Source: Candidatus Halobeggiatoa sp. HSG11 (GTDB lineage: Bacteria > Pseudomonadota > Gammaproteobacteria > Beggiatoales > Beggiatoaceae). From it: a DNA stretch of 64,000 bases. Both the position numbers and the translations under genes were made by a program. Each line of letters opens with the position of its first letter. The stretch's first letter is position 1. The notes beneath the pieces were generated by a model, which was not told where the DNA came from, did not search any database, and saw nothing but the letters and a program-made list of their open reading frames with translations. The stretch lies in NCBI GenBank assembly GCA_030378105.1, contig JAUCGL010000005.1:1-64000 (forward strand). The letters are read 5' to 3'. Below, piece by piece: positions 1 through 64,000 of the stretch.

Positions 1-108
1 ATTTTATGTCTAGTATTAAACACCTTGATTCTCAAATACACAGAAAAATTCCTCTATGATTTATTTTAAATAATTGAATTTATTATAGATAATGTTTTTT
101 AGGGTTTG

Positions 109-125
109 TCAATGCGTAAGTCCTA
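109..125. repeat. Solo end of the GGACTTACGCA inverted-repeat element family
   Basis: The sequence TCAATGCGTAAGTCCTA is the reverse complement of the terminal repeat TAGGACTTACGCATTGA that also bounds the elements at 31589-31847 and 50348-50439. Only one end lies in the window; the partner is probably to the left of base 1 or lost. It abuts and partly encodes the start of the next reading frame. Confidence 0.6.
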
Positions 126-666
126 TTATAGTACTAATATGATAGAAATTTTTTTAATTGCAAATGATGAATACAAAATTAAGTTAAAAATATTTAATAA
201 TAGAGGTTTTCTTTATGCTGATGGAAAAAATGCAGGTAGCGATCAAAGTGACGCATGGACAGATGGTATAAACCAAATTAAATTAAAAACGGTTAATAAT
301 ATCGCTAAACTTTATGTCAATGATGTTTTTTCCACAAAAATTACCTTAAAACCGGATTTAACTTATACTCAAATGTTAGTTAATATAGGAAGTAGCAATG
401 AGCAACTTTATGAATTAACAACAAGTGGGACTTCAAACAATACTCCCTCAACAGGTGAATCACAAACCTGTAATACAATACCAGCAGAAACTACCACAAC
501 AATTTCAGATGACTGTACAGCAAACTACCTAAACGGTCAATTACATGTACCATGTGTTGCTGTTTCTGATCCATTCGGTGGCAAAACTATTTACGATATA
601 AAAATGCAACAACAATCAAGTGGATTTACCTTTGACTTAGATATGAATAGTGTTAAACCACGTTAA
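112..666 (+). CDS. Hypothetical protein, probable C-terminal fragment of a secreted protein
   Basis: This 184-codon frame has no recognised catalytic domain. An in-frame TAG at 100-102 closes it upstream, and its first codons (ATG at 112, or TTG at 106) lie in the end of an inverted-repeat element. The natural N-terminus therefore seems to have been replaced by mobile-element sequence. Residues 1-100 are beta-rich and a Thr/Ser-rich linker follows. The last 50 residues contain two cysteine pairs and an ending (LDMNSVKP) that I associate, from memory only, with exported proteins of Beggiatoa relatives. No signal peptide is present, which fits a truncated exported protein. Whether it is still expressed cannot be judged. 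Confidence 0.45.
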   Translation: MRKSYYSTNMIEIFLIANDEYKIKLKIFNNRGFLYADGKNAGSDQSDAWTDGINQIKLKTVNNIAKLYVNDVFSTKITLKPDLTYTQMLVNIGSSNEQLYELTTSGTSNNTPSTGESQTCNTIPAETTTTISDDCTANYLNGQLHVPCVAVSDPFGGKTIYDIKMQQQSSGFTFDLDMNSVKPR

Positions 667-696
667 GAATGTAGGGTACGTCCAACGCACCTTGAA

Positions 697-1104
697 TTAA
701 CAAAATGGATTAATAATACAAGTATTTTGTACAGTTAAATTATGTTGCATATCCTCAGAATAAAGAATCGTACATTCATTTTCAATTGCTGAAGAAACTA
801 TCAAGCTATCCCAAAATGAAAAATTATGACTTATACGTAAATTTGCTGCAAATTTTATTGTTTTTTCATCTAATATTGCAACTGTATACTCATCGTAAAA
901 GTAATCAATATAAGCAGAAATATTTGTATTTGAAACCTTATTTTTTCTAAGCAACACATTACAAACTTCATTTATAACTTGAGTTGTCAGTATAATTGAT
1001 TCTGTTTTTTCTATTAGAGTATTTGCAATATTAATCCTTTTATCTTCACCCTTCATAAACGCATATATCCAAATATTAGAATCAAGCATCACTCTATCGG
1101 ACAT
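697..1104 (-). CDS. vapC: PIN-domain toxin, VapC-like ribonuclease
   Basis: A 135-residue PIN-domain protein expected to cleave RNA with Mg2+/Mn2+. The acidic residues of the fold are visible: Asp in MLDSNIWIYA near the start, Glu in INEVCNVL, Asp in FWDSLIVSSA and Asp in LYSEDMQHN near the C-terminus. I prefer the ATG at 1104 because a GAGATG Shine-Dalgarno-like stretch lies at proper spacing; the ATG at 1113 would sit on it. It overlaps the end of the upstream small gene, the usual translational coupling of antitoxin and toxin. The pair is probably autoregulated, as is typical for VapBC. Confidence 0.8.
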   Translation of the reverse strand: MSDRVMLDSNIWIYAFMKGEDKRINIANTLIEKTESIILTTQVINEVCNVLLRKNKVSNTNISAYIDYFYDEYTVAILDEKTIKFAANLRISHNFSFWDSLIVSSAIENECTILYSEDMQHNLTVQNTCIINPFC

Positions 1105-1276
1105 AAATATCATCTCTACATAATGGTGTAAAACTATCCACTTTTAATGAATTAAGTTTATCTATTCTTAATTTTTTTTCGCTTTTAGGGATATGATGTT
1201 TTTGTTTAATAAATAAGTAAAAATCATAAACTTCTTGCTGTAAATTTTTAGGTAAATCTTGTAAATCAAGCTGCAT
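1094..1276 (-). CDS. Antitoxin of the PIN toxin pair, DUF2281-like
   Basis: A 60-residue protein whose N-terminal half (LPKNLQQEVYDFYLFIKQKH) matches the pattern of the DUF2281 small antitoxin group. The C-terminal half is basic then acidic, as expected for a toxin-wrapping tail. The ATG at 1276 has GGAAAC just upstream. The 3' end overlaps the toxin start, so it is the first gene of a two-gene TA operon. The assignment rests on the motif and gene context; the exact family is less certain than the role. Confidence 0.7.
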   Translation of the reverse strand: MQLDLQDLPKNLQQEVYDFYLFIKQKHHIPKSEKKLRIDKLNSLKVDSFTPLCRDDIYVR

Positions 1277-1287
1277 AATAGTTTCCT

Positions 1288-1428
1288 TTAAGATATATGA
1301 TTCGAATAATATTTAATCTCTGGCAAACATAGCTTTTGGATGTTTTTCATAACAATATCATCTACTAAGCCATATTGATTCAAGTCTTTGACAGTACTTA
1401 TAATGGATTTAGCAATAGACTTTCTCAT
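1288..1428 (-). pseudogene. Truncated HigA/NadS-type antitoxin remnant (46 codons)
   Basis: The ATG at 1428 is preceded by a good GAGGT ribosome-binding site. The 46-codon product reads as the N-terminal segment of NadS/HigA-type antitoxins: a TVKDL stretch, a VDD stretch, a conserved CLPEIKYY segment, then a stop where the helix-turn-helix should begin. No toxin gene lies beside it, and the intact VapC-type pair starts 12 bp downstream. It is most simply a truncated antitoxin left after a deletion. A functional micro-protein cannot be excluded because the ribosome-binding site is intact. Confidence 0.45.
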
Positions 1429-1489
1429 TATTTTACCTCAATAAAATCACTATTTTTAATTGCAATACCCACTTCATTTAGAGAAAAGG

Positions 1490-1522
1490 AAAAAGTCGGG
1501 TCACGTTACCAATAACCCGACC
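1490..1522 (-). terminator. Rho-independent terminator after nuoG
   Basis: Read on the minus strand, GTCGGGT and ACCCGAC form a 7-bp GC-rich stem around a 14-nt loop and are followed directly by TTTTT. It begins 8 bp beyond the nuoG stop codon, so it should end the nuoG transcript. Confidence 0.75.
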
Positions 1523-1529
1523 AACATCC

Positions 1530-3833
1530 CTAACTCACCTCAACATTCCCATGCCAAGTTCCAGCAATTTGGCCAGCATAAATCAACGCACAGCCATCAG
1601 GAACCCGTTCATCAAGTACCAACGGCAAACTAGCACCATTAACCTGTACCTGTTCGGAACCATTAAACTGCTTCGCAACTGTTGGATTAACATGTATACC
1701 AGCCACATCAGCATCAAGAGTATCTTGTAAAGCTTCAGCTCGACGCACCAAAGCATCGCCAGAATAAATTGGCATCTCTGTGATTCGCTGCAAACCATCA
1801 CTTGCCATATTTTCCAAACAAGTAGGAACCTGCCAACCAGCCGTATTACTTGGTTTTTTATCACCAACTAAAGCCTGCACTTCATCCCGAACTTGTTCCG
1901 AAGAAACATAATCAAATTCAGCTATATCAAACAGATTACCCAAGACTCGCAAGACTTTCCAAGCTGGTCGAGTGCTTCCAGTTGGATTCACCACACCACC
2001 AAAACTTTGCCACAAACCTTCCGCATTAACGTAAGTACCACTTGTTTCAGTAAACAAAGAAATTGGCAAAATAACATCAGCATAGTTTTCGATTGCTTCA
2101 GTTTTATAAGCTGTCAATGACACCACAAAATCAGCCGCTTCTAAACAAGATGCTGAACCAGTGCAACTATCCAATTCAGGTTCTAAACCAAGCAAAACAT
2201 AAGCTTTCAAGTTCTGAGACAACATAGCATAAGCATCCAAACCAGCTTCAACAACAGCTTCTCCACCAGCTTTCCGATGTGGAACTGCTCCAGCTAACCA
2301 TGCACCAGTAGTATTATTAGCTTCTGGCAAATAACCCAACCTAGCCCCACTTAACTTAGCAATAGTTGCTGCCAAAGCTCGTACCGTAGCAAATTGTGGA
2401 TGAGAAGTAGCTAAATTACCTAATAATACAGTCCGTTTTTCACCAGTTTGTAAAGCTTCAGCAATCGCTTGTTGTTCTTCAGTAACCTCACTATCAGCCA
2501 ACAATTTTTGCATACCAGTTGGAATTAAACCATTGCCTAACAAAGCTTTAGCAATCCCAGTTAAATTGCTCACCCAATTATTTGGAGCTACTACCATCTT
2601 GGCAGCAACTGGGAAATTAAACTCATAATCAATTGGATTAAAAACAGCTACTTTAGCTCCTGCTTTCCGCAAGCGATGATTAAGAATTGGTTGCTCTTTC
2701 CGCAAGTGAGAACCAATTAATAATGCTGCCTCACAGTTTTCTAAATCAGTTATTGCTTGACCTAAATATGGAAATAATGGAGCTTGGTCTTGATCACTGA
2801 AATCTACTTGCCGTAACCGATGGTCAATATTATTGCTACCAATACCACGCATCAATTTTTGCAGAAGAAATAATTCCTCAACAGTAGCAGTTGGTGAAGC
2901 CAATGCTCCAACAGATTTACTGTCAATTTGTTTAAGATTATCAACCGCATAAGCTAATGCAGTATCCCAATGAACTTTTTTCCAAGTTCCATCTTTCTTA
3001 ATCATCGGGCTGGTTATACGGTCATTAGCAGTTAAACCTTCATAGCTAAATCGATCTCGATCCGAAATCCAAACTTCATTAATTGCTTCATTTTCTCTCG
3101 GAACGACTCGCAAAACTTTATTCCGCCGAGTATGTACCGCAATGTTAGAACCAACTGAATCATGTGGGGCGATAGTATTATGTTGCTGCATTTCCCAAGC
3201 TCTTGCTGAGAAACGGAACGGTTTGGAAGTCAAAGCACCAACTGGACATATATCGATCATATTACCAGACAGCTCTGAAGTAATATTTTTCTCCACATAA
3301 GTTCCAATTTTCATATGTTCGCCCCGTCCAGGGTCTCCCATTTCTGGAACTCCAGTGATTTCCTTACTAAATCGTACACAACGGGTACAATGAATACAAC
3401 GAGTCATTTCTGTTGCAATCAATGGCCCTAAATTTTTACTTATAACAACCCGTTTGGCTTCTTGATAGTTGGAAGTATCATTACCATAACCAACTGCAAT
3501 ATCCTGTAGTTCACACTCACCACCTTGATCGCAAATTGGGCAATCTAACGGATGATTAATCAACAGGAATTCCATCACCGCTTTTTGAGCAGCAAGTGCT
3601 TTAGTTGAGCGGGTAAAGACCTTCATGCCATCCATAATAGGAGTAGCACAAGCGGGCATTGGTTTAGGGGCTCTTTCTACTTCAACCAAGCACATCCGAC
3701 AACTGGCGGCTATTGAAAGTTTTTTGTGATAACAAAAGCGAGGAACATCAATTCCATTGGCTTCTGTAACTTCAATTAGCTTTTGACCGGCTTGAGCTTG
3801 ATAGGATTTGCCATCTATTTCAATCGTTACCAT
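1530..3833 (-). CDS. nuoG: NADH-quinone oxidoreductase subunit G
   Basis: A 767-residue NuoG, the large Fe-S subunit of the peripheral arm of complex I, passing electrons from NADH to quinone. Cluster ligands are visible in order: C34, C45, C48 and C62 for the ferredoxin-type 2Fe-2S cluster; H94, C98, C101 and C107 (HxxxCxxCxxxxxC) for the His-ligated 4Fe-4S cluster; C146, C149, C152 and C196 for the third cluster. A molybdopterin-oxidoreductase-like region follows to the C-terminus. Length is normal for proteobacterial NuoG. It stands alone: no nuoF upstream, no nuoH downstream, and a terminator follows. The complex I operon is therefore split, or this is an extra copy. No strong ribosome-binding site precedes the ATG at 3833. 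Confidence 0.95.
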   Translation of the reverse strand: MVTIEIDGKSYQAQAGQKLIEVTEANGIDVPRFCYHKKLSIAASCRMCLVEVERAPKPMPACATPIMDGMKVFTRSTKALAAQKAVMEFLLINHPLDCPICDQGGECELQDIAVGYGNDTSNYQEAKRVVISKNLGPLIATEMTRCIHCTRCVRFSKEITGVPEMGDPGRGEHMKIGTYVEKNITSELSGNMIDICPVGALTSKPFRFSARAWEMQQHNTIAPHDSVGSNIAVHTRRNKVLRVVPRENEAINEVWISDRDRFSYEGLTANDRITSPMIKKDGTWKKVHWDTALAYAVDNLKQIDSKSVGALASPTATVEELFLLQKLMRGIGSNNIDHRLRQVDFSDQDQAPLFPYLGQAITDLENCEAALLIGSHLRKEQPILNHRLRKAGAKVAVFNPIDYEFNFPVAAKMVVAPNNWVSNLTGIAKALLGNGLIPTGMQKLLADSEVTEEQQAIAEALQTGEKRTVLLGNLATSHPQFATVRALAATIAKLSGARLGYLPEANNTTGAWLAGAVPHRKAGGEAVVEAGLDAYAMLSQNLKAYVLLGLEPELDSCTGSASCLEAADFVVSLTAYKTEAIENYADVILPISLFTETSGTYVNAEGLWQSFGGVVNPTGSTRPAWKVLRVLGNLFDIAEFDYVSSEQVRDEVQALVGDKKPSNTAGWQVPTCLENMASDGLQRITEMPIYSGDALVRRAEALQDTLDADVAGIHVNPTVAKQFNGSEQVQVNGASLPLVLDERVPDGCALIYAGQIAGTWHGNVEVS

Positions 3834-4032
3834 TATTTTTTATATGGTGAATACCATTTCTCGAAGTGAAAAGAATGACAGTTCTTAAACTGCCGAACTC
3901 GTTTAATCTGGATGACACGTAGTCCTTATCCAAAATTCTGTATTAAAATCGTTTGATTATAAAGCAACGGTAGGAAATAAGCAAAGTTTTGTGAAAAGCT
4001 ATAACTATTAAATCAAAAATAATCTAAAGAAA

Positions 4033-5334
4033 TCATTTACCAAGACAAAAAGTTGAGAAAATTTGACCTAATAGATCATCGCTAGTAAATTCGCCGGTTA
4101 TCTCATTTAATGCTTGTTGAGCTTGGCGTAATTCTTCAGCCAACAATTCAAAAGCCATCGAATGTTTTAATGCTAACATCAATGCTGATTTGGCTCGTTG
4201 TAAAGCATCTAAATGACGACTACGAGCCATAAAATTACCTTCTGCACCTTGAAAACCAACTTTTTTCTTTAACTGTTCTTTTAAAATATCAATGCCTTCC
4301 CCAGTTTTGGCAGATAAATATAAAATTCCATCTTGCATACCAGCCGGATGCTGGCTTAGGTCAATTTTATTATGGATTATAAAAGGGGATTTAGTTTGTA
4401 AAGTTTGACTGTAATCATTTCCAGAATTATCATCTAATAATAATATAACTAAATCTGCCGCCTCAATAGCTAATTTAGTACGACGAATTCCTTCTTGTTC
4501 AATTATATCTTCCGTTTCTCGCAAACCAGCCGTATCAGTTATATGTAATGGCATTCCATCTATTTGAATTTGCTCTCGAATAACGTCACGAGTTGTTCCC
4601 GGCAATGGAGTAACAATTGCGGTATCTCGTCCAGCTAAACAATTTAAAAGACTAGATTTTCCAACATTAGGTTCACCAACTAATACGATTTGCATACCTT
4701 CTTTGAGTAAATAACCTTGTTGAGCTTTAGTTAAAGTTATGTCAAGGTTTTTAATAAGTTCTTTAATCTTAACAATTATTTGCCCATCTTCCAACAGGTC
4801 AATTTCTTCATCACTAAAATCAATTCCAGCTTCTACATAACTTCGTAACCAAATGAGTTTTTCAACCAAACTATTAATTTGAAAAGAAAACTCACCTTGC
4901 AAAGAACGTAAAGCACAACGTACAGCTTGTTTAGAAGAACTATCAATTAAGTCAGCAATAGCCTCAGCTTGAACTAAGTCCATCTTATCATTCAAAAAAG
5001 CTCGTTCTGAGAATTCACCTGGATGTGCTAACCTTGCTCCTAAATTTATCACTGTGTTAAGCAATAAATCCATAACAATTGGGCCGCCATGTCCTTGTAA
5101 TTCCAAAACATCTTCACCAGTAAAAGAATTAGGAGCCGGAAAATAAAGAGCAATTCCTTGGTCAATCAATTTGCCTTCCACATCATAAAATGAACCGTAA
5201 ACCGCATAACGTGGTTTTGGCAATTTTTTTAACAATATCTTGGCAATTTCAACAACCCAAGAGCCTGAAATCCTCACGACTCCAATTCCACCACGCCCAA
5301 CCGGAGTGGCTAAAGCTGCAATAGTATCGTGCAT
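4033..5334 (-). CDS. mnmE: tRNA uridine-5-carboxymethylaminomethyl(34) synthesis GTPase
   Basis: A 433-residue MnmE (TrmE), slightly shorter than usual (about 450). With MnmG it installs the cnm5/cmnm5 group on wobble U34 of several tRNAs. The N-terminal folate-binding domain (residues 1-120) opens with the typical [20 protein letters not shown] pattern. The G domain shows GEPNVGKSS (G1, about residue 220), TPLPGTTRD (G2), DTAGLRET (G3) and NKID (G4). The C-terminal FCLGK with its catalytic cysteine (C430) is intact. It is monocistronic here; a repeat element begins 5 bp upstream of the start codon, so that element may carry the promoter. Confidence 0.96.
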
Positions 5335-5338
5335 TATT

Positions 5339-5544
5339 TATAGCAATTCTTAATTATGAATGCTTAATTTTTAATTAAATTCAAAAAAAATATCAATTAT
5401 TTATTATATATAATTTATTCAATCAGAAAATGCGGCACCCTTCATATTCACGCAAAAATAGTGAACAGTTGTTTCGGGAAATCCGTTTCACTTCATTCCC
5501 GAAACAACCGTCAACTGTTTTTGAAGGGTATCGAAAATGCTATA
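5339..5544 (-). repeat. Family A repeat (TATAGCA...TGCTATA), interrupted copy
   Basis: Reverse-oriented copy of the roughly 105-bp element also found at 20136, 49890, 51848 and 52088. Ends are TATAGCAATT and TGCTATA. The copy is split at 5434-5533 by another small element flanked by an 8-bp duplication GAAAATGC. It fills the space between mnmE and the substrate-binding-protein gene. Confidence 0.7.
5434..5533. mobile_element. 100-bp element nested in a family A repeat
   Basis: Flanked by direct repeats GAAAATGC (5426-5433 and 5533-5540, the last overlapping by one base). Near-inverted ends GGCACCCTTCA and TGAAGGGTATC. It contains the hairpin TTTCGGGAA...TTCCCGAAA at about 5473-5505, which recurs at 51791. 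It has no coding capacity and is a typical non-autonomous element. Confidence 0.65.
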
Positions 5545-5549
5545 AATTA

Positions 5550-6521
5550 TTATTTAAAAATAAGTTTTGCTTCATTAACTGATAATTTAGTTTGTATGTT
5601 ACCTTTGAGCTGTTCTACTTTTATTCCTAAATAAGCAAATAATTCTTCAGAATATTTCAAAATACCTTGTTGATTCCGATTAATAATTGTTGGCAAATCA
5701 GTATGAATTTTACTACCCGCATAAAGTTCATCAAGGTCTTTATCTGTGTATGAAGAATCTTTAAACATGGTTCGTTTTAAAATAGCATAAAATTCTTGTT
5801 TATTTTCATTATGCCATTTAATAGCTTGTAACCAGCCTCGTAAAAATTTCTTCACATCTTCAGGGTTATTTTGCAAAACTGTATTTTGAACACTTATTCC
5901 TTCCGGAATAATTCCGGCAAAATCAGCCGAGGTATAAAGAAGTTTCCCAACTCCAGTTTTAATAACTTTTGAGGCTTCCGGATCGTAACTGATAATGGCA
6001 GAAATTCGACCTTTATTAAAAGCACTATTTAAATCTTTGGTATTGGCTATTTTTAATAATTTAACATCATCAACATTGAGGCCATCAGTAGCAAGGACTT
6101 TGCTGGCAAAAAAACTAATTGGGGCAGAGTTAGTGTATAAACCAATTTTTTTACCTTTTAACTGCGATAGTGAAGTTATGTCTTTATGGACAATAAAAAA
6201 ATCACCACCATGTGACCAATTTGATTCATAAATTATCGTATGATTAGGTTTTTTATTAAGCATTTCAATTGCATTTCCCAACATAGATAACATAAAATCA
6301 GTTTTTCCATTCTCAAACGCCTTCAGATTTTCAGTTTCATAATCTGCAAATTGTTTGATTTGTACTTCAATACCTTCTGCTTTCCAAAAACCTTGTTCAG
6401 CAGCAACATAAGCTATACCCCAAGGCAGCCATTCAACGATACCTAGTTTATAAGTTTTAGCAAAAACTGAACTAGACATTACTAATAATAAAGTTATGAG
6501 TAGTAATTGTTTTTTCATCAT
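5550..6521 (-). CDS. ABC transporter substrate-binding protein, NMT1/SsuA-like
   Basis: A periplasmic binding protein of about 323 residues in the NMT1/ThiY/SsuA-TauA superfamily. The start is set at 6521 (ATG-ATG-AAA-AAA) because a clear signal peptide begins there: a KKQ n-region, a Leu/Ile-rich core and cleavage after SVFA. The frame is open upstream, but that part runs into the terminal repeat of the IS at 6664, so it is not native. The mature N-terminus (KLGIVEWLPWGIAYVAAEQGF) matches the family pattern of binding a small anionic or amine ligand. No permease or ATPase gene is adjacent, so the ligand is unknown; taurine/sulfonate, thiamine precursors and nitrate are all possible. Confidence 0.8.
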   Translation of the reverse strand: MMKKQLLLITLLLVMSSSVFAKTYKLGIVEWLPWGIAYVAAEQGFWKAEGIEVQIKQFADYETENLKAFENGKTDFMLSMLGNAIEMLNKKPNHTIIYESNWSHGGDFFIVHKDITSLSQLKGKKIGLYTNSAPISFFASKVLATDGLNVDDVKLLKIANTKDLNSAFNKGRISAIISYDPEASKVIKTGVGKLLYTSADFAGIIPEGISVQNTVLQNNPEDVKKFLRGWLQAIKWHNENKQEFYAILKRTMFKDSSYTDKDLDELYAGSKIHTDLPTIINRNQQGILKYSEELFAYLGIKVEQLKGNIQTKLSVNEAKLIFK

Positions 6522-6663
6522 AATTAAAATACCAGTGGTTAAAAAATATTGAAATTGTTCAACATTAACTATCAAGTTTCGTATGAGATAATATAACATA
6601 ATAGTTAATGAATCAAGAAGGAACTTATGAAGAAATTGAAAGAAAGCCTGTTGACTTAAAGGG

Positions 6664-7151
6664 TAGTCCCTACAAACCAATACGGTATGTTATCATAGTA
6701 TTTTATACAGATATAACCATTTAATAAAGTTATGATAATATATGTGCGAAAAAATTAATACAAAAGTACAACTATATATGTCCAGATAAAAAATGTCCCT
6801 GCTACCAAGACCTAACGAAAGATGGTGTTTATACAACAAAAATCAGATTCTATCCTCCGACAGATGTTGAAATGTCATGGTGGTAATCATCGTTTTTCAG
6901 AAACTAGGTATTCAGATTTATTTGGAAAGCAAGGTAGTTTCTATGAATATGAAATGGTTGTAAAAATATGTTCCTGTAAACTATCTTCTGGACAGATTAC
7001 GTAATATTATAGGACGTGATGTTACCAACATTATACCCCTGCTATGAAAATTGGTTTAACTCATAAATTACTTAATTGGAGATTTTTGCTGACTATTCAT
7101 ATACCTATAAGGTATTCATTTAACAGAAACTGCATTGGTTTGTAGGGACTA
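6664..7151. mobile_element. Decayed insertion sequence with 18-bp perfect terminal inverted repeats
   Basis: TAGTCCCTACAAACCAAT at 6664-6681 is repeated inverted at 7134-7151, enclosing 488 bp. The interior holds a broken transposase start (see 6776-7004). The element lies between the substrate-binding-protein gene and rsmE, 23 bp from the rsmE stop codon. No clear target duplication is seen. The TAGTCC core resembles the ends of the small elements at 13721, 35991 and 50191. Confidence 0.8.
6776..7004 (+). pseudogene. Transposase N-terminal remnant with a zinc-ribbon-like start
   Basis: One frame gives CPDKKCPCYQ followed by a DGVYTTK segment up to a stop after 6876. A second frame then gives KCHGGNHRFSETRYSDLFGK. 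Joined by one frameshift, these resemble the zinc-ribbon beginning of IS1-like/ISNCY transposases, which end in a FSET.. motif. The catalytic DDE part is missing, so the element cannot move by itself. Confidence 0.6.
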
Positions 7152-7174
7152 TTGTTAAGCGAGTTGAAATATCC

Positions 7175-7906
7175 TTAACATAAATCACCATGCCAAATTT
7201 GACATATAGATAATATTGCTGTTGCTGCTGTTTCGGTGCGTAATATGCGTTTGCCTAAACTTATATCTAAATAACCAGCTTCTATTGCCAATTGCATTTC
7301 TATCTCAGTTAAACCGCCTTCAGCCCCAACTAAAACTGTTATTGAATCTTGAATATCGTGCATGGACAAAGATACGCATAAACTACGTTCACCATTAGGA
7401 GCTAAAACCAGTTTATTGCCAGTTTGTTTTTTAGCTAACCAAGTAGATAATGAAACTACATCGTGTAAAATCGGTAGTTTATTACGACCAGATTGTTCAC
7501 AAGCACTGACAATTATTTTAAACCAATGATGTTTGCGTTTATCAATTTTATGTAATGGTGGACTACGTTCAGTTATAACCGGTACAATTTGCTGCACTCC
7601 TAACTCAGCTGCTTTTTGGATGGTATAATCCATGTGTTCTGGTCGAGAAATAGCTGATACCAATGTTAATTTAAGAGGAGATTCACAACTAATATTATTA
7701 TATTCATTAATTTGTAATGTGGCAGTTTTTTTAGTTACTCCAATCAAATAGGCAATATACTCACCACCTTTACCATTAAATAAAGTTACTGAGGAATCTA
7801 TACGTGTGCGTAATACATTCAACAGATAATGAGAAGTTTCTTTTGGTAAAATTATTTTTTGGCCAACAGATAATGAGGATTCAACAAATAAACGAGAACG
7901 ACGCAT
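7175..7906 (-). CDS. rsmE: 16S rRNA (uracil(1498)-N(3))-methyltransferase
   Basis: A 243-residue SPOUT-class methyltransferase that uses S-adenosylmethionine to methylate U1498 of 16S rRNA. The N-terminal PUA-like domain (residues 1-70) begins MRRSRLFV. The knotted C-terminal domain shows VGAEGGLTEIE and LGKRILRTETAATA, the cofactor-binding loops of the family. EQSGRNKLP is also conserved. Full length. Monocistronic; an IS end lies just past its stop codon. Confidence 0.95.
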   Translation of the reverse strand: MRRSRLFVESSLSVGQKIILPKETSHYLLNVLRTRIDSSVTLFNGKGGEYIAYLIGVTKKTATLQINEYNNISCESPLKLTLVSAISRPEHMDYTIQKAAELGVQQIVPVITERSPPLHKIDKRKHHWFKIIVSACEQSGRNKLPILHDVVSLSTWLAKKQTGNKLVLAPNGERSLCVSLSMHDIQDSITVLVGAEGGLTEIEMQLAIEAGYLDISLGKRILRTETAATAILSICQIWHGDLC

Positions 7907-8006
7907 GATTGGTTAATAGGATAGTCAGATAGCAATTATTGTTTAGTGTCTATTGCCATGTTAATGAACGAAGCTAATTATAACACAGTGGGGGGCTAGA
8001 ATATAA

Positions 8007-8100
8007 TATAGCTTTTCAGATAAATATTTTGACCAAAAGACCTGCTAGGTTTGCGAAACATGGCAGGTCTGAAAACTTTTATTTTTCTGAAAATCTATAG
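8007..8100. repeat. Small inverted-repeat element with an internal ACCTGC-type palindrome
   Basis: Outer ends TATAGCTTTTCAG and CTGAAAATCTATAG are inverted copies. Inside, AGACCTGC...GCAGGTCT forms a stem. The left half is shared with 39941-40003 (TATAG.TTTTCAGATAAATA), and the AACCTACTAGG-type palindrome recurs at 13754-13786. Confidence 0.6.
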
Positions 8101-8183
8101 TAATTACTCCAGCAGTTTCCGTTAAAAAATATCAAGAAACAATTCATTTTTCACAATTGATGCTGGAATAATCAAAGAAGGGT

Positions 8184-8215
8184 CTAATCGTTATACACAA
8201 GTGCTTAAGTAGTTG
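8184..8215 (+). repeat. Solo end of the CTCATCGTTATACATAAGT family
   Basis: CTAATCGTTATACACAAGT followed by a CTTAAGTAGTT segment matches, with a few changes, the reverse complement of 20279-20310 and the terminal repeats of the element at 43009-43135. Confidence 0.5.
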
Positions 8216-8301
8216 AAATGAAAATATATTATATAAAGTGGGTAGAACGAAGTGAAACCCACCGCTATCTTGAAATTTGTTAGTAATTAAGCTTTCAATA
8301 C

Positions 8302-8336
8302 CACAAAAACTTTAAGGTGCAAGGTCAACTTGCACC
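8302..8336 (-). terminator. Terminator of the two-lipoprotein operon
   Basis: On the minus strand, GGTGCAAG and CTTGCACC form a perfect 8-bp stem with a 5-nt loop (8316-8336), followed a few bases on by a TTTTT tract. It lies directly after the stop codon of the 8343-8945 gene. Confidence 0.65.
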
Positions 8337-8342
8337 ATTTAA

Positions 8343-8945
8343 TCACAATTTTTTCGCTTGACTTAACAGATTTTCAACTTCAATTTCTGCTTCAATTGCA
8401 AAAATTTCTTTCTGCATACTTTCAAAAGTATTTTCCATATCACCACCAAGATTATCTAAATCACCTTCAAAAGTATTATAATCCTGAATAGTACGAATAG
8501 CTTCCATCATATCCCGTTTAGCTTGTAAAGCATCTATTTTAGCTTTAACTAAATCACGATTGTTAGTCAAAGTTGTATACGCATCGGCTAGTTTAGTTTC
8601 CGCACTGGCAATTTGTTGGAGTAAACTTTCCATTTGTTGAATAGTAGCTTTCGACAAACTAATTCTTTGCTGATTTTCTGATGGATTAGTTTCCAAATTA
8701 GCAAGAGAACTTTTTTTCTCCTGTAATTTTTGATCAAAAGTCTTACGAGACACTTTAACTCTTATAAGATCAGATTTAACTTGTTTGATCTTATTGTCAT
8801 ATTTTTGGAGAGCTATATCACCTTTTCCAACTAAAGTTTGAATTTGATTATTAACTCGTTTTTTAACTACATCAATTGTTGCAACTCCATCTTCATCACA
8901 TCCAAATAAAGCCAAAACAATAAGTAATGGTAAGAATTTATTCAT
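8343..8945 (-). CDS. Coiled-coil lipoprotein, function unknown
   Basis: A 200-residue protein with a lipoprotein signal: MNKFLPLLIVLALFGC, with the lipobox cysteine at residue 16. The rest is almost all helix, rich in Lys, Gln, Glu and Leu, with heptad-like spacing. This suggests a long coiled coil lying along the membrane or binding a partner. The overall look recalls the PspA/IM30 type of helical protein, but I see no specific signature. It is the second gene of a pair with the 152-residue lipoprotein upstream, overlapping it by 8 bp, so the two are probably co-translated and may act together. A terminator follows directly. Confidence 0.65.
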   Translation of the reverse strand: MNKFLPLLIVLALFGCDEDGVATIDVVKKRVNNQIQTLVGKGDIALQKYDNKIKQVKSDLIRVKVSRKTFDQKLQEKKSSLANLETNPSENQQRISLSKATIQQMESLLQQIASAETKLADAYTTLTNNRDLVKAKIDALQAKRDMMEAIRTIQDYNTFEGDLDNLGGDMENTFESMQKEIFAIEAEIEVENLLSQAKKL

Positions 8946-9396
8946 AAAGTTCCTCTTCTATTAATGATTTAGTGGTTTCGGCATTATCCAAAACCTTGTT
9001 AGCTTCTTTTAACAAAACCTCTGAAATTATACTAAATTTTTTCCGTCCTTGAATTTCATCAATTTTATATGCTACATAAGCCCCCTCCACTTTATTAGAA
9101 ATATTAGTAGATGTTGAATGTAAATTTTTGCGTAAGTTTTGCCATTGTTTAAGAGATTTATCAATCATATCTCGCTGACCGGGAAACATACCTTTTAATT
9201 CATATAGTTGTTGAATTTTTTTATCGGCTAAGGTAATTTCAGCCTTCATTTTTAGCATGGTTTGATACAACGTTGGGTTTATGTCCAACAAAAAAGCATC
9301 TACTTTGCTTTGAGCATCATCCAATCCATCAGCAGTATCATTGCAACCAAACGGAAGCAAAACAATTAGCAGTAAGAAGCAAATAGATTTATTCAT
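8938..9396 (-). CDS. Helical lipoprotein, function unknown
   Basis: A 152-residue lipoprotein with a signal peptide similar to its partner: MNKSICFLLLIVLLPFGC, lipobox cysteine at residue 18. The mature part is mainly alpha-helical with many Lys, Gln and Leu and no recognised domain. It is the first gene of a two-lipoprotein operon, and its stop codon lies inside the start of the next gene. The related signal peptides and the shared helical make-up suggest an old duplication followed by divergence. That is inferred from composition, not from an alignment. Confidence 0.6.
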   Translation of the reverse strand: MNKSICFLLLIVLLPFGCNDTADGLDDAQSKVDAFLLDINPTLYQTMLKMKAEITLADKKIQQLYELKGMFPGQRDMIDKSLKQWQNLRKNLHSTSTNISNKVEGAYVAYKIDEIQGRKKFSIISEVLLKEANKVLDNAETTKSLIEEELYE

Positions 9397-9706
9397 ATTT
9401 CAATTATACTCAACAATTTTTAATCGTTCAAGTAATCATCTTATTTAAACTTAAAGGTTGCTCACTACCAATCAGATAAAAACATTCATATTTTCTAACA
9501 TAATTAGGATTTACGCATTGATAAATCCAAAAAGTATTATTACAAACAAATTCAGTTATTTAAAATAAATCATAGAAGAATTTTTCTGTAAATTTACGAA
9601 TCAAGATATTTAATGTTACACATAAAATTTCAAATGTTTGAATTGGTTGGAGTCGCAAGGTCTACTTGCTTATTAACAAGATAAACCTTGTGTCTATGTC
9701 AAACTC
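9397..9706. other. Gene-free stretch with a solo element end at 9505
   Basis: No credible gene. TAGGATTTACGCATTGATAAA at 9505-9525 is a one-mismatch copy of the TAGGACTTACGCATTGA terminal repeat family, without a visible partner. It should contain the promoter of the lipoprotein operon, but no clear -35/-10 pair is evident. Confidence 0.5.
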
Positions 9707-10228
9707 TTATAACAACGATAAAATTTTTTCTTTAACCTCTCGTAAATTTAAATCTCCAACGTGGCGTTCAACCACATTACCATTTCGGTCCACAACTGCG
9801 GTAAATGGTAAAGCACCTATTCGATTGCCAAAACTTTTAGAAATATTAATAACATCATCACCTTCTAAGATTGGGTAATTAATATGGTTTTCCTCAACAA
9901 ATTGTAATATTGCTTCATGTTCATCAACAGCAATACCAATAATTTGTAGACCAATCTCACCATAATCTTGTTGAATTTCAACAAATAATGGCATTTCACG
10001 GATACAAGGTGGACACCAAGTTGCCCAAAAATTAACTACTAAAATTTTATTGTCCCATTCAGAAACATTACGAATTTTTCCGTTAAGGTCAGTGAGACTA
10101 AAATCCGGACGATAAATAACTTGTTTTTCTGTTTTTTGCGGTGGGTTAAACCACAAATAGCCGGCGACACTAGCCACACTGGTCATTATTAATCCTACAA
10201 ATAGGACAAAATGAGCCGGTTTAATCAT
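9707..10228 (-). CDS. TlpA/ResA-family membrane-anchored thioredoxin
   Basis: A 173-residue protein with an N-terminal membrane anchor (residues 7-27) and a periplasmic thioredoxin fold of the AhpC-TSA/Redoxin (TlpA/ResA) type. The active site is WCPPC in FWATWCPPCIREMP. A cis-proline (ALPFTAV) and the final beta strand are present. It should reduce disulfides of apocytochromes or other periplasmic proteins with electrons supplied through DsbD. It overlaps dsbD by 4 bp (ATGA), so the two are co-translated, which supports a DsbD-TlpA electron route. Confidence 0.88.
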   Translation of the reverse strand: MIKPAHFVLFVGLIMTSVASVAGYLWFNPPQKTEKQVIYRPDFSLTDLNGKIRNVSEWDNKILVVNFWATWCPPCIREMPLFVEIQQDYGEIGLQIIGIAVDEHEAILQFVEENHINYPILEGDDVINISKSFGNRIGALPFTAVVDRNGNVVERHVGDLNLREVKEKILSLL

Positions 10229-12522
10229 TGCAATACCTTCTTTAAATGTTGACTAAATTCCTCAGCAGGCATAAAACCAACGATTCGAAGAGAACGCTGT
10301 TCCTGTCCATTGGAATCAAAAAATAAAATAGCTGGTGGTCCAAAAATGCCAAATCGCTTATTTAAAGCTTGATCTTGAGCATCATTGAGAGTGACATCAG
10401 CCTTTAACAACACAAAGTTAGCAAGTCCTTTTTGCACCTCAGCATCGCTGAAGGTGAAATGCTCCATTTCTTTGCATGAGATACACCAGTCAGCATAAAA
10501 GTCTAAGATAACTGGTTTGCCTACCGCAGCAGCTAGTTCGTGTTCTAGTCCGCTTATTCCTTTTATAATTTTGAATTCTGCTACCTGATTGTTATCTGCT
10601 TTAGGTTGAATTGTAGTTGTTGTTGTTAAAATTTGCAATGGTTGTAATAAACTTTTGCTGCCAGCCGAAACTCCAACAATTAACAATACTCCATAAATCA
10701 GTAAGATGAATCCAATACCTTTCCATAATTTAAACCAGCCAGTTTTACCAACTCCATCCAAAGCTCCCATATACACTGCCGAAATAATTAACAAACTAGC
10801 CCACAATAGCATGGTTATTTGAGCTGGAATAACTCTTTCTATCATCCAGATAGCTACTCCTAATAGCATAACGCCAAATACTGCCTTAACAGCATTCATC
10901 CACTGATCAGCTTTGGGTAAGAAATGGCCGGCTGATAATCCAATTAATAACAATGGTATCCCCATGCCAATTCCCATTGTAAATAAAGCGGTTCCGCCTA
11001 ATACCCAATCTCCAGTTTGACTGATATACATCAATGCTCCAACCAATGGTGCTGCCACACAAGGCCCAACTATCAAAGCCGAAAGCACTCCCATAACCGC
11101 AACTCCAAATAAAGTTCCACCTTGCTGCTTGTTACTGATATTGGTTACTTTAGTTTGAACGAAATTGGGAACTTGTAGCTCATAAAAACCAAACATGGAT
11201 AGAGATAAAACTATGAAAACAAATGCAAAACCAAATAATACCCAAGGAGTTTGGAAAGCTGCGGATAAATTAGCTCCTAATATTGCAGTCAAAGCCCCAA
11301 CAACTGCATAGGTTAAGGCCATTGCAACAACATAAATCAATGACATAAGGAAGGCTTTATGAGTAGTTATATCTTTACCTTGACCAATAATAATACCAGA
11401 TAAAATTGGAATCATTGGAAAAATACAAGGAGTTAGAGATAACAACACCCCTAAACCAAAAAAAATCATTATGGTGTATAAAAAACTAGCACTGGAAAGC
11501 ATGTTAGCCAATCGATCTTGTTCAGAAATATTATTGACAGTTTTCTTAGAATCGGTTCCAGTTGGATAAGTTAAATTAACTATCTTGGTTATCGGTGGGT
11601 AACATAAACCATCAAATGCACAACCTTGATATTTAACAGTTAAAGTTAAATTTGGTTTTTCCATTTGGTTAAATGGCAAATTTATTTCTAATAATGGTTG
11701 TTGGTAAATTTCCACATCACCAAAAAATTTGTCGGTTTTAAGCTTGCTGGGTGGCAATTCAATTGCTCCAAGAACGCCACCGGTTAAATTAAATTTTAAT
11801 TTATCTCTATACAAATAATAACCATCAGCAATTTTCCAACTAGTTAATATTTGATCTGGATTGGCAAATTCAGCCGAAAAAATAAAAGCTTCTTCTACAT
11901 CTAAAAATTCTGGTTCAATTATTTCTTGTTTGGTCTGACTGGTCGGAGCTTGTTCAGTTGGAGTTAGCCAGCTAAAGTCTTTTGGTTTTGTTTCAGTTTG
12001 AGGATTTATTGAGCTATTTTCTAAATTCGATAGGATATTGTTAGAAATTAAATTTTTTTCAATAGAGTTTGTAGATTCAATAGTTGCTGTGCCATTGATT
12101 AAGTTTATAGTTAGCATCTTGGTTATTGGTGGATAACATATTCTATCTTTAACACAGCCTTGATAACCGACCTCTAAACCCATAATATCTGTTGTGTCTA
12201 CAAATGGCAATTTAATCGTTATTTGTTGTTCATAAACTTCAGTTTTGCCATATTTAACATCATTTTCAATTTTTGCTGGTGGGAATTCAGCTTTATCCAG
12301 TGTTCCGCCTTTTTTAAGGGTAAATTCAAATTTATCCCGGTACAAATAATATCCCTCAGCAATTTTCCAATGTAAAGATACAGCATTTTCTTCTACATCA
12401 GCTGACAGTATAAATGCTTTATCCGGATCGAGAGGATTTAATAAATCAGTTATTTGAGAAAAGTCGGTCGCTAATAAATTACAGTTCCAAACCAATAATG
12501 TTAAAAATACAAATCGTGTCAT
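10225..12522 (-). CDS. dsbD: Thiol:disulfide interchange protein DsbD with two tandem N-terminal domains
   Basis: A 765-residue DsbD/DipZ, about 200 residues longer than the usual 560-600. It moves electrons from cytoplasmic thioredoxin across the inner membrane to periplasmic thiol proteins. A signal peptide (1-18) is followed by two DsbD-alpha domains. The first (about 25-145) has GCVKDRICYPP with C123 and C129; the second (about 205-320) has GCAFDGLCYPP with C301 and C307. Each keeps the family C-x5-C redox pair. Then come eight membrane segments with the TPC and GPC cysteines, and a C-terminal thioredoxin domain with DWCISCKEME. The long low-complexity linker (150-200) joins the duplicated domains. 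Operon cutA-dsbD-tlpA with 4-bp overlaps. Confidence 0.95.
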   Translation of the reverse strand: MTRFVFLTLLVWNCNLLATDFSQITDLLNPLDPDKAFILSADVEENAVSLHWKIAEGYYLYRDKFEFTLKKGGTLDKAEFPPAKIENDVKYGKTEVYEQQITIKLPFVDTTDIMGLEVGYQGCVKDRICYPPITKMLTINLINGTATIESTNSIEKNLISNNILSNLENSSINPQTETKPKDFSWLTPTEQAPTSQTKQEIIEPEFLDVEEAFIFSAEFANPDQILTSWKIADGYYLYRDKLKFNLTGGVLGAIELPPSKLKTDKFFGDVEIYQQPLLEINLPFNQMEKPNLTLTVKYQGCAFDGLCYPPITKIVNLTYPTGTDSKKTVNNISEQDRLANMLSSASFLYTIMIFFGLGVLLSLTPCIFPMIPILSGIIIGQGKDITTHKAFLMSLIYVVAMALTYAVVGALTAILGANLSAAFQTPWVLFGFAFVFIVLSLSMFGFYELQVPNFVQTKVTNISNKQQGGTLFGVAVMGVLSALIVGPCVAAPLVGALMYISQTGDWVLGGTALFTMGIGMGIPLLLIGLSAGHFLPKADQWMNAVKAVFGVMLLGVAIWMIERVIPAQITMLLWASLLIISAVYMGALDGVGKTGWFKLWKGIGFILLIYGVLLIVGVSAGSKSLLQPLQILTTTTTIQPKADNNQVAEFKIIKGISGLEHELAAAVGKPVILDFYADWCISCKEMEHFTFSDAEVQKGLANFVLLKADVTLNDAQDQALNKRFGIFGPPAILFFDSNGQEQRSLRIVGFMPAEEFSQHLKKVLQ

Positions 12523-12857
12523 TTTAATGTTTTTTTTAAGTCAGTTGAATCATCTAACCAAGCTAAATAACTTGGCAACCCGGTTTTAATACATAAAGCA
12601 ATTAATTCTGGCACTTCATATGGATGTTGTTGTAGTAAGGTTTGTTCAATTGCAGTATAATGTTCACTACGAGTTTTGATAAATAATAAAACTTCGGCTT
12701 CATTAGTAATTTTACCTTTCCACTCGTAAAAGGAGCGAACATTGGGTAGTATATTAACGCAACTAACTAAACGTTTTTCTAATAACAAACAAGCCAAACT
12801 CTCTGCAATTTCTGAACTTGGACAAGTTGTTAATAATAACTGATAATCACTTTTCAC
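12519..12857 (-). CDS. cutA: Divalent-cation tolerance protein CutA
   Basis: A 112-residue CutA1 protein, a small trimeric ferredoxin-like fold linked to copper/divalent metal tolerance. It shows LLLTTCPSSEIAESLA near the start, the VSCVNILPNVRSFYEWKGK core and HPYEVPELIAL, which hold the conserved residues of the family. It is the first gene of the cutA-dsbD-tlpA operon, overlapping dsbD by 4 bp. The cutA-dsbD order is the one known in enteric bacteria, which supports both assignments. Confidence 0.95.
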   Translation of the reverse strand: MKSDYQLLLTTCPSSEIAESLACLLLEKRLVSCVNILPNVRSFYEWKGKITNEAEVLLFIKTRSEHYTAIEQTLLQQHPYEVPELIALCIKTGLPSYLAWLDDSTDLKKTLK

Positions 12858-12932
12858 AAAATCACCATTTACTTAAAATTTAATAACGTTGGATACTATC
12901 TCAACATTTAGGTAGAATACAGATAATTCAAC

Positions 12933-12938
12933 TATAAT
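12933..12938 (+). promoter_or_regulatory. Candidate -10 box of fxsA
   Basis: TATAAT lies 12 bp before the fxsA ATG in the divergent cutA/fxsA spacer. No good TTGACA-type -35 lies 17 bp upstream, and no ribosome-binding site precedes the ATG. If it is used, the transcript would be almost leaderless. Confidence 0.3.
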
Positions 12939-12950
12939 GATATTACTACA

Positions 12951-13385
12951 ATGACTACATTTCAATTTTTATTACTATTATTTATTATTGTACCAGTTTT
13001 TGAAATTTACTTACTGATAACTGTTGGTAGTGTTATTGGGGGATTAACTACCGTATTGCTAGTTATTTTCACCGCAATTTTGGGTACTTATTTATTACGA
13101 ATTCAAGGTTTAAGTACATTACAAAAAGCTCAATCTAGTATGGATCAGGGGCAAATTCCGGCTGGTGCTTTGTTAGAAGGAATTTTGTTATTAATAAGTG
13201 GGGCATTATTACTAACTCCTGGTTTTGTAACTGATGCTATAGGATTTTCTTGTTTAATTCCACCAATTCGACAGGCTATTGTTAATTCTTTAATTAAGAA
13301 TATTAAAATCAATCCAAATCAAAACCCACATCAGCAAACTAAAAGACCTGATGTTATAGAAGGTGAGTACAGGAGAGATGATTAA
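12951..13385 (+). CDS. fxsA: FxsA family inner-membrane protein
   Basis: A 144-residue polytopic membrane protein of the FxsA family, named for the effect of overproduction on exclusion of phage T7 by the F plasmid. Three or four hydrophobic segments are visible at residues 5-25, 27-48 and 75-100. The conserved stretch PAGALLEGILLLISGALLL-TPGF is complete. The hydrophilic tail (115-144) is rich in Asn, Gln and Arg. It is transcribed divergently from cutA, and fxsA and cutA also neighbour each other in enteric genomes. Confidence 0.92.
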   Translation: MTTFQFLLLLFIIVPVFEIYLLITVGSVIGGLTTVLLVIFTAILGTYLLRIQGLSTLQKAQSSMDQGQIPAGALLEGILLLISGALLLTPGFVTDAIGFSCLIPPIRQAIVNSLIKNIKINPNQNPHQQTKRPDVIEGEYRRDD

Positions 13386-13720
13386 AATTTGATTTAACAG
13401 TATATTTTTATAAAAAAAATAGGCAAACATAATTAAGTCAACTATAATAATTAACATGATTGGTTTTTTAACCAATAAAATAGTGAAACTGCCAGAGTTT
13501 TATTACAGATAATTCTGATAGTTTTATACCATTTTAAATTATATGAGATTAATTGTGTATTTCTATCTTAATAAAGTGTAATTCTACACTGACTCAGCAT
13601 TCTCATTTTGAAAAAGATTATGATATATGTTAGTTCATAAGAGAACATTGGTAGAGACATATGGCGTACCCATCTCAAGCAGGAATTGAAAATGCAGTTG
13701 AGTTTAACCAAAAAAAATTA
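13386..13720. other. Gene-free stretch downstream of fxsA
   Basis: No intact gene. A hairpin ATTGGTT/AACCAAT lies at about 13460-13477. A 36-codon frame starting MAYPSQAGIENAVEF at 13661 runs directly into the small element at 13721 and may be the truncated beginning of a lost gene. Confidence 0.45.
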
Positions 13721-13811
13721 GGTAATCCTATAGAAAGTAGTGATAGCTTCAAAAAACCTACTAGGTTTTAAAAACCTAGTAGGTTTAACACTACATATTG
13801 CAGGACTACCC
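13721..13811. repeat. 91-bp element of the GGTAGTCC...GTAGTG family with nested palindrome
   Basis: Left end GGTAATCCTATAGAAAGTAG and right end CTACATATTGCAGGACTACC are imperfect inverted repeats that match those at 35991-36095 and 50191-50278. Inside is a perfect 16-bp inverted repeat AAACCTACTAGGTTTT (13754-13769 and 13771-13786). Confidence 0.65.
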
Positions 13812-13960
13812 AAAATTTCGGACTGTTCAAATCAGCTATAACAAACTGTATTAATAATACTCACTCAACACAGCGAAAAAAAATGGATTCTTTGTTGACT
13901 TGGAATTTTTAGTCCTTTAAAAAAGTCCAAATATTAACCATTTAAAGTATAGCAGACATG

Positions 13961-14011
13961 CATCAATGCCAAGAGTGTAAACACAATTTTTCAGAGACAC
14001 AGAGAACCTGA
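13961..14011 (+). pseudogene. Transposase zinc-ribbon remnant
   Basis: The short frame CQECKHNFSETQRT matches the C-x2-C...FSET zinc-ribbon motif of IS1-like transposases. Only about 17 codons remain before a stop. It is evidence of a past IS insertion just upstream of the gmhB fragment. Confidence 0.5.
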
Positions 14012-14081
14012 CAAAAGTAATATAAGCATAAGATTAAATTACATAAAAACCTAAGTATAAGTTTTAATCCGTCCAAAAGAT

Positions 14082-14339
14082 CGGACAGTAGTTGATAGTT
14101 ATGAACGTAAACCGGGGCCGGGAATGCTTTTTCAAGCTGCCGAAGAAATGCAGATTGATTTAACGAGTTCGTGGTTAATTGGTGATATGATAAGTGATAT
14201 TTTGGTGGGGTATCATGCTCATTGTAAGGGTTTGATACTTGTTGAGACTGGCAAGGGTTTGGAAGGTAAAACGAATTCTGCGGTTAATTGGCATACTGTC
14301 CCTGACTTAACAGCAGCAGTTAAATTGATCTTGAATTGA
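14082..14339 (+). pseudogene. C-terminal fragment of a GmhB-type HAD phosphatase
   Basis: The frame reads KPGPGMLFQAAEEMQIDL, then SSWLIGDMISDILVGYHAHC, which matches the C-terminal half of D-glycero-D-manno-heptose-1,7-bisphosphate 7-phosphatase: the KP.PGM motif and the GD..SDI aspartates of HAD motif IV. The N-terminal nucleophile DxD half is absent, and upstream lies transposase debris. Without the nucleophile it cannot be active. The intact gmhB, if any, lies outside the window. A methionine start at 14124 has no obvious ribosome-binding site. Confidence 0.75.
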
Positions 14340-14423
14340 AATTTGAGAGTAAACACATAGGATAATTATATTTTTTGGGTTGGATTGGTGTTAAAGGTAA
14401 GGTGCGTTGGACCGCACCATAAT

Positions 14424-14723
14424 TTATTTGCTATAGTTGATTGGTTTGATAAGTTCGTATTCGAGATGTTTTTCATTTATTATGTGCCATAAATTAGTTT
14501 TTAATTGCATATTTAACCAATATTCACTGGTACTAAAAAGTTTACTTAAACGAATAGCAATATCAATAGTTATTTCTTCTGTACCATTAACAATTTTATT
14601 AATTTTTTCAGCTGGTATATCTATATTTTTAGCTATTTGTTCTGTATTTAAATTAAGCGGTTGCATAAATTCTTCATAGAGAATTTCACCGGGAGTAAAA
14701 GGTTTACGTTTGGTTATATTCAT
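14424..14723 (-). CDS. higA: HigA-family antitoxin
   Basis: A 99-residue HigA-type antitoxin. It begins with the family pattern KRKPFTPGEILYEEFMQPL, followed by a helix-turn-helix (residues 28-75), which binds its own promoter in this family. The C-terminal 25 residues are less conserved. It lies 7 bp after the higB-like frame, the normal toxin-first order of higBA. The toxin partner is frameshifted (see next entry), so the antitoxin may be an orphan that persists after toxin loss. Confidence 0.85.
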   Translation of the reverse strand: MNITKRKPFTPGEILYEEFMQPLNLNTEQIAKNIDIPAEKINKIVNGTEEITIDIAIRLSKLFSTSEYWLNMQLKTNLWHIINEKHLEYELIKPINYSK

Positions 14724-14730
14724 AATAGCT

Positions 14731-15022
14731 CTATAGTATTAATGGTATTGTTCTTAATGACACATCGTAAATGTTATTATCTGACCAGCGAAATATTAAA
14801 CGCCATGGTCCATTGACTCTTATTGCCCAATATCCTTTTAAATTTCCAGTTAATTGATGAAGGTGATTACTTGGAGGGTTTCTTAAATCATCTAAACAAG
14901 TGGCTAAATCCATAGAATCTAGTTTCATGAGAATACGATGTTTTAAGTTAGTTTTAATTTTACCACATTGCTCCTCTTGCCAACATTGCTCTTAAGACTT
15001 TGTCTTTAAAACTTTTAATCAT
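14731..15022 (-). pseudogene. Frameshifted HigB/RelE-type toxin
   Basis: From the ATG at 15022 the frame reads MIKSFKDKVLRAMLA, the classical HigB start, then stops after about 20 codons. A second frame continues QCGKIKTNLKHRILMKLD and on through LRNPPSNHLHQL, LKGYWAIRVNGPWRLIFRW and NIYDVSL, which are the HigB core motifs. One frameshift around 14975 joins the halves into a protein of about 95 residues. The intact 3' part (14731-14928) could still be translated from an internal ATG but lacks the first helix. I read this as an inactivated toxin beside an intact antitoxin. Confidence 0.7.
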
Positions 15023-15305
15023 ATTTTAATTCTATGCAATATATTAATAGTTCGTATTCTGCTGGTTTATTTAGGTAGATTATATTCTTTGGGTGGGATT
15101 TGTCAAGGTTGGGAAGAGTGGAAAGGAAGGTGCGTGGGACGCACCTTATTTAACTAATTAACATTTACCAATGAGGAGTTTGGTTAATTATTTCTTCTTT
15201 AAAAACAAAATTTGCTTCGTCCATCATTTCTCCCATAATAAAATGTGGTTTTTGTATTTTTGGTAATTTGGAATCACATAATTTTTTTCCTTCTTCCTTA
15301 CATTT

Positions 15306-15883
15306 TTGCATCATAATCGTCCCATTGTTCGACCGGCTGATGATTTTGTGTTCCGCTTTATTCAAAATAAACAACGCCATATTCAGTTAGGTCGTGGTTA
15401 CTCACCGTTAAAATTAACTTTGCCATTCAGTTTGCCCAAACCAACATTGGCAGTTGGCGGTCAGCAGAAAAATACTATTGCTCTTGGTTGGAAAGATCAG
15501 GTGATTGTTTCTGCTCATATAGGTGATTTGGGTTCGCCACGTAGCCAAATGATTTTTGAACAGGTAATCGCTGATTTACAACGTTTATATAGAATACAAA
15601 CAGAGCAATAAGTTGGTCGGTGTCGAAAAGGGCAGCTTGTTTTCACAGTAGTTTGGCTGCTAGTTTATATAATTTGGCTAAGATTTTTCGAGCTAAATAT
15701 GGAGTAACTCGGATTGGTTTAAGTGGTTGAGTTTTTCAGAATCGAGTGTTATCTGAACAGGTATTTTCTTTATTGGAAGCAGATGGTTTTCAGGTATTTT
15801 TAGGGAAGAGGTTGCCTTGTAATGATGCTGGTTTGAGTTTTGGGCAGATTGTGGAGATTTTGTTTAAAAATAGAAATTCTTAA
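15306..15883 (+). pseudogene. HypF carbamoyltransferase remnant (hydrogenase maturation)
   Basis: The first part (15306-15611) reads NRPIVRPADD, LGRGYSPLKLTLPF, TLAVGGQQKNTIAL and SAHIGDLGSP, which is the central Sua5/kinase-like region of HypF. After an internal deletion, a second frame (from about 15632) reads SLAASLYNLAKIF, then IGLSG-stop-VFQNRVLSEQV and NDAGLSFGQIVEI, the HypF C-terminus, with a TGA in place of a conserved glycine codon. The N-terminal acylphosphatase and zinc domains are missing. HypF makes the cyanide ligands of NiFe hydrogenases; no other hyp or hydrogenase gene is in the window. Confidence 0.8.
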
Positions 15884-15921
15884 ATGTTAATGATTGCTAT
15901 CTTAATATCCAAATTTGCTGT

Positions 15922-15927
15922 TATAAT
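15922..15927 (+). promoter_or_regulatory. Candidate -10 box upstream of the 15957 ATPase gene
   Basis: TATAAT, 30 bp before the preferred ATG at 15957. The region 17 bp upstream has no convincing -35 hexamer. Confidence 0.3.
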
Positions 15928-15956
15928 GAAATTAAATCTGAATGTGGAATAATAAT

Positions 15957-17156
15957 ATGCCAGACAATAACAAAGCTTTTGCGGAGGCTTATAATAATTT
16001 TGATAGTCGGCCTTTGAGTAGTAAATGGGGGAAGGAGTTTTATGTTGATGATTTTACTAAGGATGTTGTGAATGAAATAACAACAACGATTCGGATAACT
16101 GATAGATTTAAGAAGATGTTGGTGATTGGGCATCGTGGTTGTGGTAAGTCAACTATTTTGAATATGGTTGCTGATGATTTGCGGAATGATTATCATGTGG
16201 TGGCTTTTTCGGCTGCAGATGTGATTAATATGATGGATGTTGAAGTGGTGGATATTTTGTTAGGGACTTATTTACAGGTTTTGGAGTCAATAGAAAAGAA
16301 ACCTAATTTATCTGATAAGTTATTGAAACCATTTAAAGGTTTAATGAATTTTTTCTCTAAAGATATTCAAGGGATAAATGTTTTAGAATTTATTTCAATT
16401 AAATTTCAAGTAGAACCTGAATCTCGTGATAATATAAGGCAAGGTTTACGTAACCAAATGGATGTATTACAGAAAAATCTTTCCAATGCCTGTGATGAAA
16501 TCCATAAAGCAACCAAAAGAGATGTTTTAATAATAATTGATGATCTTGATAAGTTAGATAATAAATTTGCAGAGCGTATTTTTTATGCTAATTCTGAATT
16601 ACTTATTTTACCCCAAGCTAAAATTATTTATACTTTTCCGTTAGATACATATTATTGTAGTGATTTTATTAAAATTCGGGATCGATATGAAGATCAATTT
16701 ATTTCTTTAGTTAATATTAAGAATTTTGCTGGTGAAACTTTGGAAAATTCGCAACAAGCGTTAGTTAAGTTGATATTGCGACGGATAGATAAAAATTTGA
16801 TCACTGAAGAAGCTATGCAATATTTGATTTCTATGAGTGGCGGATTGTTACGAGATTTGATTAAATTTATGCAAGATGCTTGTAAATTAGCTATTGTGGA
16901 TAAATTGGAAAAAATTGAACGAGCAACTGTAGAAAAAGCTGTGAATACTCATGTTAATGATTATTATCGAGTTTTTGACTTTTCCAAATATGCTGAAAGC
17001 GTGCAACGTATAGCTGATACTAAAAAAACGATTGATAATGATACTTTAGTTTATTTATTGCGATATTTGTTTGTACTTGAATATCGTTATGAGCAACGGC
17101 TTTGGTATGATGTGCATCCTTGTCTGAGCAAGGCTGTCGAGAAACATTCTGAATAG
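15957..17156 (+). CDS. AAA/STAND-like P-loop ATPase, function unknown
   Basis: About 399 residues from the ATG at 15957, which has GGAAT 8 bp upstream; an ATG at 15942 would add five residues. The Walker A motif is GHRGCGKST (about residue 60) and the Walker B is VLIIIDDLDKL (about 195). A helical lid containing MSGGLLRDLIKFMQDA (sensor-2-like) follows, the pattern of Orc/Cdc6-like and MoxR/KAP-like STAND ATPases. The last 70 residues look like a winged-helix-type end. No signal peptide. It sits at the head of a block with VapBC and a NACHT protein, all on the same strand, which hints at a role in conflict or defence. No effector domain is visible in the protein itself. Confidence 0.7.
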   Translation: MPDNNKAFAEAYNNFDSRPLSSKWGKEFYVDDFTKDVVNEITTTIRITDRFKKMLVIGHRGCGKSTILNMVADDLRNDYHVVAFSAADVINMMDVEVVDILLGTYLQVLESIEKKPNLSDKLLKPFKGLMNFFSKDIQGINVLEFISIKFQVEPESRDNIRQGLRNQMDVLQKNLSNACDEIHKATKRDVLIIIDDLDKLDNKFAERIFYANSELLILPQAKIIYTFPLDTYYCSDFIKIRDRYEDQFISLVNIKNFAGETLENSQQALVKLILRRIDKNLITEEAMQYLISMSGGLLRDLIKFMQDACKLAIVDKLEKIERATVEKAVNTHVNDYYRVFDFSKYAESVQRIADTKKTIDNDTLVYLLRYLFVLEYRYEQRLWYDVHPCLSKAVEKHSE

Positions 17157-17169
17157 TAACAACTTCTAG

Positions 17170-17268
17170 TTCCCAACCTCTTGGTTGGGAATTCATTCAG
17201 GGACGCTCTGCGTCCTGCAACGCAGAGCGTTGCTTAAGGCATTCCCAACGAAAACGTTGGAAACGAGT
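17170..17268. repeat. Cluster of three palindromic hairpins
   Basis: TTCCCAACCTCTTGGTTGGGAA (17171-17192), then an ACGCTCTGCG/CGCAGAGCG stem (about 17203-17230), then CCCAACG...CGTTGG (about 17244-17260). Related stems (CCCAAACTCCTGTTTGGG) lie within the element at 31589-31847. The run is noncoding and sits between the ATPase gene and vapB. Confidence 0.6.
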
Positions 17269-17283
17269 TTAGCGAATTTAATA

Positions 17284-17487
17284 ATGAATATTAACTTGAT
17301 ATTGGACGATGATTTGATACAACAAGCGATTCAATTAACAGGACTTAAAACGCCACAAGAGGTTGTGGAAATAGCTCTGCAAAAATTTATTGCTCAACCA
17401 GATCAATTAAGTCAAGCATTTGGAAAATACACTTGGGAAGGTGATCTTGAGGCTATGCGGAATGATACGAATGTTACTTGTAGATAG
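17284..17487 (+). CDS. vapB: VapB-type antitoxin
   Basis: A 67-residue antitoxin. The N-terminal ribbon-helix-helix-like part reads MNINLILDDDLIQQAIQLTG and is followed by TPQEVVEIALQKFI, which fits the VapB antitoxin family. The C-terminal region carries the toxin-neutralising segment (FGKYTWEGDLEAMR). The frame is open further upstream, but that part encodes palindromic repeats, so the ATG at 17284 is chosen. It overlaps the vapC start, as expected for a coupled TA operon. Confidence 0.82.
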   Translation: MNINLILDDDLIQQAIQLTGLKTPQEVVEIALQKFIAQPDQLSQAFGKYTWEGDLEAMRNDTNVTCR

Positions 17488-17866
17488 TTCAGTGTGGATA
17501 GATTATTTTAATGGTAAAGAAACTCCAAATACTTTATATTTAAGAGATAAAGCAGATCGTAATAAAATTTTGGTTGGTGACTTAATTATATGTGAAGTAT
17601 TGCAAGGTTTTCGTCATGATCGTGATTTTGAAGCAGCACGTAACTTATTGTTAAGTTTTGCTTATCATGATATAACTGGGCGAAAAGTTGCATTATTGGC
17701 TGCTGAAAATTATCGTACATTACGTAGAAAAGGAGTTACTGTACGTAAAACTATAGATATATTGATTGCTTCTTTTTGTATTCAAAATAATCATGAATTA
17801 CTACATAACGATAAAGACTTTGATGTTATTGAAAAATATTTATCTTTACGAGTATTTCATCCTTAA
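17462..17866 (+). CDS. vapC: VapC-type PIN toxin
   Basis: A 134-residue PIN-domain ribonuclease starting MIRMLLVDSSVWIDYF. The acidic residues are visible: Asp in LLVDSSVWIDYF, Glu in LIICEVLQGF, Asp in TIDILIASFC and Asp in LLHNDKDFD near the end. These form the Mg2+-binding centre of PIN nucleases, most of which cut tRNA or rRNA. The start is taken at the ATG at 17462, with GAGG nearby upstream; an ATG at 17471 is also possible. The downstream NACHT gene begins only 6 bp after the stop codon, so it may be part of the same transcript. Confidence 0.85.
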   Translation: MIRMLLVDSSVWIDYFNGKETPNTLYLRDKADRNKILVGDLIICEVLQGFRHDRDFEAARNLLLSFAYHDITGRKVALLAAENYRTLRRKGVTVRKTIDILIASFCIQNNHELLHNDKDFDVIEKYLSLRVFHP

Positions 17867-17872
17867 AAAATT

Positions 17873-19921
17873 ATGAATAACCGTCAATATCAAGAATTAA
17901 AAACTGAGTTGGAAATCTGTCAAATTGGTGGACTGTTTTTGGCTTTGTATGAGGATGAAAATGTTCCTAAATTTATTATGGAATGTTTGCAACAGGACAT
18001 GCCAAATAATTTTCAGTTTGAGTTAAAGATGACTGATAAAAAAGTTTGGTTTCCAATTTTTTTTGGTGAATCTTTTGAGCAAATAGGTGAAAAAAGTAAT
18101 ATTTATCATGCTGTTGGTATTGAACAGCTTTCCGAACAAAAAGATTTTATGCAGTATTTACAATATGGTCGGGAACGTTTCAAAGCTTTGCCATATTCCA
18201 TTATTTTTTGGGTAACTTCAGATTTTGTTAAACAACTTTTTCATGAAGCTCCAGATTTTCATCATTGGTTATTTGGTACTTATGATTTTACCCAAGTGAT
18301 TCCATCTAACAATAATATTCCTCAGCAAGATTTTTTAGCCAGTATAAACAAATATTTAGAAAAATTAATTTGGCAGTATGAGAATTGGCAGGAAGTCAAA
18401 GATAATGATGAAGAATTTCTGTTAGAGGTTATGGGTCGGGCTAATTTGCATGATTATTATGTTAATTTATATTGTACTGATAAAGATGGAAAAACACTTT
18501 TATTAGATAGATTATTAGATAAATTTTTAGATAATAAACAGCAGAGTTTTATGACTTTGTTGGGTGATTTTGGTACTGGAAAATCTTCTTTTTCTATGCA
18601 CGATTTTATTATTCAAGCTAAATTGTATTTAATGGATAAATCCCAACGAATTCCACTATTTATTTCACTGAAAGATTATCCGGGGAAACTGAATATAGAA
18701 ACTTTTATAATTAATGAATTTTATAGTAAATTTGGCTTACCAGTTTCATTAGTGAATTTTCAACACCTAGCTTTACAGGGTAAATTTTTGTTTTTTATAG
18801 ATGGTTTTGATGAAATGGCTTCTATGTCTAATAAACAAGAAACTATTGAAAATTTTAAAGAGTTGACTAAATTATCTTTTGAAAATTTACAGTTTATGAC
18901 TTTAGCTGAGGATGAAAGCAAAACTAATAAGGTTTTTATGACTTGTCGGACGCATTATTTTTTTACCAATGAACAGGAGCAAGATATTCTTTGTGCTGAT
19001 AAAACTATATTGTATCGTAATTATGCAACTAAAACTCGTTATCAAGTGGCTCGTATCAACCTTAAGAAGCTTAACCAAGAACAAATTGGGGAATATGTAT
19101 TAAAGAGTATTGGTGAGAAAGAGGCCGCTGACCAACTTTTGAATATTATTAAAGATACTTATAATTTAGAAGAGCTTTCAAGTCGTCCATTGTTGCTGGA
19201 TATGATTGTTAAAACTGTACCTGAATTGAAGGATAAAAAACAGATTAATGCTGCTGATTTATATAGAGAATATACTAATATTTGGATTGAAAGAGATGAT
19301 TGGCGTTCACAAATGACTCCTGAAGGGAAAAGAGAATTTATGTGGGAATTAGCTATAAAAATGTATCAACAAAAAGGTGATTTTTCTTTAAATTATTCTA
19401 ATCTAAATAAACCAAAAGAAAAATATTTTAAACAAAAGCTTAATAAAAATAAAGATTATTATAATTATGAAACAACAACTTGTACATTTTTACATCGTAA
19501 TTTATCTGGAAATTATAAATTTATACATAAGTCATTTATGGAATATTTTATAGCAGAATATTTATTTGATTGTATCTTAAAGAAACAAAAGGGATTATTA
19601 ACAAATGCTAATGTAAATACTGAGACGAAAATATTTATAAAATATATGATGATTTATTTAGAAAAAAAGAAAATGACTAAATTAAATTTATCATATCTCA
19701 TTTTAGATAATTTCATTCTAACTAAAGCTAATCTTAAAGGAGCTAATCTTAAAGGAGCTAATCTTGAAGGAGCCTATCTTGAAGAAGCTAATCTTGAAGG
19801 AGCTAATCTTGAAGGAGCTAATTTAAAAAAAGCCAATCTTAAAGGAACCAATTTTAAAGGAGCCTATCTTAAAGATGTGGCAGTGGGCTTGGACTACTCT
19901 ACAATTTACGAATATGATTAA
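17873..19921 (+). CDS. NACHT-domain NTPase with C-terminal pentapeptide repeats
   Basis: A 682-residue STAND-class protein. Residues 1-145 form an N-terminal domain with the segment SIIFWVTSDF and PDFHHWLFGTYDF, a pattern I associate with inactive P-loop adaptor modules attached to STAND proteins; this is an inference. Then NACHT: Walker A GDFGTGKSS (231-239), Walker B KFLFFIDGFDEM (304-315), and the winged-helix region up to HKSFMEYFIAEYLF (about 565). The C-terminus (about 615-670) has ten or more A(N/Y)L(K/E)(G/E) pentapeptide repeats, forming a right-handed beta-helix sensor or scaffold. NACHT proteins of this architecture include anti-phage Avs-like and bNACHT systems. It follows vapC by 6 bp. 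Confidence 0.85.
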   Translation: MNNRQYQELKTELEICQIGGLFLALYEDENVPKFIMECLQQDMPNNFQFELKMTDKKVWFPIFFGESFEQIGEKSNIYHAVGIEQLSEQKDFMQYLQYGRERFKALPYSIIFWVTSDFVKQLFHEAPDFHHWLFGTYDFTQVIPSNNNIPQQDFLASINKYLEKLIWQYENWQEVKDNDEEFLLEVMGRANLHDYYVNLYCTDKDGKTLLLDRLLDKFLDNKQQSFMTLLGDFGTGKSSFSMHDFIIQAKLYLMDKSQRIPLFISLKDYPGKLNIETFIINEFYSKFGLPVSLVNFQHLALQGKFLFFIDGFDEMASMSNKQETIENFKELTKLSFENLQFMTLAEDESKTNKVFMTCRTHYFFTNEQEQDILCADKTILYRNYATKTRYQVARINLKKLNQEQIGEYVLKSIGEKEAADQLLNIIKDTYNLEELSSRPLLLDMIVKTVPELKDKKQINAADLYREYTNIWIERDDWRSQMTPEGKREFMWELAIKMYQQKGDFSLNYSNLNKPKEKYFKQKLNKNKDYYNYETTTCTFLHRNLSGNYKFIHKSFMEYFIAEYLFDCILKKQKGLLTNANVNTETKIFIKYMMIYLEKKKMTKLNLSYLILDNFILTKANLKGANLKGANLEGAYLEEANLEGANLEGANLKKANLKGTNFKGAYLKDVAVGLDYSTIYEYD

Positions 19922-20135
19922 ATATTAATATGTTACACAAAATAAATCAGATAGGGTCTACAAATCCTCATCTTACCCACCATTTTTACTATTAAAACAA
20001 CTAACATCCTTAAATATTCCCTTTCCATTAACTCAAATTATATTCAACTCCCATTTCTCTTAAGCTATTTGGACAGAATAAAATTCAGAATATGGTTTCT
20101 TTTTCTGTATTTGCTACACCAAATAGAACCAGCTT

Positions 20136-20240
20136 TATAGCATTTCCCGATTGGATAGACCACAGTTATATTAAGCAATAATCTGATATTTTTATAGATT
20201 TTAATTAATAATTAACCATTCATAATTAAGAATTGCTATA
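20136..20240 (+). repeat. Family A repeat (TATAGCATTTCCCGATT...AATTGCTATA)
   Basis: 105-bp copy bounded by TATAGCA and TGCTATA. It contains the conserved stretch GATATTTTTATAG and the tail TAATTAACCATTCATAATTA, nearly identical to copies at 49890, 51848 and 52088. Confidence 0.75.
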
Positions 20241-20278
20241 TATCAATCTATACATAAAAATATCTTTAACATTCAAAT

Positions 20279-20310
20279 TAACTACTTAAATACTTATGTA
20301 TAACGATGAG
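20279..20310 (-). repeat. Solo end of the CTCATCGTTATACATAAGT family
   Basis: ACTTATGTATAACGATGAG is the reverse complement of the left end of the element at 43009-43135, and its extension TAACTACTTAAAT also matches 8184-8215. Confidence 0.55.
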
Positions 20311-20347
20311 TGCCAAACTCAGAGATTTATATATGTTAAAATAGTTT

Positions 20348-20436
20348 CATAGGTTTCATCTATGGTTATTAACGTTTCACCCGGTTGGAATTAATACAAC
20401 CCTGAATGTGGATAACTACTGATGAAATCGGTGGAA
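20348..20436 (-). repeat. Family B structured repeat, reverse orientation
   Basis: Diverged reverse copy of the elements at 50001 and 54986. It keeps CATAGGTTTCATCTATG at one end, AACCATAGATGAAACCTATG on the opposite strand, and CCGATTTCATCAGT at the other. Confidence 0.6.
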
Positions 20437-20512
20437 CTTAATACTAAACCATCGTTAAAACAGGAATATTCCTTAATACCTTAACTATATAAACAACCAA
20501 TTACCATAAAAT

Positions 20513-21997
20513 ATGCAAGTAACAAAAAAAACTCATTTACAAGCTAGTTTACAAAACTCTATTTTTACCATTTTATTATTTGTAGTGGTTGGCCTTGTCG
20601 CTTGGTTAAGTAACCAATACGAAATAAAGGCTGATTGGACTTTAAATAATCGACATAGCTTATCAGAAACTAGTCAAAAATTATTAACAACCTTCGTTGG
20701 CCCAATAACCATCACTGCCTACGCAGGTAATGACAATAATTTACGCCGTGCTATAAAAGATTTAATTGAACGTTATCAACAATATAAATCAGATATTAGC
20801 TTACGTTTTGTTGACCCATTTGCTGCTCCGGGAGAAGTACGAGAACGAGGCATAAAAATTAATGGTGAATTAATCATTGATTATCAAGAACGTTCCGAAC
20901 ATGTGCAAGACATAACTGAACAGAGTATAACCTCAGCATTACAGCGAGTTGCAAGAACTGAAGAACGTTTGGTGGTATTTTTAGAAGGACATGGAGAACG
21001 TACAGTTAATGGTATTGCTGATCATGATTTAAGCCAGTGGGCCAGCCTGCTTAAAACTGCTGGATTTAAATTGCAACCATTAAATTTTGGACAAATGACA
21101 GCGATACCAGCTAATGCCAATGTCTTGGTCATTCCTAATCCACGCCGTCAGTTATTGCCAACTGAAATAAATCTCATAACCGATTATATAGATAATGGTG
21201 GCAATTTGCTTTGGTTGATTGACCCGACTGTGCCGCTACATGGTTTGGAAAATCTCGCCGATAAATTTGGTTTAAAAGTGCAACCGGGCATGATAGTTGA
21301 TCCAGTCAGTCGATTTTTGGGAGTTAATAATCCGGCCATAGTTTCTGTAACAACAACTGGATATAATGTTGATCATCCAATAACTACTGGCTTTGAAGAA
21401 TATTTAACTTTATTTCCTCAAGCAAGTGGTTTAATTGTAGAACCGCCAGAAAATTGGATTGAAATTCCTCTGTTGACAAGCCATCCTCAAGCTTGGTCGG
21501 AAACCGGCGATATGGAAGGTACGGTTGAATATGAACCAGAAACAGACATAATTGGGCCGTTAAATATAGCGTTTGCACTGATTCATGAAGATTTGGGGCA
21601 TGATGAAGGACATTATGAAGATGAGCATGGTCATGAAATTGAAGAACCAGAAATAGAGATAGCAGAGGTTGAGGAGATTGATACTGAAACTGAAAATGTT
21701 GAAGAAGCTGAAATAGAATCAACTCAGGAGCAACGGATTGTTATTGTTGGAGATGGTGATTTCTTGTCAAATGCTTTTTTGCAGTATGGAGGCAATGTTG
21801 ATTTAGGCATTAAGATGATGAATTGGTTATCAGAAGATGATGTTTTTGTTAATATTCCAATTAAAACGGCGGTTGATTTAAGTTTGGATTTATCTCCTAA
21901 AACAGCTATTTTCTTGGGGGCATTTTTCTTGTTTATTTTGCCAATAACTCTTATCAGCATTGGTATAATTGTTTGGTTAAAAAGGAGAAAAGCCTAA
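20513..21997 (+). CDS. GldG-family ABC-transporter auxiliary protein
   Basis: A 494-residue protein of the ABC_transp_aux/GldG type: an N-terminal transmembrane segment (18-36), a large extracytoplasmic region and a C-terminal transmembrane segment (466-488). The motifs RHSLSETSQKLL, the FVDPF stretch and VVFLEGHGERTV are those of the family, whose members accompany ABC-2 exporters (gliding machinery in Bacteroidetes, uncharacterised in gammaproteobacteria). An acidic, Glu/His-rich insertion lies at about 362-405, just before the conserved IVIVGDGDFLSN. The next gene (DUF4340) overlaps by one base in a TAATG stop-start. The ATPase and permease genes usually found just upstream are absent. Confidence 0.85.
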   Translation: MQVTKKTHLQASLQNSIFTILLFVVVGLVAWLSNQYEIKADWTLNNRHSLSETSQKLLTTFVGPITITAYAGNDNNLRRAIKDLIERYQQYKSDISLRFVDPFAAPGEVRERGIKINGELIIDYQERSEHVQDITEQSITSALQRVARTEERLVVFLEGHGERTVNGIADHDLSQWASLLKTAGFKLQPLNFGQMTAIPANANVLVIPNPRRQLLPTEINLITDYIDNGGNLLWLIDPTVPLHGLENLADKFGLKVQPGMIVDPVSRFLGVNNPAIVSVTTTGYNVDHPITTGFEEYLTLFPQASGLIVEPPENWIEIPLLTSHPQAWSETGDMEGTVEYEPETDIIGPLNIAFALIHEDLGHDEGHYEDEHGHEIEEPEIEIAEVEEIDTETENVEEAEIESTQEQRIVIVGDGDFLSNAFLQYGGNVDLGIKMMNWLSEDDVFVNIPIKTAVDLSLDLSPKTAIFLGAFFLFILPITLISIGIIVWLKRRKA

Positions 21998-22884
21998 TGA
22001 AGAAGCGTTGGTTAGTTAATATTATTTTATTGGTAACGGTAGTTGTATTAGGGTTGCTAGTATTTTATACCCTAGAACAGAACAAACCAGTTGAGTTGCC
22101 TAAGTTGACGAATTTGGATAAGGTTGAAACTATCCATATTGAGCGGTTGGATAAAGAACCGATAACTTTGTTAAAAAATGGTGGTTCGTGGCAAATAACA
22201 GCTCCTTTTGATTTGCCGGCTAATAAGTTTCAGACTGAAAATTTGTTGCAAATTCTATCGTTGCGTGATTATAAGAAGATCGCTAGTTCTGATTTGGCGG
22301 AATTTAAATTGGATACGCCATTGGCAACAATTAAGTTTAATCAGCTAACAGTGGCGTTTGGGGATTCTTCGCCGCTTAATCATCAGCGTTATGTGCAGAT
22401 CGGTAATAATGTTTATTTGATGAGGGATACTTGGTACTATTATTTGACTGGTGATGCGTTGGCGTTTGCTAGTTTGAGTTTGTTGGGTAATGCTCCTAAA
22501 ATAACTGAGTTGGAAATGCCAAACTATCATTTGAAGTTGCAGGATACGAAATGGGTTTTGGATTCCAAGCTTCCTTCTAAAGAGATTGATATAAGTACTG
22601 ATGCACTGAGTGCTTTGGTTGATAATTGGCAACATGCTTCTGCTTATGATGTTAAGCCTTATGATGGAACAACAACTTCCAAGGAGCAAATTAAGGTGAC
22701 GTTGTTGGGTCAACCGCAGCCGTTGAATTTTGTTATTTTGTCTAAGAGTCCGGATTTAGTGTTGGCTAGGCCAGAAAAGAATATACAATATCAATTGTCT
22801 GGAACTCAAATTGATGAGTTGTTACAGTTGCCGATTAAGGCTGCAAAAAATACTGATTTAACTGATACTACTGATAAGGAATAA
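21997..22884 (+). CDS. DUF4340 domain-containing membrane-anchored protein
   Basis: A 295-residue protein starting MKKRWLVNIILLVTVVVLG with a single N-terminal anchor, followed by beta-rich extracytoplasmic DUF4340 repeats (WQITAPFDLPAN at about 60; WVLDSKLP at about 185). The start is the ATG of the TAATG overlap with the GldG-like gene; an upstream in-frame start would extend into that gene. DUF4340 proteins regularly sit behind GldG-type proteins and are thought to be part of the same envelope transporter. No biochemical function is established. Confidence 0.85.
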   Translation: MKKRWLVNIILLVTVVVLGLLVFYTLEQNKPVELPKLTNLDKVETIHIERLDKEPITLLKNGGSWQITAPFDLPANKFQTENLLQILSLRDYKKIASSDLAEFKLDTPLATIKFNQLTVAFGDSSPLNHQRYVQIGNNVYLMRDTWYYYLTGDALAFASLSLLGNAPKITELEMPNYHLKLQDTKWVLDSKLPSKEIDISTDALSALVDNWQHASAYDVKPYDGTTTSKEQIKVTLLGQPQPLNFVILSKSPDLVLARPEKNIQYQLSGTQIDELLQLPIKAAKNTDLTDTTDKE

Positions 22885-22890
22885 ATTATT

Positions 22891-23583
22891 ATGAAAAGAG
22901 TGACGAACTGGTTCGTTAAAACAATTAATTCAACTCTTGGGCAGAAGATGATTATGTCTCTCACTGGGTTGTTTTTAATTTCGTTTTTAGTTATTCATTT
23001 AACTGGTAATTTGATGTTGTTTAAGGATGATGGTGGAGCGTCATTTAATGCTTATGCCCATTTTATGTCTACTTCTAGTTTTATTAAGTTGGCTGAGATT
23101 TTTTTGGTGTTGGGTTTTGGGATGCACATCTATACTGCTTGGCGGTTGACGAGATATAATAAGCAGGTTCGTCCGCAGGCTTATGCTTATAGTCGTCCTG
23201 AGGTTAATAGTCCATGGACAGCTCGTTATATGGGTTTTGTGGGTTCTATTATGTTGATTTTCTTGTTAATTCATTTGTATCATTTTTGGTTTAAGTATAA
23301 GTTCCAGATTGAGGTTCCTGCAACTGGTGATTATAAGGATTTGTATTTACTGGTTCAAACAACTTTTGTTAAGGAGTGGTGGATTTCGGTTCTTTATATT
23401 GTCTCGATGGTGTTTTTTGGGTTGCATTTGGTTCACGGGTTTGAGAGTTCGTTACAGACTTTGGGGATTCAGCATAAGAAGTATACTCCAATGCTTAAGA
23501 AAGTTGGATTGTTGTTTGCGATAATTGTTCCTATGGGTTTTGCTGTTATGCCGCTTTATTTTATTGGGGTATATTGGTGGTGA
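22891..23583 (+). CDS. sdhC: Succinate dehydrogenase cytochrome b558 subunit
   Basis: A 230-residue membrane subunit of the b558 SdhC/FrdC type (one polypeptide carrying the di-haem b anchor). Five hydrophobic segments are visible. Conserved histidines are in LVIHLTGNLMLF, GFGMHIYTAW, LLIHLYHFWFKYKF and FFGLHLVHGFESS. It anchors SdhAB and passes electrons to the quinone pool. The 6-bp gap to the DUF4340 gene suggests cotranscription, although the function is unrelated. SdhA and SdhB, which normally follow, are missing; a TA pair starts 135 bp downstream. Confidence 0.88.
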   Translation: MKRVTNWFVKTINSTLGQKMIMSLTGLFLISFLVIHLTGNLMLFKDDGGASFNAYAHFMSTSSFIKLAEIFLVLGFGMHIYTAWRLTRYNKQVRPQAYAYSRPEVNSPWTARYMGFVGSIMLIFLLIHLYHFWFKYKFQIEVPATGDYKDLYLLVQTTFVKEWWISVLYIVSMVFFGLHLVHGFESSLQTLGIQHKKYTPMLKKVGLLFAIIVPMGFAVMPLYFIGVYWW

Positions 23584-23587
23584 TTTG

Positions 23588-23722
23588 GTAACTGTTTGCT
23601 TACTCATTATCAATGATTTGTGGGAGCATCGAACTGAAAAAGAACAGGATTTATTGCGACAGATTGCTAGGAATGATAATAAGTTATTTTCTCAGGTTTT
23701 TTTGGAGGTTATTGAATAATGA
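23588..23722 (+). other. Possible gene remnant between sdhC and the RelE-type TA pair
   Basis: A frame reading NDLWEHRTEKEQDLLRQIAR, then DNKLFSQVFLEVIE, ends in a TAATG overlap with the next gene. The hydrophilic helical composition and the stop-start coupling suggest a truncated small gene rather than chance. It has no recognisable family and no clear own start codon. Confidence 0.3.
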
Positions 23723-23919
23723 CAACAAATACTCAACAACTAATTAATGAAATCCAGCAAGTTCCTTCTGAATATTTGCCTATGTTGTTACAAATTGTAA
23801 AATCTTATCGTGAAAGTGTGACGTTAAATACTGCCGAAGAGAGTTTAAGACAGGGTTGGAAGGAAACAATTACTGGTGATATTCATCCTATTGATAGTTT
23901 GTGGGATGGTATTGAGTAA
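23719..23919 (+). CDS. Antitoxin of a RelE-type TA pair
   Basis: A 66-residue acidic protein reading LINEIQQVPSEYLPMLLQIV, then SLRQGWKETITGDIHPIDSLWDGIE. This composition, and its position 8 bp before a RelE/ParE-fold toxin, mark it as the antitoxin. It has no HTH that I can see and should be a toxin-wrapping helix plus tail. The family name is uncertain. Confidence 0.65.
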   Translation: MTTNTQQLINEIQQVPSEYLPMLLQIVKSYRESVTLNTAEESLRQGWKETITGDIHPIDSLWDGIE

Positions 23920-23927
23920 TTTTGTAG

Positions 23928-24257
23928 ATGAAAATATTATATAGTTCTGAATTTAAACGTAACTTACGACGTTTGGTTAAAAAATATCGTCATATTCGCT
24001 CTGATGTTGAACCGATAATTAAGCAATTACAATTAGGCGAAATATTAGGTGATCAAATTCCTCGTGTTAAATATATTTTGTATAAAGTTCGTATTCGTAA
24101 TAGCGATGTTCAAAGAGGTAAAAGTGCAGGTTATCGTTTAATTTATTGTTTTCGAGATTCTGAACAAATAGTTCTAATTACTATTTATTCCAAGTTTGGC
24201 CAAAATGATATTAATGCCACACAAATTTATCATATTTTAGAGGAATTTGACGAGTAA
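23928..24257 (+). CDS. RelE/ParE-superfamily toxin
   Basis: A 109-residue basic protein with the RelE/ParE fold pattern: SSEFKRNLRRLVKKYRHI at the start, KVRIRNSDVQRGKSAGYRLIYCF in the middle and IVLITIYSKFGQNDI near the end. These correspond to the strand and active-site region of mRNA-cleaving RelE-type toxins, which act on the ribosome. It is translationally close to its antitoxin and is followed by another small gene with a GGAG ribosome-binding site. Confidence 0.8.
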   Translation: MKILYSSEFKRNLRRLVKKYRHIRSDVEPIIKQLQLGEILGDQIPRVKYILYKVRIRNSDVQRGKSAGYRLIYCFRDSEQIVLITIYSKFGQNDINATQIYHILEEFDE

Positions 24258-24276
24258 ATCTTATTTGGAGAATATC

Positions 24277-24573
24277 ATGATAACAACAATTGAAAAGGTT
24301 AAACGTTTGGAGCAATATCTGGTGATGAATAGTTCAATTATTGATCCAGTATTAGATAAGAGCATTGATAAGTTATTAGAACGTGAATCGAATCGAATAT
24401 TAGAATTAAAAGCTAATTTAGTGAGTCAATTATCTGAGTTTGAAAAAATTTATTCTATGACTAATAGTAATTTTTATCAGAGTTATGAAAGTGGAGAGAT
24501 GGGAGATGATATGGATTTTATGGAATGGGCTGCAACTATTGAAATGTTGACTTCATATGGTAGAAGTACCTGA
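24277..24573 (+). CDS. Small conserved-looking helical protein next to the TA pair
   Basis: A 98-residue protein, start taken at the ATG at 24277, which has a GGAG site 8 bp upstream. It is helical and highly charged: MITTIEKVKRLEQYLVMNS, LLERESNRILELKANL, and a C-terminal half containing GEMGDDMDFMEWAATIEML. I do not recognise a domain. It lies 19 bp after the RelE-type toxin. An 18-codon frame starting at 24557 overlaps its end and stops early, so it may itself be the antitoxin-like first gene of a second pair whose partner has been truncated. Confidence 0.5.
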   Translation: MITTIEKVKRLEQYLVMNSSIIDPVLDKSIDKLLERESNRILELKANLVSQLSEFEKIYSMTNSNFYQSYESGEMGDDMDFMEWAATIEMLTSYGRST

Positions 24574-24706
24574 TATATTTTATGTTTTAAGACAGATTGA
24601 AGAAATTATTTAAAAATCGTTCCTAAACAGGTGGTTTTGGCTCAGATTTCTAACTAGTATAGAGTGTTATAACTGAAACATCATACCCCAAAACATTAAC
24701 ACAATC

Positions 24707-26341
24707 ATGAATCTAAAATACATTATCCTAATCATTACTACTCTATTTGTATCTCCTTTGCTGGCAGACACAGATGAAATCGCAACAGCACATATTAAGA
24801 AAATTACTGGCAATGTTGCTGAATCTTTTATGGATCGTTATTACATTAATAATGGCTGGGAAAAATTACGGCGTGAAGTTGGAGTTAATGGCATTGATGG
24901 TTTGTATGTACGGCGTGATAAAAATGGAGTGATTCGTAAAGTATTGGCTTCTGAAAGTAAAGCCGGCAGTTCACAACTTGGTATGACGAATTGTGGCAAG
25001 CAGATGACTCATCAATGGATTATTTGCAAACTAAATGAAAGCATTAAAAACAATAATAAGAAATTATCTAGTATTCCACGATATAGTGAAGAATCATTGA
25101 AATTGTTTAGAGAATCAAAAGATACTAAGATTGTTTTAAATTATGTGGAAAAGGATATTTATCTTCGTAGGTTGCTACAATCCAAGATAAATGATGGAAT
25201 TTTAACTGTTAAAATAACTGAATTGCATGAGAATAATGGTGAAATTTATAGAAAGAAAATAGATGGCCGTCATCAAGTAGAAAATAAACCGCTTCTCAAA
25301 ACAACTGGTGAATACAAGGTTAATCTTAAATCTTCACCTGCATCTGGTTATGAAAAAACACTTTATAAAGAATATTTTACAAGTATTCAAACTGAGTTTG
25401 AGAATAAGGGTGTTACTCATAAAGATGCAACAAAAATAACTAAAAATTTGCAAAATGCGTATAAAAATAATGTGATTTCAAATAATGTGGAAGAGCATAG
25501 GTTTTTGAAGCAGGAGTATAAAAATGTAGAGTCATTTAAGCATATAGCAGAACAAGCAAAACTTATTAAGTTGATAAAAAATGGTAAAAATTTGAGTAAG
25601 CAATCGAAGTTAATTATTAAGCAGAAATTGGCAGATTTGCGTTATCGGGTTAATCAAAAGAATAATTTTTTACCTCCAAAAATTCGGCAGGCTGCTAATG
25701 CTGCTGCAATTGCTACTTTATTTTCTGCTACTGCACATGGTTGGCAGGTGTATCAAGGTGAGGAAAGTTTGTTAGAAGCAGCTAAGGCTATTGGTAGAGA
25801 TGGTGGGTTGGCAGCTAGTTCTTTGATTGTCAGTGATGCTATTTTGCAGAGAGTTAATGGAAAGTTGGTAATCACTGCTCATTTGCCGTCACAGCAAGCA
25901 AAGTTGATGGGGGTTAAGATGGGAGTTGCGACTTTTGTGTTTGATGAGGCTATGCAGATGTACGCATTGGCACAGGGTAAAATTAATCAGCAGGAGTTTT
26001 TGACAAGTACTGGTGAGTCGGTGGTTAAGTCGGGGCTTTCTGGGGTTGCTTCGTATGGTACGGTGTTATTGGGAGCAACGCCGGGTGGACTTGTTATGAT
26101 GGGGGTTGGTATTGGGGCGTATATTGTTGTTAATACGACAATGGAATATATTGGGCAGTTGAATAAGGCACAGTATTTAACTTTGGCGGATGTTTTAGGT
26201 CATTTGCCTTCTGGGATATTGAATCGGGTAACGTTGCTTGAGCCGGAATCTTTTTCTGGATTACCGACTTTGTTGGATGCCGAGCCATTATCTGATCGTT
26301 CAACGATTTTAGAACCTGAAACTTTGCAACCGAATTGGTAA
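24707..26341 (+). CDS. Exported PD-(D/E)xK-like nuclease toxin candidate
   Basis: A 544-residue protein with a Sec signal peptide (residues 1-20, cleavage after LLA). Residues 40-110 read GVNGIDGLYV, then ASESKAGSSQLG, then GKQMTHQWI: an Asp (D64), an E-x-K (E83, K85) and a Gln (Q99) spaced as in the PD-(D/E)xK nuclease toxins of polymorphic and contact-dependent inhibition systems. Residues 110-330 are helical and Lys-rich. Residues 330-490 are rich in Ala and Gly, with several hydrophobic segments resembling glycine zippers, such as a pore or membrane-insertion domain. It is followed at 60 bp by three tandem exported paralogs. Nuclease activity is predicted, not shown. Confidence 0.6.
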   Translation: MNLKYIILIITTLFVSPLLADTDEIATAHIKKITGNVAESFMDRYYINNGWEKLRREVGVNGIDGLYVRRDKNGVIRKVLASESKAGSSQLGMTNCGKQMTHQWIICKLNESIKNNNKKLSSIPRYSEESLKLFRESKDTKIVLNYVEKDIYLRRLLQSKINDGILTVKITELHENNGEIYRKKIDGRHQVENKPLLKTTGEYKVNLKSSPASGYEKTLYKEYFTSIQTEFENKGVTHKDATKITKNLQNAYKNNVISNNVEEHRFLKQEYKNVESFKHIAEQAKLIKLIKNGKNLSKQSKLIIKQKLADLRYRVNQKNNFLPPKIRQAANAAAIATLFSATAHGWQVYQGEESLLEAAKAIGRDGGLAASSLIVSDAILQRVNGKLVITAHLPSQQAKLMGVKMGVATFVFDEAMQMYALAQGKINQQEFLTSTGESVVKSGLSGVASYGTVLLGATPGGLVMMGVGIGAYIVVNTTMEYIGQLNKAQYLTLADVLGHLPSGILNRVTLLEPESFSGLPTLLDAEPLSDRSTILEPETLQPNW

Positions 26342-26400
26342 GTAAAGGTTTTTATGTTAAAATAACGTATTTAGTACATAAATTTTAAGGAGTTTAAATA

Positions 26401-27573
26401 ATGATTCAAAATAAGTTACACCGTATTTGTTTGATGGTAATTTTGTTGTTAATTCATCCAGTTATTATGGCAGATGATTGGAAGGATTTACATAAGGATT
26501 TAGATAAGGATTTTTTAGAGTATGTGGATACAGCTAAGATTGATGAGGCAACCAAGAAAAAACATACTGAATTAACAGAACGTCTTTGTAAAATTCACGA
26601 GCAAGGAGCTAAAAGTAATAAGGTATTTGAAATTATGCGTTATTACGAACAATTTGATCCAGAACCAGATGTTAAGTTAGATTTAGTCCTGACAAAATTA
26701 TGGTTTGATGGTTTAAAAGGGTGGTATATTGCGAGCAATACATTAATTTCCAATCTATTGTTAATAGACCCTGAATGGAGTAAAGAACATCAAAAAACAG
26801 AAGACTATTTTATAGATGAACTTCCAAAAAAATTTAAAAACTTTGAATCTTCATATTATAAAGATGTTGGAAATTCAATTGATAATTATATTGTTCCATA
26901 TTGTGATAATTTATTAAAAAAATCAGGAAAAAAGTATTTTAATATTATCAATTTTAAATTGTTAGATAAACATGATCCAATTACAAAACTTGTATCTTGG
27001 TTTACAAAAGTTGAATATTATTATAATGCTTTTGATTATTGGGTTAAAGAACTTAAATCTATATTACCAGATAATTTCCCTGATGTTTGGTTAAATTCAC
27101 TTATGGAATATGCTGATTTTCAAAAAAAATTCAGTAAAACACAAAAAAAATTGGAACAATTGCTCAATTTTTATAATAACCAAAAAAATAGTAACCCAAA
27201 AGCACTTGAATATTTGAGGCGTTTAAAAAATACTCAATTGTCTGAATATAAAAAACTTGATAATAAATTAAGAAAAATTTTATTTTCATGGCCTGTTATA
27301 TTTTATGTTGCTTATATAAATAGACAATATAATAATGCAGATAGTCTGATTTGGTTTGACGATAGATATACTATGCGTAATGCAGCAATGCAACTTTCAA
27401 AATTAACCCCATTTATTCCATATTTAAATGAACCTACATTAAAATGGTTAATGGAAACTCAAAGAATGTTCAAAGACAAGTTTGGAGAGAAGGAATACGC
27501 AGATATTGTTACGGAATCTAAGTTGTTACCGAATAACTGGGCAGATGTATTTAAAAAACTGACTCCTCCTTGA
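26401..27573 (+). CDS. Exported protein, tandem paralog 1 of 3
   Basis: A 390-residue protein with a signal peptide (HRICLMVILLLIHPVIMA) and a strong AAGGAG ribosome-binding site. It has no recognised domain. Conserved blocks shared with both neighbours are the first 112 residues (ELTERLCKIHEQGAKSNKVF; FDPEPDVKLDLVLTKLWFD), a central LLDKHDPITK block, FPDVWLNSLMEYADFQKKF, and an almost invariant C-terminus ending LLPNNWADVFKKLTPP. Between them lie unique stretches. The mature protein is helical, acidic at the start, and presumably periplasmic. Its position behind the exported nuclease candidate suggests an immunity, chaperone or accessory role; this is inferred. Confidence 0.7.
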   Translation: MIQNKLHRICLMVILLLIHPVIMADDWKDLHKDLDKDFLEYVDTAKIDEATKKKHTELTERLCKIHEQGAKSNKVFEIMRYYEQFDPEPDVKLDLVLTKLWFDGLKGWYIASNTLISNLLLIDPEWSKEHQKTEDYFIDELPKKFKNFESSYYKDVGNSIDNYIVPYCDNLLKKSGKKYFNIINFKLLDKHDPITKLVSWFTKVEYYYNAFDYWVKELKSILPDNFPDVWLNSLMEYADFQKKFSKTQKKLEQLLNFYNNQKNSNPKALEYLRRLKNTQLSEYKKLDNKLRKILFSWPVIFYVAYINRQYNNADSLIWFDDRYTMRNAAMQLSKLTPFIPYLNEPTLKWLMETQRMFKDKFGEKEYADIVTESKLLPNNWADVFKKLTPP

Positions 27574-27671
27574 AAATATATGGTTTATCTAGTTACTTTT
27601 TTAACATAATGCACTGATTAAATAGCAAATTTTAATATTTGTCAGTGCATAAATCCCAAGGAGTTTAAATA
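27574..27671 (+). repeat. 98-bp intergenic repeat, copy 1, with hairpin TGCACTGA/TCAGTGCA
   Basis: The spacer between paralogs 1 and 2 is nearly identical to that between paralogs 2 and 3 (28815-28912). It holds the inverted repeat ATGCACTGA...TCAGTGCAT and ends in the AAGGAGTTTAAATA ribosome-binding region of the next paralog. This shows recent tandem duplication, and the hairpin could modulate readthrough. Confidence 0.75.
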
Positions 27672-28814
27672 ATGATTCAAAATAAGTTACACCGTATTTT
27701 TTTGCTGGTAATTTTGTTGTTAATTCATCCAGTTATTATGGCAGATGATTGGAGAGATTTGTATAATGATTTAGAAAAAGATTTTTTAGAGTATGTGGAT
27801 ACAGCTAAGATTGATGAGGTGACTAAGAAAAAGCATACTGAATTAACAGAACGTCTTTGTAAAATTCACGAGCAAGGAGCTAAAAGTAATAAGGTATTTG
27901 AAGTTATGAGTTACTATGAGCAATTTGATCCAGAGCCGGATATTAAGTTAGATTTAGTCCTGACAAAATTATGGTTTGATGCTTTAAAGGGATGGTATAT
28001 TTCGAGCAAAATGTTATCTGACAATTTGAAATCGGCAATAAATATTGAATGGAGTAGAGAACATAATAAAACAAAAGATTATTTTGTAAATGAACTTAAT
28101 AATCATTATTCCACTGTTATCTATTGTGATAAATTACTAAAACAATCAGGGAAAAAATATTTTAATATACGTAATTTTAAATTATTAGATAAACATGATC
28201 CAATTACAAAATATGTGTCTTGGTTAAAAAGAGTGAACATTGCTAATAATAGAATACCTGATAATTATGATGATACAAAAATGGCAGTAAGAACGTATCA
28301 AAATGTTTTACCAGATAGTTTTTCCGATGTTTGGTTAAATACAATTATGGAATATACTGATTTTCAAAAAGAATTTATTAAAACACAGGAAAAATTAGAA
28401 CAACTATTTAGTTTTTACAAAAAACAAAAAAATAGTGAACTACAAGCACTCGAATATTTGAGACGGTTAAAAAATATTCAATTATCTAAATATAAAAAAC
28501 AAGATAAATTATTACGAAAATATTTGTTTTCATGGCCAGTTTTATTTTATCGTAATTATAGAAATGCCCAATACCGTGCGGCAAGTGGTTTAATTTGGGA
28601 TGATAAAGATGCTATGCGTAATGCAGCAATACAACTTTCAAAATTAACTCCATTTATTCCATATTTACATGAAGAAGTAGTAAAACATCTAATGAAAACT
28701 CAAAGAAAGTTCAAAGACAAATTTGGAGAGAAGGAATATGCAGATATTGTTACGGAATCTAAGTTGTTACCGAATAACTGGGCAGATGTATTTAAAAAAC
28801 TGACTCCTCCTTGA
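27672..28814 (+). CDS. Exported protein, tandem paralog 2 of 3
   Basis: A 380-residue paralog of the 26401 gene with the same signal peptide type, the same N-terminal 112-residue block and the same C-terminal block ending LLPNNWADVFKKLTPP. The region between about residues 113 and 240 differs in length and sequence. Here the segments between KGWYISSKMLSDNL and LDKHDPITKYVSWLKR, and between these and FSDVWLNTIMEY, are unique. The strong AAGGAG site lies within the repeated spacer. The pattern of fixed ends with a variable middle suggests selection for diversity or frequent recombination. Confidence 0.7.
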   Translation: MIQNKLHRIFLLVILLLIHPVIMADDWRDLYNDLEKDFLEYVDTAKIDEVTKKKHTELTERLCKIHEQGAKSNKVFEVMSYYEQFDPEPDIKLDLVLTKLWFDALKGWYISSKMLSDNLKSAINIEWSREHNKTKDYFVNELNNHYSTVIYCDKLLKQSGKKYFNIRNFKLLDKHDPITKYVSWLKRVNIANNRIPDNYDDTKMAVRTYQNVLPDSFSDVWLNTIMEYTDFQKEFIKTQEKLEQLFSFYKKQKNSELQALEYLRRLKNIQLSKYKKQDKLLRKYLFSWPVLFYRNYRNAQYRAASGLIWDDKDAMRNAAIQLSKLTPFIPYLHEEVVKHLMKTQRKFKDKFGEKEYADIVTESKLLPNNWADVFKKLTPP

Positions 28815-28912
28815 GAATATATGGTTTATCTAGTTACTTTTTTAACATAATGCACTGATTAAATAGCAAATTTTAATATTTGTCAGTGCATAAATCCCAA
28901 GGAGTTTAAATA
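28815..28912 (+). repeat. 98-bp intergenic repeat, copy 2
   Basis: Near-identical to 27574-27671, including the TGCACTGA/TCAGTGCA hairpin and the conserved ribosome-binding region. Confidence 0.75.
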
Positions 28913-30058
28913 ATGATTCAAAATAGGTTACACTGTCTTTTTTTGCTGGTAATTTTGTTGTTGATTCATCCAGTTATTATGGCAGATGATTGGAAGGATT
29001 TACATAATGATTTAGATAAGGATTTAGATAAGGATTTTTTAGAGTATGTGGATAAAGCTAAGATTGATGAGGCAACCAAGAAAAAGCATACTGAATTAAC
29101 AGAGCGTCTTTGTAAAATTCACGAGCAAGGAGCTAAAAGCAATAAAGTATTTGAAATCATGCGTTATTACGATCAATTTGATCCAGAACCGGATATTAAG
29201 TTAGATTTAGTCCTAACAAAATTGTGGTTTGATGCTTTAAAAGGCTGGTATATTTCGAGTAAAATGTTATCTGATAATTTGAAATTATCATTAAATGATG
29301 CCAGTTGGAATTTTGCTGATGAACTAAGTAATTCTTATTCAATTTTTTATTGTGATGGTTTACTGAAAAAATTAGAAAAAAAGTATTTTAACATTCTTAA
29401 TTTTAGACTGTTAGATAAACATGATCTAATTACAAAATATGTATCTTGGTTAAAAAAACTGGAAGATACTAATAAAGATTTAATTAATGCGTATAATATT
29501 GATTTTTCTAAAGATTCTGGAGCTGTAGTGTATGCTTATAGTAACGTGTTACCAAATATTTTTCCTGATGTTTGGCTCAATTCACTTATGGAATATGCTG
29601 ATTTTCAAAAAAAATTTAATAAAACACAGAAAAAATTAGAACAATTAATTACTTTTTATAATAACAAAAAAAATAGTGACCCAAAAGCACTTGAATATTT
29701 AAGAAAATTAAAAAATATACGAATGTCAGAGCATAGAAAACAGGATGATACCTTAAGATATTATTTATTTTCTCGACCTGTTGTATATTACACTAATTAC
29801 AGGTATTCACAATATAGTGAAGCAACTAGCTTAGTTTGGTTTGATGATAAAGATGCCATGCATAATGCAGCAATACAGCTTTCAAAATTAACTCCATTTA
29901 TTCCATATTTAGACGAAGATACAGTAAAATATGTGATGAAAACTCAAAGAATATTTAAAGACAAATTTGGAGAGAAGGAATACACAGATATTGTTACGGA
30001 ATCTAAGTTGTTACCGAATAACTGGGCAAATGTATTTAAAAAACTGACTCCGCCTTGA
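28913..30058 (+). CDS. Exported protein, tandem paralog 3 of 3
   Basis: A 381-residue paralog of the two preceding genes. It has a signal peptide, the shared N-terminal block with a small in-frame duplication (DLDKDLDKDF), the LLDKHD block, FPDVWLNSLMEYADFQKKF and the fixed C-terminus (LLPNNWANVFKKLTPP). It is closer to paralog 2 in the segment after KGWYISSKMLSDNL and closer to paralog 1 around FPDVWLNSLMEYADFQKKF, so it looks like a mosaic. No homolog is recognised. Confidence 0.7.
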   Translation: MIQNRLHCLFLLVILLLIHPVIMADDWKDLHNDLDKDLDKDFLEYVDKAKIDEATKKKHTELTERLCKIHEQGAKSNKVFEIMRYYDQFDPEPDIKLDLVLTKLWFDALKGWYISSKMLSDNLKLSLNDASWNFADELSNSYSIFYCDGLLKKLEKKYFNILNFRLLDKHDLITKYVSWLKKLEDTNKDLINAYNIDFSKDSGAVVYAYSNVLPNIFPDVWLNSLMEYADFQKKFNKTQKKLEQLITFYNNKKNSDPKALEYLRKLKNIRMSEHRKQDDTLRYYLFSRPVVYYTNYRYSQYSEATSLVWFDDKDAMHNAAIQLSKLTPFIPYLDEDTVKYVMKTQRIFKDKFGEKEYTDIVTESKLLPNNWANVFKKLTPP

Positions 30059-30572
30059 GAATATACGTTACTCACCCAACTCGGCTGTTTGAACTATTAT
30101 ATAATGAGATAAATAATGAGTTTCGCAGAAATTTCATGATGTCCCCGGAACGTCCATGTCCCGTTGACTAATCAATTTTTCAGCGAAACCGGTTATAATT
30201 GCCCCGACACGTCCGGTCTCATCGGGCGACTCTGCACTGAAGCAGCTCCGTCCCATCGACTCCTCCATGACTTAACGGTGAGCTTGTTCAAAATTTCAAG
30301 AAATGCACTCCGTTTAACTATTTCTTCAAATTTAAGAACTCTCACGCAAGTCGCGGACTACTCGACTTCGGCTTCGCCTCTCCATGTCTCGCAGCGTTTG
30401 GTTTAAAAGCATCTTTTCCAGAAGAAATATATACCAAAAAAGTCTCATCATTATAAATTTAGTCGGGTTACGTTATCTCACTTTGTTCAATAAGCTAACT
30501 CGACCTACATACTTTAAATTTATCATTTTTATCAATTTGTTGTACCACCCAACTTAAACTAGAGAAATTTTT
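30059..30572. other. Gene-free stretch with repeat-derived sequence
   Basis: Bases 30110-30410 are markedly more GC-rich than their surroundings. They contain a short open frame (30164-30406) that I regard as chance, because its second half is an element copy shared in reverse with 57062-57147. An imperfect inverted repeat GTCGGGTTACGTTA...TAAGCTAACTCGAC lies at 30462-30504 and resembles the nuoG terminator stem. Confidence 0.5.
30311..30400 (+). repeat. Repeat shared in reverse with 57062-57147
   Basis: Both copies carry TTAACTATTTCTTCAAATTT, then AAGAACTCTCAC, then GACTACTCGACTT, then CCATGTCTCGCAGCG (here on the plus strand). They differ by scattered substitutions. The origin is unknown; a degraded retroelement/intron end is possible. 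Confidence 0.6.
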
Positions 30573-31217
30573 ATGAAACCCTTATTTTGGATAATAATCA
30601 TTGCTTCATTGACTCTGAACTTAAACAGTTGTGCGAGTTTGAATGAGTGGGCTGCCAAAATGAAAGAAAGAACCTACAATAGTTATACCAATCAAGCTTT
30701 AGTAGAATGGTATCGAAAGCAGTTCCTGCCCAAAATGAATGAACTTAGAAAAAAATCAGACTACGGAATGTATGTCATTGAAAAGGTAAACCAAGAATTT
30801 TTAGGCGTAAAAATCGACTACACTGAGGAAATGAATTATAACTATCACGATGATTATGCCCATGTTCACAATAATGCTCTGAACTGGTACAAACAATACA
30901 TTCAACAACAGGGTGGTTTTATACAAGGATATAAACCTGCATTGGCAAAAGCTATTATTAAAGTTAGCAATTTAGGAATGATTGAACATCATAATTTACG
31001 TGGTTGCCATTTTGAAAGAACCTTTATTGCCAAAGTAAATCATCAACTTGATTCTGCTTTTCTTGATGTGACTTGCTATTATCCACATCCGATTATTAGC
31101 GAACGCAATGTGAATAGTACTTATGGGTGGATTGCTGTTTTGGACGCACCCATTCTACGTCAAGCTTTAGATAGGCTCCCTAATTCTTTACTAATGGAAA
31201 CCCAGATTAATTATTAA
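30573..31217 (+). CDS. Lipoprotein, function unknown
   Basis: A 214-residue lipoprotein with signal MKPLFWIIIIASLTLNLNSC (lipobox cysteine at residue 20). The mature part is rich in Tyr, Asn and His and has no recognised domain. Segments ALNWYKQYIQQQGGFI and RGCHFERTFIAKVNHQLDSA, with a further Cys in DVTCYYPHP, suggest a folded globular domain with one disulfide. It is monocistronic between a repeat-rich stretch and rsmB. Function not inferred. Confidence 0.6.
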   Translation: MKPLFWIIIIASLTLNLNSCASLNEWAAKMKERTYNSYTNQALVEWYRKQFLPKMNELRKKSDYGMYVIEKVNQEFLGVKIDYTEEMNYNYHDDYAHVHNNALNWYKQYIQQQGGFIQGYKPALAKAIIKVSNLGMIEHHNLRGCHFERTFIAKVNHQLDSAFLDVTCYYPHPIISERNVNSTYGWIAVLDAPILRQALDRLPNSLLMETQINY

Positions 31218-31588
31218 CCAAAGTTTTTCAAGAATGCTTCCTATCTTTAAATGTTATCAATAATTTACAATACCACATTTATTCATGGAGCATACTTTAA
31301 ACCCACATTTGGTTTTAAGTTTCTGAAAATCCGTTCCACTCCATTCCCGAAACAACTGTTCACTATGTTTGTAGGGATATGAAGGTTGCTGTTTCTATTG
31401 ATTAACAATTGTTAAACCATGAAATTCATAAGGTGTATAAGCGAAGCTTCATACACCAAAAATTTAAAAAGGTGCATGATGCTATTGCTTATGCACCCTA
31501 CCAAATTATAAGTTTGTTAATTAAACATATACGGCTTATAGCATTATTATACCTTGAATTAAAACAAGTATTGTATTAATATATATTC
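31218..31588. other. Gene-free stretch with hairpin repeats
   Basis: Contains a partial TTTCGGGAA/TTCCCGAAA-type sequence (about 31320-31358, see 51791) and two hairpins with 6-8 bp stems: GGTGTATAAGCGAAGCTTCA-type (31432-31457) and GGTGCAT/ATGCACC (31471-31497). A related hairpin lies at 57199-57224. Confidence 0.55.
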
Positions 31589-31847
31589 TAGGACTTACAC
31601 ATTGACAAAAGTTAAAAAACATTAATTTTTTGTAAATTATAATATTTATAACGTAATTATTGTTCCCAAACTCCTGTTTGGGAACACAATGCCATTTATA
31701 GCTCTGCTTTGAATTTAGGTAAGATATATCATTATTAACGATGAAGCGGAGCTTATTGGCAGTGCGTCCCAAACAAGAGTTTGGGAACGATATTTCGATA
31801 TTTAAACGGTTTCATTAAATGTTTGTCTTGTCAATGCGTAAGTCCTA
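31589..31847. mobile_element. 259-bp MITE of the TAGGACTTACGCATTGA family
   Basis: Left end TAGGACTTACACATTGACAA and right end TTGTCAATGCGTAAGTCCTA are inverted with one mismatch. The interior carries two palindromes, GTTCCCAAACTCCTGTTTGG-type at 31672 and CCCAAACAAGAGTTTGGG-type at 31768. It has no transposase. It ends 38 bp before the rsmB start codon and could supply promoter sequence. Confidence 0.8.
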
Positions 31848-31885
31848 TATTCTATATAAAATTCACATATTAACCAAGATTATTA

Positions 31886-33169
31886 ATGCCAAATGCTCGC
31901 AGTGTAGCCACCAAAATATTAAACCAAGTTATATGGCAAAGACGTTCTTTAACTGATTGTTTATCTAAGCAATTGCCAAATTTAACTGATACCAGAGAAC
32001 GAGCTTTAGCTCAAGAATTATGTTATGGAGTATTACGCTGGTTATTGCGATTGCAAGCAATATTGCCACAACTATTGCATAAAAAAATGAAAGATAGGGA
32101 TATTCAAGTATTGTTATTAATCGGTTTATATCAACTTATCTATCTACGTATCCCTTCTTATGCAGCGATAGCAGCCACTGTTGAGGTGACTAGAGATTTG
32201 AAAAAAACTAAAACCACTGGTTTAGTCAATGCAATACTGCGTAATTTCCAACGTAATAGCGAAAAAATTTTAGCAACAGTGGATAAAAATATAGAAGCAA
32301 AACTTTCTCACCCTAACTGGATATTAAAACGTTTACAGACTGATTGGCCCAATCAATGGGAGGATATAGCAACTGCTAATAATACCCATCCACCTATGAC
32401 TTTAAGAATCAATACCAAAGTTATGGCACGGGATAAATATATTGATAATCTTCAACAACTTAATATTGAATCATATCTGACACCTGATACAAGTTATGGA
32501 ATTACTTTAAAACAGCCTACTGATGTGCGAAAATTGCCCGGTTTTAATGGTAAAGATGCTTATGTATCAGTGCAAGACGGAGCTGCTCAACTGGCTATAG
32601 AATTACTTGATGTGCCTAGCAATGCTAAAGTATTAGATGCCTGTGCTGCTCCCGGTGGTAAAATGGCTCATTTGTTAGAATGTCATGAAGTAGAATTATT
32701 AGCACTAGATAATCAAGCAGAACGAGTTGATTTATTGCATAATACTTTACAACGATTAAACTTAACCGCTAAAATCAAACATGCTGATGCTTGTCAACCG
32801 GAAACGTGGTGGGATGGAAAATTATTTGACCGTATATTATTGGATGCACCATGTTCTGCTAGTGGAGTTATTCGCCGTCATCCTGACATAAAACATTTGC
32901 GTAAACCAGAAGATATTGCTAATCTTGTTCAACAACAGGCTACTTTGCTGGAAAAATTATGGCCATTACTAGCACCTAATGGAAAATTATTATATGTTAC
33001 TTGTTCCGTTTTTGCTGAAGAAAATCACTTGCAAATTAAAATTTTTTTAGCAAAACAAACTGATGCTCATGAAGTAAAACTGAATTGTGGACAGTCACAA
33101 ATATATGGCCGACAAATTTTACCCGGAGAGTTTGATGGATTTTACTATGCTTGCCTTGCCAAAACTTAA
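31886..33169 (+). CDS. rsmB: 16S rRNA (cytosine(967)-C(5))-methyltransferase
   Basis: A 427-residue RsmB (Sun/Fmu). The N-terminal NusB-like RNA-binding domain (1-130) includes ARSVATKILNQVIW and ELCYGVLRW. The C-terminal Rossmann methyltransferase shows DACAAPGGK (cofactor), LDAPCSASGVIRRHPDIK (Cys that releases product) and VTCSVFAEEN (catalytic Cys). Full length. It heads a conserved gammaproteobacterial order rsmB-DUF4390-ntrY. Confidence 0.96.
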   Translation: MPNARSVATKILNQVIWQRRSLTDCLSKQLPNLTDTRERALAQELCYGVLRWLLRLQAILPQLLHKKMKDRDIQVLLLIGLYQLIYLRIPSYAAIAATVEVTRDLKKTKTTGLVNAILRNFQRNSEKILATVDKNIEAKLSHPNWILKRLQTDWPNQWEDIATANNTHPPMTLRINTKVMARDKYIDNLQQLNIESYLTPDTSYGITLKQPTDVRKLPGFNGKDAYVSVQDGAAQLAIELLDVPSNAKVLDACAAPGGKMAHLLECHEVELLALDNQAERVDLLHNTLQRLNLTAKIKHADACQPETWWDGKLFDRILLDAPCSASGVIRRHPDIKHLRKPEDIANLVQQQATLLEKLWPLLAPNGKLLYVTCSVFAEENHLQIKIFLAKQTDAHEVKLNCGQSQIYGRQILPGEFDGFYYACLAKT

Positions 33170-33201
33170 TTAGACTTATATCTTAAGTCCCAGAACTACT
33201 C

Positions 33202-33759
33202 ATGTCAAAGTTGCTGAATAAACTAGGAATTATTATATTAGTTTTTTTATTACATAGTCCTTGTTTTGCCGAATTTTCAATAGATTATGCTGAAACATCT
33301 CTTATTGATGGTGTGTATGTATTAGATGCAGAACTTAATTTTAATTTGACTGAGGTTGCTATAGATGCTTTACAAAATGGTGTATCACTACCATTGGTAT
33401 TAACTGTTGTTGTTAAACGTAATAGGTGGTATTTATGGAACAAAAAGATAACCACAATAAAAAAAGCATATGAATTAAAATATTACGCTTTAAGTCGGCA
33501 GTATAGTCTTAAAAATTTAGCCACTAATAATAAAGAAAATTTCCCAAATTTATATGCGGCTATTGATTATTTAGGTAAGATAGAAAAATTACCTTTGTTA
33601 AAACAATATGTTCTTACAGATTCTATTGATAAATATTGGGTATATTTACAAATCCATTTGGATATAGAATCTTTACCAGTCCCATTACGCCCTATAGCTC
33701 ACCTATCCTCGCAGTGGCGTTTAAGCAGTAGTTGGTATTCATGTCACTTACAACCTTAA
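33202..33759 (+). CDS. DUF4390 domain-containing exported protein
   Basis: A 185-residue protein with a signal peptide (cleavage after PCFA) and a DUF4390 domain: WYLWNKKI, LKYYALSRQYSLKN, FPNLYAAIDYLGKIEKLPLL and the C-terminal SLPVPLRPIAHLSSQWRL-S pattern. The function of DUF4390 is unknown, but it is consistently located between rsmB and the ntrYX sensor genes, as here, and may sense or modulate the kinase. Its end overlaps the start of ntrY by 19 bp. Confidence 0.9.
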   Translation: MSKLLNKLGIIILVFLLHSPCFAEFSIDYAETSLIDGVYVLDAELNFNLTEVAIDALQNGVSLPLVLTVVVKRNRWYLWNKKITTIKKAYELKYYALSRQYSLKNLATNNKENFPNLYAAIDYLGKIEKLPLLKQYVLTDSIDKYWVYLQIHLDIESLPVPLRPIAHLSSQWRLSSSWYSCHLQP

Positions 33760-35894
33760 AAAATCAATTAAATGCTGGACTAATAATAGGTTTGTTTGTC
33801 ATATTGTTGGCTTCATTGTTAATGATAGTTTCGGCTCTACAAAACTCGGAATATTTTGCTAATTTTTACTCAATTCTATTGTTAATTAACATTATAGCGT
33901 TAGTGACTTTATTAACTTTAGTGGTTTTTAATTTAAAAAATCTTATTCGTCAACTGCATAGAGTTGGAGCAAGATTAACTATCCGTTTAGTTAGCTTATT
34001 AGTTATATTATCAATCATTCCAGTAATAATAGTCTATTATTTTTCCTTGGAATTTTTACATCAACGTTTAGATAATTGGTTTGATATCAACGTGGAACAT
34101 GCATTGACAGATGCTTTTGAGTTAAGTCAAGCAACTATTGACACCAGAATGCGAGAAGCCAAAAAACAAACTTTAGCTGTTGCGGAAGAAATTGGTTTAA
34201 AATATGGTGATATAAGTTTGTTACTTAATGAATTAAGAGAAAAAAGTGGAGCATCAGAATTAACTTTGTTGACACCTAACGGACGGATTATTTTATCCAA
34301 CAGTGCTGATACTGGCTATTTGTTGCCTAATCGTCCTAATGATAGTGTGTTGTTTCAACTAAAAAAATCCAATAATTATATCAGTTTAGAACCACTTGCT
34401 GACCAAGGTTTACATATTCGAGTAGTGATAAAACTATCGCAAATTAAACCGGTTCGTTTATTACAAGCCATATTCCCCATTCCAATTCGTATCCGAGAAT
34501 TAGCTGAAAATGTTGAAAATGCTTTTATTAGTTATAAAGAAAGAGCTTATTTGTACAAACCTTTAAAAATGAGTTCAACTTTAGTCTTGTCCTTAGTGTT
34601 ATTACTGAGTATTTTCAGCACTATATGGATAGCATTTTTTGCTGCTAGACGTTTGGTCGCTCCATTAAATCATCTGATAGAAGGAACTATAGCCGTTGCG
34701 GAAGGTGATTACACTAAAAAATTGCCAATAACATCTATGGATGAATTAGGTATTTTAGTTCAATCTTTCAATGATATGACTGACAAAATAGCTCAGGCCC
34801 GTGATGATGTTAAACATAGTCAACAATTGGCTGATAGCCAGCATACTTATTTAGAAGTGGTGTTAGAACGTTTGTCTTCTGGAGTGATTTCTTTAGACAT
34901 GGAAATGCGATTGCGGACGGCAAACCCTGCTGCTGCTATGATAATGGAATTGCCGTTAAATGAATTGTTGGGGCAGACTTTAACCAAGTTACAAAAGGAA
35001 TATTCTATATTGCGTCCTTTATGCACTGCAATTTATCCGTATTTATCTAATTATGCTCAAGATTGGCGAAAAGAAATAACAGTATTCGGAGTAAGGGGAC
35101 GTAAAACTTTAATATGTCAAGGTACTCAATTACAGCTTTCTGGACATGGTTATGTTATTGTATTTGATGACGTAACAACTTTAATTCAGGCTCAACGCAA
35201 TGCGGCTTGGAGTGAAGTAGCACAACGTTTAGCTCATGAAATTAAAAATCCTTTAACACCAATTCAATTATCAGCCGAACGGTTACGATATAAATATTTA
35301 AAAAAATTCCCAGCAGATGAAGTTAAGCTTTTGGATCGAATGACACATACTATTATCCAGCAAGTTTCTGCTATGAAGGACATGGTTAATGATTTTTCTA
35401 ACTATGCTAAAGCTCCGTCAATTAATAAAGAATCAACTAATTTAAATCAACTTATTGAAGAAGTATATGATTTATATCGTGATATATCAATCCCAATTAA
35501 TGTTGGTTTAGATCAAAGTATCCCAAATATTGAAGCTGATCGAGGCCATTTACGACAAGTTTTACACAATTTGATAAAAAATGCACTAGAAGCTCAAACT
35601 ACTGATAATGAAATTGATATAACTACAGATTACTTAAAAAAATATGGAGTTGAATGTATAGAATTACGGCTATCTAATCAAGGAACTATCATTCCAGATT
35701 CTCTTATGGATAAAATTTTTGAGCCGTATGTCACCACAAAGGCTAAAGGTACTGGATTAGGTTTGGCTATTGTGAAGAAAATTATTGATGAGCATAATGG
35801 TACTGTGTGGATCGAACAGGATGAAGACATCTGTGTGGTTATTCGGTTGCCAGTTGCTGATCGGACTTGTAAGTATATTGATAAAAGGTACTGA
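33741..35894 (+). CDS. ntrY: NtrY-like sensor histidine kinase
   Basis: A 717-residue kinase (ATG at 33741, inside the previous gene). Domains in order: two N-terminal membrane segments and a third around residue 80, an extracytoplasmic sensor domain (100-270), a membrane segment (280-300), HAMP (RRLVAPLNHLIEGTIAVAEG), PAS (about 370-480), HisKA with RLAHEIKNPLTPIQL (phosphorylated His) and HATPase_c with NLIKNALEAQ and GTGLGLAIVKKII. It should sense a nitrogen- or redox-related signal and phosphorylate NtrX. The usual ntrX response-regulator gene is absent downstream, where a small repeat element (35991) and unrelated genes follow. Confidence 0.93.
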   Translation: MSLTTLKNQLNAGLIIGLFVILLASLLMIVSALQNSEYFANFYSILLLINIIALVTLLTLVVFNLKNLIRQLHRVGARLTIRLVSLLVILSIIPVIIVYYFSLEFLHQRLDNWFDINVEHALTDAFELSQATIDTRMREAKKQTLAVAEEIGLKYGDISLLLNELREKSGASELTLLTPNGRIILSNSADTGYLLPNRPNDSVLFQLKKSNNYISLEPLADQGLHIRVVIKLSQIKPVRLLQAIFPIPIRIRELAENVENAFISYKERAYLYKPLKMSSTLVLSLVLLLSIFSTIWIAFFAARRLVAPLNHLIEGTIAVAEGDYTKKLPITSMDELGILVQSFNDMTDKIAQARDDVKHSQQLADSQHTYLEVVLERLSSGVISLDMEMRLRTANPAAAMIMELPLNELLGQTLTKLQKEYSILRPLCTAIYPYLSNYAQDWRKEITVFGVRGRKTLICQGTQLQLSGHGYVIVFDDVTTLIQAQRNAAWSEVAQRLAHEIKNPLTPIQLSAERLRYKYLKKFPADEVKLLDRMTHTIIQQVSAMKDMVNDFSNYAKAPSINKESTNLNQLIEEVYDLYRDISIPINVGLDQSIPNIEADRGHLRQVLHNLIKNALEAQTTDNEIDITTDYLKKYGVECIELRLSNQGTIIPDSLMDKIFEPYVTTKAKGTGLGLAIVKKIIDEHNGTVWIEQDEDICVVIRLPVADRTCKYIDKRY

Positions 35895-35990
35895 GCGGTT
35901 AAAAAGGTTAGCACGACAAATAAGCGAATAAATCTTACTCTTTGTTTATTTTGTTAACTCTATAATATTAGGATAAATGGTAGTCCCCCA

Positions 35991-36095
35991 GAAAGTAGTG
36001 ATGTATTGCAATACCAAATAGCTCCTACTATGATTTGACAGTTTTTTGGAAAAAGAAAGGGTTTTACGAACCAACCACTACTTTCTGGAGGACTA
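35991..36095. repeat. 105-bp element with 20-bp inverted repeats TAGTCCCCCAGAAAGTAGTG
   Basis: TAGTCCCCCAGAAAGTAGTG (35991-36010) and CACTACTTTCTGGAGGACTA (36076-36095) are inverted with one mismatch. It is noncoding. The right end touches the stop codon (36096-36098) of the convergent membrane-protein gene, suggesting the insertion may define that gene's end. Confidence 0.75.
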
Positions 36096-36569
36096 TCAAA
36101 TAAACACCCAAACAAGATAATTAGCAAATCCAAGAAAGGCATACAAGATAATTGTCGAAACCGCAGCCAAACCTTGCAGATACATTTTTAGCTTTTGCCA
36201 TTCTGATTCTTTAAATGTCATAGGATAAACAACACCAGGTGGATATTCTAACTTTTCAAAAGCCTGATCCATTGCTTCCCGGTCATTAAAAAATTTGGTT
36301 AATTTTGCCGAAGAATGGAGATAACGAGACTGTATACCTCTAACAAATCCCTCTAAAAGCCAAAAACCCAGCAGCAAAATAGCTCCCAAAATAACAATGG
36401 AAGAATTATTGGTTGTAAATGCCCAGCCAATCACCGCAACCCAAACAGTTACACAGGCTGTCTTGATTTTAGCCAGAATTTCATCCAAGCGAGCGATGTG
36501 GCGTTGTAATTCTTCAGCACCATCTTCAAGTAAGTTAGTTTGGACCTTAAAACGTTTAATATTGCTCAT
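36096..36569 (-). CDS. Three-helix membrane protein, function unknown
   Basis: A 157-residue protein: a cytoplasmic helical start (HIARLDEILAKIKTACV), two close membrane segments (about 39-58 and 60-77), a soluble loop with FFNDREAMDQAFEKLEYPPG, and a third segment (about 128-152). The two-helix hairpin with an amphipathic N-terminal helix recalls small SLATT/2TM effector-type membrane proteins, but no signature confirms this. The stop codon abuts the end of a repeat element, so the C-terminus may have been shortened by insertion. It overlaps the CSD gene start region by 4 bp. Confidence 0.55.
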   Translation of the reverse strand: MSNIKRFKVQTNLLEDGAEELQRHIARLDEILAKIKTACVTVWVAVIGWAFTTNNSSIVILGAILLLGFWLLEGFVRGIQSRYLHSSAKLTKFFNDREAMDQAFEKLEYPPGVVYPMTFKESEWQKLKMYLQGLAAVSTIILYAFLGFANYLVWVFI

Positions 36570-36970
36570 ATTTTGGAAATTCCGTAAATTAAAATGATGA
36601 ATAATAACATAAATACCCCTATCATTTTCCAGAATGAAATTGGTGCTGAATTTCTTGATAACCGATTTGTTTTTTTCGTGTTAATTGAAATTCTATGGTT
36701 TCTTGGTTTAAGTTTGTGTTCAATACTATTTTGAGATTTAACGCCTTCAATAGTTGCATTGTAAGCTTTATATTTACCTTTTGAGGCTGTTAATAAGTGA
36801 TAGTAAATAATATCACCAACTTTAGGGCGACGATTTATTTTGCCAAACGCACTTATGTGAATAAATATATCTTCACCACAATCTTCTGGTAGTATAAAGC
36901 CAAATCCCCTTTCATCTTTCCATGTAAATAAAACACCTTTTTGCAAGGTATCTTGTGCTTTGATTTTCAT
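36566..36970 (-). CDS. Cold-shock domain protein with C-terminal membrane anchor
   Basis: About 134 residues from the ATG at 36970; a start at 36991 would overlap the cytochrome c gene. Residues 8-65 form a CspA-type cold-shock domain: the RNP1-like ERGFGFILPE and RNP2-like DIFIHISAF are intact. A basic linker (75-110) and one C-terminal hydrophobic segment (about residues 113-130) follow, in place of the DUF1294 domain often fused to such CSDs. It should bind single-stranded RNA/DNA close to the membrane. It lies 4 bp after the cytochrome c gene in the same direction. Confidence 0.75.
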   Translation of the reverse strand: MKIKAQDTLQKGVLFTWKDERGFGFILPEDCGEDIFIHISAFGKINRRPKVGDIIYYHLLTASKGKYKAYNATIEGVKSQNSIEHKLKPRNHRISINTKKTNRLSRNSAPISFWKMIGVFMLLFIILIYGISKI

Positions 36971-36974
36971 TTGA

Positions 36975-37799
36975 TTACTTTCCACTATCAACTAAAAACT
37001 GCACAATCATATCCAATTCCTTAACCTTCATTTTCTCAGCAAAATCGGTTGGCATAATTGGCGGGAAACCTTCTGCAATCACTGCATTTGGGTCAACTAT
37101 ACTTTGTCTGATTTCCTCAACTGAAAGCCGACTAGCAACCGTTCGCAAATCAGGCCCAACTGGAGATTCAGTTTCCAACACCGAATGACAGACCGTACAA
37201 CCAAATTGAACTAAAGCAGCTTCAGCAGTTTTTGCCATTGCTGGTTCATTAATTTGAATGGTAATCTCTGATTGAGATGTGGTTGGAGTTGCTTCTTCAG
37301 TTGGCAAAGCCACTGTTACTAAATTACCATCTTTAGCTTGCATGAAAGCAATCACAGCATTTATTTCCAGTTCAGATAGTTGAATCGGAGCCTTATCAAC
37401 AGTTGGCATAGGAGATTCAGTGTCATTACTACCTTTCTTACCAAACCCTTGCACAACATAAATACTTGGTTGCAACATAGATTCTCGCAAATAAGCTTCA
37501 ACATCTTTAGCTGAACCTTGATAACGTGAATCAGCCATCCGTTCTGTCGAAGTTTCCACCATATTTAAAGCCAAAATATCTGGAGCCCGTCCCATATTAT
37601 TATGACATAAAGTACAAGTTCCTTTACCTTGAAACAATTCTTCACCCAAAGCAATAAAACTTTCTTCAGTAAATGCACTGGGGTCAATAATTTTCTCAAC
37701 CGGAGCTTCACCTTCCACTTGTGGCAACAGATTAGCGATAAGGGTAAATACCAAAGTTAAACCTAAACTAAAACCAAGTACTTTAACAATTACTGGCAT
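36975..37799 (-). CDS. Di-haem cytochrome c, subunit of a bd-like oxidase
   Basis: A 274-residue membrane-anchored cytochrome c starting at the ATG at 37799 (MPVIVKVLGFSLGLTL...). After an N-terminal anchor (5-23) it has two class I-type haem sites, CTLCH (62-66) and CTVCH (201-205), with possible distal Met residues in SPMPT and PPIMPTDF. A Thr/Ser/Pro-rich linker (160-185) separates the domains. It overlaps the CydA-like gene by 17 bp, so it is co-translated, and probably donates electrons to, or receives them from, that subunit. This suggests a cytochrome-c-linked bd-like complex. Confidence 0.85.
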   Translation of the reverse strand: MPVIVKVLGFSLGLTLVFTLIANLLPQVEGEAPVEKIIDPSAFTEESFIALGEELFQGKGTCTLCHNNMGRAPDILALNMVETSTERMADSRYQGSAKDVEAYLRESMLQPSIYVVQGFGKKGSNDTESPMPTVDKAPIQLSELEINAVIAFMQAKDGNLVTVALPTEEATPTTSQSEITIQINEPAMAKTAEAALVQFGCTVCHSVLETESPVGPDLRTVASRLSVEEIRQSIVDPNAVIAEGFPPIMPTDFAEKMKVKELDMIVQFLVDSGK

Positions 37800-39564
37800 T
37801 ATCCACCTCAGGTACTTGTTTGGTATTGGACAACGAAGCAATCCAGAAAATAAATACAATAATTAATAAAAATAACACAGTAGCAATAGTCATCATGTTA
37901 CCAGCATGACCAATAGCTGGAATGTAATTCTCTGGTGAATTGTCTTTCATCACAGTGTAAACATGCCAATTAGTCCGCACACTTGAACGCACATAACCCA
38001 TGAGAGCCATCAACCAAGTGAATGCAACTGGTAGAGCGAACAAAGCATATTGAGAGAAATTATTTACTTTGCCCCAAGTCGAAGGTAAAGTTTTAGCATT
38101 TTTGAACATTAAGGTATCAATTATAACGCCGCCAATAATCACAATTAACGTAGAAGCAACCTGCATAACACTTGAGCCAACTTTGTATACAGTATTGGTG
38201 AAATAGCCATAGTAAACTCCTGCAAAGATAATATTAGCAATTGCAATAACATAGATAGCAACCATTAACGCATTGCCAGCTTTGGCCCAAGAAACTGTTA
38301 TTACTTTGTCTGACCGTCTATATAATTGGAAAGATAGGAAAGTGGCTATCAACATTAAATTGACTGCAATATTTTTGGCTGGCATGATGCCAAGTGGCCC
38401 AAGAGTATGGTGATGACTACCGCCCAATGTTGCCACTTCGGAAGGAGTTAATATCAAAGTATGCGGTGTCACCCAAATCAAAAAGCCTACTATCAATACC
38501 AGAGCGATATATTTTATCATCCAAGTATAACGTTCTGAACCTTCGCAGCGTGACATACCCGACCACAGATAATAGTTTGCCGATAGTAAAATTGTGCCGA
38601 TAAGAATAGCTTGTACTACAAATAGCCATGCTAAAATCCCTCCCATTGCAGTTATGCCCATTTGTTGGGAATAAGCATAAATTTCTGCCATGAGCCAATA
38701 ACCAGCAAAAGGTAAAGGTAAAAAGGCAAGTACCGCAATAAAATTAGAGGTATAACCCATCCAGTCATAATGAGCTTTCTCTGCCATAGTTTTCGCACTG
38801 AGGAATTTATAAGCAGCATAAGCTCCAACAACTGCTCCACCAAATGCTATATTGGCTAAAACTCGATGTAAATTCAATGGATTCCACAATGGCCCTTTCA
38901 TTATTTCCCAAATACTACCAGTGACAGCTCCCACTTCATTTATCCCAGATGGAGCCATCATAAAAGTAGCCCAAGAATTCGCTACCACGAGTAAAGTTGT
39001 GCCAACAGCATTGAGTAATAAACCTATCGTGAGATGTCCCCATTTGGCCTCACCATAACGCATGGCATTCCAGCCGTAATAGTAAATATAGAGCAATGCA
39101 CTTTCCGCAAAGAAAAGGCCAGCATATACTAATGTTTGGGTGTTAAATACTCGCATCATATAGGCCATGAATTGCGGATATAATAAAAACAGAGCAAAAG
39201 CCAGTGAACCACCAAATAATGCCGTGATGGAATAAGCGGTTATACTGATTTTCATGAACTCATGAGCCATGTCATCATAACGGTCATCTTTATATTTGAA
39301 ACCAATAAATTCAATCACTAATACAAAGATTGGCACAGCAAGTACGAAGGCCGCAAAAAATAGGTGCATTTGAGCCAATATCCAAACAACGGAGCGACTG
39401 CTAAAACCCATATTCGGATAATCGCTGCGTTTGAGTTCGGGAGCTGGTGTTAAAGTGGTTTCGGTATTGGCCACTACTTCTGAGCTGTTACTAGCTATTT
39501 CTGCTAATGAAGGGGTGACAAAACCAACCAGCAATATAATTAATAATATCAATCTTATGTGCAT
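37783..39564 (-). CDS. CydA-like cytochrome bd family subunit I
   Basis: A 593-residue polytopic protein. An N-terminal signal-like segment (residues 1-21) and a linker precede about 12 membrane helices. Family features: H67 in LAQMHLFFAAF (haem ligand of the N-terminal helix), AESALLYIYYYGW with E154, H177 in WGHLTIGLLLNAVGTTLLVVAN and H233 in PLNLHRVLANIAFGG. These align with the CydA haem b and d region. The long quinol-binding Q-loop is not evident. No cydB accompanies it; instead there are two tiny membrane genes upstream and a di-haem cytochrome c downstream. Such CydA-like/cyt c pairs occur in Nitrospira and sulfur-cycle bacteria, with unsettled function. Confidence 0.85.
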   Translation of the reverse strand: MHIRLILLIILLVGFVTPSLAEIASNSSEVVANTETTLTPAPELKRSDYPNMGFSSRSVVWILAQMHLFFAAFVLAVPIFVLVIEFIGFKYKDDRYDDMAHEFMKISITAYSITALFGGSLAFALFLLYPQFMAYMMRVFNTQTLVYAGLFFAESALLYIYYYGWNAMRYGEAKWGHLTIGLLLNAVGTTLLVVANSWATFMMAPSGINEVGAVTGSIWEIMKGPLWNPLNLHRVLANIAFGGAVVGAYAAYKFLSAKTMAEKAHYDWMGYTSNFIAVLAFLPLPFAGYWLMAEIYAYSQQMGITAMGGILAWLFVVQAILIGTILLSANYYLWSGMSRCEGSERYTWMIKYIALVLIVGFLIWVTPHTLILTPSEVATLGGSHHHTLGPLGIMPAKNIAVNLMLIATFLSFQLYRRSDKVITVSWAKAGNALMVAIYVIAIANIIFAGVYYGYFTNTVYKVGSSVMQVASTLIVIIGGVIIDTLMFKNAKTLPSTWGKVNNFSQYALFALPVAFTWLMALMGYVRSSVRTNWHVYTVMKDNSPENYIPAIGHAGNMMTIATVLFLLIIVFIFWIASLSNTKQVPEVDNASNC

Positions 39565-39567
39565 AAT

Positions 39568-39708
39568 TTATTGGGCCGGAGTCATATTTAAATTAAGTGG
39601 TAAACCTTGAATTGCCATAATAAAATGGTCAAGGCCATAAAATACCAGAAAAGTCAGAATAAACGCTCCAAGCACAACTACAACAGTATTATCAAGCAAT
39701 GATTTCAT
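39568..39708 (-). CDS. Small membrane protein of the bd-like oxidase operon (46 aa)
   Basis: The ATG at 39708 has a strong AAGGAG site 7 bp upstream. The 46-residue product, starting MKSLLDNTVVVVLGAFIL, has one hydrophobic helix (8-25) and a short polar tail. Its stop is 3 bp before the CydA-like gene start. Short one-helix subunits (CydX, CydS) stabilise bd oxidases elsewhere; this one has no sequence similarity that I can see, so the role is inferred from position. Confidence 0.7.
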   Translation of the reverse strand: MKSLLDNTVVVVLGAFILTFLVFYGLDHFIMAIQGLPLNLNMTPAQ

Positions 39709-39719
39709 TTAACTTCTCC

Positions 39720-39851
39720 TTAATGATGGATTGGTGTTATGCCGTGTGAATAAATTAACAACCACCAGAAAAAAATGAGGATTGCTACTAATGTCGTATA
39801 AAAAAGTTTTGCACCCCATTTGCTGGGAGCTGGTTTGTTATCGTCTTTCAT
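39720..39851 (-). CDS. Small membrane protein of the bd-like oxidase operon (43 aa)
   Basis: ATG at 39851 with an AGGAAC site upstream. The 43-residue product has a charged start (MKDDNKPAPSKWGAKLF), one hydrophobic helix rich in Leu, Ile and Trp (20-36) and a His-containing tail (YSHGITPIHH). It is 11 bp from the next small gene. The His/Trp-rich tail may touch a haem. Probably the first gene of the operon 43aa-46aa-cydA-like-cyt c-CSD. Confidence 0.65.
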   Translation of the reverse strand: MKDDNKPAPSKWGAKLFYTTLVAILIFFWWLLIYSHGITPIHH

Positions 39852-40271
39852 GATAGTTCCTGTTTAATAAAAATTGGGGTAGTCCTATAAAAAATAATGA
39901 TACAAATTTATTATGATGTTATTTTATCAATTTATATTTCTATAGTTTTTCAGATAAATAATTTCACTTAAAACCTACGAGGTTTCCAAAACCTCGCAGG
40001 TTTCACACGAATATATTTTTATTAATGTCTATATGTAGGATAAAAAAGTTGTAAGCTGGGTAGAATGATAACAAAACCAAGTTTTTTCAAGGATTTGCAT
40101 AATTTAACTTTATTCTACCTATTCTATGTTTAATCATTTAAAATCAGTCGATTATATTTTTTGTTCTGTACGAAGAATTTATACCTAAAAATAATATTTT
40201 GCTTGAAAGAAATTGGTTAGTCAACTAAAATAAATAGTATTAACCATTTTAATTTAACAAGGAATATAGTT
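39852..40271. other. Gene-free divergent region with repeat sequences
   Basis: No gene. A solo GGTAGTCCTATAAAAAATAA end lies at 39888-39912. A truncated copy of the TATAG.TTTTCAG element lies at 39941-40003, with the palindrome AAACCTACGAGGTTT...AAACCTCGCAGGTTT. The promoters of the bd-like operon and of the TpsA gene must be here, but no convincing boxes are seen. Confidence 0.55.
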
Positions 40272-42884
40272 ATGAAATACTTAAACTTATTTATATTATT
40301 GATATTAACCAACAGTTTATATGCTGAAATAACGTTAGATAATACATTTAACAATGGTGGAGTTTTAGAAGGTCCTGACTATGCAATTGGAGCAGAATTA
40401 GGTCAACAACATGGCAGTAATTTATTTCATAGTTTTGCTCAATTTAATCTTAATCTTGACGAAAATGCTACTTTTTCTGGTCCTGATAACATAAGTAATA
40501 TTATCAGTAGAGTAACTGGTGGTTCAGTTTCCAATATTGATGGCACACTCACCAGCACAATTCCAAATGCTGATTTTTATTTGATCAATCCAGCCGGTTT
40601 AATATTTGGTCCTAATGCAGTACTAGATGTGCAAGGCTCTTTTCATGCAAGTAGTGCTAATACTTTACATTTACAAGATGGTGGTCAATTTAATGCTACT
40701 AACCCACAAAATAGCAATTTAACTGTTGCACCAGTGGCAAATTTTGGATTTTTAACCGACTCTCCGGCTTCATTGTCAGTTAATGGTAGTAGGGGTGTTG
40801 TTGTTCCAATCGGTAAAACACTCTCACTTACTGGTGGAGATATAGAAATTAATAAAAGTAGAATGATGGCAGCATCAGGAAAAATTAACATCACTAGCGT
40901 TGCTGGTCAAGATAAAATATCTGTAGCATCTCCAACACCTAAACAAGCAGGTGATGTGACTGTGAGAGGTTCATTAGTTACTGTTAGCGGTGGCGGTGGC
41001 TCGGGTGGTATTTTTATCAGGGCTGGCAAATTGTTAGTAACAGATGCCAGTGTTATAGCTGCTAACACCATGGATGCCAATGACGGTGGTAGTATTGATG
41101 TACAAGCGAATGAGTTGATAGCTAATAAAGCTGGTCGTTTTATGACTTCAGCAGTTGCATCTGGTAATGGTGGCAATATTACCATTAAAGTTAAAGGAAA
41201 TGCTGAATTTTCTGACGATAAAATTCAAGCTAATGGTTCCTTTATCACCTCTGGAATTAATTTATCTTCAAGAAGTAGTGGTAATGCTGGCAGTTTAAAT
41301 ATGAAAACTGGTAGTTTAAATATGAAAAATGGAGCTTCTATTAGTACTACAGTATCTGGTTCTGGTCAAGGTGGTAATATTAATATAAAAGCTGTTGATA
41401 ATATTAATTTTTCTGGTAATGGAGTTATTGGGCAAGCTAGTGCTATTCAAGCAAACACAAGAAGTAAAGAAACAAATGCTGGTAGCGGTGGAGCTATTAA
41501 TTTAGAAGCCAATAAAATTCAACTGAACGATGGTGCTTTAATTGCTTCTAATGCAATAGGTACTGGTAAAGGAGGAACAATAGCGATGCAGGCTAATAAT
41601 ATTACCTTGACTGGTGCTGATAAAAAAGGACGTAACAGTAAAATTTCAAGCCTAGTTTATAGCTCTGGTGATGGTGGTACTATCACATTAAATGCCAAGC
41701 AATTAAATATTCTGAATGGTACAACGATTAATGCGACAAGCATTGGAACTGGTCAAGGTGGTAATATTAATATCCAATCAAGTGGTACTATTAAGCTTGA
41801 AGGTGTAGATGGTTCCAAATATGGTAGCCTCGTTAGTGCTGATTCTCTAGGTAAAACAACCAATGCTGGTGATGGTGGAATCATTAAAATATCTGCTAAT
41901 AAACTCCAATTATTTGATGGAGCTCAGATAGGAACTAGTACTTCTGGATATGGTCAAGGTGGAAAGATTGAAATTAATGTTAAGGAAGCTATTTTTGCTG
42001 GTAAAGATCAAGCTGACGATCATCCTTATCGTAGCGGTATTTTTACCGATTCAGCAACTATTGGTGATGCTGGTACAATCGTATTAAAAGCTGATAGTTT
42101 AAAATTAGATGCTGACGCTTTAGTGACTGCAAAAACTTATGGAATTGGTAAAGGTGGTAATATCACTATACATTCTGATAGTTTACGTTTAACTGGCAAT
42201 AGTCTTATAACTGCTCGTAGCGATGGTTCTGGTGATGCTGGTAAAGTTCAACTGACACTTGGTAATATGTCTATAATTAACAGTAATTTAACAACATCGG
42301 CTTTAAATTCTGATGGTGGTGATTTATCTATTAATTCATCTGGTTATGTTTATCTTTCTAACAGTCAAATTTCTACTAGTGTAAGTGAAGAATTTGGAGG
42401 TGGGGGTAATATAACTGCGAATCCAGAGTTTATTGTATTAAATTCAGCAACAATTTTTGCTAAGGCTAAAAAAGGTATTGGTGGTAATATTAATGTTATC
42501 ACCACCGGTATTTATAACTTTGATATGACACCAATTACAGAGGTTATTAACGCATCTTCAGAGTTTGGGCTTGATGGTATTATAACTATTGAAACGCCAG
42601 ATGAAAATTCGGCTGAAAGTTTATATATTATGCCAGCTAGTTTTTTTGATGCAACTGGGTTGCTTAATACTCCTTGTGGTCAACGGGTTGCTACAAATTT
42701 AAGTAGCTTTATACTTAAACCAAGTGAAGGAACTCCATCCTCATTTGCTGATTTATTACCAAGTGGCCCATTATTAGCCGAACAGTTAGATACAAAAGCT
42801 CAAATTTCAATGAATTGGACTCCTCCAACTACATTTAAAGTTAAATCATCTTGCTCCGTATATGGAAAGCAGTTAGTTATTTGA
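40272..42884 (+). CDS. TpsA-type filamentous haemagglutinin exoprotein
   Basis: An 870-residue exoprotein with a Sec signal peptide (residues 1-19). The TPS/haemagglutination-activity domain (20-150) contains GSNLFHSFAQFNL, the NIDGTL stretch and FYLINPAGLIFGPNAVLDVQ. The rest is a long right-handed beta-helix with many (G)GN(I/G) repeats. A C-terminal Cys pair (C at about 799 and 862) brackets a non-helical end (TPCGQRVATNLSSF). Such proteins are exported by a TpsB pore and act in adhesion or inhibition. No tpsB gene or polymorphic toxin tip is present nearby. AAGGAA precedes the ATG. Confidence 0.9.
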   Translation: MKYLNLFILLILTNSLYAEITLDNTFNNGGVLEGPDYAIGAELGQQHGSNLFHSFAQFNLNLDENATFSGPDNISNIISRVTGGSVSNIDGTLTSTIPNADFYLINPAGLIFGPNAVLDVQGSFHASSANTLHLQDGGQFNATNPQNSNLTVAPVANFGFLTDSPASLSVNGSRGVVVPIGKTLSLTGGDIEINKSRMMAASGKINITSVAGQDKISVASPTPKQAGDVTVRGSLVTVSGGGGSGGIFIRAGKLLVTDASVIAANTMDANDGGSIDVQANELIANKAGRFMTSAVASGNGGNITIKVKGNAEFSDDKIQANGSFITSGINLSSRSSGNAGSLNMKTGSLNMKNGASISTTVSGSGQGGNINIKAVDNINFSGNGVIGQASAIQANTRSKETNAGSGGAINLEANKIQLNDGALIASNAIGTGKGGTIAMQANNITLTGADKKGRNSKISSLVYSSGDGGTITLNAKQLNILNGTTINATSIGTGQGGNINIQSSGTIKLEGVDGSKYGSLVSADSLGKTTNAGDGGIIKISANKLQLFDGAQIGTSTSGYGQGGKIEINVKEAIFAGKDQADDHPYRSGIFTDSATIGDAGTIVLKADSLKLDADALVTAKTYGIGKGGNITIHSDSLRLTGNSLITARSDGSGDAGKVQLTLGNMSIINSNLTTSALNSDGGDLSINSSGYVYLSNSQISTSVSEEFGGGGNITANPEFIVLNSATIFAKAKKGIGGNINVITTGIYNFDMTPITEVINASSEFGLDGIITIETPDENSAESLYIMPASFFDATGLLNTPCGQRVATNLSSFILKPSEGTPSSFADLLPSGPLLAEQLDTKAQISMNWTPPTTFKVKSSCSVYGKQLVI

Positions 42885-43115
42885 TTTGTAAATTCTGTCA
42901 TTTTTAATTGTGAAGAAGCCAATGAATGATAAATGCTTTTTTGATACCAATATCTTAGTTTAATGAAGAGGAATACCGCAGAGCGGTATAGTAGACATTC
43001 CCAGCCGTCTCATCGTTATACATAAGTCAAAATATAGGGTGGGTAGCCCTTTATTATCCACCATTAAACTTTGTGGTAGGCAATAAAAAACATTACCCAT
43101 ACTACATAAAATCAA
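42885..43115. other. Intergenic stretch: hairpin and MITE left half
   Basis: TACCGCAGAGCGGTA (42974-42988) is a short perfect hairpin. The left part of the element 43009-43135 follows. No gene. Confidence 0.5.
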
Positions 43116-43135
43116 CTATTTATGTATAACAATGA
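43009..43135. repeat. 127-bp element with CTCATCGTTATACATAAGT inverted ends
   Basis: CTCATCGTTATACATAAGT (43009-43027) and TTATGTATAACAATGAG (about 43119-43135) are inverted with one mismatch. Solo ends of the same family lie at 8184 and 20279. The right end supplies the last codons and the stop of the small frame 43116-43280. Confidence 0.7.
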
Positions 43136-43280
43136 GTGGCAACGCTGGATTATCAATAATAACTAATGGTAAAATTTGCAATCCAGCCCGTTGTTTAGCC
43201 AAACTAAAAATATGTGGATGGCTTTCCGCCAGATTCTCCGGCGATTGAATGATTAATGGTGAAGCTGTGGTTTTTGACAT
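43116..43280 (-). pseudogene. 54-codon gene start truncated by a repeat element
   Basis: The ATG at 43280 has an AAGGAA site. The product begins MSKTTASPLIIQSPENLAES, then HPHIFSLAKQRAGLQILPL; its last residues come from the inverted-repeat element. It reads like the N-terminus of a larger cytoplasmic enzyme, but I cannot assign a family. Probably non-functional. Confidence 0.45.
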
Positions 43281-43399
43281 AGTTTATTCCTTAAGTTGAT
43301 TGTTAGAATCATAATTTATAGGATTAAAGCTAAAATTGATTGTTATCACCGCTCCAAAGTCAGCCACTTAGTTAATTAACATAGCTTTTTAACAAAAAA

Positions 43400-43876
43400 C
43401 TACGACTCATTAACTTGTTTCAAAAAATGATTATAAACTGTATTACTATACCAACGACCTTTTTGAATCATTTCGTCTAATAACGGTTTAACATTTTTTA
43501 TTAAACCACGTTGCTTTGCCATAAATAATACTGAAAGCGTTCCAATTACATTAATTTTCTGGGATTTTGCCATTTTATACCCAAGACGCTCATCAATAAT
43601 TAAAACATCAGCATCTATTTCAATAGATAAAATAATAGCCTCAGCTTCACCCAAATCTAATTCATTTAATAAAAAGCCAAGATATTTAGTACCAATCACT
43701 TCTACAGTTTGAAAATATTCAGAATCAATCTCTTCATAACCAAAAGCTTCTTTACTTTTTATTTCTTTATATACTGCATTAGGAATGTAAATTTTTCCAA
43801 ACAACTCTTTCAATAACAATAACTTATTAACTGAAGCTAATGAAATAATTGGAGTTGTATTTGAAACAACTTTCAT
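43400..43876 (-). CDS. DUF3368 PIN-like toxin
   Basis: A 158-residue protein of the DUF3368 group, PIN-fold nucleases paired with UPF0175 antitoxins. Motifs: VVSNTTPIISLASVNKLLLL at the start, LDLGEAEAIILSIEIDADVLIIDERLGYKMAK in the centre (acidic residues) and INVIGTLSVL. The C-terminal extension (QKGRWYSNTVYNHFL) is typical. It overlaps the antitoxin by 4 bp. Confidence 0.85.
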   Translation of the reverse strand: MKVVSNTTPIISLASVNKLLLLKELFGKIYIPNAVYKEIKSKEAFGYEEIDSEYFQTVEVIGTKYLGFLLNELDLGEAEAIILSIEIDADVLIIDERLGYKMAKSQKINVIGTLSVLFMAKQRGLIKNVKPLLDEMIQKGRWYSNTVYNHFLKQVNES

Positions 43877-44151
43877 TTCATTAAACCCAATGTATTTTGA
43901 GCATCAGTCACCATATCATTGACAATTTCTAAATCATAATCAAAAATTGGTTCTTTTTCAGTATTTAATCGTTGAATAAAATCTAAACGGTTATAACCTG
44001 CTAATTCTGCTGCTTTACCAAGGCTAAGTTTGTTATCTCTATAAAGTGTTAAAGCATAGGAAAATAACATATCTTTAACAAAACATTCCTTATCTACTTT
44101 TAAAGACAAAAAAACTGAATTATCTATGTTGAAGTTTATATTGGTAAACAT
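43873..44151 (-). CDS. UPF0175-family antitoxin
   Basis: A 92-residue protein with the UPF0175 pattern: MLFSYALTLYRDNKLSLGKAAELAGYNRLDFIQRL, an HTH-like element, and an acidic tail. It precedes the DUF3368 toxin with a 4-bp overlap, the standard gene order. Expected to bind both toxin and promoter. Confidence 0.85.
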   Translation of the reverse strand: MFTNINFNIDNSVFLSLKVDKECFVKDMLFSYALTLYRDNKLSLGKAAELAGYNRLDFIQRLNTEKEPIFDYDLEIVNDMVTDAQNTLGLMK

Positions 44152-44210
44152 ATTTTGTTTCCTTTTGTTTGCATAAAATTACATATTAAATATAGACTTA
44201 AAACTTATTT

Positions 44211-47200
44211 TCACCTTTCCAAAGTATACCGCAAATCCACCCCACTCTGCGTCCCAGTCTCCGTTTCCAAAGTCAAACGTTTAGTCAATTGATACCGCAT
44301 TTTCAACAGATTACTGCCATCAAACAAACCAATACCATAACTAACATACAACTCAGGAGTCAGATATTTACCCAACACAAATGCAGCATGTTCAACCCCA
44401 TCCTCAGAAGAAATTCCAGCTTCATCCAAACCAAAATCATCGCCAATTTTCTTGCTTATTGAATTAGCTTTGCTAAGAGGTAACTCGGCAGCCGCAGCCA
44501 ACAATAAATCACCACCACTAGAACCGGCTTGAGCTGCTGGTTTACCCAACACAATATACGACAACATATTGCTCTCATCCATCGAAGGTTCAGAATATAA
44601 ATCCATCTTTAAATTCTGAGCTGTACCATTGATATGCAAGCCAGAAATCACATCTTCATCCCCTCGAATTCGAGTTCCACCAGCCAAAACCACCTCTTCA
44701 CTAGCATTACCTCTACCAACAATCCTACGGAAAGCCCGAATATCTAAACCCGGATTTTCAATTGGGCCACCAGCAAAAAATATCTTGCCCTTATTTATGG
44801 TTAGATTCTGGCCATAGGCTTTAAAAGTCCCGTCAATCCACAGTTCACCATTACCGATAGTGGCTTTACCCGGCTCATTGCTGGCAGTCAAAGTGCCTCC
44901 AATCCGACTTTTAACCCCAGATCCTTCAAAGGTGATATTATCGCCAAATATAACCTTAACATTGGTCGCTATCTGCATCGCACTTGGTTTTGCAACTGGT
45001 TTCTCAGCCTGCTGCTCATCGACAAATATTATATCGTTGGAAATCGCCACTGCCCCACCACCACTGGAACCTTTCGGTGGAGTGAAAGCTGCTTCTGGAA
45101 TTAGCAATTCGCCAATCACCGCAATATTTTCTGGAGCCAATTTGATATTTATATCAGGAGAAATCAACACCCACGCATTGGGCATGTTGACCACCTCAAA
45201 ATCATTGCCATTAATATTTATTTCAGCATCCCATTTAGTGAAAGAAGGTAAATTGGCTTGACCTTTAATATTCAATTGGCAAGTGGCAGAATCGCATTCC
45301 CCAGAACGAATGCCAGCATCTAAATATATTTTTTCGCTGCCATCACTGCGTAAAGCTAAATTGAAATCTTTCAGTATCAAGCCTAAATTAGGTAATTCAG
45401 CAGCTACATCAATAACTTGAATTTTACCTTGTATTTTAGGTTTTTCCAGCAAACCAGCCACATTTAAGTCAATTCCAACTTGACCTTTAGTATTCTCAGC
45501 TTGCGGCACAAAGGTTGGCAGAATATCTAAATCACCAAATTTAGCAGTTAAATTAGCTTTAATCGGTTGCTTACCTTTCGGCGGTACATGAGTTAGTTTG
45601 GACATTTTGATTTGACCATTGATATTGCTGCGGTTCAGCATTTTTAATTTTAAACCACCATTAAGACCTTTATTATTGATTTTTAAGTTTAAATCACCAC
45701 CAGCAAATTTTAATTTTTCCACTTTATCATCAGTTATCATGGAAAAAACTCCGGGAGCAATTTTTATCTCTACATCAGAATTTATCTTGCCATCAGGACG
45801 TAAAGTTGTTTGTAAACCACCGTTGATAGCACCATTTTTGATATTCATATTTTCAGGTAGGAAAGCTTGCAATAATTCCAAGGATAGCTTCTTAATATCA
45901 ACTTTTAACTCACTACCAGATTTACCAGACCAATCAGCTTTAGTACATAATTTACCAGCAGTTTTAGTATTTTGCAGACAAGCTTTGCCTAACTTAATCT
46001 GTTCCGCTGACAGCAATAAAGGAGTTGGTTTAGCAAGTTCCCAATTATCAGCTTTTTCGGTATTTAAATTAATCTGTTGCAGCATTCCTTGCCAACTTGA
46101 CATCTGTTTTAAACCACCTTTTAGTTGTAGCATAAAATCATCGGTTGGCATGTCTAAACTAGCAGTTATCGTATGTTTAGGTAAACTACCATCACCTTTC
46201 AGTTCAATTTTATTAATTTCAGTTGCACCAGCAGATAAATTAGTTGCCACAATATCTAAAAACAACTTTTGTGAACCACGTAAATTAACATCCACATCAG
46301 TAGTTAATTTTTGCAATTTATTTTGTTGCATAACTATCGAATTAGCTTTCAATTGGGCTTTCACATGAGGTAAATTTAACGGCCCAGTCAGACTACCTTT
46401 ACCAACAATACTGCCTTTCGCATCAGGCAAGAAAGCTTTCAAATCGGGTGCATTTATTTCCCAAGTTAAATCAGATTTATCTCCCAATTGACCATTGGCA
46501 ATCAAATAAGTTTCTCCAGAAGTGAAGTCCAACTTATTGATTTTATAAACATCACCATCAATATTTATATCTGTTTCCAAGTTCAATGGATAATCACGCA
46601 ACGTACCACCTAATTGGTTAATTTGCAGTTGAGTAACTAGCTTTTTATCCATCTTACCTTCAGTTTGGATATTCATTGCTAATTCACCCGGCCATTCTTT
46701 CCACTGTTTTCCGGGATTTAAATTTTCCCCCTGCAAAGTGAAATTCCAGTTAAGGTTGGGTTGCCATTGCACTTGACCAGATAAATCTAAAATTCCTTGT
46801 AAAATATCACCTTGCAAACTATTTAACTGCAAACTTTTATCATTGCCATTACCCATTGCTTGCCAACGTCCGGCCGGAATATCTTTACCTTTCAATTCGG
46901 TATCTAGTTGTAATTGATAAGATTTAATTCCACCTTCAATGCTGAAAGCTCCAGTTTTACTCTGTACCATCTCTCCACCATTCAGAGGCCATTGTAAATC
47001 TTGCCAATTAAGTACTGCGGTAATAATTTCGCCATCAGTAGTTCCAGAACCGCTTAAAGAAAGCTCCATACCAGTCTGCGGAATTGATATATCTAATTGA
47101 TTTATCTCAAAACTGTCACCTTCCAATCCAGCTATTAAATTTGTATTGAGATTCAAACCTTTAGGCCAGTCAGGCCATACTTCTTTTAATACAATTTTAT

Positions 47201-49709
47201 TAACATCCAAGTTTAATTGAGCGGCTAAAGTTGGTTGCCAATTGACTTCACCATTTGCATTAATTGCTCCTTGCAACGTTTTGGTATTTAACGAGTTAAT
47301 TGTGAAATGTTCCAAATCACCTTGTCCAGACAGCTTAATTTTACTCACAGGAACCTGTTGACCATCAACTTGAGTGGTTATATTTAATTTATAATCTTCA
47401 GTATTTCCAACTAAAGTTATCTTGCCTTTTTTGCTAGTGACCAGTGAATTTTTGCCAACCAACGGCCATTGTAATGCTTTCCAATTAACCGTAGCATCAA
47501 AACTAGGAACCTCTCCCAGCAGTCCATCAGCCTGTAAGGAAATTTGGGCAGCAGTTTTAGGTAAATTAACCTTTAAACTTCTGACCTTAAACTTGTCACC
47601 ATCCAGATTTGCCACCAACTTAGTATCCAACTTTAACTTATTTGGCCAATCTTTCCAGACTTCTTGTAAATTCAGTTTTTTAACGTCAAGATTCAATTGA
47701 GCCAATAGTTTAGATTGCCAATTGACCTTACCAGTTATATCAATCTTGCCTTTCAACAATTCACTGTGCAGAGATTTAAGGTTAAATTGTTGCAAATTTC
47801 CCTGTCCCAACAAACCAATATGAGTTTTAGGAACCTGTTGACCATCAACTTGAGTGGTTAATTTAACTTTATAATCTTCAGTAGTTCCAAACACATGCAC
47901 TTGTCCAGTTTTGCTTGTTGCGATAGAATTTTTACCAACCAATGGCCATTGCAATTGCTGCCAAGCCAAAGTTGCATCAAAACTAGGAATCTTTCCGAGC
48001 GTACCATCTGCAACTAAACTAATATTCGCTTTAGTATCAGGTAGATTAACTTGTAAGCTTTCCAGTTTAAATTTATCATCATCCAAATTGGCTGCCAATT
48101 TAGTATCTAAACGTAACTTATCCGGCCAATCAGGCCATACTTCTTTCAGATTCAATTTTTCTACCGCCAATTCTAACTGTCCAACCAATTTTGGTTGCCA
48201 ACTGATTGCTCCAACTGTATTTATTTCTCCTTCCAATAATTTAGTTTTTAAAGATTCCAGTTTAAATTGTTGTAAATCACCGTTGCCTTGCAAAGTTATT
48301 TGACTTGGTGGAACCTGTCCACCAGCAACTTGAGTACTCAAAGCAACTTGGTAATTTTGCATTGTTCCACTGACATCTACTTGACCTTGCTTACTATTAA
48401 CCAATTCTTCTCCAATTAACGGCCATTGCAAACCTTGCCAATTTAAAGTAGCAGTTTTTATTTCCGGGTTATCTTCGGCAATAATTCCAGCAGCTTGCAG
48501 GGAAATTTTAGTATTAGTTTGTGGAATATTGACAGCTAAATTATCCACTTGGAAATTTTCACCATCCAATTTAGCCAAAAGTTTAGTATCAATTGTCAAT
48601 TCATCCGGCCAATCGGGCCAAAATTCTTTAATCGAAATTGCTTGTATATCAAGGTTCACGTACCCTAACAATTTCGGAGTCCAGCTAAATTGCCCCTTAA
48701 CATCCAGCAGACCTTCCAATAGCTCAGAATGGAGAGTGTTTATTATCACTTGCTGCTGATTACCTTGACCATTGATTCGCCAATTACTTGCTGGGATTTG
48801 CTGTCCATCAACTTTAGTTTGCAGGGCAAAATTATAGCTATCCAAACCACCAGTTACAGTTATTTTACCCTGTTGACTAATAACCATTTTTTCGGGAATA
48901 TCCAGTGGCCAATATATCTCTTGCCAAGTCAATTTTGCATCCAGATTCAAATTGCCAACCAAATCAGTGACAGTTGTCTGTAAATCTATCGCTAACGGCT
49001 CATTTACTTGATGAGTTAATGTCATTTTTTCCATATCACCACTCAGTTCAGCTTGGCCAACTACTTTAAAATCTGGCAAATTAGCATTCCAGTCTAAATC
49101 CAGTTGCACTTTATGTGGCTTAACAAAACCAACATCACCAGCCAACTTGACATTAAATAATGGAGCAGTTACTTGAAAATTTTGCAGGGTTAAATGGTCA
49201 CTTGTTTGCGATTGCAGGTTGATATTGTCGATAATAAACGGTTCTGCATCAGCAGTTTGGATGGAAATGTGGTTGATTTGAATATCATCCAACGCAATTT
49301 GCACTGGCAATTTTATATCGGGAATTTCTATTGGACCAGATTCTTTCTCAGGTTCTGGTTCTTCGACAGTTGGTTCAGATTTGGGTAAATGGATTTCGAT
49401 ATTATTGATATGCAATTGTTCTAAATGGACTTTAGCAGATAATAAAGCTCCAGCATCCCAGTCAAATACAAATGATTCAACTTTGGCTGTGGTCTCGCCA
49501 TCTTGATAGGATAGGTCGTTGAAGCTAACTCGGTCGATGATACGGCCTTCTAATTTAGCAATTTTTAATTCACCCGGAGCAAAGTTTTTTGCTTGATTGC
49601 CAATGAATTGTAGGCCAGATTCGGTGCTTATAAGCCAAGTAACTGTGGCTATTATGGTTATAAGTAAGAATAAGATTGTTAGTAATGAGTATTTTAAGAA
49701 GCGTCGCAT
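44211..49709 (-). CDS. tamB: TamB-like translocation/assembly protein, enlarged
   Basis: An 1832-residue inner-membrane-anchored protein (about 1260 in E. coli). An N-terminal membrane segment (8-28) precedes a long AsmA-like, beta-rich periplasmic groove. Its C-terminus carries the TamB/DUF490 domain (about 1500-1832; LSYIVLGKPAAQAG and SYGIGLFDGSNLLKMRYQL), which contacts an outer-membrane Omp85 partner. Residues about 258-980 hold five repeats of about 160 residues, each opening with the pattern N/A-W-x3-L/Y-WPL and containing a (W/P)DWP or KDWP segment. TamB carries phospholipids or assists autotransporter assembly. No tamA lies next to it. Confidence 0.88.
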   Translation of the reverse strand: MRRFLKYSLLTILFLLITIIATVTWLISTESGLQFIGNQAKNFAPGELKIAKLEGRIIDRVSFNDLSYQDGETTAKVESFVFDWDAGALLSAKVHLEQLHINNIEIHLPKSEPTVEEPEPEKESGPIEIPDIKLPVQIALDDIQINHISIQTADAEPFIIDNINLQSQTSDHLTLQNFQVTAPLFNVKLAGDVGFVKPHKVQLDLDWNANLPDFKVVGQAELSGDMEKMTLTHQVNEPLAIDLQTTVTDLVGNLNLDAKLTWQEIYWPLDIPEKMVISQQGKITVTGGLDSYNFALQTKVDGQQIPASNWRINGQGNQQQVIINTLHSELLEGLLDVKGQFSWTPKLLGYVNLDIQAISIKEFWPDWPDELTIDTKLLAKLDGENFQVDNLAVNIPQTNTKISLQAAGIIAEDNPEIKTATLNWQGLQWPLIGEELVNSKQGQVDVSGTMQNYQVALSTQVAGGQVPPSQITLQGNGDLQQFKLESLKTKLLEGEINTVGAISWQPKLVGQLELAVEKLNLKEVWPDWPDKLRLDTKLAANLDDDKFKLESLQVNLPDTKANISLVADGTLGKIPSFDATLAWQQLQWPLVGKNSIATSKTGQVHVFGTTEDYKVKLTTQVDGQQVPKTHIGLLGQGNLQQFNLKSLHSELLKGKIDITGKVNWQSKLLAQLNLDVKKLNLQEVWKDWPNKLKLDTKLVANLDGDKFKVRSLKVNLPKTAAQISLQADGLLGEVPSFDATVNWKALQWPLVGKNSLVTSKKGKITLVGNTEDYKLNITTQVDGQQVPVSKIKLSGQGDLEHFTINSLNTKTLQGAINANGEVNWQPTLAAQLNLDVNKIVLKEVWPDWPKGLNLNTNLIAGLEGDSFEINQLDISIPQTGMELSLSGSGTTDGEIITAVLNWQDLQWPLNGGEMVQSKTGAFSIEGGIKSYQLQLDTELKGKDIPAGRWQAMGNGNDKSLQLNSLQGDILQGILDLSGQVQWQPNLNWNFTLQGENLNPGKQWKEWPGELAMNIQTEGKMDKKLVTQLQINQLGGTLRDYPLNLETDINIDGDVYKINKLDFTSGETYLIANGQLGDKSDLTWEINAPDLKAFLPDAKGSIVGKGSLTGPLNLPHVKAQLKANSIVMQQNKLQKLTTDVDVNLRGSQKLFLDIVATNLSAGATEINKIELKGDGSLPKHTITASLDMPTDDFMLQLKGGLKQMSSWQGMLQQINLNTEKADNWELAKPTPLLLSAEQIKLGKACLQNTKTAGKLCTKADWSGKSGSELKVDIKKLSLELLQAFLPENMNIKNGAINGGLQTTLRPDGKINSDVEIKIAPGVFSMITDDKVEKLKFAGGDLNLKINNKGLNGGLKLKMLNRSNINGQIKMSKLTHVPPKGKQPIKANLTAKFGDLDILPTFVPQAENTKGQVGIDLNVAGLLEKPKIQGKIQVIDVAAELPNLGLILKDFNLALRSDGSEKIYLDAGIRSGECDSATCQLNIKGQANLPSFTKWDAEININGNDFEVVNMPNAWVLISPDINIKLAPENIAVIGELLIPEAAFTPPKGSSGGGAVAISNDIIFVDEQQAEKPVAKPSAMQIATNVKVIFGDNITFEGSGVKSRIGGTLTASNEPGKATIGNGELWIDGTFKAYGQNLTINKGKIFFAGGPIENPGLDIRAFRRIVGRGNASEEVVLAGGTRIRGDEDVISGLHINGTAQNLKMDLYSEPSMDESNMLSYIVLGKPAAQAGSSGGDLLLAAAAELPLSKANSISKKIGDDFGLDEAGISSEDGVEHAAFVLGKYLTPELYVSYGIGLFDGSNLLKMRYQLTKRLTLETETGTQSGVDLRYTLER

Positions 49710-49889
49710 GGTAGTTAATGTTGGTATGTTTGAGAGTGTTATTATAATGAAATTTGAGAATAAATTAAAGCAGGGAAAGCTTTAACATAACGTAGGAGCA
49801 ATCATAGCCTGTCGAAAAACAGCTATTTTGACTAATTTTTGTATCCCACTTTATGGATAGCAAACAATTAAAAGTTGAAAATTGAAAGT

Positions 49890-49995
49890 TATAGCATTTC
49901 CCGATTAAATAGATTACAGTAATACAAAATAAATAATTGATATTTTTTATAAATTTTAATTAAGAATTAACCATTCATAATTAATAATTGCTATA
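49890..49995 (+). repeat. Family A repeat copy
   Basis: TATAGCATTTCCCGATTAAA ... TAATAATTGCTATA, with the same internal TAATTAACCATTCATAATTA motif as the other copies. Confidence 0.75.
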
Positions 49996-50000
49996 ATAGA

Positions 50001-50100
50001 TTCCACCGATTTTATCAGTGGCTATTCACATTCAATCCTTTCAAGATTTGAACAACCCCAACGGGGTTAAATTTGAATAGCCATAGGTGAAACCTATGGT
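50001..50100 (+). repeat. Family B structured repeat
   Basis: Three stem-loops in order: CCACCGATTTTATCAGTGG, the CCCCAACGGGG core and CCATAGGTGAAACCTATGG, with GGCTATTCA/TTGAATAGCC closing the whole. Shared with 54986 and, reversed, with 20348. Confidence 0.75.
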
Positions 50101-50190
50101 ACTTTAAAAATTAAAAAATGGGAAATTTTAAGACAGAATAAAAGCTGTTTTTAGACAGGCTAGAGCAATGCTTGCATCTAAAAAACTTGG

Positions 50191-50278
50191 GTAGTCCTAC
50201 AATACGTAATGTTAAACTTGCTAGATATTTGAGACCTATCAGTTTTTTTGGAATTATCACTACTTTATGTAAGATTAC
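50191..50278. repeat. 88-bp element of the GTAGTCC...GTAGTG family
   Basis: GTAGTCCTACAATACGTAAT at the left and ACTACTTTATGTAAGATTAC at the right are imperfect inverted repeats, as in 13721-13811 and 35991-36095. Confidence 0.6.
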
Positions 50279-50347
50279 TAACCATGTTACTCGTACTACA
50301 TGGCTTGACCTACTAATTATTTGAATTTATAATGAGTTTTCTTAGAA

Positions 50348-50439
50348 TAGGACTTACGCATTGGTAAAGCAATCATTTTATGAATTTGTTAAGATACAAA
50401 TAGTTATAACAAATCGTATCAAATGCGTTATGTCCTATA
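50348..50439. repeat. 92-bp element of the GGACTTACGCA family
   Basis: TAGGACTTACGCATTGG at the left and CAAATGCGTTATGTCCTA at the right. It ends 31 bp upstream of the dctM start, so it may provide part of its promoter. Confidence 0.65.
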
Positions 50440-50470
50440 GAAATCTACAATAGGAAATTGGAAATTAATA

Positions 50471-51790
50471 ATGGAATTATTTAGTAGGGAAGTTTGGGCC
50501 TTATTTATGTTTGTTGTATTAATGTTAGCAATATTAATCGGTTATCCAGTAGCTTTTACTTTAGGGGCAGTATCTCTATTATTCGGTAGCATTTTCTTGG
50601 GACTTGGTTTTTTCGACTTATTGCCAATGCGAATCTGGGGCATAATGACCAATTTTACCTTGTTAGCAGTGCCATTATTTGTGTTTATGGGAATAATTTT
50701 AGAAAAATCTGGACTTGCCGAAGACTTATTGGAAACAATGGGAGCATTATTTGGCTCATTGCGTGGCGGTTTGGCTATTTCTATCATAATTGTAGGAGCT
50801 TTATTAGCAGCAACTACCGGTGTGGTCGGGGCAACTGTTGTTACAATGGGCATTATCGCTTTACCTTCCTTATTAAAAAATAATTACTCTCCCAGTCTTG
50901 CCACTGGAGTGATTGCTACTTCTGGCACTTTAGGGCAAATTATTCCTCCAAGTATCATATTGATTTTATTAGCAGATATGATTGGAGTGCCAGTAGGAAG
51001 ATTGTTTCTTGGGGCGGTTATGCCGGGTATTTTATTAGTTGGATTATATTTACTTTATGTGGTGGTGAAAGCTTGGTTAGACCCAAAATCAGCTCCAGCT
51101 TTAAATACAAATGTACATATAGGTTGGCAGCAAGCTATAAAAACAGTGTTACCAGTATTACTGTTAATTTTTGCGGTGTTGGGAACAATATTTTTTGGTA
51201 TAGCAACACCAACTGAATCAGCAGCTTTTGGAGCAGTTGGGGCTTTAATTTTAGCTCATAAACGCTTAAGTTTAAAAAATTTACAAGATGCTATGCAACA
51301 TACCACTCGTTTGACTAGCATGGTTTTTTTAATTTTAATTGGAGCGACTGCATTTGGTTTAGTATTCAGAGGGATGGGTGGAGATAGGTTAGTACATGAA
51401 ATCTTAACTCAATTACCCGGTGGAACTTGGGGATTTATGTTAATTAGTTTACTGATTGTTTTTATTTTAGGATTTTTTTTAGACTTTTTAGAAATTTGTT
51501 TTATTGTAGTTCCAATCCTCGCTCCAATAGCAGAGTTTTTTCAAATAGATTTACTTTGGTTTGCCGTATTAATTGCAGTAAATTTACAGACTTCTTTCTT
51601 GACTCCACCATTTGGTTTTTCATTATTTTACTTAAAAGCAGTGGCTCCACTAACCATGCAAATGACAACTATTTATAAAGGTATTGTGCCATTTGTTATT
51701 TTACAAGTGATTGGTTTGATATTGTTAATTTTATTTCCACAGATAACATTATGGTTACCAAATTTAGTAGACAGTTGGTTCAATCTTTAG
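50471..51790 (+). CDS. dctM: TRAP transporter large permease DctM
   Basis: A 439-residue DctM-type permease (TRAP/ion-transporter superfamily): 11-12 membrane helices. Signature regions are GYPVAFTLGAVSLLFG, LLAATTGVVGATVVTMGIIALP, GTLGQIIPPSIILILLADMIGVPVG and FFGIATPTESAAFGAVGALIL. It imports organic acids or similar substrates with Na+. DctQ and the binding protein DctP, needed for uptake, are not next to it, so the rest of the transporter must lie elsewhere. A hairpin just after the stop could act as a terminator. Confidence 0.95.
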   Translation: MELFSREVWALFMFVVLMLAILIGYPVAFTLGAVSLLFGSIFLGLGFFDLLPMRIWGIMTNFTLLAVPLFVFMGIILEKSGLAEDLLETMGALFGSLRGGLAISIIIVGALLAATTGVVGATVVTMGIIALPSLLKNNYSPSLATGVIATSGTLGQIIPPSIILILLADMIGVPVGRLFLGAVMPGILLVGLYLLYVVVKAWLDPKSAPALNTNVHIGWQQAIKTVLPVLLLIFAVLGTIFFGIATPTESAAFGAVGALILAHKRLSLKNLQDAMQHTTRLTSMVFLILIGATAFGLVFRGMGGDRLVHEILTQLPGGTWGFMLISLLIVFILGFFLDFLEICFIVVPILAPIAEFFQIDLLWFAVLIAVNLQTSFLTPPFGFSLFYLKAVAPLTMQMTTIYKGIVPFVILQVIGLILLILFPQITLWLPNLVDSWFNL

Positions 51791-51823
51791 TTTCGGGAAA
51801 TCTGCTTCACTCCATTCCCGAAA
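51791..51823. repeat. Hairpin TTTCGGGAA/TTCCCGAAA after dctM
   Basis: A perfect 9-bp inverted pair with a 15-nt loop, directly after the dctM stop codon. Also present within 5434-5533 and, imperfectly, at 31320. It may serve as a transcriptional terminator, although no U tract follows. Confidence 0.55.
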
Positions 51824-51847
51824 CAAATATCCAATTGGCGATAGTAT

Positions 51848-51952
51848 TATAGCATTTCCCAATTGGATATACCGCATTTATATTAAGCAAGAATCTGATA
51901 TTTTTATAGAATTTAATTAATAATTAACCATTCATAATTAATAATTGCTATA
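51848..51952 (+). repeat. Family A repeat copy
   Basis: TATAGCATTTCCCAATTGGA ... ATAATTGCTATA. This and the next copy (52088) lie 135 bp apart in the same orientation. Confidence 0.75.
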
Positions 51953-52087
51953 AAACGCCATTCGTGCGTGGCGTAATTCAAGTTCTTGCCAAATTAATAA
52001 GTCGAATACGTTGGCGAATTGAAAACGAAACTTTTAACACAAAATCAAGGTTATCATTTTGAACATAACTTCGCTCACGGCAAATAG

Positions 52088-52192
52088 TATAGCATTTCCC
52101 GATTGAATAGACCACAGTTATATTAAGCAAGAATTTGATATTTTTATAGATTTTAATTAATAATTAAGCATTCATAATTAATAATTGCTATA
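52088..52192 (+). repeat. Family A repeat copy
   Basis: TATAGCATTTCCCGATTGAA ... AATAATTGCTATA. The gap to the next gene (52193-52295) has no obvious coding content; the promoter of the 52296 gene must lie here or in the repeat. Confidence 0.75.
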
Positions 52193-52295
52193 GATGTTTT
52201 ACTGAGAAATTGATTAGTTCACAGAATTTTGACATTAACATGTCTGACAAATTTTATCCCACCTTAAACGATATTCGAAAATTTTTCCAAAATAT

Positions 52296-53399
52296 ATGAG
52301 AACCGATCTATATAATATATTAAAAGTTTCTACGGATGCCAGCCAACAGGAAATTAAGGCTGCAATGATAGAACTAGGTAAAAAATATGCAGTTAGAAGT
52401 CAAGTAGATCATTCAGCTCATGTACGTTTTAATCAAATAAAAGAAGCATATAAAGTCATTTCCAACCCATACAGACGGGCTAATTATGACAATTTTTTAC
52501 AACAAAAAGAAGAGATTAGAAATAATTATGTTATTTTTAGTATAACTGATGTAAGAGCATATTTTAAACAAAAATTTATTCAAATATGGCAATTTATAAC
52601 GTTACTATCAATTATTATTTGGCAATTTATAAAAAAACATTCAATAAAGATTTGGCAAATAACTAAGTCAACCAGCATTATAAAATGGCATTTAAGTAAG
52701 CGTAAGTCCGTCCAAATATGGAAAATTTCAAAATTATGGTTTTTTATTACAGTACAAGCAACTAAAAAAATTCAAGCTGGTGAACAATTAACCACTAAAG
52801 GTTGGCGAACTCTTAAAATAAAAGATGCTTCAATGTATATTCGTCGAACTTTGATAAGTGGTGAAAAAATTATTTACCAAGCTTATCCTCACTGGCTTTT
52901 TTACCTTGATGTAATAGGTTTAATCTTTTTTTTGAGTAGTAGTTATTTGTTATTAAATGAACCGGTTTTTATTCAACAGAACATTCCAAAAATTATATTG
53001 TGGATACCATGGTTAACTACAGATTATTTAGAAATATCAGTATGGAGTTTGGGGTTAGGAGTTCTTGTATTTATCGGTATTATGGTTATTTGGGAAGCAT
53101 TTGTCGATAATAAAACTACCGAATTAATAATTACTTCAAGGAGGATATTGCATAAAACTGGCTTGTTAAACCGTACCGTTATTGATTTGAAACTAGGTAG
53201 ATTTGAAAGTATAAAAGTTAAGCAAACTCTTGCTGGTAGAATTTTTAATTATGGAAGTATAACTATAACTGGTATGAGCAAAATGCAAACTACAGTACAT
53301 CATATTGTGGCTCCGTTAAAATTTAAAAAACAACTATGGCAAGTTTTGGAGCAAGAAAGAACAGAACATTTACAGATATTACGCAATAAAGATATGTAG
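52296..53399 (+). CDS. J-like domain / tryptophan-repeat / bacterial PH domain membrane protein
   Basis: A 367-residue protein. Residues 1-65 align with a J domain (DLYNILKVSTDASQQEIKAA; FNQIKEAYKVISNPYRRANYD), but the HPD loop needed to stimulate DnaK is replaced (KKYAVRSQVD). Residues 95-149 are five consecutive 11-residue units with Trp at positions 98, 109, 120, 131 and 142 (IQIWQFITLLS; IIIWQFIKKHS; IKIWQITKSTS; IIKWHLSKRKS; VQIWKISKLWF). A bacterial PH domain of the YdbS type with two membrane segments (about 205-260) ends the protein (TSRRILHKTGLLNRTVIDL; FNYGSITITG). Likely a membrane-associated scaffold. Confidence 0.75.
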   Translation: MRTDLYNILKVSTDASQQEIKAAMIELGKKYAVRSQVDHSAHVRFNQIKEAYKVISNPYRRANYDNFLQQKEEIRNNYVIFSITDVRAYFKQKFIQIWQFITLLSIIIWQFIKKHSIKIWQITKSTSIIKWHLSKRKSVQIWKISKLWFFITVQATKKIQAGEQLTTKGWRTLKIKDASMYIRRTLISGEKIIYQAYPHWLFYLDVIGLIFFLSSSYLLLNEPVFIQQNIPKIILWIPWLTTDYLEISVWSLGLGVLVFIGIMVIWEAFVDNKTTELIITSRRILHKTGLLNRTVIDLKLGRFESIKVKQTLAGRIFNYGSITITGMSKMQTTVHHIVAPLKFKKQLWQVLEQERTEHLQILRNKDM

Positions 53400-53547
53400 C
53401 AATTTACTATATTATTTGCAATGATATTGATTTTAAATTAAAATACAATTTTCAAACTCATAACTCAACATTTTGCATTGCAAGATGCTGAATTCTTGAA
53501 TGCTTTCCCAACTTGCCAAGTGCAGAAAAGATAATTAAATAAAATCT

Positions 53548-54918
53548 ATGCTTAACATATACAATACCCTAATCAAACAAAAACAACCATTAACCCCCAT
53601 TAAACCAAATGAAGTCAGCATATATGTCTGTGGCATGACAGTATATGATTACTGCCACGTTGGACATGCCAGAGTTATGGTAGTGTTTGATGTTGTGGTA
53701 CGTTATTTACGCTATCTTGGCTATAAAGTCAATTATGTCAGCAATATAACAGATATAGATGACAAAATTATTCAACGTGCTAACGAAAATAAAGAAGATA
53801 TTAACGAATTAACCAACCGTTTCATCCAAGCCATGCACGAAGACAGTGATGCTTTAGGAGTGATTCGTCCAGATAATCAGCCGAAAGCAACTCAATTTAT
53901 TACCGAAATAGTTACAATGGTACAGGATTTATTGAATAACAACTATGCCTATGTAACTGATACTGGTGATGTTTGTTATTCGGTCGAGCGTTTTGATAGC
54001 TATGGCAATCTGTCTGGTAAAAAACTAGCAGAATTACGAGCTGGTGAAAGAGTTAATATTGATGAATCTAAACAGAATTCACTAGATTTTGTATTATGGA
54101 AAGCAGCCAAACCTAATGAACCCAGTTGGGATTCACCTTGGGGAGCTGGTCGTCCGGGCTGGCATATTGAATGTTCAGCTATGTCAACTACCTGTTTAGG
54201 CAAACATTTTGATATACATGGCGGTGGTATGGATTTACAGTTTCCGCACCATGAAAATGAAATTGCTCAATCTGAAGCTGCAACCGGAGAAAAGTTTGTT
54301 AATATCTGGATGCATAATGGTTTTGTACGCATCAATGATGAAAAAATGTCTAAATCTTTAGGTAATTTTTTTACTGTTCGAGAAGTGTTGAATAAATACC
54401 AACCAGAAGTGTTGCGATATTTTATTTTAACTAGCCATTATCGTAGTCCCTTGAACTATTCAGATGCCGATTTGGATTCAGCCAAACAAGCTTTAACTAG
54501 ACTTTACACGGCGTTACGTGGTTTATCAAGTAGTGATACCTGTCCAGATGATAGCTATAAACAACATTTTCAGGCGGTCATGAATGATGATTTTAATACT
54601 CCAGAAGCTTTGGCTATTTTGTTTGAATTATCTCATGCTATAAACAAAGCAAGAACTGATGATTTGCCATTAGCCAACCAATTAGCTAGTGAATTAAAAC
54701 AGTTAGGTGGTATTTTAGGTTTATTACAAGCAGAACCAGAAGAATTTTTACAAGGTATAGCACAAGACTCAGGAGCTATTGAGCAGTTAATAACAGATCG
54801 CAACACAGCCAGACAACAACGAAATTGGGCTGAAGCAGATCGCATTCGAGATGAACTACAGAAACAAGGAATAGTTTTGGAAGACAATGCTCAAGGTACA
54901 AGTTGGCGAAAAATTTGA
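53548..54918 (+). CDS. cysS: Cysteinyl-tRNA synthetase
   Basis: A 456-residue class I aminoacyl-tRNA synthetase that charges tRNA-Cys. The catalytic zinc site includes C28 ([16 protein letters not shown], which also has the HIGH-type motif HVGH) and ECSAMS. The KMSKS loop is [11 protein letters not shown]. The C-terminal anticodon-binding region ends [27 protein letters not shown], which is diagnostic for CysRS. It is full length; a repeat element follows its stop codon. Confidence 0.97.
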
Positions 54919-54922
54919 GAAA

Positions 54923-55147
54923 TAGACATCTTTCCTAAATAAGTATATATACTTATTTTAACTGAGGTTACAGAAAGCTTTTATATTCCACCGATTTCAT
55001 CGGTGGCTATTCACATTCAATCCTTTCAGGATAGTTAAAACGACCCCAACGGGGTTCACACTTGAATAGCCATAGGTGAAACCTATGGAATCAAATTAAT
55101 TAAAATACTCTCTGCGTCAACCATCAGTTATTTAGGAAAGATGTCTA
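54923..55147. mobile_element. 225-bp MITE with 20-bp perfect inverted ends
   Basis: TAGACATCTTTCCTAAATAA (54923-54942) is repeated exactly, inverted, at 55128-55147. The left part contains the palindrome AATAAGTATATATACTTATT (54938-54957). A family B element (54986-55090) is nested inside. No coding capacity. Confidence 0.85.
54986..55090 (+). repeat. Family B structured repeat, nested in a MITE
   Basis: CCACCGATTTCATCGGTGG, then GACCCCAACGGGGTTC, then CCATAGGTGAAACCTATGG, bracketed by GGCTATTCA/TTGAATAGCC. The stems are intact and partly covarying relative to 50001 (for example, CATCGGTGG against TATCAGTGG). Confidence 0.8.
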
Positions 55148-55285
55148 ATGTCTTAACGACTGAACTTTGATATAACTTCTCAAAAATCGGGATACCAAAT
55201 TTAACTTACAGTTTTTTGTTTTTAATTTGGTAAACTGCCGAAACTGTTATATTATAAGTTTAATATTTAAAAAAATAGGAAAATT

Positions 55286-56164
55286 ATGAAAATATTTACT
55301 TACCGATGGTTTGTTGTACTTATTTACCTTCTGTTCACAAGCAATCTGCTTGCGGCTGAAACTCAAGAAGGCATATTTTGGCAGATAAAAAAATCTGGAG
55401 TTAGTCCAAGTTATATTTTTGGAACCATACATTCAGAAGATACTCGTGTCAATAAATTACCAAAGAAAATACGAACTTATTTTGATAAAGCGGATAGTGT
55501 GTCATTAGAAATGTTATTAGACATGCCTACAATGCTTAAAGCCTCTGCTGCTATGCTTTTTACTGATGAACAAACTTTGGATAAAGTGATTGATGCTGAA
55601 TTATTTGCCAAAGTAAGTAAGATTTTAGTTGAATATCAAGTACCAGAAATAATAGCAAAAAAATTAAAGCCTTGGGCAGTTATAGCTACTCTCAGTACTC
55701 CACCTCCAGAATCTGGAGATTTTTTGGATTTGTTCTTGTATAAAGAAGCTATGAAACTTGAAATAGATGTCTATGGTTTAGAAAAAGTTGAAGAACAATT
55801 AGCTGTTTTTGAAGAATTACCGTTAGAAAATCAAATTCTTTTACTAAAAGAAACTGTAGAAAATATTGATGAAATGCCTGCTATGTTTGCCAAATTGCAT
55901 GAATTATATTTAAAACGTAATTTAACAGAATTACAAAATTTTAGTATTGAATACATGTTAAAAAATAGTAAGAATAAATCCTTAACAAAAAAGTTTTACA
56001 AGAGGATAGTTGATAATCGAAATATAACGATGGTTGACCGTATGGCTAAACGTTTACAGGAAGGTAATGCATTTATTGCTGTGGGAGCTTTACATTTACC
56101 GGGAGAACAAGGGATACTTAAAATGTTAGAGAATAAGGGCTATAAAATCAAATCTATATATTGA
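55286..56164 (+). CDS. TraB/GumN-family exported protein
   Basis: A 292-residue protein with a signal peptide (1-24, cleavage after LLAA). The two motifs of the TraB/GumN (haem-binding/Tiki-like protease) fold are present: FGTIHSEDTRVNKLP with its GTIH near the start and FIAVGALHLPGEQGILKML near the end. Members are thought to be metalloprotease-like. An acidic helical middle (PLENQILLLKETVENIDEMP) is typical. The tRNA-Ser lies directly downstream on the other strand. Confidence 0.88.
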   Translation: MKIFTYRWFVVLIYLLFTSNLLAAETQEGIFWQIKKSGVSPSYIFGTIHSEDTRVNKLPKKIRTYFDKADSVSLEMLLDMPTMLKASAAMLFTDEQTLDKVIDAELFAKVSKILVEYQVPEIIAKKLKPWAVIATLSTPPPESGDFLDLFLYKEAMKLEIDVYGLEKVEEQLAVFEELPLENQILLLKETVENIDEMPAMFAKLHELYLKRNLTELQNFSIEYMLKNSKNKSLTKKFYKRIVDNRNITMVDRMAKRLQEGNAFIAVGALHLPGEQGILKMLENKGYKIKSIY

Positions 56165-56165
56165 G

Positions 56166-56255
56166 TGGCGGAGAAGGTGGGATTCGAACCCACGGAGGCT
56201 TTCGCCCTCAACGGATTTCAAGTCCGCGCCGTTATGACCACTTCGGTACCTCTCC
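56166..56255 (-). tRNA. tRNA-Ser(UGA)
   Basis: 90 bp with encoded CCA end. The acceptor stem pairs GGAGAGG with CCTTCTC-type bases, the long variable arm (AGGGCGAAAGCCT-type) is typical of serine tRNAs, and the T loop GGTTCGAATCC is complete. The anticodon TGA is complementary to bases 56218-56220. This reads UCN serine codons. It ends 2 bp beyond the stop codon of the convergent TraB/GumN gene. Confidence 0.95.
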
Positions 56256-56681
56256 TTAACTTTGAACATTATCTTAAAAAATAATGGATTTGTCAAGTTA
56301 AATACAGCAAACAACAATTCTTATTTAACCAAAACGGCTGATTTGTTCAAGCAGAGGAATAGGAATTTTTAATTTTTCAAGCATAAATTCCATCAACTGA
56401 TATTCCAACTATCAAAATAAATGTATCGTGTTAATGCACGAATATCATCAAAAAATATCTTTCTTGTAGACAGATATTTTCCCAATAATTGAACAAGTAT
56501 CAAAATGTTTAAGTACGATGTGAAATAAAAGGTACTGGGCTTTAATTATGAAGAAAAACTAAATATTAATTAGTTAGATATTTTGTTAATTTGATGTAGC
56601 TTGCTGATATTTAAGTATATTTACAAATTTCATTATAGCCCAAGCCCACTGCCTTTTCACAATGTTTTAGGATAAAAGAAC
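56256..56681. other. Gene-free stretch with a faint gene remnant
   Basis: A minus-strand frame near 56327-56410 (LEKLKIPIPLLEQISRFG-stop) could be the tail of a lost gene. No start, motif or ribosome-binding site supports it. Otherwise AT-rich, with the tRNA promoter expected near 56260-56300. Confidence 0.35.
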
Positions 56682-57044
56682 ATGCGAGAAAAATCCACCG
56701 TATATGTTATTGATGACGATCAAACTGTTTGTGATTTATTACAAGCTTGGATGGATTTGGAAAAAATACCAGTACAAACATATTTATCTGCTAGGGAATT
56801 TTTAGCAAATTATGACTTGTCAAAGCTTGATTGTTTAATATTAGATGTAGAAATGCCGAATATGAGTGGTTTGGAATTACAAGAATATTTCAATAGGCAA
56901 AAAATTACTATTCCTATTATCATTATGACTGGTTATGCTGATGTATCTATGGCAGTAGAAGCTATGAAAGCTGGAGCTTTGGATTTTTTTGAAAAGCCTC
57001 TTATAAAAAGATTTGTTAATAAAACGGGTAAAGGAATGTATTAA
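56682..57044 (+). CDS. Response-regulator receiver domain, truncated FixJ/TtrR type
   Basis: A 120-residue protein made of one REC domain. The phospho-acceptor region is LDCLILDVEMPNMSGLELQ (Asp at about 55). Switch Thr/Tyr residues are in IPIIIMTGYADVSMAVEAMKAGALDFFEKP, and the acidic pair is in VYVIDDDQT. The residues AMKAGALDFFEKPL are those of FixJ/NarL-type regulators, whose LuxR-type HTH should follow about 15 residues later. Here the frame instead ends in RFVNKTGKGMY, and a repeat element begins 18 bp beyond the stop. It is most likely truncated; as a stand-alone receiver it could act as a phosphate sink. Confidence 0.75.
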   Translation: MREKSTVYVIDDDQTVCDLLQAWMDLEKIPVQTYLSAREFLANYDLSKLDCLILDVEMPNMSGLELQEYFNRQKITIPIIIMTGYADVSMAVEAMKAGALDFFEKPLIKRFVNKTGKGMY

Positions 57045-57061
57045 TATTCATAAAGATCATC

Positions 57062-57147
57062 CGCTGCGAGACATGGAGAGGTGAAGCCAAAGTCGAGTAG
57101 TCCGGCTACTAGGTGAGAGTTCTTAAATTTGAAGAAATAGTTAAGCG
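57062..57147 (-). repeat. Repeat shared in reverse with 30311-30400
   Basis: On this strand it begins CCGCTGCGAGACATGGAGAG and ends AAATAGTTAAGCG. It lies directly after the truncated response regulator, so it probably caused the truncation. Confidence 0.6.
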
Positions 57148-57367
57148 AAGCAACTCGTAAGCCGTATACGTCTGATTAATAAATTGTAATTTGGTAGGGT
57201 GCATAAGCGATAGCGTCATGCACCAAACAGGAAATAGGTTGACAGACCACATTTATTTTTAAAGTATTTTTGCTAATTTTTTTGCTTCCAAACGAATAAC
57301 TTTTCTATTGTGTTGGAGGAAAAAATAAAACGTGGTTTGTTTCCTATTTTTTCTAATAAGTCGGTCT
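57148..57367. other. Gene-free stretch with a GGTGCAT/ATGCACC hairpin
   Basis: The inverted pair at 57199-57224 resembles those at 31432 and 31471. No gene. Confidence 0.45.
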
Positions 57368-57529
57368 TCAAGATAAAGTTAGAATTAATTTTACTCTGCC
57401 CCCAATTATTTTAGTTAAGATAATAACTTTCACTGATCTGTTTGTATATATTAGTGGATTTTCTGGAATTGTTATAGTTATATCCTTAAGAGTTGTATAA
57501 AATTCAATTGATTGCATTATTTTTTCCAT
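57368..57529 (-). other. Possible orphan antitoxin-like small gene (53 codons)
   Basis: The ATG at 57529 opens a frame reading MEKIMQSIEFYTTLKDITIT, then IPENPLIYTNRSVKVIILTK. This is the pattern of small antitoxins (MQSIEF...I.IPE...V.VI.L) found ahead of RelE-fold toxins. The end of the frame is not antitoxin-like, and no toxin follows, so the pair seems broken. No strong ribosome-binding site is seen. Confidence 0.35.
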
Positions 57530-57619
57530 TTTAAAGTTTTGAAACATGATTGCCCTGATTGTAAGGATAGTCAGGATTAATCTTAATTATAATATCCTGT
57601 TTATCCGTTAGAATCCTGT

Positions 57620-59925
57620 TCAAAGCTCTTCATCACCAAAAACTACATTTTTATCCCATTCTCTTGCCAAAGCAAATTTCTTTTTGGCTTCTTCTGTTTT
57701 GCCTTCATGGAGTAATTCTCTTGCTTGTTGGGCAAGTTCCATTGCTCCGAGGGTGTCTTTGGGTAAATTGGGGCAGGTTTTTTCGTGGGGACGGTTGCCC
57801 ATATATTTTTTCCATTCTTCGTGACTGAAATTACGGTTGACAATAGCACAGGCCTGTTTTACCCATGATTCTGGATCAACGTCCCACAATTTTATGGTTT
57901 TATCCCAACTTCCTGACGCAAGATTTTTTCCATCAGGGCTAAAGTCCACACCCAAAGTCGGAAAGATTATATCGTTATAATCATCATCATAACCAGAAGT
58001 ATTAGAATTAGTTAATAACGCTTCACCGATTGGTTTTCTTGTCTCAACATTCCATAACCCCAAGATTTCATTACTTACAGAAACGAGAAATTTGCTATTT
58101 GGACTGAATATAATCTTATCAATTGAACCTAAGTTAGTATCTCTAAAATCATTAATTAAAAGTTTACCAAGCATTTTTCTAGTGTTAATATCCCATAATA
58201 TCACACCATCATAATTTCCAGAGGAAGCTAAAGTTTTGCCATCTGGACTGAAAGCCACACTATGAATACCAGAAGAATGTCCTATTAATGGCTTACCGAT
58301 AGGTTTTCTTGTATCAACATCCCATAATATAACGGTGTTATCATCACTACCTGAAACCAGAATTTTTCCATCAGGACTGAAAGCCACACTCCTAACATTA
58401 TCAGAATGGTTTACTAATGGTTCACCTGTATATTTTTTTGTCTCAATGTTCCACAGTCTTATAGTATTATCACTATCCCCAAAAGCAATTGTTTTTGCAT
58501 CAGGACTAAAAACCAAACTTAAATACGAATCGGGATTATCTACTAATGATTTGTCAAGTAATTTCCCTGTTTTAACATCCCACAATATTACAGTTATAGT
58601 ATCAGTGTCGCTTGTAGCTGAAACAATAGTTTTACCATCTGGACTAAATGCCAAACTCTCAATAGAACTAGAATGTCCAATTAATGGTTTGCCAATCGGT
58701 TTTTTAGTGTCAAAATTCCACAATATTACTTTATCAAAACTTCCAGAAGCTAAAATCTTGCCATCAGGACTGAAAACTACGCTACTAACATACCAAGAAT
58801 GACCTACCAAAGATTTGTTTAATGATTCTTTTATCTCAACATTCCATAATCGTATAGTCTTATCAATACTGCCAGAAGCTATAGTTTTACCATCAGGACT
58901 AAAAGCTATGCTGTTAATATACCAAAAATGCCCTGATAACGGTTTACCTAGTATTTTTTTATTCTCAGTGTCCCACAATATTATTGTATGATTTTTACTT
59001 TCTAAAGCAAGAATATTATCATCAGAACTGAAAATTGCAGGTCCTTTACCAAATGGTACTTCGAATTTTTTTTTGGTGTAAATATCCAATAATTCTACGC
59101 TATCGTAACCCCCAATAGCAATTGTCTTACTATCATGACTAAAAGATAAGCTAGAAATAGGCAGAGGATAATTTTTTGACAGCAATTTACCTGATGACAT
59201 TTTTGTATCTAAGTTCCACAAGATTACATTACTACCTCCTAATGCAAGAGTTTTACCATCAGGACTAAAATTCATACTTGAAATCCTATTAAAATGGCCT
59301 GACAGTTTGATTAGCGGTTGTTGTGTTTCAATATCCCACAATATAACAACAGTATCATCATTACTTTCTGACGCAAGGAGTTTACCATCAGGGCTGAAAG
59401 CTATGCTAGAAATATTAGAAGAATGACCAATTAATGGTTTACTTAGAGGTTGTTGGGTATCAATATTCCATAATATAACAGTATTATCATAAGTCCCCGC
59501 TGCAAAAATATTATTTTCTGGACTAAAGGCAAAACCACTGACACCAGGAGGCGAATACCAAATTAAAGGTTTGCCAATAGGTTGTCTAGTGGCAATATCC
59601 CATAACATAACAATATTACTAGTGTAATTTTTAATTTGTGAAAAGATGGTTTTGCCATCAGAACTAAAATGTACGTTACTAAAGCCAGAAGGCCCATATA
59701 AAACAGCTTTGCGTTGTCTTTTAGCTTGTAATACCCGCAATAAACTACTAACTCCAGTATCTTTTTCCTTAAAAGCTTGTACTGCTAGTAATAAAGCCTG
59801 TTCATAATGTCCATTAATAGCACTAGGAAATTCGGTAGCCAAAATAGATTGAGTACTTAATTTTTCAGCTAAAGCAATTTGAGCCTGTTCTTCCGCTAAT
59901 ATTCGCTGTTCATTAGCATAAAAAC
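57620..59925 (-). pseudogene. WD40 half of a split TIR-nSTAND-WD40 gene
   Basis: The open frame starts at the element boundary (59925), reading SFYANEQRILAEEQAQIALAE and then a helical linker. It then gives a 740-residue WD40 region from the TTG at 59842 that contains 14 blades, each ending I/V-x-LWD/N; these would form two seven-bladed propellers. The conserved tail (WVKQACAIVNRNFSHEEWKKYM; KTCPNLPKD) of STAND-WD40 proteins follows. There is no ATG near the 5' end. The upstream half (60050-61717) ends LMLVGF then NVN-stop; removing the 131-bp element and one TAAA copy gives GF-SFYANEQ in frame. So this is the 3' part of one gene interrupted by insertion. Translation from TTG remains possible. 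Confidence 0.85.
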
Positions 59926-59929
59926 TAAA

Positions 59930-60060
59930 ATGTGAATTAAGAGCTAAAAAATTATTTTAAAAATCATGTAATTAAGAATTATAATTTCGGAAGTTTATAA
60001 TGAACAATTTTTTAACTCATTGTTTTTAAAAGATACATAATTTTAGCTCTTAATTCACAT
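59930..60060. mobile_element. 131-bp MITE interrupting the TIR-nSTAND-WD40 gene
   Basis: Perfect 20-bp inverted ends ATGTGAATTAAGAGCTAAAA (59930-59949) and TTTTAGCTCTTAATTCACAT (60041-60060), flanked by a 4-bp target duplication TAAA (59926-59929 and 60061-60064). It is noncoding and contains no transposase. Exact excision with one target copy restores the reading frame of the host gene. Confidence 0.9.
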
Positions 60061-61717
60061 TAAAGCCAACCAACATCAAAATCACTATCGTAACCACCCC
60101 AATCAAACTAAAACGCCATATCATCTGATACCGAATACTCTTTCGAACAAATTCCAATCCCAATTTTGATAATAGTAATTTATCAGCATTATTACTAATA
60201 CATTCTTCAGCTATTCCCAGTTTTGGACCTTGCAACAGATAACCTTTAGATTTTTCGTGTTCCTTCCAATCCTTAGCAGCAATATCAATTTCTCGCCAAA
60301 TCAATTCAGCATTCCGTCCATCCTCAATCCAACCCTGCAACCAAGGCCAACTTGTTATCAACACATCATGAGCAATATCAACCCTCTTTTCTTCCCTACC
60401 ACTGAGAGTCAACAAACGATTATTTGCCAAATGCTCAATCGTCTCACCAACATCACCACCAACCAAATCATCAAACAACTGTTGCCGACGAGTATCCGGC
60501 CTTCCCTCCCCAAACTGAATCAAACGTAAAAATACCCGCTTCGCAACCATTACTTGTGATTTATCCAAACCAGCCAACACACCATCAGCATAAAGAGCAA
60601 TCGCTGCCGGCAAACCCTTCAACAAACTATTCTCTTGATAAACAATAGTTTCATAATCACTCAATGACAAAAAACGCCGTTCCAAACGCTGCCAAAGCAA
60701 CACCAAAGTCTGTTGCACCAAAGGCAAAAATCCCGGCTCCAAAGCAGCATCATTAACCAACCGCTCAACCAAAGCATCCTCAATATACACCCCAACCTGT
60801 TTAGCCGGCTCCTCAATCGCCTCCCGCAAACCATCTGGAGTCAACGGCAACACATTCTCAATACAATGTTTTTCAATCTTATCCCAATAAGGCAAACCCA
60901 GCAAATTTGAATAAAAATCATCCCGAACCGTTATAATCAACGAACAATTCCGAGCCTCAAGCAACGCCAAAAAACTTTGCTGAAACTCAGCTTTCCGCTC
61001 ATCCGATAAATAAAACAACTCCTCAAACTGGTCAATAATAAAAAGTTGCCGTTTATCAATTGATTCACCAATGTTAAAATCAGCCGGCCGCATCTTATGA
61101 ACATACCAATTTGTATCTAATTCAGCCACCAAACCAGCAAAAACCAAAGAAGACTTCCCACTTCCAGAAGGCCCAATAATAGTAATCAAACGATGAATTT
61201 GCAGCTTATCCAATAAATTAGTTATTTTCTCTGTACGACCAAAAAAATACTTGCTTTCAGTGAAAGGTTCTAAACCGGGATAAGGACAATCTGGCTTAGG
61301 AGACGCAACTGGCAATGGCTTTTTCAATTCCTTACAAAGTTCTTGAATTGCCTTTTTCTGTAATTTAGCATCAGTTGCATCCAAATAAGTAAGCATTTTT
61401 AAACGTGGAGGCAACTCAACTGGATGTAAAAGCAATGAAATAACTAGATTACTATCAGTTTCTAAACCATAATGTCGAGCTAACGACTCAACAAACTTAT
61501 TATAATCATCAGCAAAATACGCTGGCGACAAAATAAGCAAACAACGCTGACTTTGTTCAATTGCCTCTTCGAATGCTTCTATTTTAGGTATACCAAGCCC
61601 AAATGTTGCTTCTGAATGATAATTTATTCCAGAAGACTGCAAAGCATCCAATAAATAACCTTCCACCCAAGCCTTATCAGCCTCAGCATAAGAAATAAAT
61701 AAATCGTACTTTTTCAT
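60050..61717 (-). CDS. TIR-nSTAND ATPase half of a split TIR-nSTAND-WD40 gene
   Basis: A 555-residue frame, stopping inside the MITE. The TIR-like domain (1-138) reads KKYDLFISYAEADKAWVEGYLL and SPAYFADDYNKFVESLARHYG. The linker CPYPGLEPF and FFGR introduces nSTAND1. Walker A is GPSGSGKSS (182-190), Walker B LFIIDQFEELF (226-236). Winged-helix/arm regions contain EPGFLPLVQQTLVLLWQRL and GEGRPDTRRQQLF. One membrane segment (533-551) reads IWRFSLIGVVTIVILMLVGF. Such STAND proteins oligomerise on sensing a trigger; the TIR may consume NAD+. The next gene upstream (61839-63770) is a paralog. Confidence 0.88.
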   Translation of the reverse strand: MKKYDLFISYAEADKAWVEGYLLDALQSSGINYHSEATFGLGIPKIEAFEEAIEQSQRCLLILSPAYFADDYNKFVESLARHYGLETDSNLVISLLLHPVELPPRLKMLTYLDATDAKLQKKAIQELCKELKKPLPVASPKPDCPYPGLEPFTESKYFFGRTEKITNLLDKLQIHRLITIIGPSGSGKSSLVFAGLVAELDTNWYVHKMRPADFNIGESIDKRQLFIIDQFEELFYLSDERKAEFQQSFLALLEARNCSLIITVRDDFYSNLLGLPYWDKIEKHCIENVLPLTPDGLREAIEEPAKQVGVYIEDALVERLVNDAALEPGFLPLVQQTLVLLWQRLERRFLSLSDYETIVYQENSLLKGLPAAIALYADGVLAGLDKSQVMVAKRVFLRLIQFGEGRPDTRRQQLFDDLVGGDVGETIEHLANNRLLTLSGREEKRVDIAHDVLITSWPWLQGWIEDGRNAELIWREIDIAAKDWKEHEKSKGYLLQGPKLGIAEECISNNADKLLLSKLGLEFVRKSIRYQMIWRFSLIGVVTIVILMLVGFNVN

Positions 61718-61838
61718 TTTAGTTTAAATGCTTGCTATGTTTAATAACTGTGATTTTTTTGAAAAGCTATAATCATTCATTTTTTATAATGATTTAAAAC
61801 TGTAATCATACTTATCCTTAAATTTTGTTCAAAGCTTC

Positions 61839-63770
61839 TCATCTCCTATAATAGTACTGATCTTCTATTAAAATCCGCATATGTTCCAATTCCCGTTTAC
61901 ATCTCTGTTCTTCGCTTATTTCTCTTTCTTTTTGTCCCTTCTTTCTTTCTTTTTCTGCTGTTTCAACTGCTTCAGCACGTTTACGCTGCTCTTTAGCAAT
62001 AACGTATGCGTGTTCCAATTCCTGTTGTTGTCTTATTTCTTTTTCTTTTTGTCTCTCCTTTCTTTCTGCTTCTGCCATTTCAAGTGCTTCAGCACGTTTA
62101 CGCTGTTCTTCAGCAATAGTCTGTGCTTGTTCTAACTCTCGTTTTTGTACTGTTTCTTTTTCTCTTTCTATCGTATCAATAATTTCTCGACTTTTATCAA
62201 CTAATTCCAAAAACTCACCAGAATAACCTAATTCCTTAGCATCAAAACTACTTAACCAATTCTCGACTTCTCTCAACTCAACAGTATCTAAAAAACCACC
62301 TTTTCGCTCCAAAATTTCCCAATTTTTAACCTTAGCCTCCAAACGCCGCCGAACCAATTCAGAATTACATCTATCCTTAATCCAATTCTGTAAACTAGGC
62401 CAACTATTAATCAATGCTTCATGAGCAATATCAACTCTTTTTTCATCTTTACCACTAAGAGTCAACAAACGATTACTTGCTAAATACTCAATTGTATCAT
62501 CGGCATCATTACCAACTAAATTACTATACAACTGCTGCCGACGAGTATCAGGCCTCCCTTCCCCAAACTGAATCAAACGCAAAAACACCCGCTTCGCAAT
62601 CACCATTTGCGACCTGTCCAAACCAACCAACACACCATCAGCATAAAGAGCAATCGCCGCCGGCAAACCCTTCAACAAACTATTCTCTTGATAAATAATA
62701 GTTTCATAATCACTCAATGACAAAAATCGCCGTCCCAAACGCTGCCAAAGCAATACCAAAGTTTGTTGCACCAAAGGCAAAAATCCCGGCTCCAAAGCAG
62801 CATCATTAACCAACCGCTCAACCAAAGCATCCTCAATATACACCCCAACCTGTTTAGCCGGCTCCTCAATCGCCTCCCGCAAACCATCTGGCGTCAACGG
62901 CAACACATTCTCAATACAATGGTTTTCAATCTTATCCCAATAAGGCAAACCCAGCAAATTTGAATAAAAATCATCCCGAACCGTTATAATCAACGAACAA
63001 TTCCGAGCCTCAAGCAACGCCAAAAAATCCAGATGAAAATCAGCTTTCCGCTCATCCGATAAATAAAACAACTCCTCAAACTGGTCAATAATAAAAAGTT
63101 GCCGTTTATCAATCGGTTCACCAATGTTAAAATCAGCCGGCCGCATCTTATGAACACACCAAGTTGCATCTAATCCAGCCACCAAACCAGCAAAAACCAA
63201 AGAAGACTTCCCACTTCCAGAAGGGCCAATAATAGTAATTAAACGATGAATTTGCAGCTTATCCAATAAATTAGTTATTTTCTCTGTACGACCAAAAAAA
63301 TACTTGCTTTCAGTGAAAGGTTCCAAACCGGGATAAGGACAATCAGGCTTAGGAGCCATAACTGGTAATGGCTTTTTTAATTTTTTACAAAGTTCTTGAA
63401 TGACTGTTTCCCGTGACTTATCATCAGTTGCATCCAATTTATTAAGCATTCCTAAACGTGAAGGTAACTCAACTGACTTTAAAATAAACGGAATAACCAA
63501 CCAAGCATCAGTTTCTAAACCATAATGTTGAGCTAACGACTCAACAAACTGATTATAATCATCTGCAAAGTAAGCCGGCGACACAATAAGCAAACAACGA
63601 CTACTTTGTTTAATCGCATCTTCAAATGCTGTCAATATTGGCTTACCTAGCTCAAAAGTTGCCCTTGAATGACAACGTACCTCAGCAGACTGCAAAGCAT
63701 CCAATAAATAACCCTCTACCCATGCCCTATCATCCTCAGCATAGGAAATAAATAAGTCGTATTTTTTCAT
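61839..63770 (-). CDS. TIR-nSTAND ATPase with C-terminal coiled coil
   Basis: A 643-residue paralog of the 60050 gene. The nSTAND core (about residues 140-400) is nearly identical (GPSGSGKSS, LFIIDQFEELF, EPGFLPLVQQTLVLLWQRL), while the TIR domain (1-138) and the region after 400 differ clearly, indicating recombination or conversion confined to the core. There is no WD40 or membrane segment. Instead, residues 510-640 form a charged coiled coil made of repeats of the type RKRAE-A-E-A-ERKE-QKE-E-Q-ELE (three units), ending RILIEDQYYYRR. It may be a truncated or alternative sensor end. Start ATG at 63770. Confidence 0.85.
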   Translation of the reverse strand: MKKYDLFISYAEDDRAWVEGYLLDALQSAEVRCHSRATFELGKPILTAFEDAIKQSSRCLLIVSPAYFADDYNQFVESLAQHYGLETDAWLVIPFILKSVELPSRLGMLNKLDATDDKSRETVIQELCKKLKKPLPVMAPKPDCPYPGLEPFTESKYFFGRTEKITNLLDKLQIHRLITIIGPSGSGKSSLVFAGLVAGLDATWCVHKMRPADFNIGEPIDKRQLFIIDQFEELFYLSDERKADFHLDFLALLEARNCSLIITVRDDFYSNLLGLPYWDKIENHCIENVLPLTPDGLREAIEEPAKQVGVYIEDALVERLVNDAALEPGFLPLVQQTLVLLWQRLGRRFLSLSDYETIIYQENSLLKGLPAAIALYADGVLVGLDRSQMVIAKRVFLRLIQFGEGRPDTRRQQLYSNLVGNDADDTIEYLASNRLLTLSGKDEKRVDIAHEALINSWPSLQNWIKDRCNSELVRRRLEAKVKNWEILERKGGFLDTVELREVENWLSSFDAKELGYSGEFLELVDKSREIIDTIEREKETVQKRELEQAQTIAEEQRKRAEALEMAEAERKERQKEKEIRQQQELEHAYVIAKEQRKRAEAVETAEKERKKGQKEREISEEQRCKRELEHMRILIEDQYYYRR

Positions 63771-63793
63771 TGTTTAACCCCTTAAATACTGTT

Positions 63794-63906
63794 TGAATCA
63801 GAATTTTCAGAATTAGAGAATTAGCAGAATTTAAAACCTAAAACAATAAGTCAATGAATTTGATTTTTAATTCTGTAAATTCTTGAATTCTGTTAATTCT
63901 GATTCA
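63794..63906. repeat. Inverted repeat of AATTCTG/CAGAATT units
   Basis: TGAATCAGAATT at 63794-63805 pairs with AATTCTGATTCA at 63895-63906. Further CAGAATT and AATTCTG units lie between. The repeat overlaps the stop codon of the partial gene at the window edge and may be a terminator-like or element remnant. Confidence 0.6.
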
Positions 63907-64000
63907 GACAATTTTAGGTAATTCTCCTTTCAAAGCCTCTATCAAACGCTCAAATTCCCGTTCAGCACGGCGAGAATGCGAAAGATTCAACGTTGTCAAC
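63904..64000 (-). CDS. Partial gene at window edge, C-terminal end only
   Basis: About 32 codons end in TGA at 63906-63904. The visible end reads LTTLNLSHSRRAEREFERLI, then EALKGELPKIV. It is basic then helical, with no domain identifiable. It lies 134 bp upstream of the TIR-nSTAND gene on the same strand, so it could belong to the same accessory block. Confidence 0.5.
   Translation of the reverse strand, partial: LTTLNLSHSRRAEREFERLIEALKGELPKIV

What the first reader, a model, noticed from the sequence alone, without database searches (positions are those of the whole stretch)
57620..61717. A 131-bp MITE splits a TIR-nSTAND-WD40 gene and can be removed in frame
Seen: perfect 20-bp inverted ends (59930-59949, 60041-60060), a TAAA duplication on both sides, and two half-genes. 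Removing the element plus one TAAA joins GGC TTT to AGT TTT TAT GCT AAT in one frame. This rebuilds about 1,320 codons: TIR (1-138), nSTAND, one membrane helix, linker and 14 WD40 blades. Neither half has decayed: no other stop or frameshift is seen, so the insertion looks recent. Inference: a defence or signalling STAND protein has been switched off by a small element and might be switched on again by precise excision.
Basis: partly seen in the sequence, partly recalled or inferred. Interest (0 to 1): 0.85.

Follow-up and report, generated by a model that had tools for sequence, protein, structure and literature searches.

The report
Small transposon splits a cell-death gene
A 131-letter parasitic DNA element, present in roughly 25 copies in this bacterium, recently jumped into and broke a gene for a large immunity- or cell-death-type protein; it is a clear but ordinary case of gene inactivation, and nothing available here shows that the gene is switched back on.

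Summary
Window 59930-60060 is a 131-bp MITE with 20-bp perfect inverted ends and a TAAA duplication. It has about 29 hits in its own genome, nine of them 100% identical (3 complete, 6 at contig ends). Other copies also carry 4-bp T-rich duplications. The element plus one TAAA is 135 bp and puts five in-frame stops into a TIR-nSTAND1-TM-WD40 gene; the empty-site frame is 1320 aa. Uninterrupted homologues run colinearly across the junction, which excludes two unrelated genes or an assembly misjoin. The WD40 half has no in-frame ATG for 116 codons and is probably not made. The likely mobiliser is an IS982-like insertion sequence seen at contig ends; the MITE ends match its left end at 19 of 20 positions. 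'Switched off' is well supported. 'Can be switched on by precise excision' is only arithmetic: no reads and no close orthologue were available. MITE gene disruption is already published for Thiomargarita, and IS982-derived MITEs are known. A related copy splits a TPR-CHAT gene. The neighbourhood (a caspase-TIR gene beside two TIR-nSTAND1 genes) is arguably more interesting than the MITE.

The parts
59930..60060 (.). MITE, 131 bp, near-palindromic, non-coding
   Evidence: 29 hits in own genome, 9 at 100%; long hairpin, z -6.7 and -7.0
59930..59949 (+). left terminal inverted repeat ATGTGAATTAAGAGCTAAAA
60041..60060 (-). right terminal inverted repeat, perfect match
59926..59929 (.). target-site duplication TAAA, left copy
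60061..60064 (.). target-site duplication TAAA, right copy
60050..61717 (-). 5' half: TIR-nSTAND1-TM, 555 aa, stop codon lies inside the element's end
60062..60124 (-). codons for the membrane helix directly before the insertion
   Evidence: hydropathy; same helix in homologues
57620..59956 (-). 3' half: linker and WD40 repeats, stop-to-stop frame; first TTG 59842, first ATG 59608
61839..63770 (-). neighbouring paralogue TIR-nSTAND1-coiled coil, 643 aa, no WD40, 79% identical over residues 1-527
63904..64000 (-). 3' end of a caspase-TIR gene that continues to about 65163 on the same contig

Best explanation
A non-autonomous transposable element (MITE) inserted recently, with a 4-bp TAAA duplication, just after the membrane-helix codons of a TIR-nSTAND1-TM-WD40 gene. 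The element's end supplies an in-frame stop, so at most TIR-nSTAND1-TM without the WD40 sensor can be made; the WD40 half has no good start and is probably silent. The element was most likely moved in trans by the transposase of an IS982-like insertion sequence with matching ends in the same genome. Shown: anatomy, family, target duplications, stops, colinear uninterrupted homologues. Inferred: mobilisation by that IS, recency, loss of function. Not shown: excision or switching.
For: Family of copies with matching ends and own 4-bp duplications; five stops in the insert and a 1320-aa empty-site frame; homologues G022, C312 and G009 align through the junction in single stretches, and G009 and G002 share helix and junction motif FYAN; WD40 half lacks ATG until codon 117. 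IS ends: left 19/20 and right 17/20 identical to the MITE ends, with transposase N- and C-termini next to them; both parts lie in one ~980-bp element in relative G006, which is weakly IS982-like.
Against: The parental IS was seen in this genome only as contig ends, never complete. The IS982 match is below the curated cut-off. Recency rests on identity to sister copies and lack of decay, not on a dated orthologue. The 555-aa product could still do something.
Confidence: 0.93

Rival explanations
1. Reversible switch: the transposase excises the MITE precisely often enough that a subpopulation carries the intact gene, so the insertion is a phase-variable off state.
For: Element plus one TAAA is removable in frame and both halves are intact; the family looks recently active. 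Precise-excision switching is known for IS492 and IS1301 (PMC5493358).
Against: No excised molecule, empty site or orthologue was found; frame restoration follows from any TSD insertion. The contig was assembled with the element in place. Most copies are intergenic, as for a parasite. No source found here shows frequent precise excision of a bacterial MITE.
Confidence: 0.05
2. Gene fission kept for use: the truncated TIR-nSTAND1-TM protein works without WD40, like its neighbour paralogue that ends before any WD40.
For: The adjacent paralogue (643 aa) has TIR and nSTAND1 but no WD40; Walker motifs in the 5' half are intact by sequence reading.
Against: The WD40 half is undecayed although apparently unused, so the event is too young to infer retention by selection; the paralogue has a different, coiled-coil tail.
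Confidence: 0.1
3. Assembly misjoin of two unrelated genes at a repeated element.
For: Identical copies break contigs at 120-126 bp, so the repeat does disturb the assembly.
Against: Both flanks carry TAAA, join in frame, and are colinear with uninterrupted homologues.
Confidence: 0.01

Closest known systems
MITEs of Candidatus Thiomargarita nelsonii, e.g. the hupL MITE (PMC4853749)
   Same: Short non-coding element with inverted ends and direct repeats, repeated through a sulphur-bacterium genome, interrupting a protein gene
   Different: hupL MITE has 19-bp ends and 10-bp direct repeats and was linked to a Yhg-A (PD-(D/E)XK) element; here 20-bp ends, 4-bp TSD and DDE-type IS ends
MITECca01 of Cardinium, derived from the IS982-family element ISCca4 (PMC9769881)
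   Same: MITE sharing terminal repeats with an IS982-family element, mostly intergenic, sometimes inactivating genes
   Different: About 240 bp, endosymbiont genome, parental IS complete in the genome
Precise-excision phase variation by IS492 and IS1301 (described in PMC5493358)
   Same: Element in a gene whose exact removal would restore it
   Different: Excision was observed there; here it is not shown, and the element has no transposase
nSTAND1-WD40 proteins of relatives (G002 C236, G009 C47, G022 C207, own C312)
   Same: nSTAND1, linker and WD40 in the same order; helix at the same place in G002 and G009
   Different: Uninterrupted; N-terminus is caspase in G002 and G009 and phosphorylase-like in G022 instead of TIR

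Membership tests
MITE | short, non-coding, perfect or near-perfect terminal inverted repeats | tested here: met
   131 bp, 20-bp perfect ends; stops in all frames of the gene strand
MITE | target-site duplication at independent insertions | tested here: met
   TTAA, TAAA, TTGA, TTTA and TATA at other complete copies; three damaged own copies do not match
MITE | multiple dispersed copies | tested here: met
   29 hits in own genome, diverged members in three congeners
MITE | ends shared with an autonomous element in the genome | tested here: inconclusive
IS982 family (mobiliser) | transposase above the family cut-off | tested here: not met
   Fragments from G006 score 42 and 24.7 bits against a cut-off of 130 for the whole protein; so only 'IS982-like'
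TIR-nSTAND1-WD40 protein | TIR, nSTAND1 and WD40 domains in one frame | tested here: met
   Each domain above its Pfam cut-off in the two halves, empty-site frame open for 1320 aa
Anti-phage defence system | match to a known defence family model or shown protection | tested here: inconclusive
   PADLOC gives only partial weak matches, PDC-S66 4.6e-07 over 70 aa and mad3 5.2e-05; no assay
Phase-variable switch | both states present in a population | not testable with these tools

The most novel reading that the evidence does not exclude
The element is a reversible off-switch of a bacterial death platform: a caspase-TIR protein is recruited by TIR-TIR contact to a membrane-anchored TIR-nSTAND1-WD40 sensor, and transposase-driven precise excision re-arms the sensor in part of the population.
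Probability: 0.04. Interest if true: 0.75.

Novelty: new member of a known kind. Interest (0 to 1): 0.3.

Why it matters
It is a clean example of a MITE disarming a large STAND cell-death-type gene in a lineage known for its mobile-element load. A sister-subfamily copy splits a TPR-CHAT gene, so both clearly intragenic copies found hit conflict-type genes. Two cases are too few to claim a bias, but the question can be tested across the lineage. The caspase-TIR / TIR-nSTAND1 cluster also gives a concrete hypothesis for TIR domains acting as adaptors.

Tried and rejected
Misjoin at the repeat: rejected (TSD, frame, homologues). Known structured RNA: no Rfam match at gathering score. MITE on plasmids or phages: no match. 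Coding insert like Rickettsia palindromic elements: 135 bp is 45 codons, but five stops exclude it. Element promoter driving the WD40 half: only one 9/12 site on that strand, at 60069-60040; the region has 8 sites against 3.5 +/- 1.8 in shuffles, most on the other strand. Close orthologue in public species genomes: pattern scan found none. Complete parental IS in this genome: not found. A scan with CysRS only placed the organism roughly; the nearest hit, 67% identical, is a Thiotrichales MAG.

Full report
OBSERVATION. The sequence at 59930-60060 has 20-bp perfect inverted ends and TAAA on both sides. It is not a chance palindrome. The element matches 29 places in its own 5.2-Mb, 326-contig genome, nine of them at 100%. 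Its end sequence occurs 29 times on each strand with up to 3 mismatches, against 1 for the reversed control. Six of the nine identical hits lie at contig ends and stop at 122-126 bp, as expected when a repeat defeats the assembler. Two contig ends may therefore represent one copy, and I estimate roughly 25 real copies. Other complete copies carry TTAA, TAAA, TTGA, TTTA or TATA duplications; three damaged copies do not match. Three congener genomes hold full-length diverged members. As RNA the element folds into a long hairpin on either strand (z -6.7 and -7.0).

EFFECT ON THE GENE. On the minus strand the gene reads to residue 552 and then, from the element's terminal repeat, runs into a stop. 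The insert adds exactly 45 codons with five stops. Joining the flanks to show the empty site gives one open frame of 1320 aa. The halves are TIR_2, nSTAND1 and one helix, and linker plus WD40. The decisive evidence that this was one gene is comparative. Uninterrupted proteins from G022, G009 and contig C312 of the same genome align through the junction in single stretches. G009 and G002 share the helix and the motif at the join (ASFGFYAN and AGFGYYAN, against VGFSFYAN). The WD40 half has no ATG until codon 117 of its open frame (59608), already in the repeat region, and its first TTG (59842) has no visible ribosome-binding site. It is probably not translated.

WHAT MOVES IT. Ten contig ends carry the C-terminus of a transposase running into ATGTGAATTAAGAGCTGACT. 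Three others carry ATGTGAATTAAGGGCTAAAA followed by a transposase N-terminus; the search with the N-terminus of the relative's transposase recovered the one on C1. In relative G006 both parts lie in one element of about 980 bp. Its transposase fragments resemble NCBIfam IS982 at 42 and 24.7 bits, below the curated cut-off, so 'IS982-like' is tentative. By direct reading, the MITE ends match the IS left end at 19 of 20 positions and the right end at 17 of 20. A 251-bp element on C234 has the same ends with transposase remnants inside, a plausible intermediate.

HOW RECENT, AND IS IT REVERSIBLE. Identity to eight other hits and intact halves argue for a young insertion. No congener has a homologue closer than 38% identity, so the insertion could not be dated by presence and absence. 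The in-frame join follows automatically from any insertion with a duplicated target and is not evidence for switching. Precise-excision switches exist for whole IS elements (PMC5493358), but nothing tested here shows excision. I give the switch 5%.

CONTEXT. The split gene lies next to a 79% identical TIR-nSTAND1 paralogue without WD40 and, beyond the window edge, a caspase-TIR gene, all on one strand. In G002 and G009 the caspase is fused directly to nSTAND1-TM-WD40. By the logic of domain fusion this suggests that here TIR domains join the caspase to the STAND proteins. In alignment to TLR2-type TIRs, valine stands at the usual catalytic glutamate position of the TIR-nSTAND1 protein, and by sequence reading the paralogue has the same valine. 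That fits an adaptor rather than an NADase. This is inference.

OTHER COPIES. Of the complete copies in this genome with both flanks on one contig, only two clearly interrupt a long frame: this one and one on C271, which splits a TPR-CHAT gene with a TTTA duplication. The rest are intergenic or near gene ends, apart from two unclear cases (L021 and L019).

NOVELTY. MITEs disrupting genes are reported from Thiomargarita (PMC4853749) and reviewed across prokaryotes (PMC10969869), and IS982-derived MITEs are described (PMC9769881). I found no description of this family or this target in the papers searched. Verdict: a new member of a known kind.

Noticed in passing
L226:7908-9164 (contig C282 63907-65163, just beyond the window end): A 419-aa protein with an N-terminal caspase domain (His and Cys motifs present) and a C-terminal TIR domain, upstream of two TIR-nSTAND1 genes on the same strand. 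No other caspase-TIR protein of this kind appeared in 58 relatives, while caspase is fused to nSTAND1-TM-WD40 in G002 and G009.
   Followed up: partly
L227:3001-3130 (contig C271 18835-18964): A MITE of an 82%-identical subfamily, with TTTA on both sides, splits a TPR-CHAT gene: a second conflict-type gene broken by the same kind of element.
   Followed up: partly
window 61304-61717 and 63360-63770: Both TIR domains have valine where TLR-type TIRs have the WCxxE glutamate, while the caspase-TIR protein appears to keep glutamate there (and sequence reading).
   Followed up: partly
window 60062-61717 versus 61839-63770: The two paralogues are a mosaic: codons about 151-345 are 93-100% identical in DNA, the TIR part 72-88%, and the region after codon 480 unrelated. 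This suggests gene conversion of the NTPase core.
   Followed up: partly
L052:2769-3020 (contig C234 about 31454-31706): A 251-bp element with the same ends and transposase remnants inside, possibly an intermediate between the IS and the MITEs.
   Followed up: partly
window 56682-57044: A response-regulator receiver ORF of only 120 aa ends soon after its receiver domain and may be truncated.
   Followed up: no
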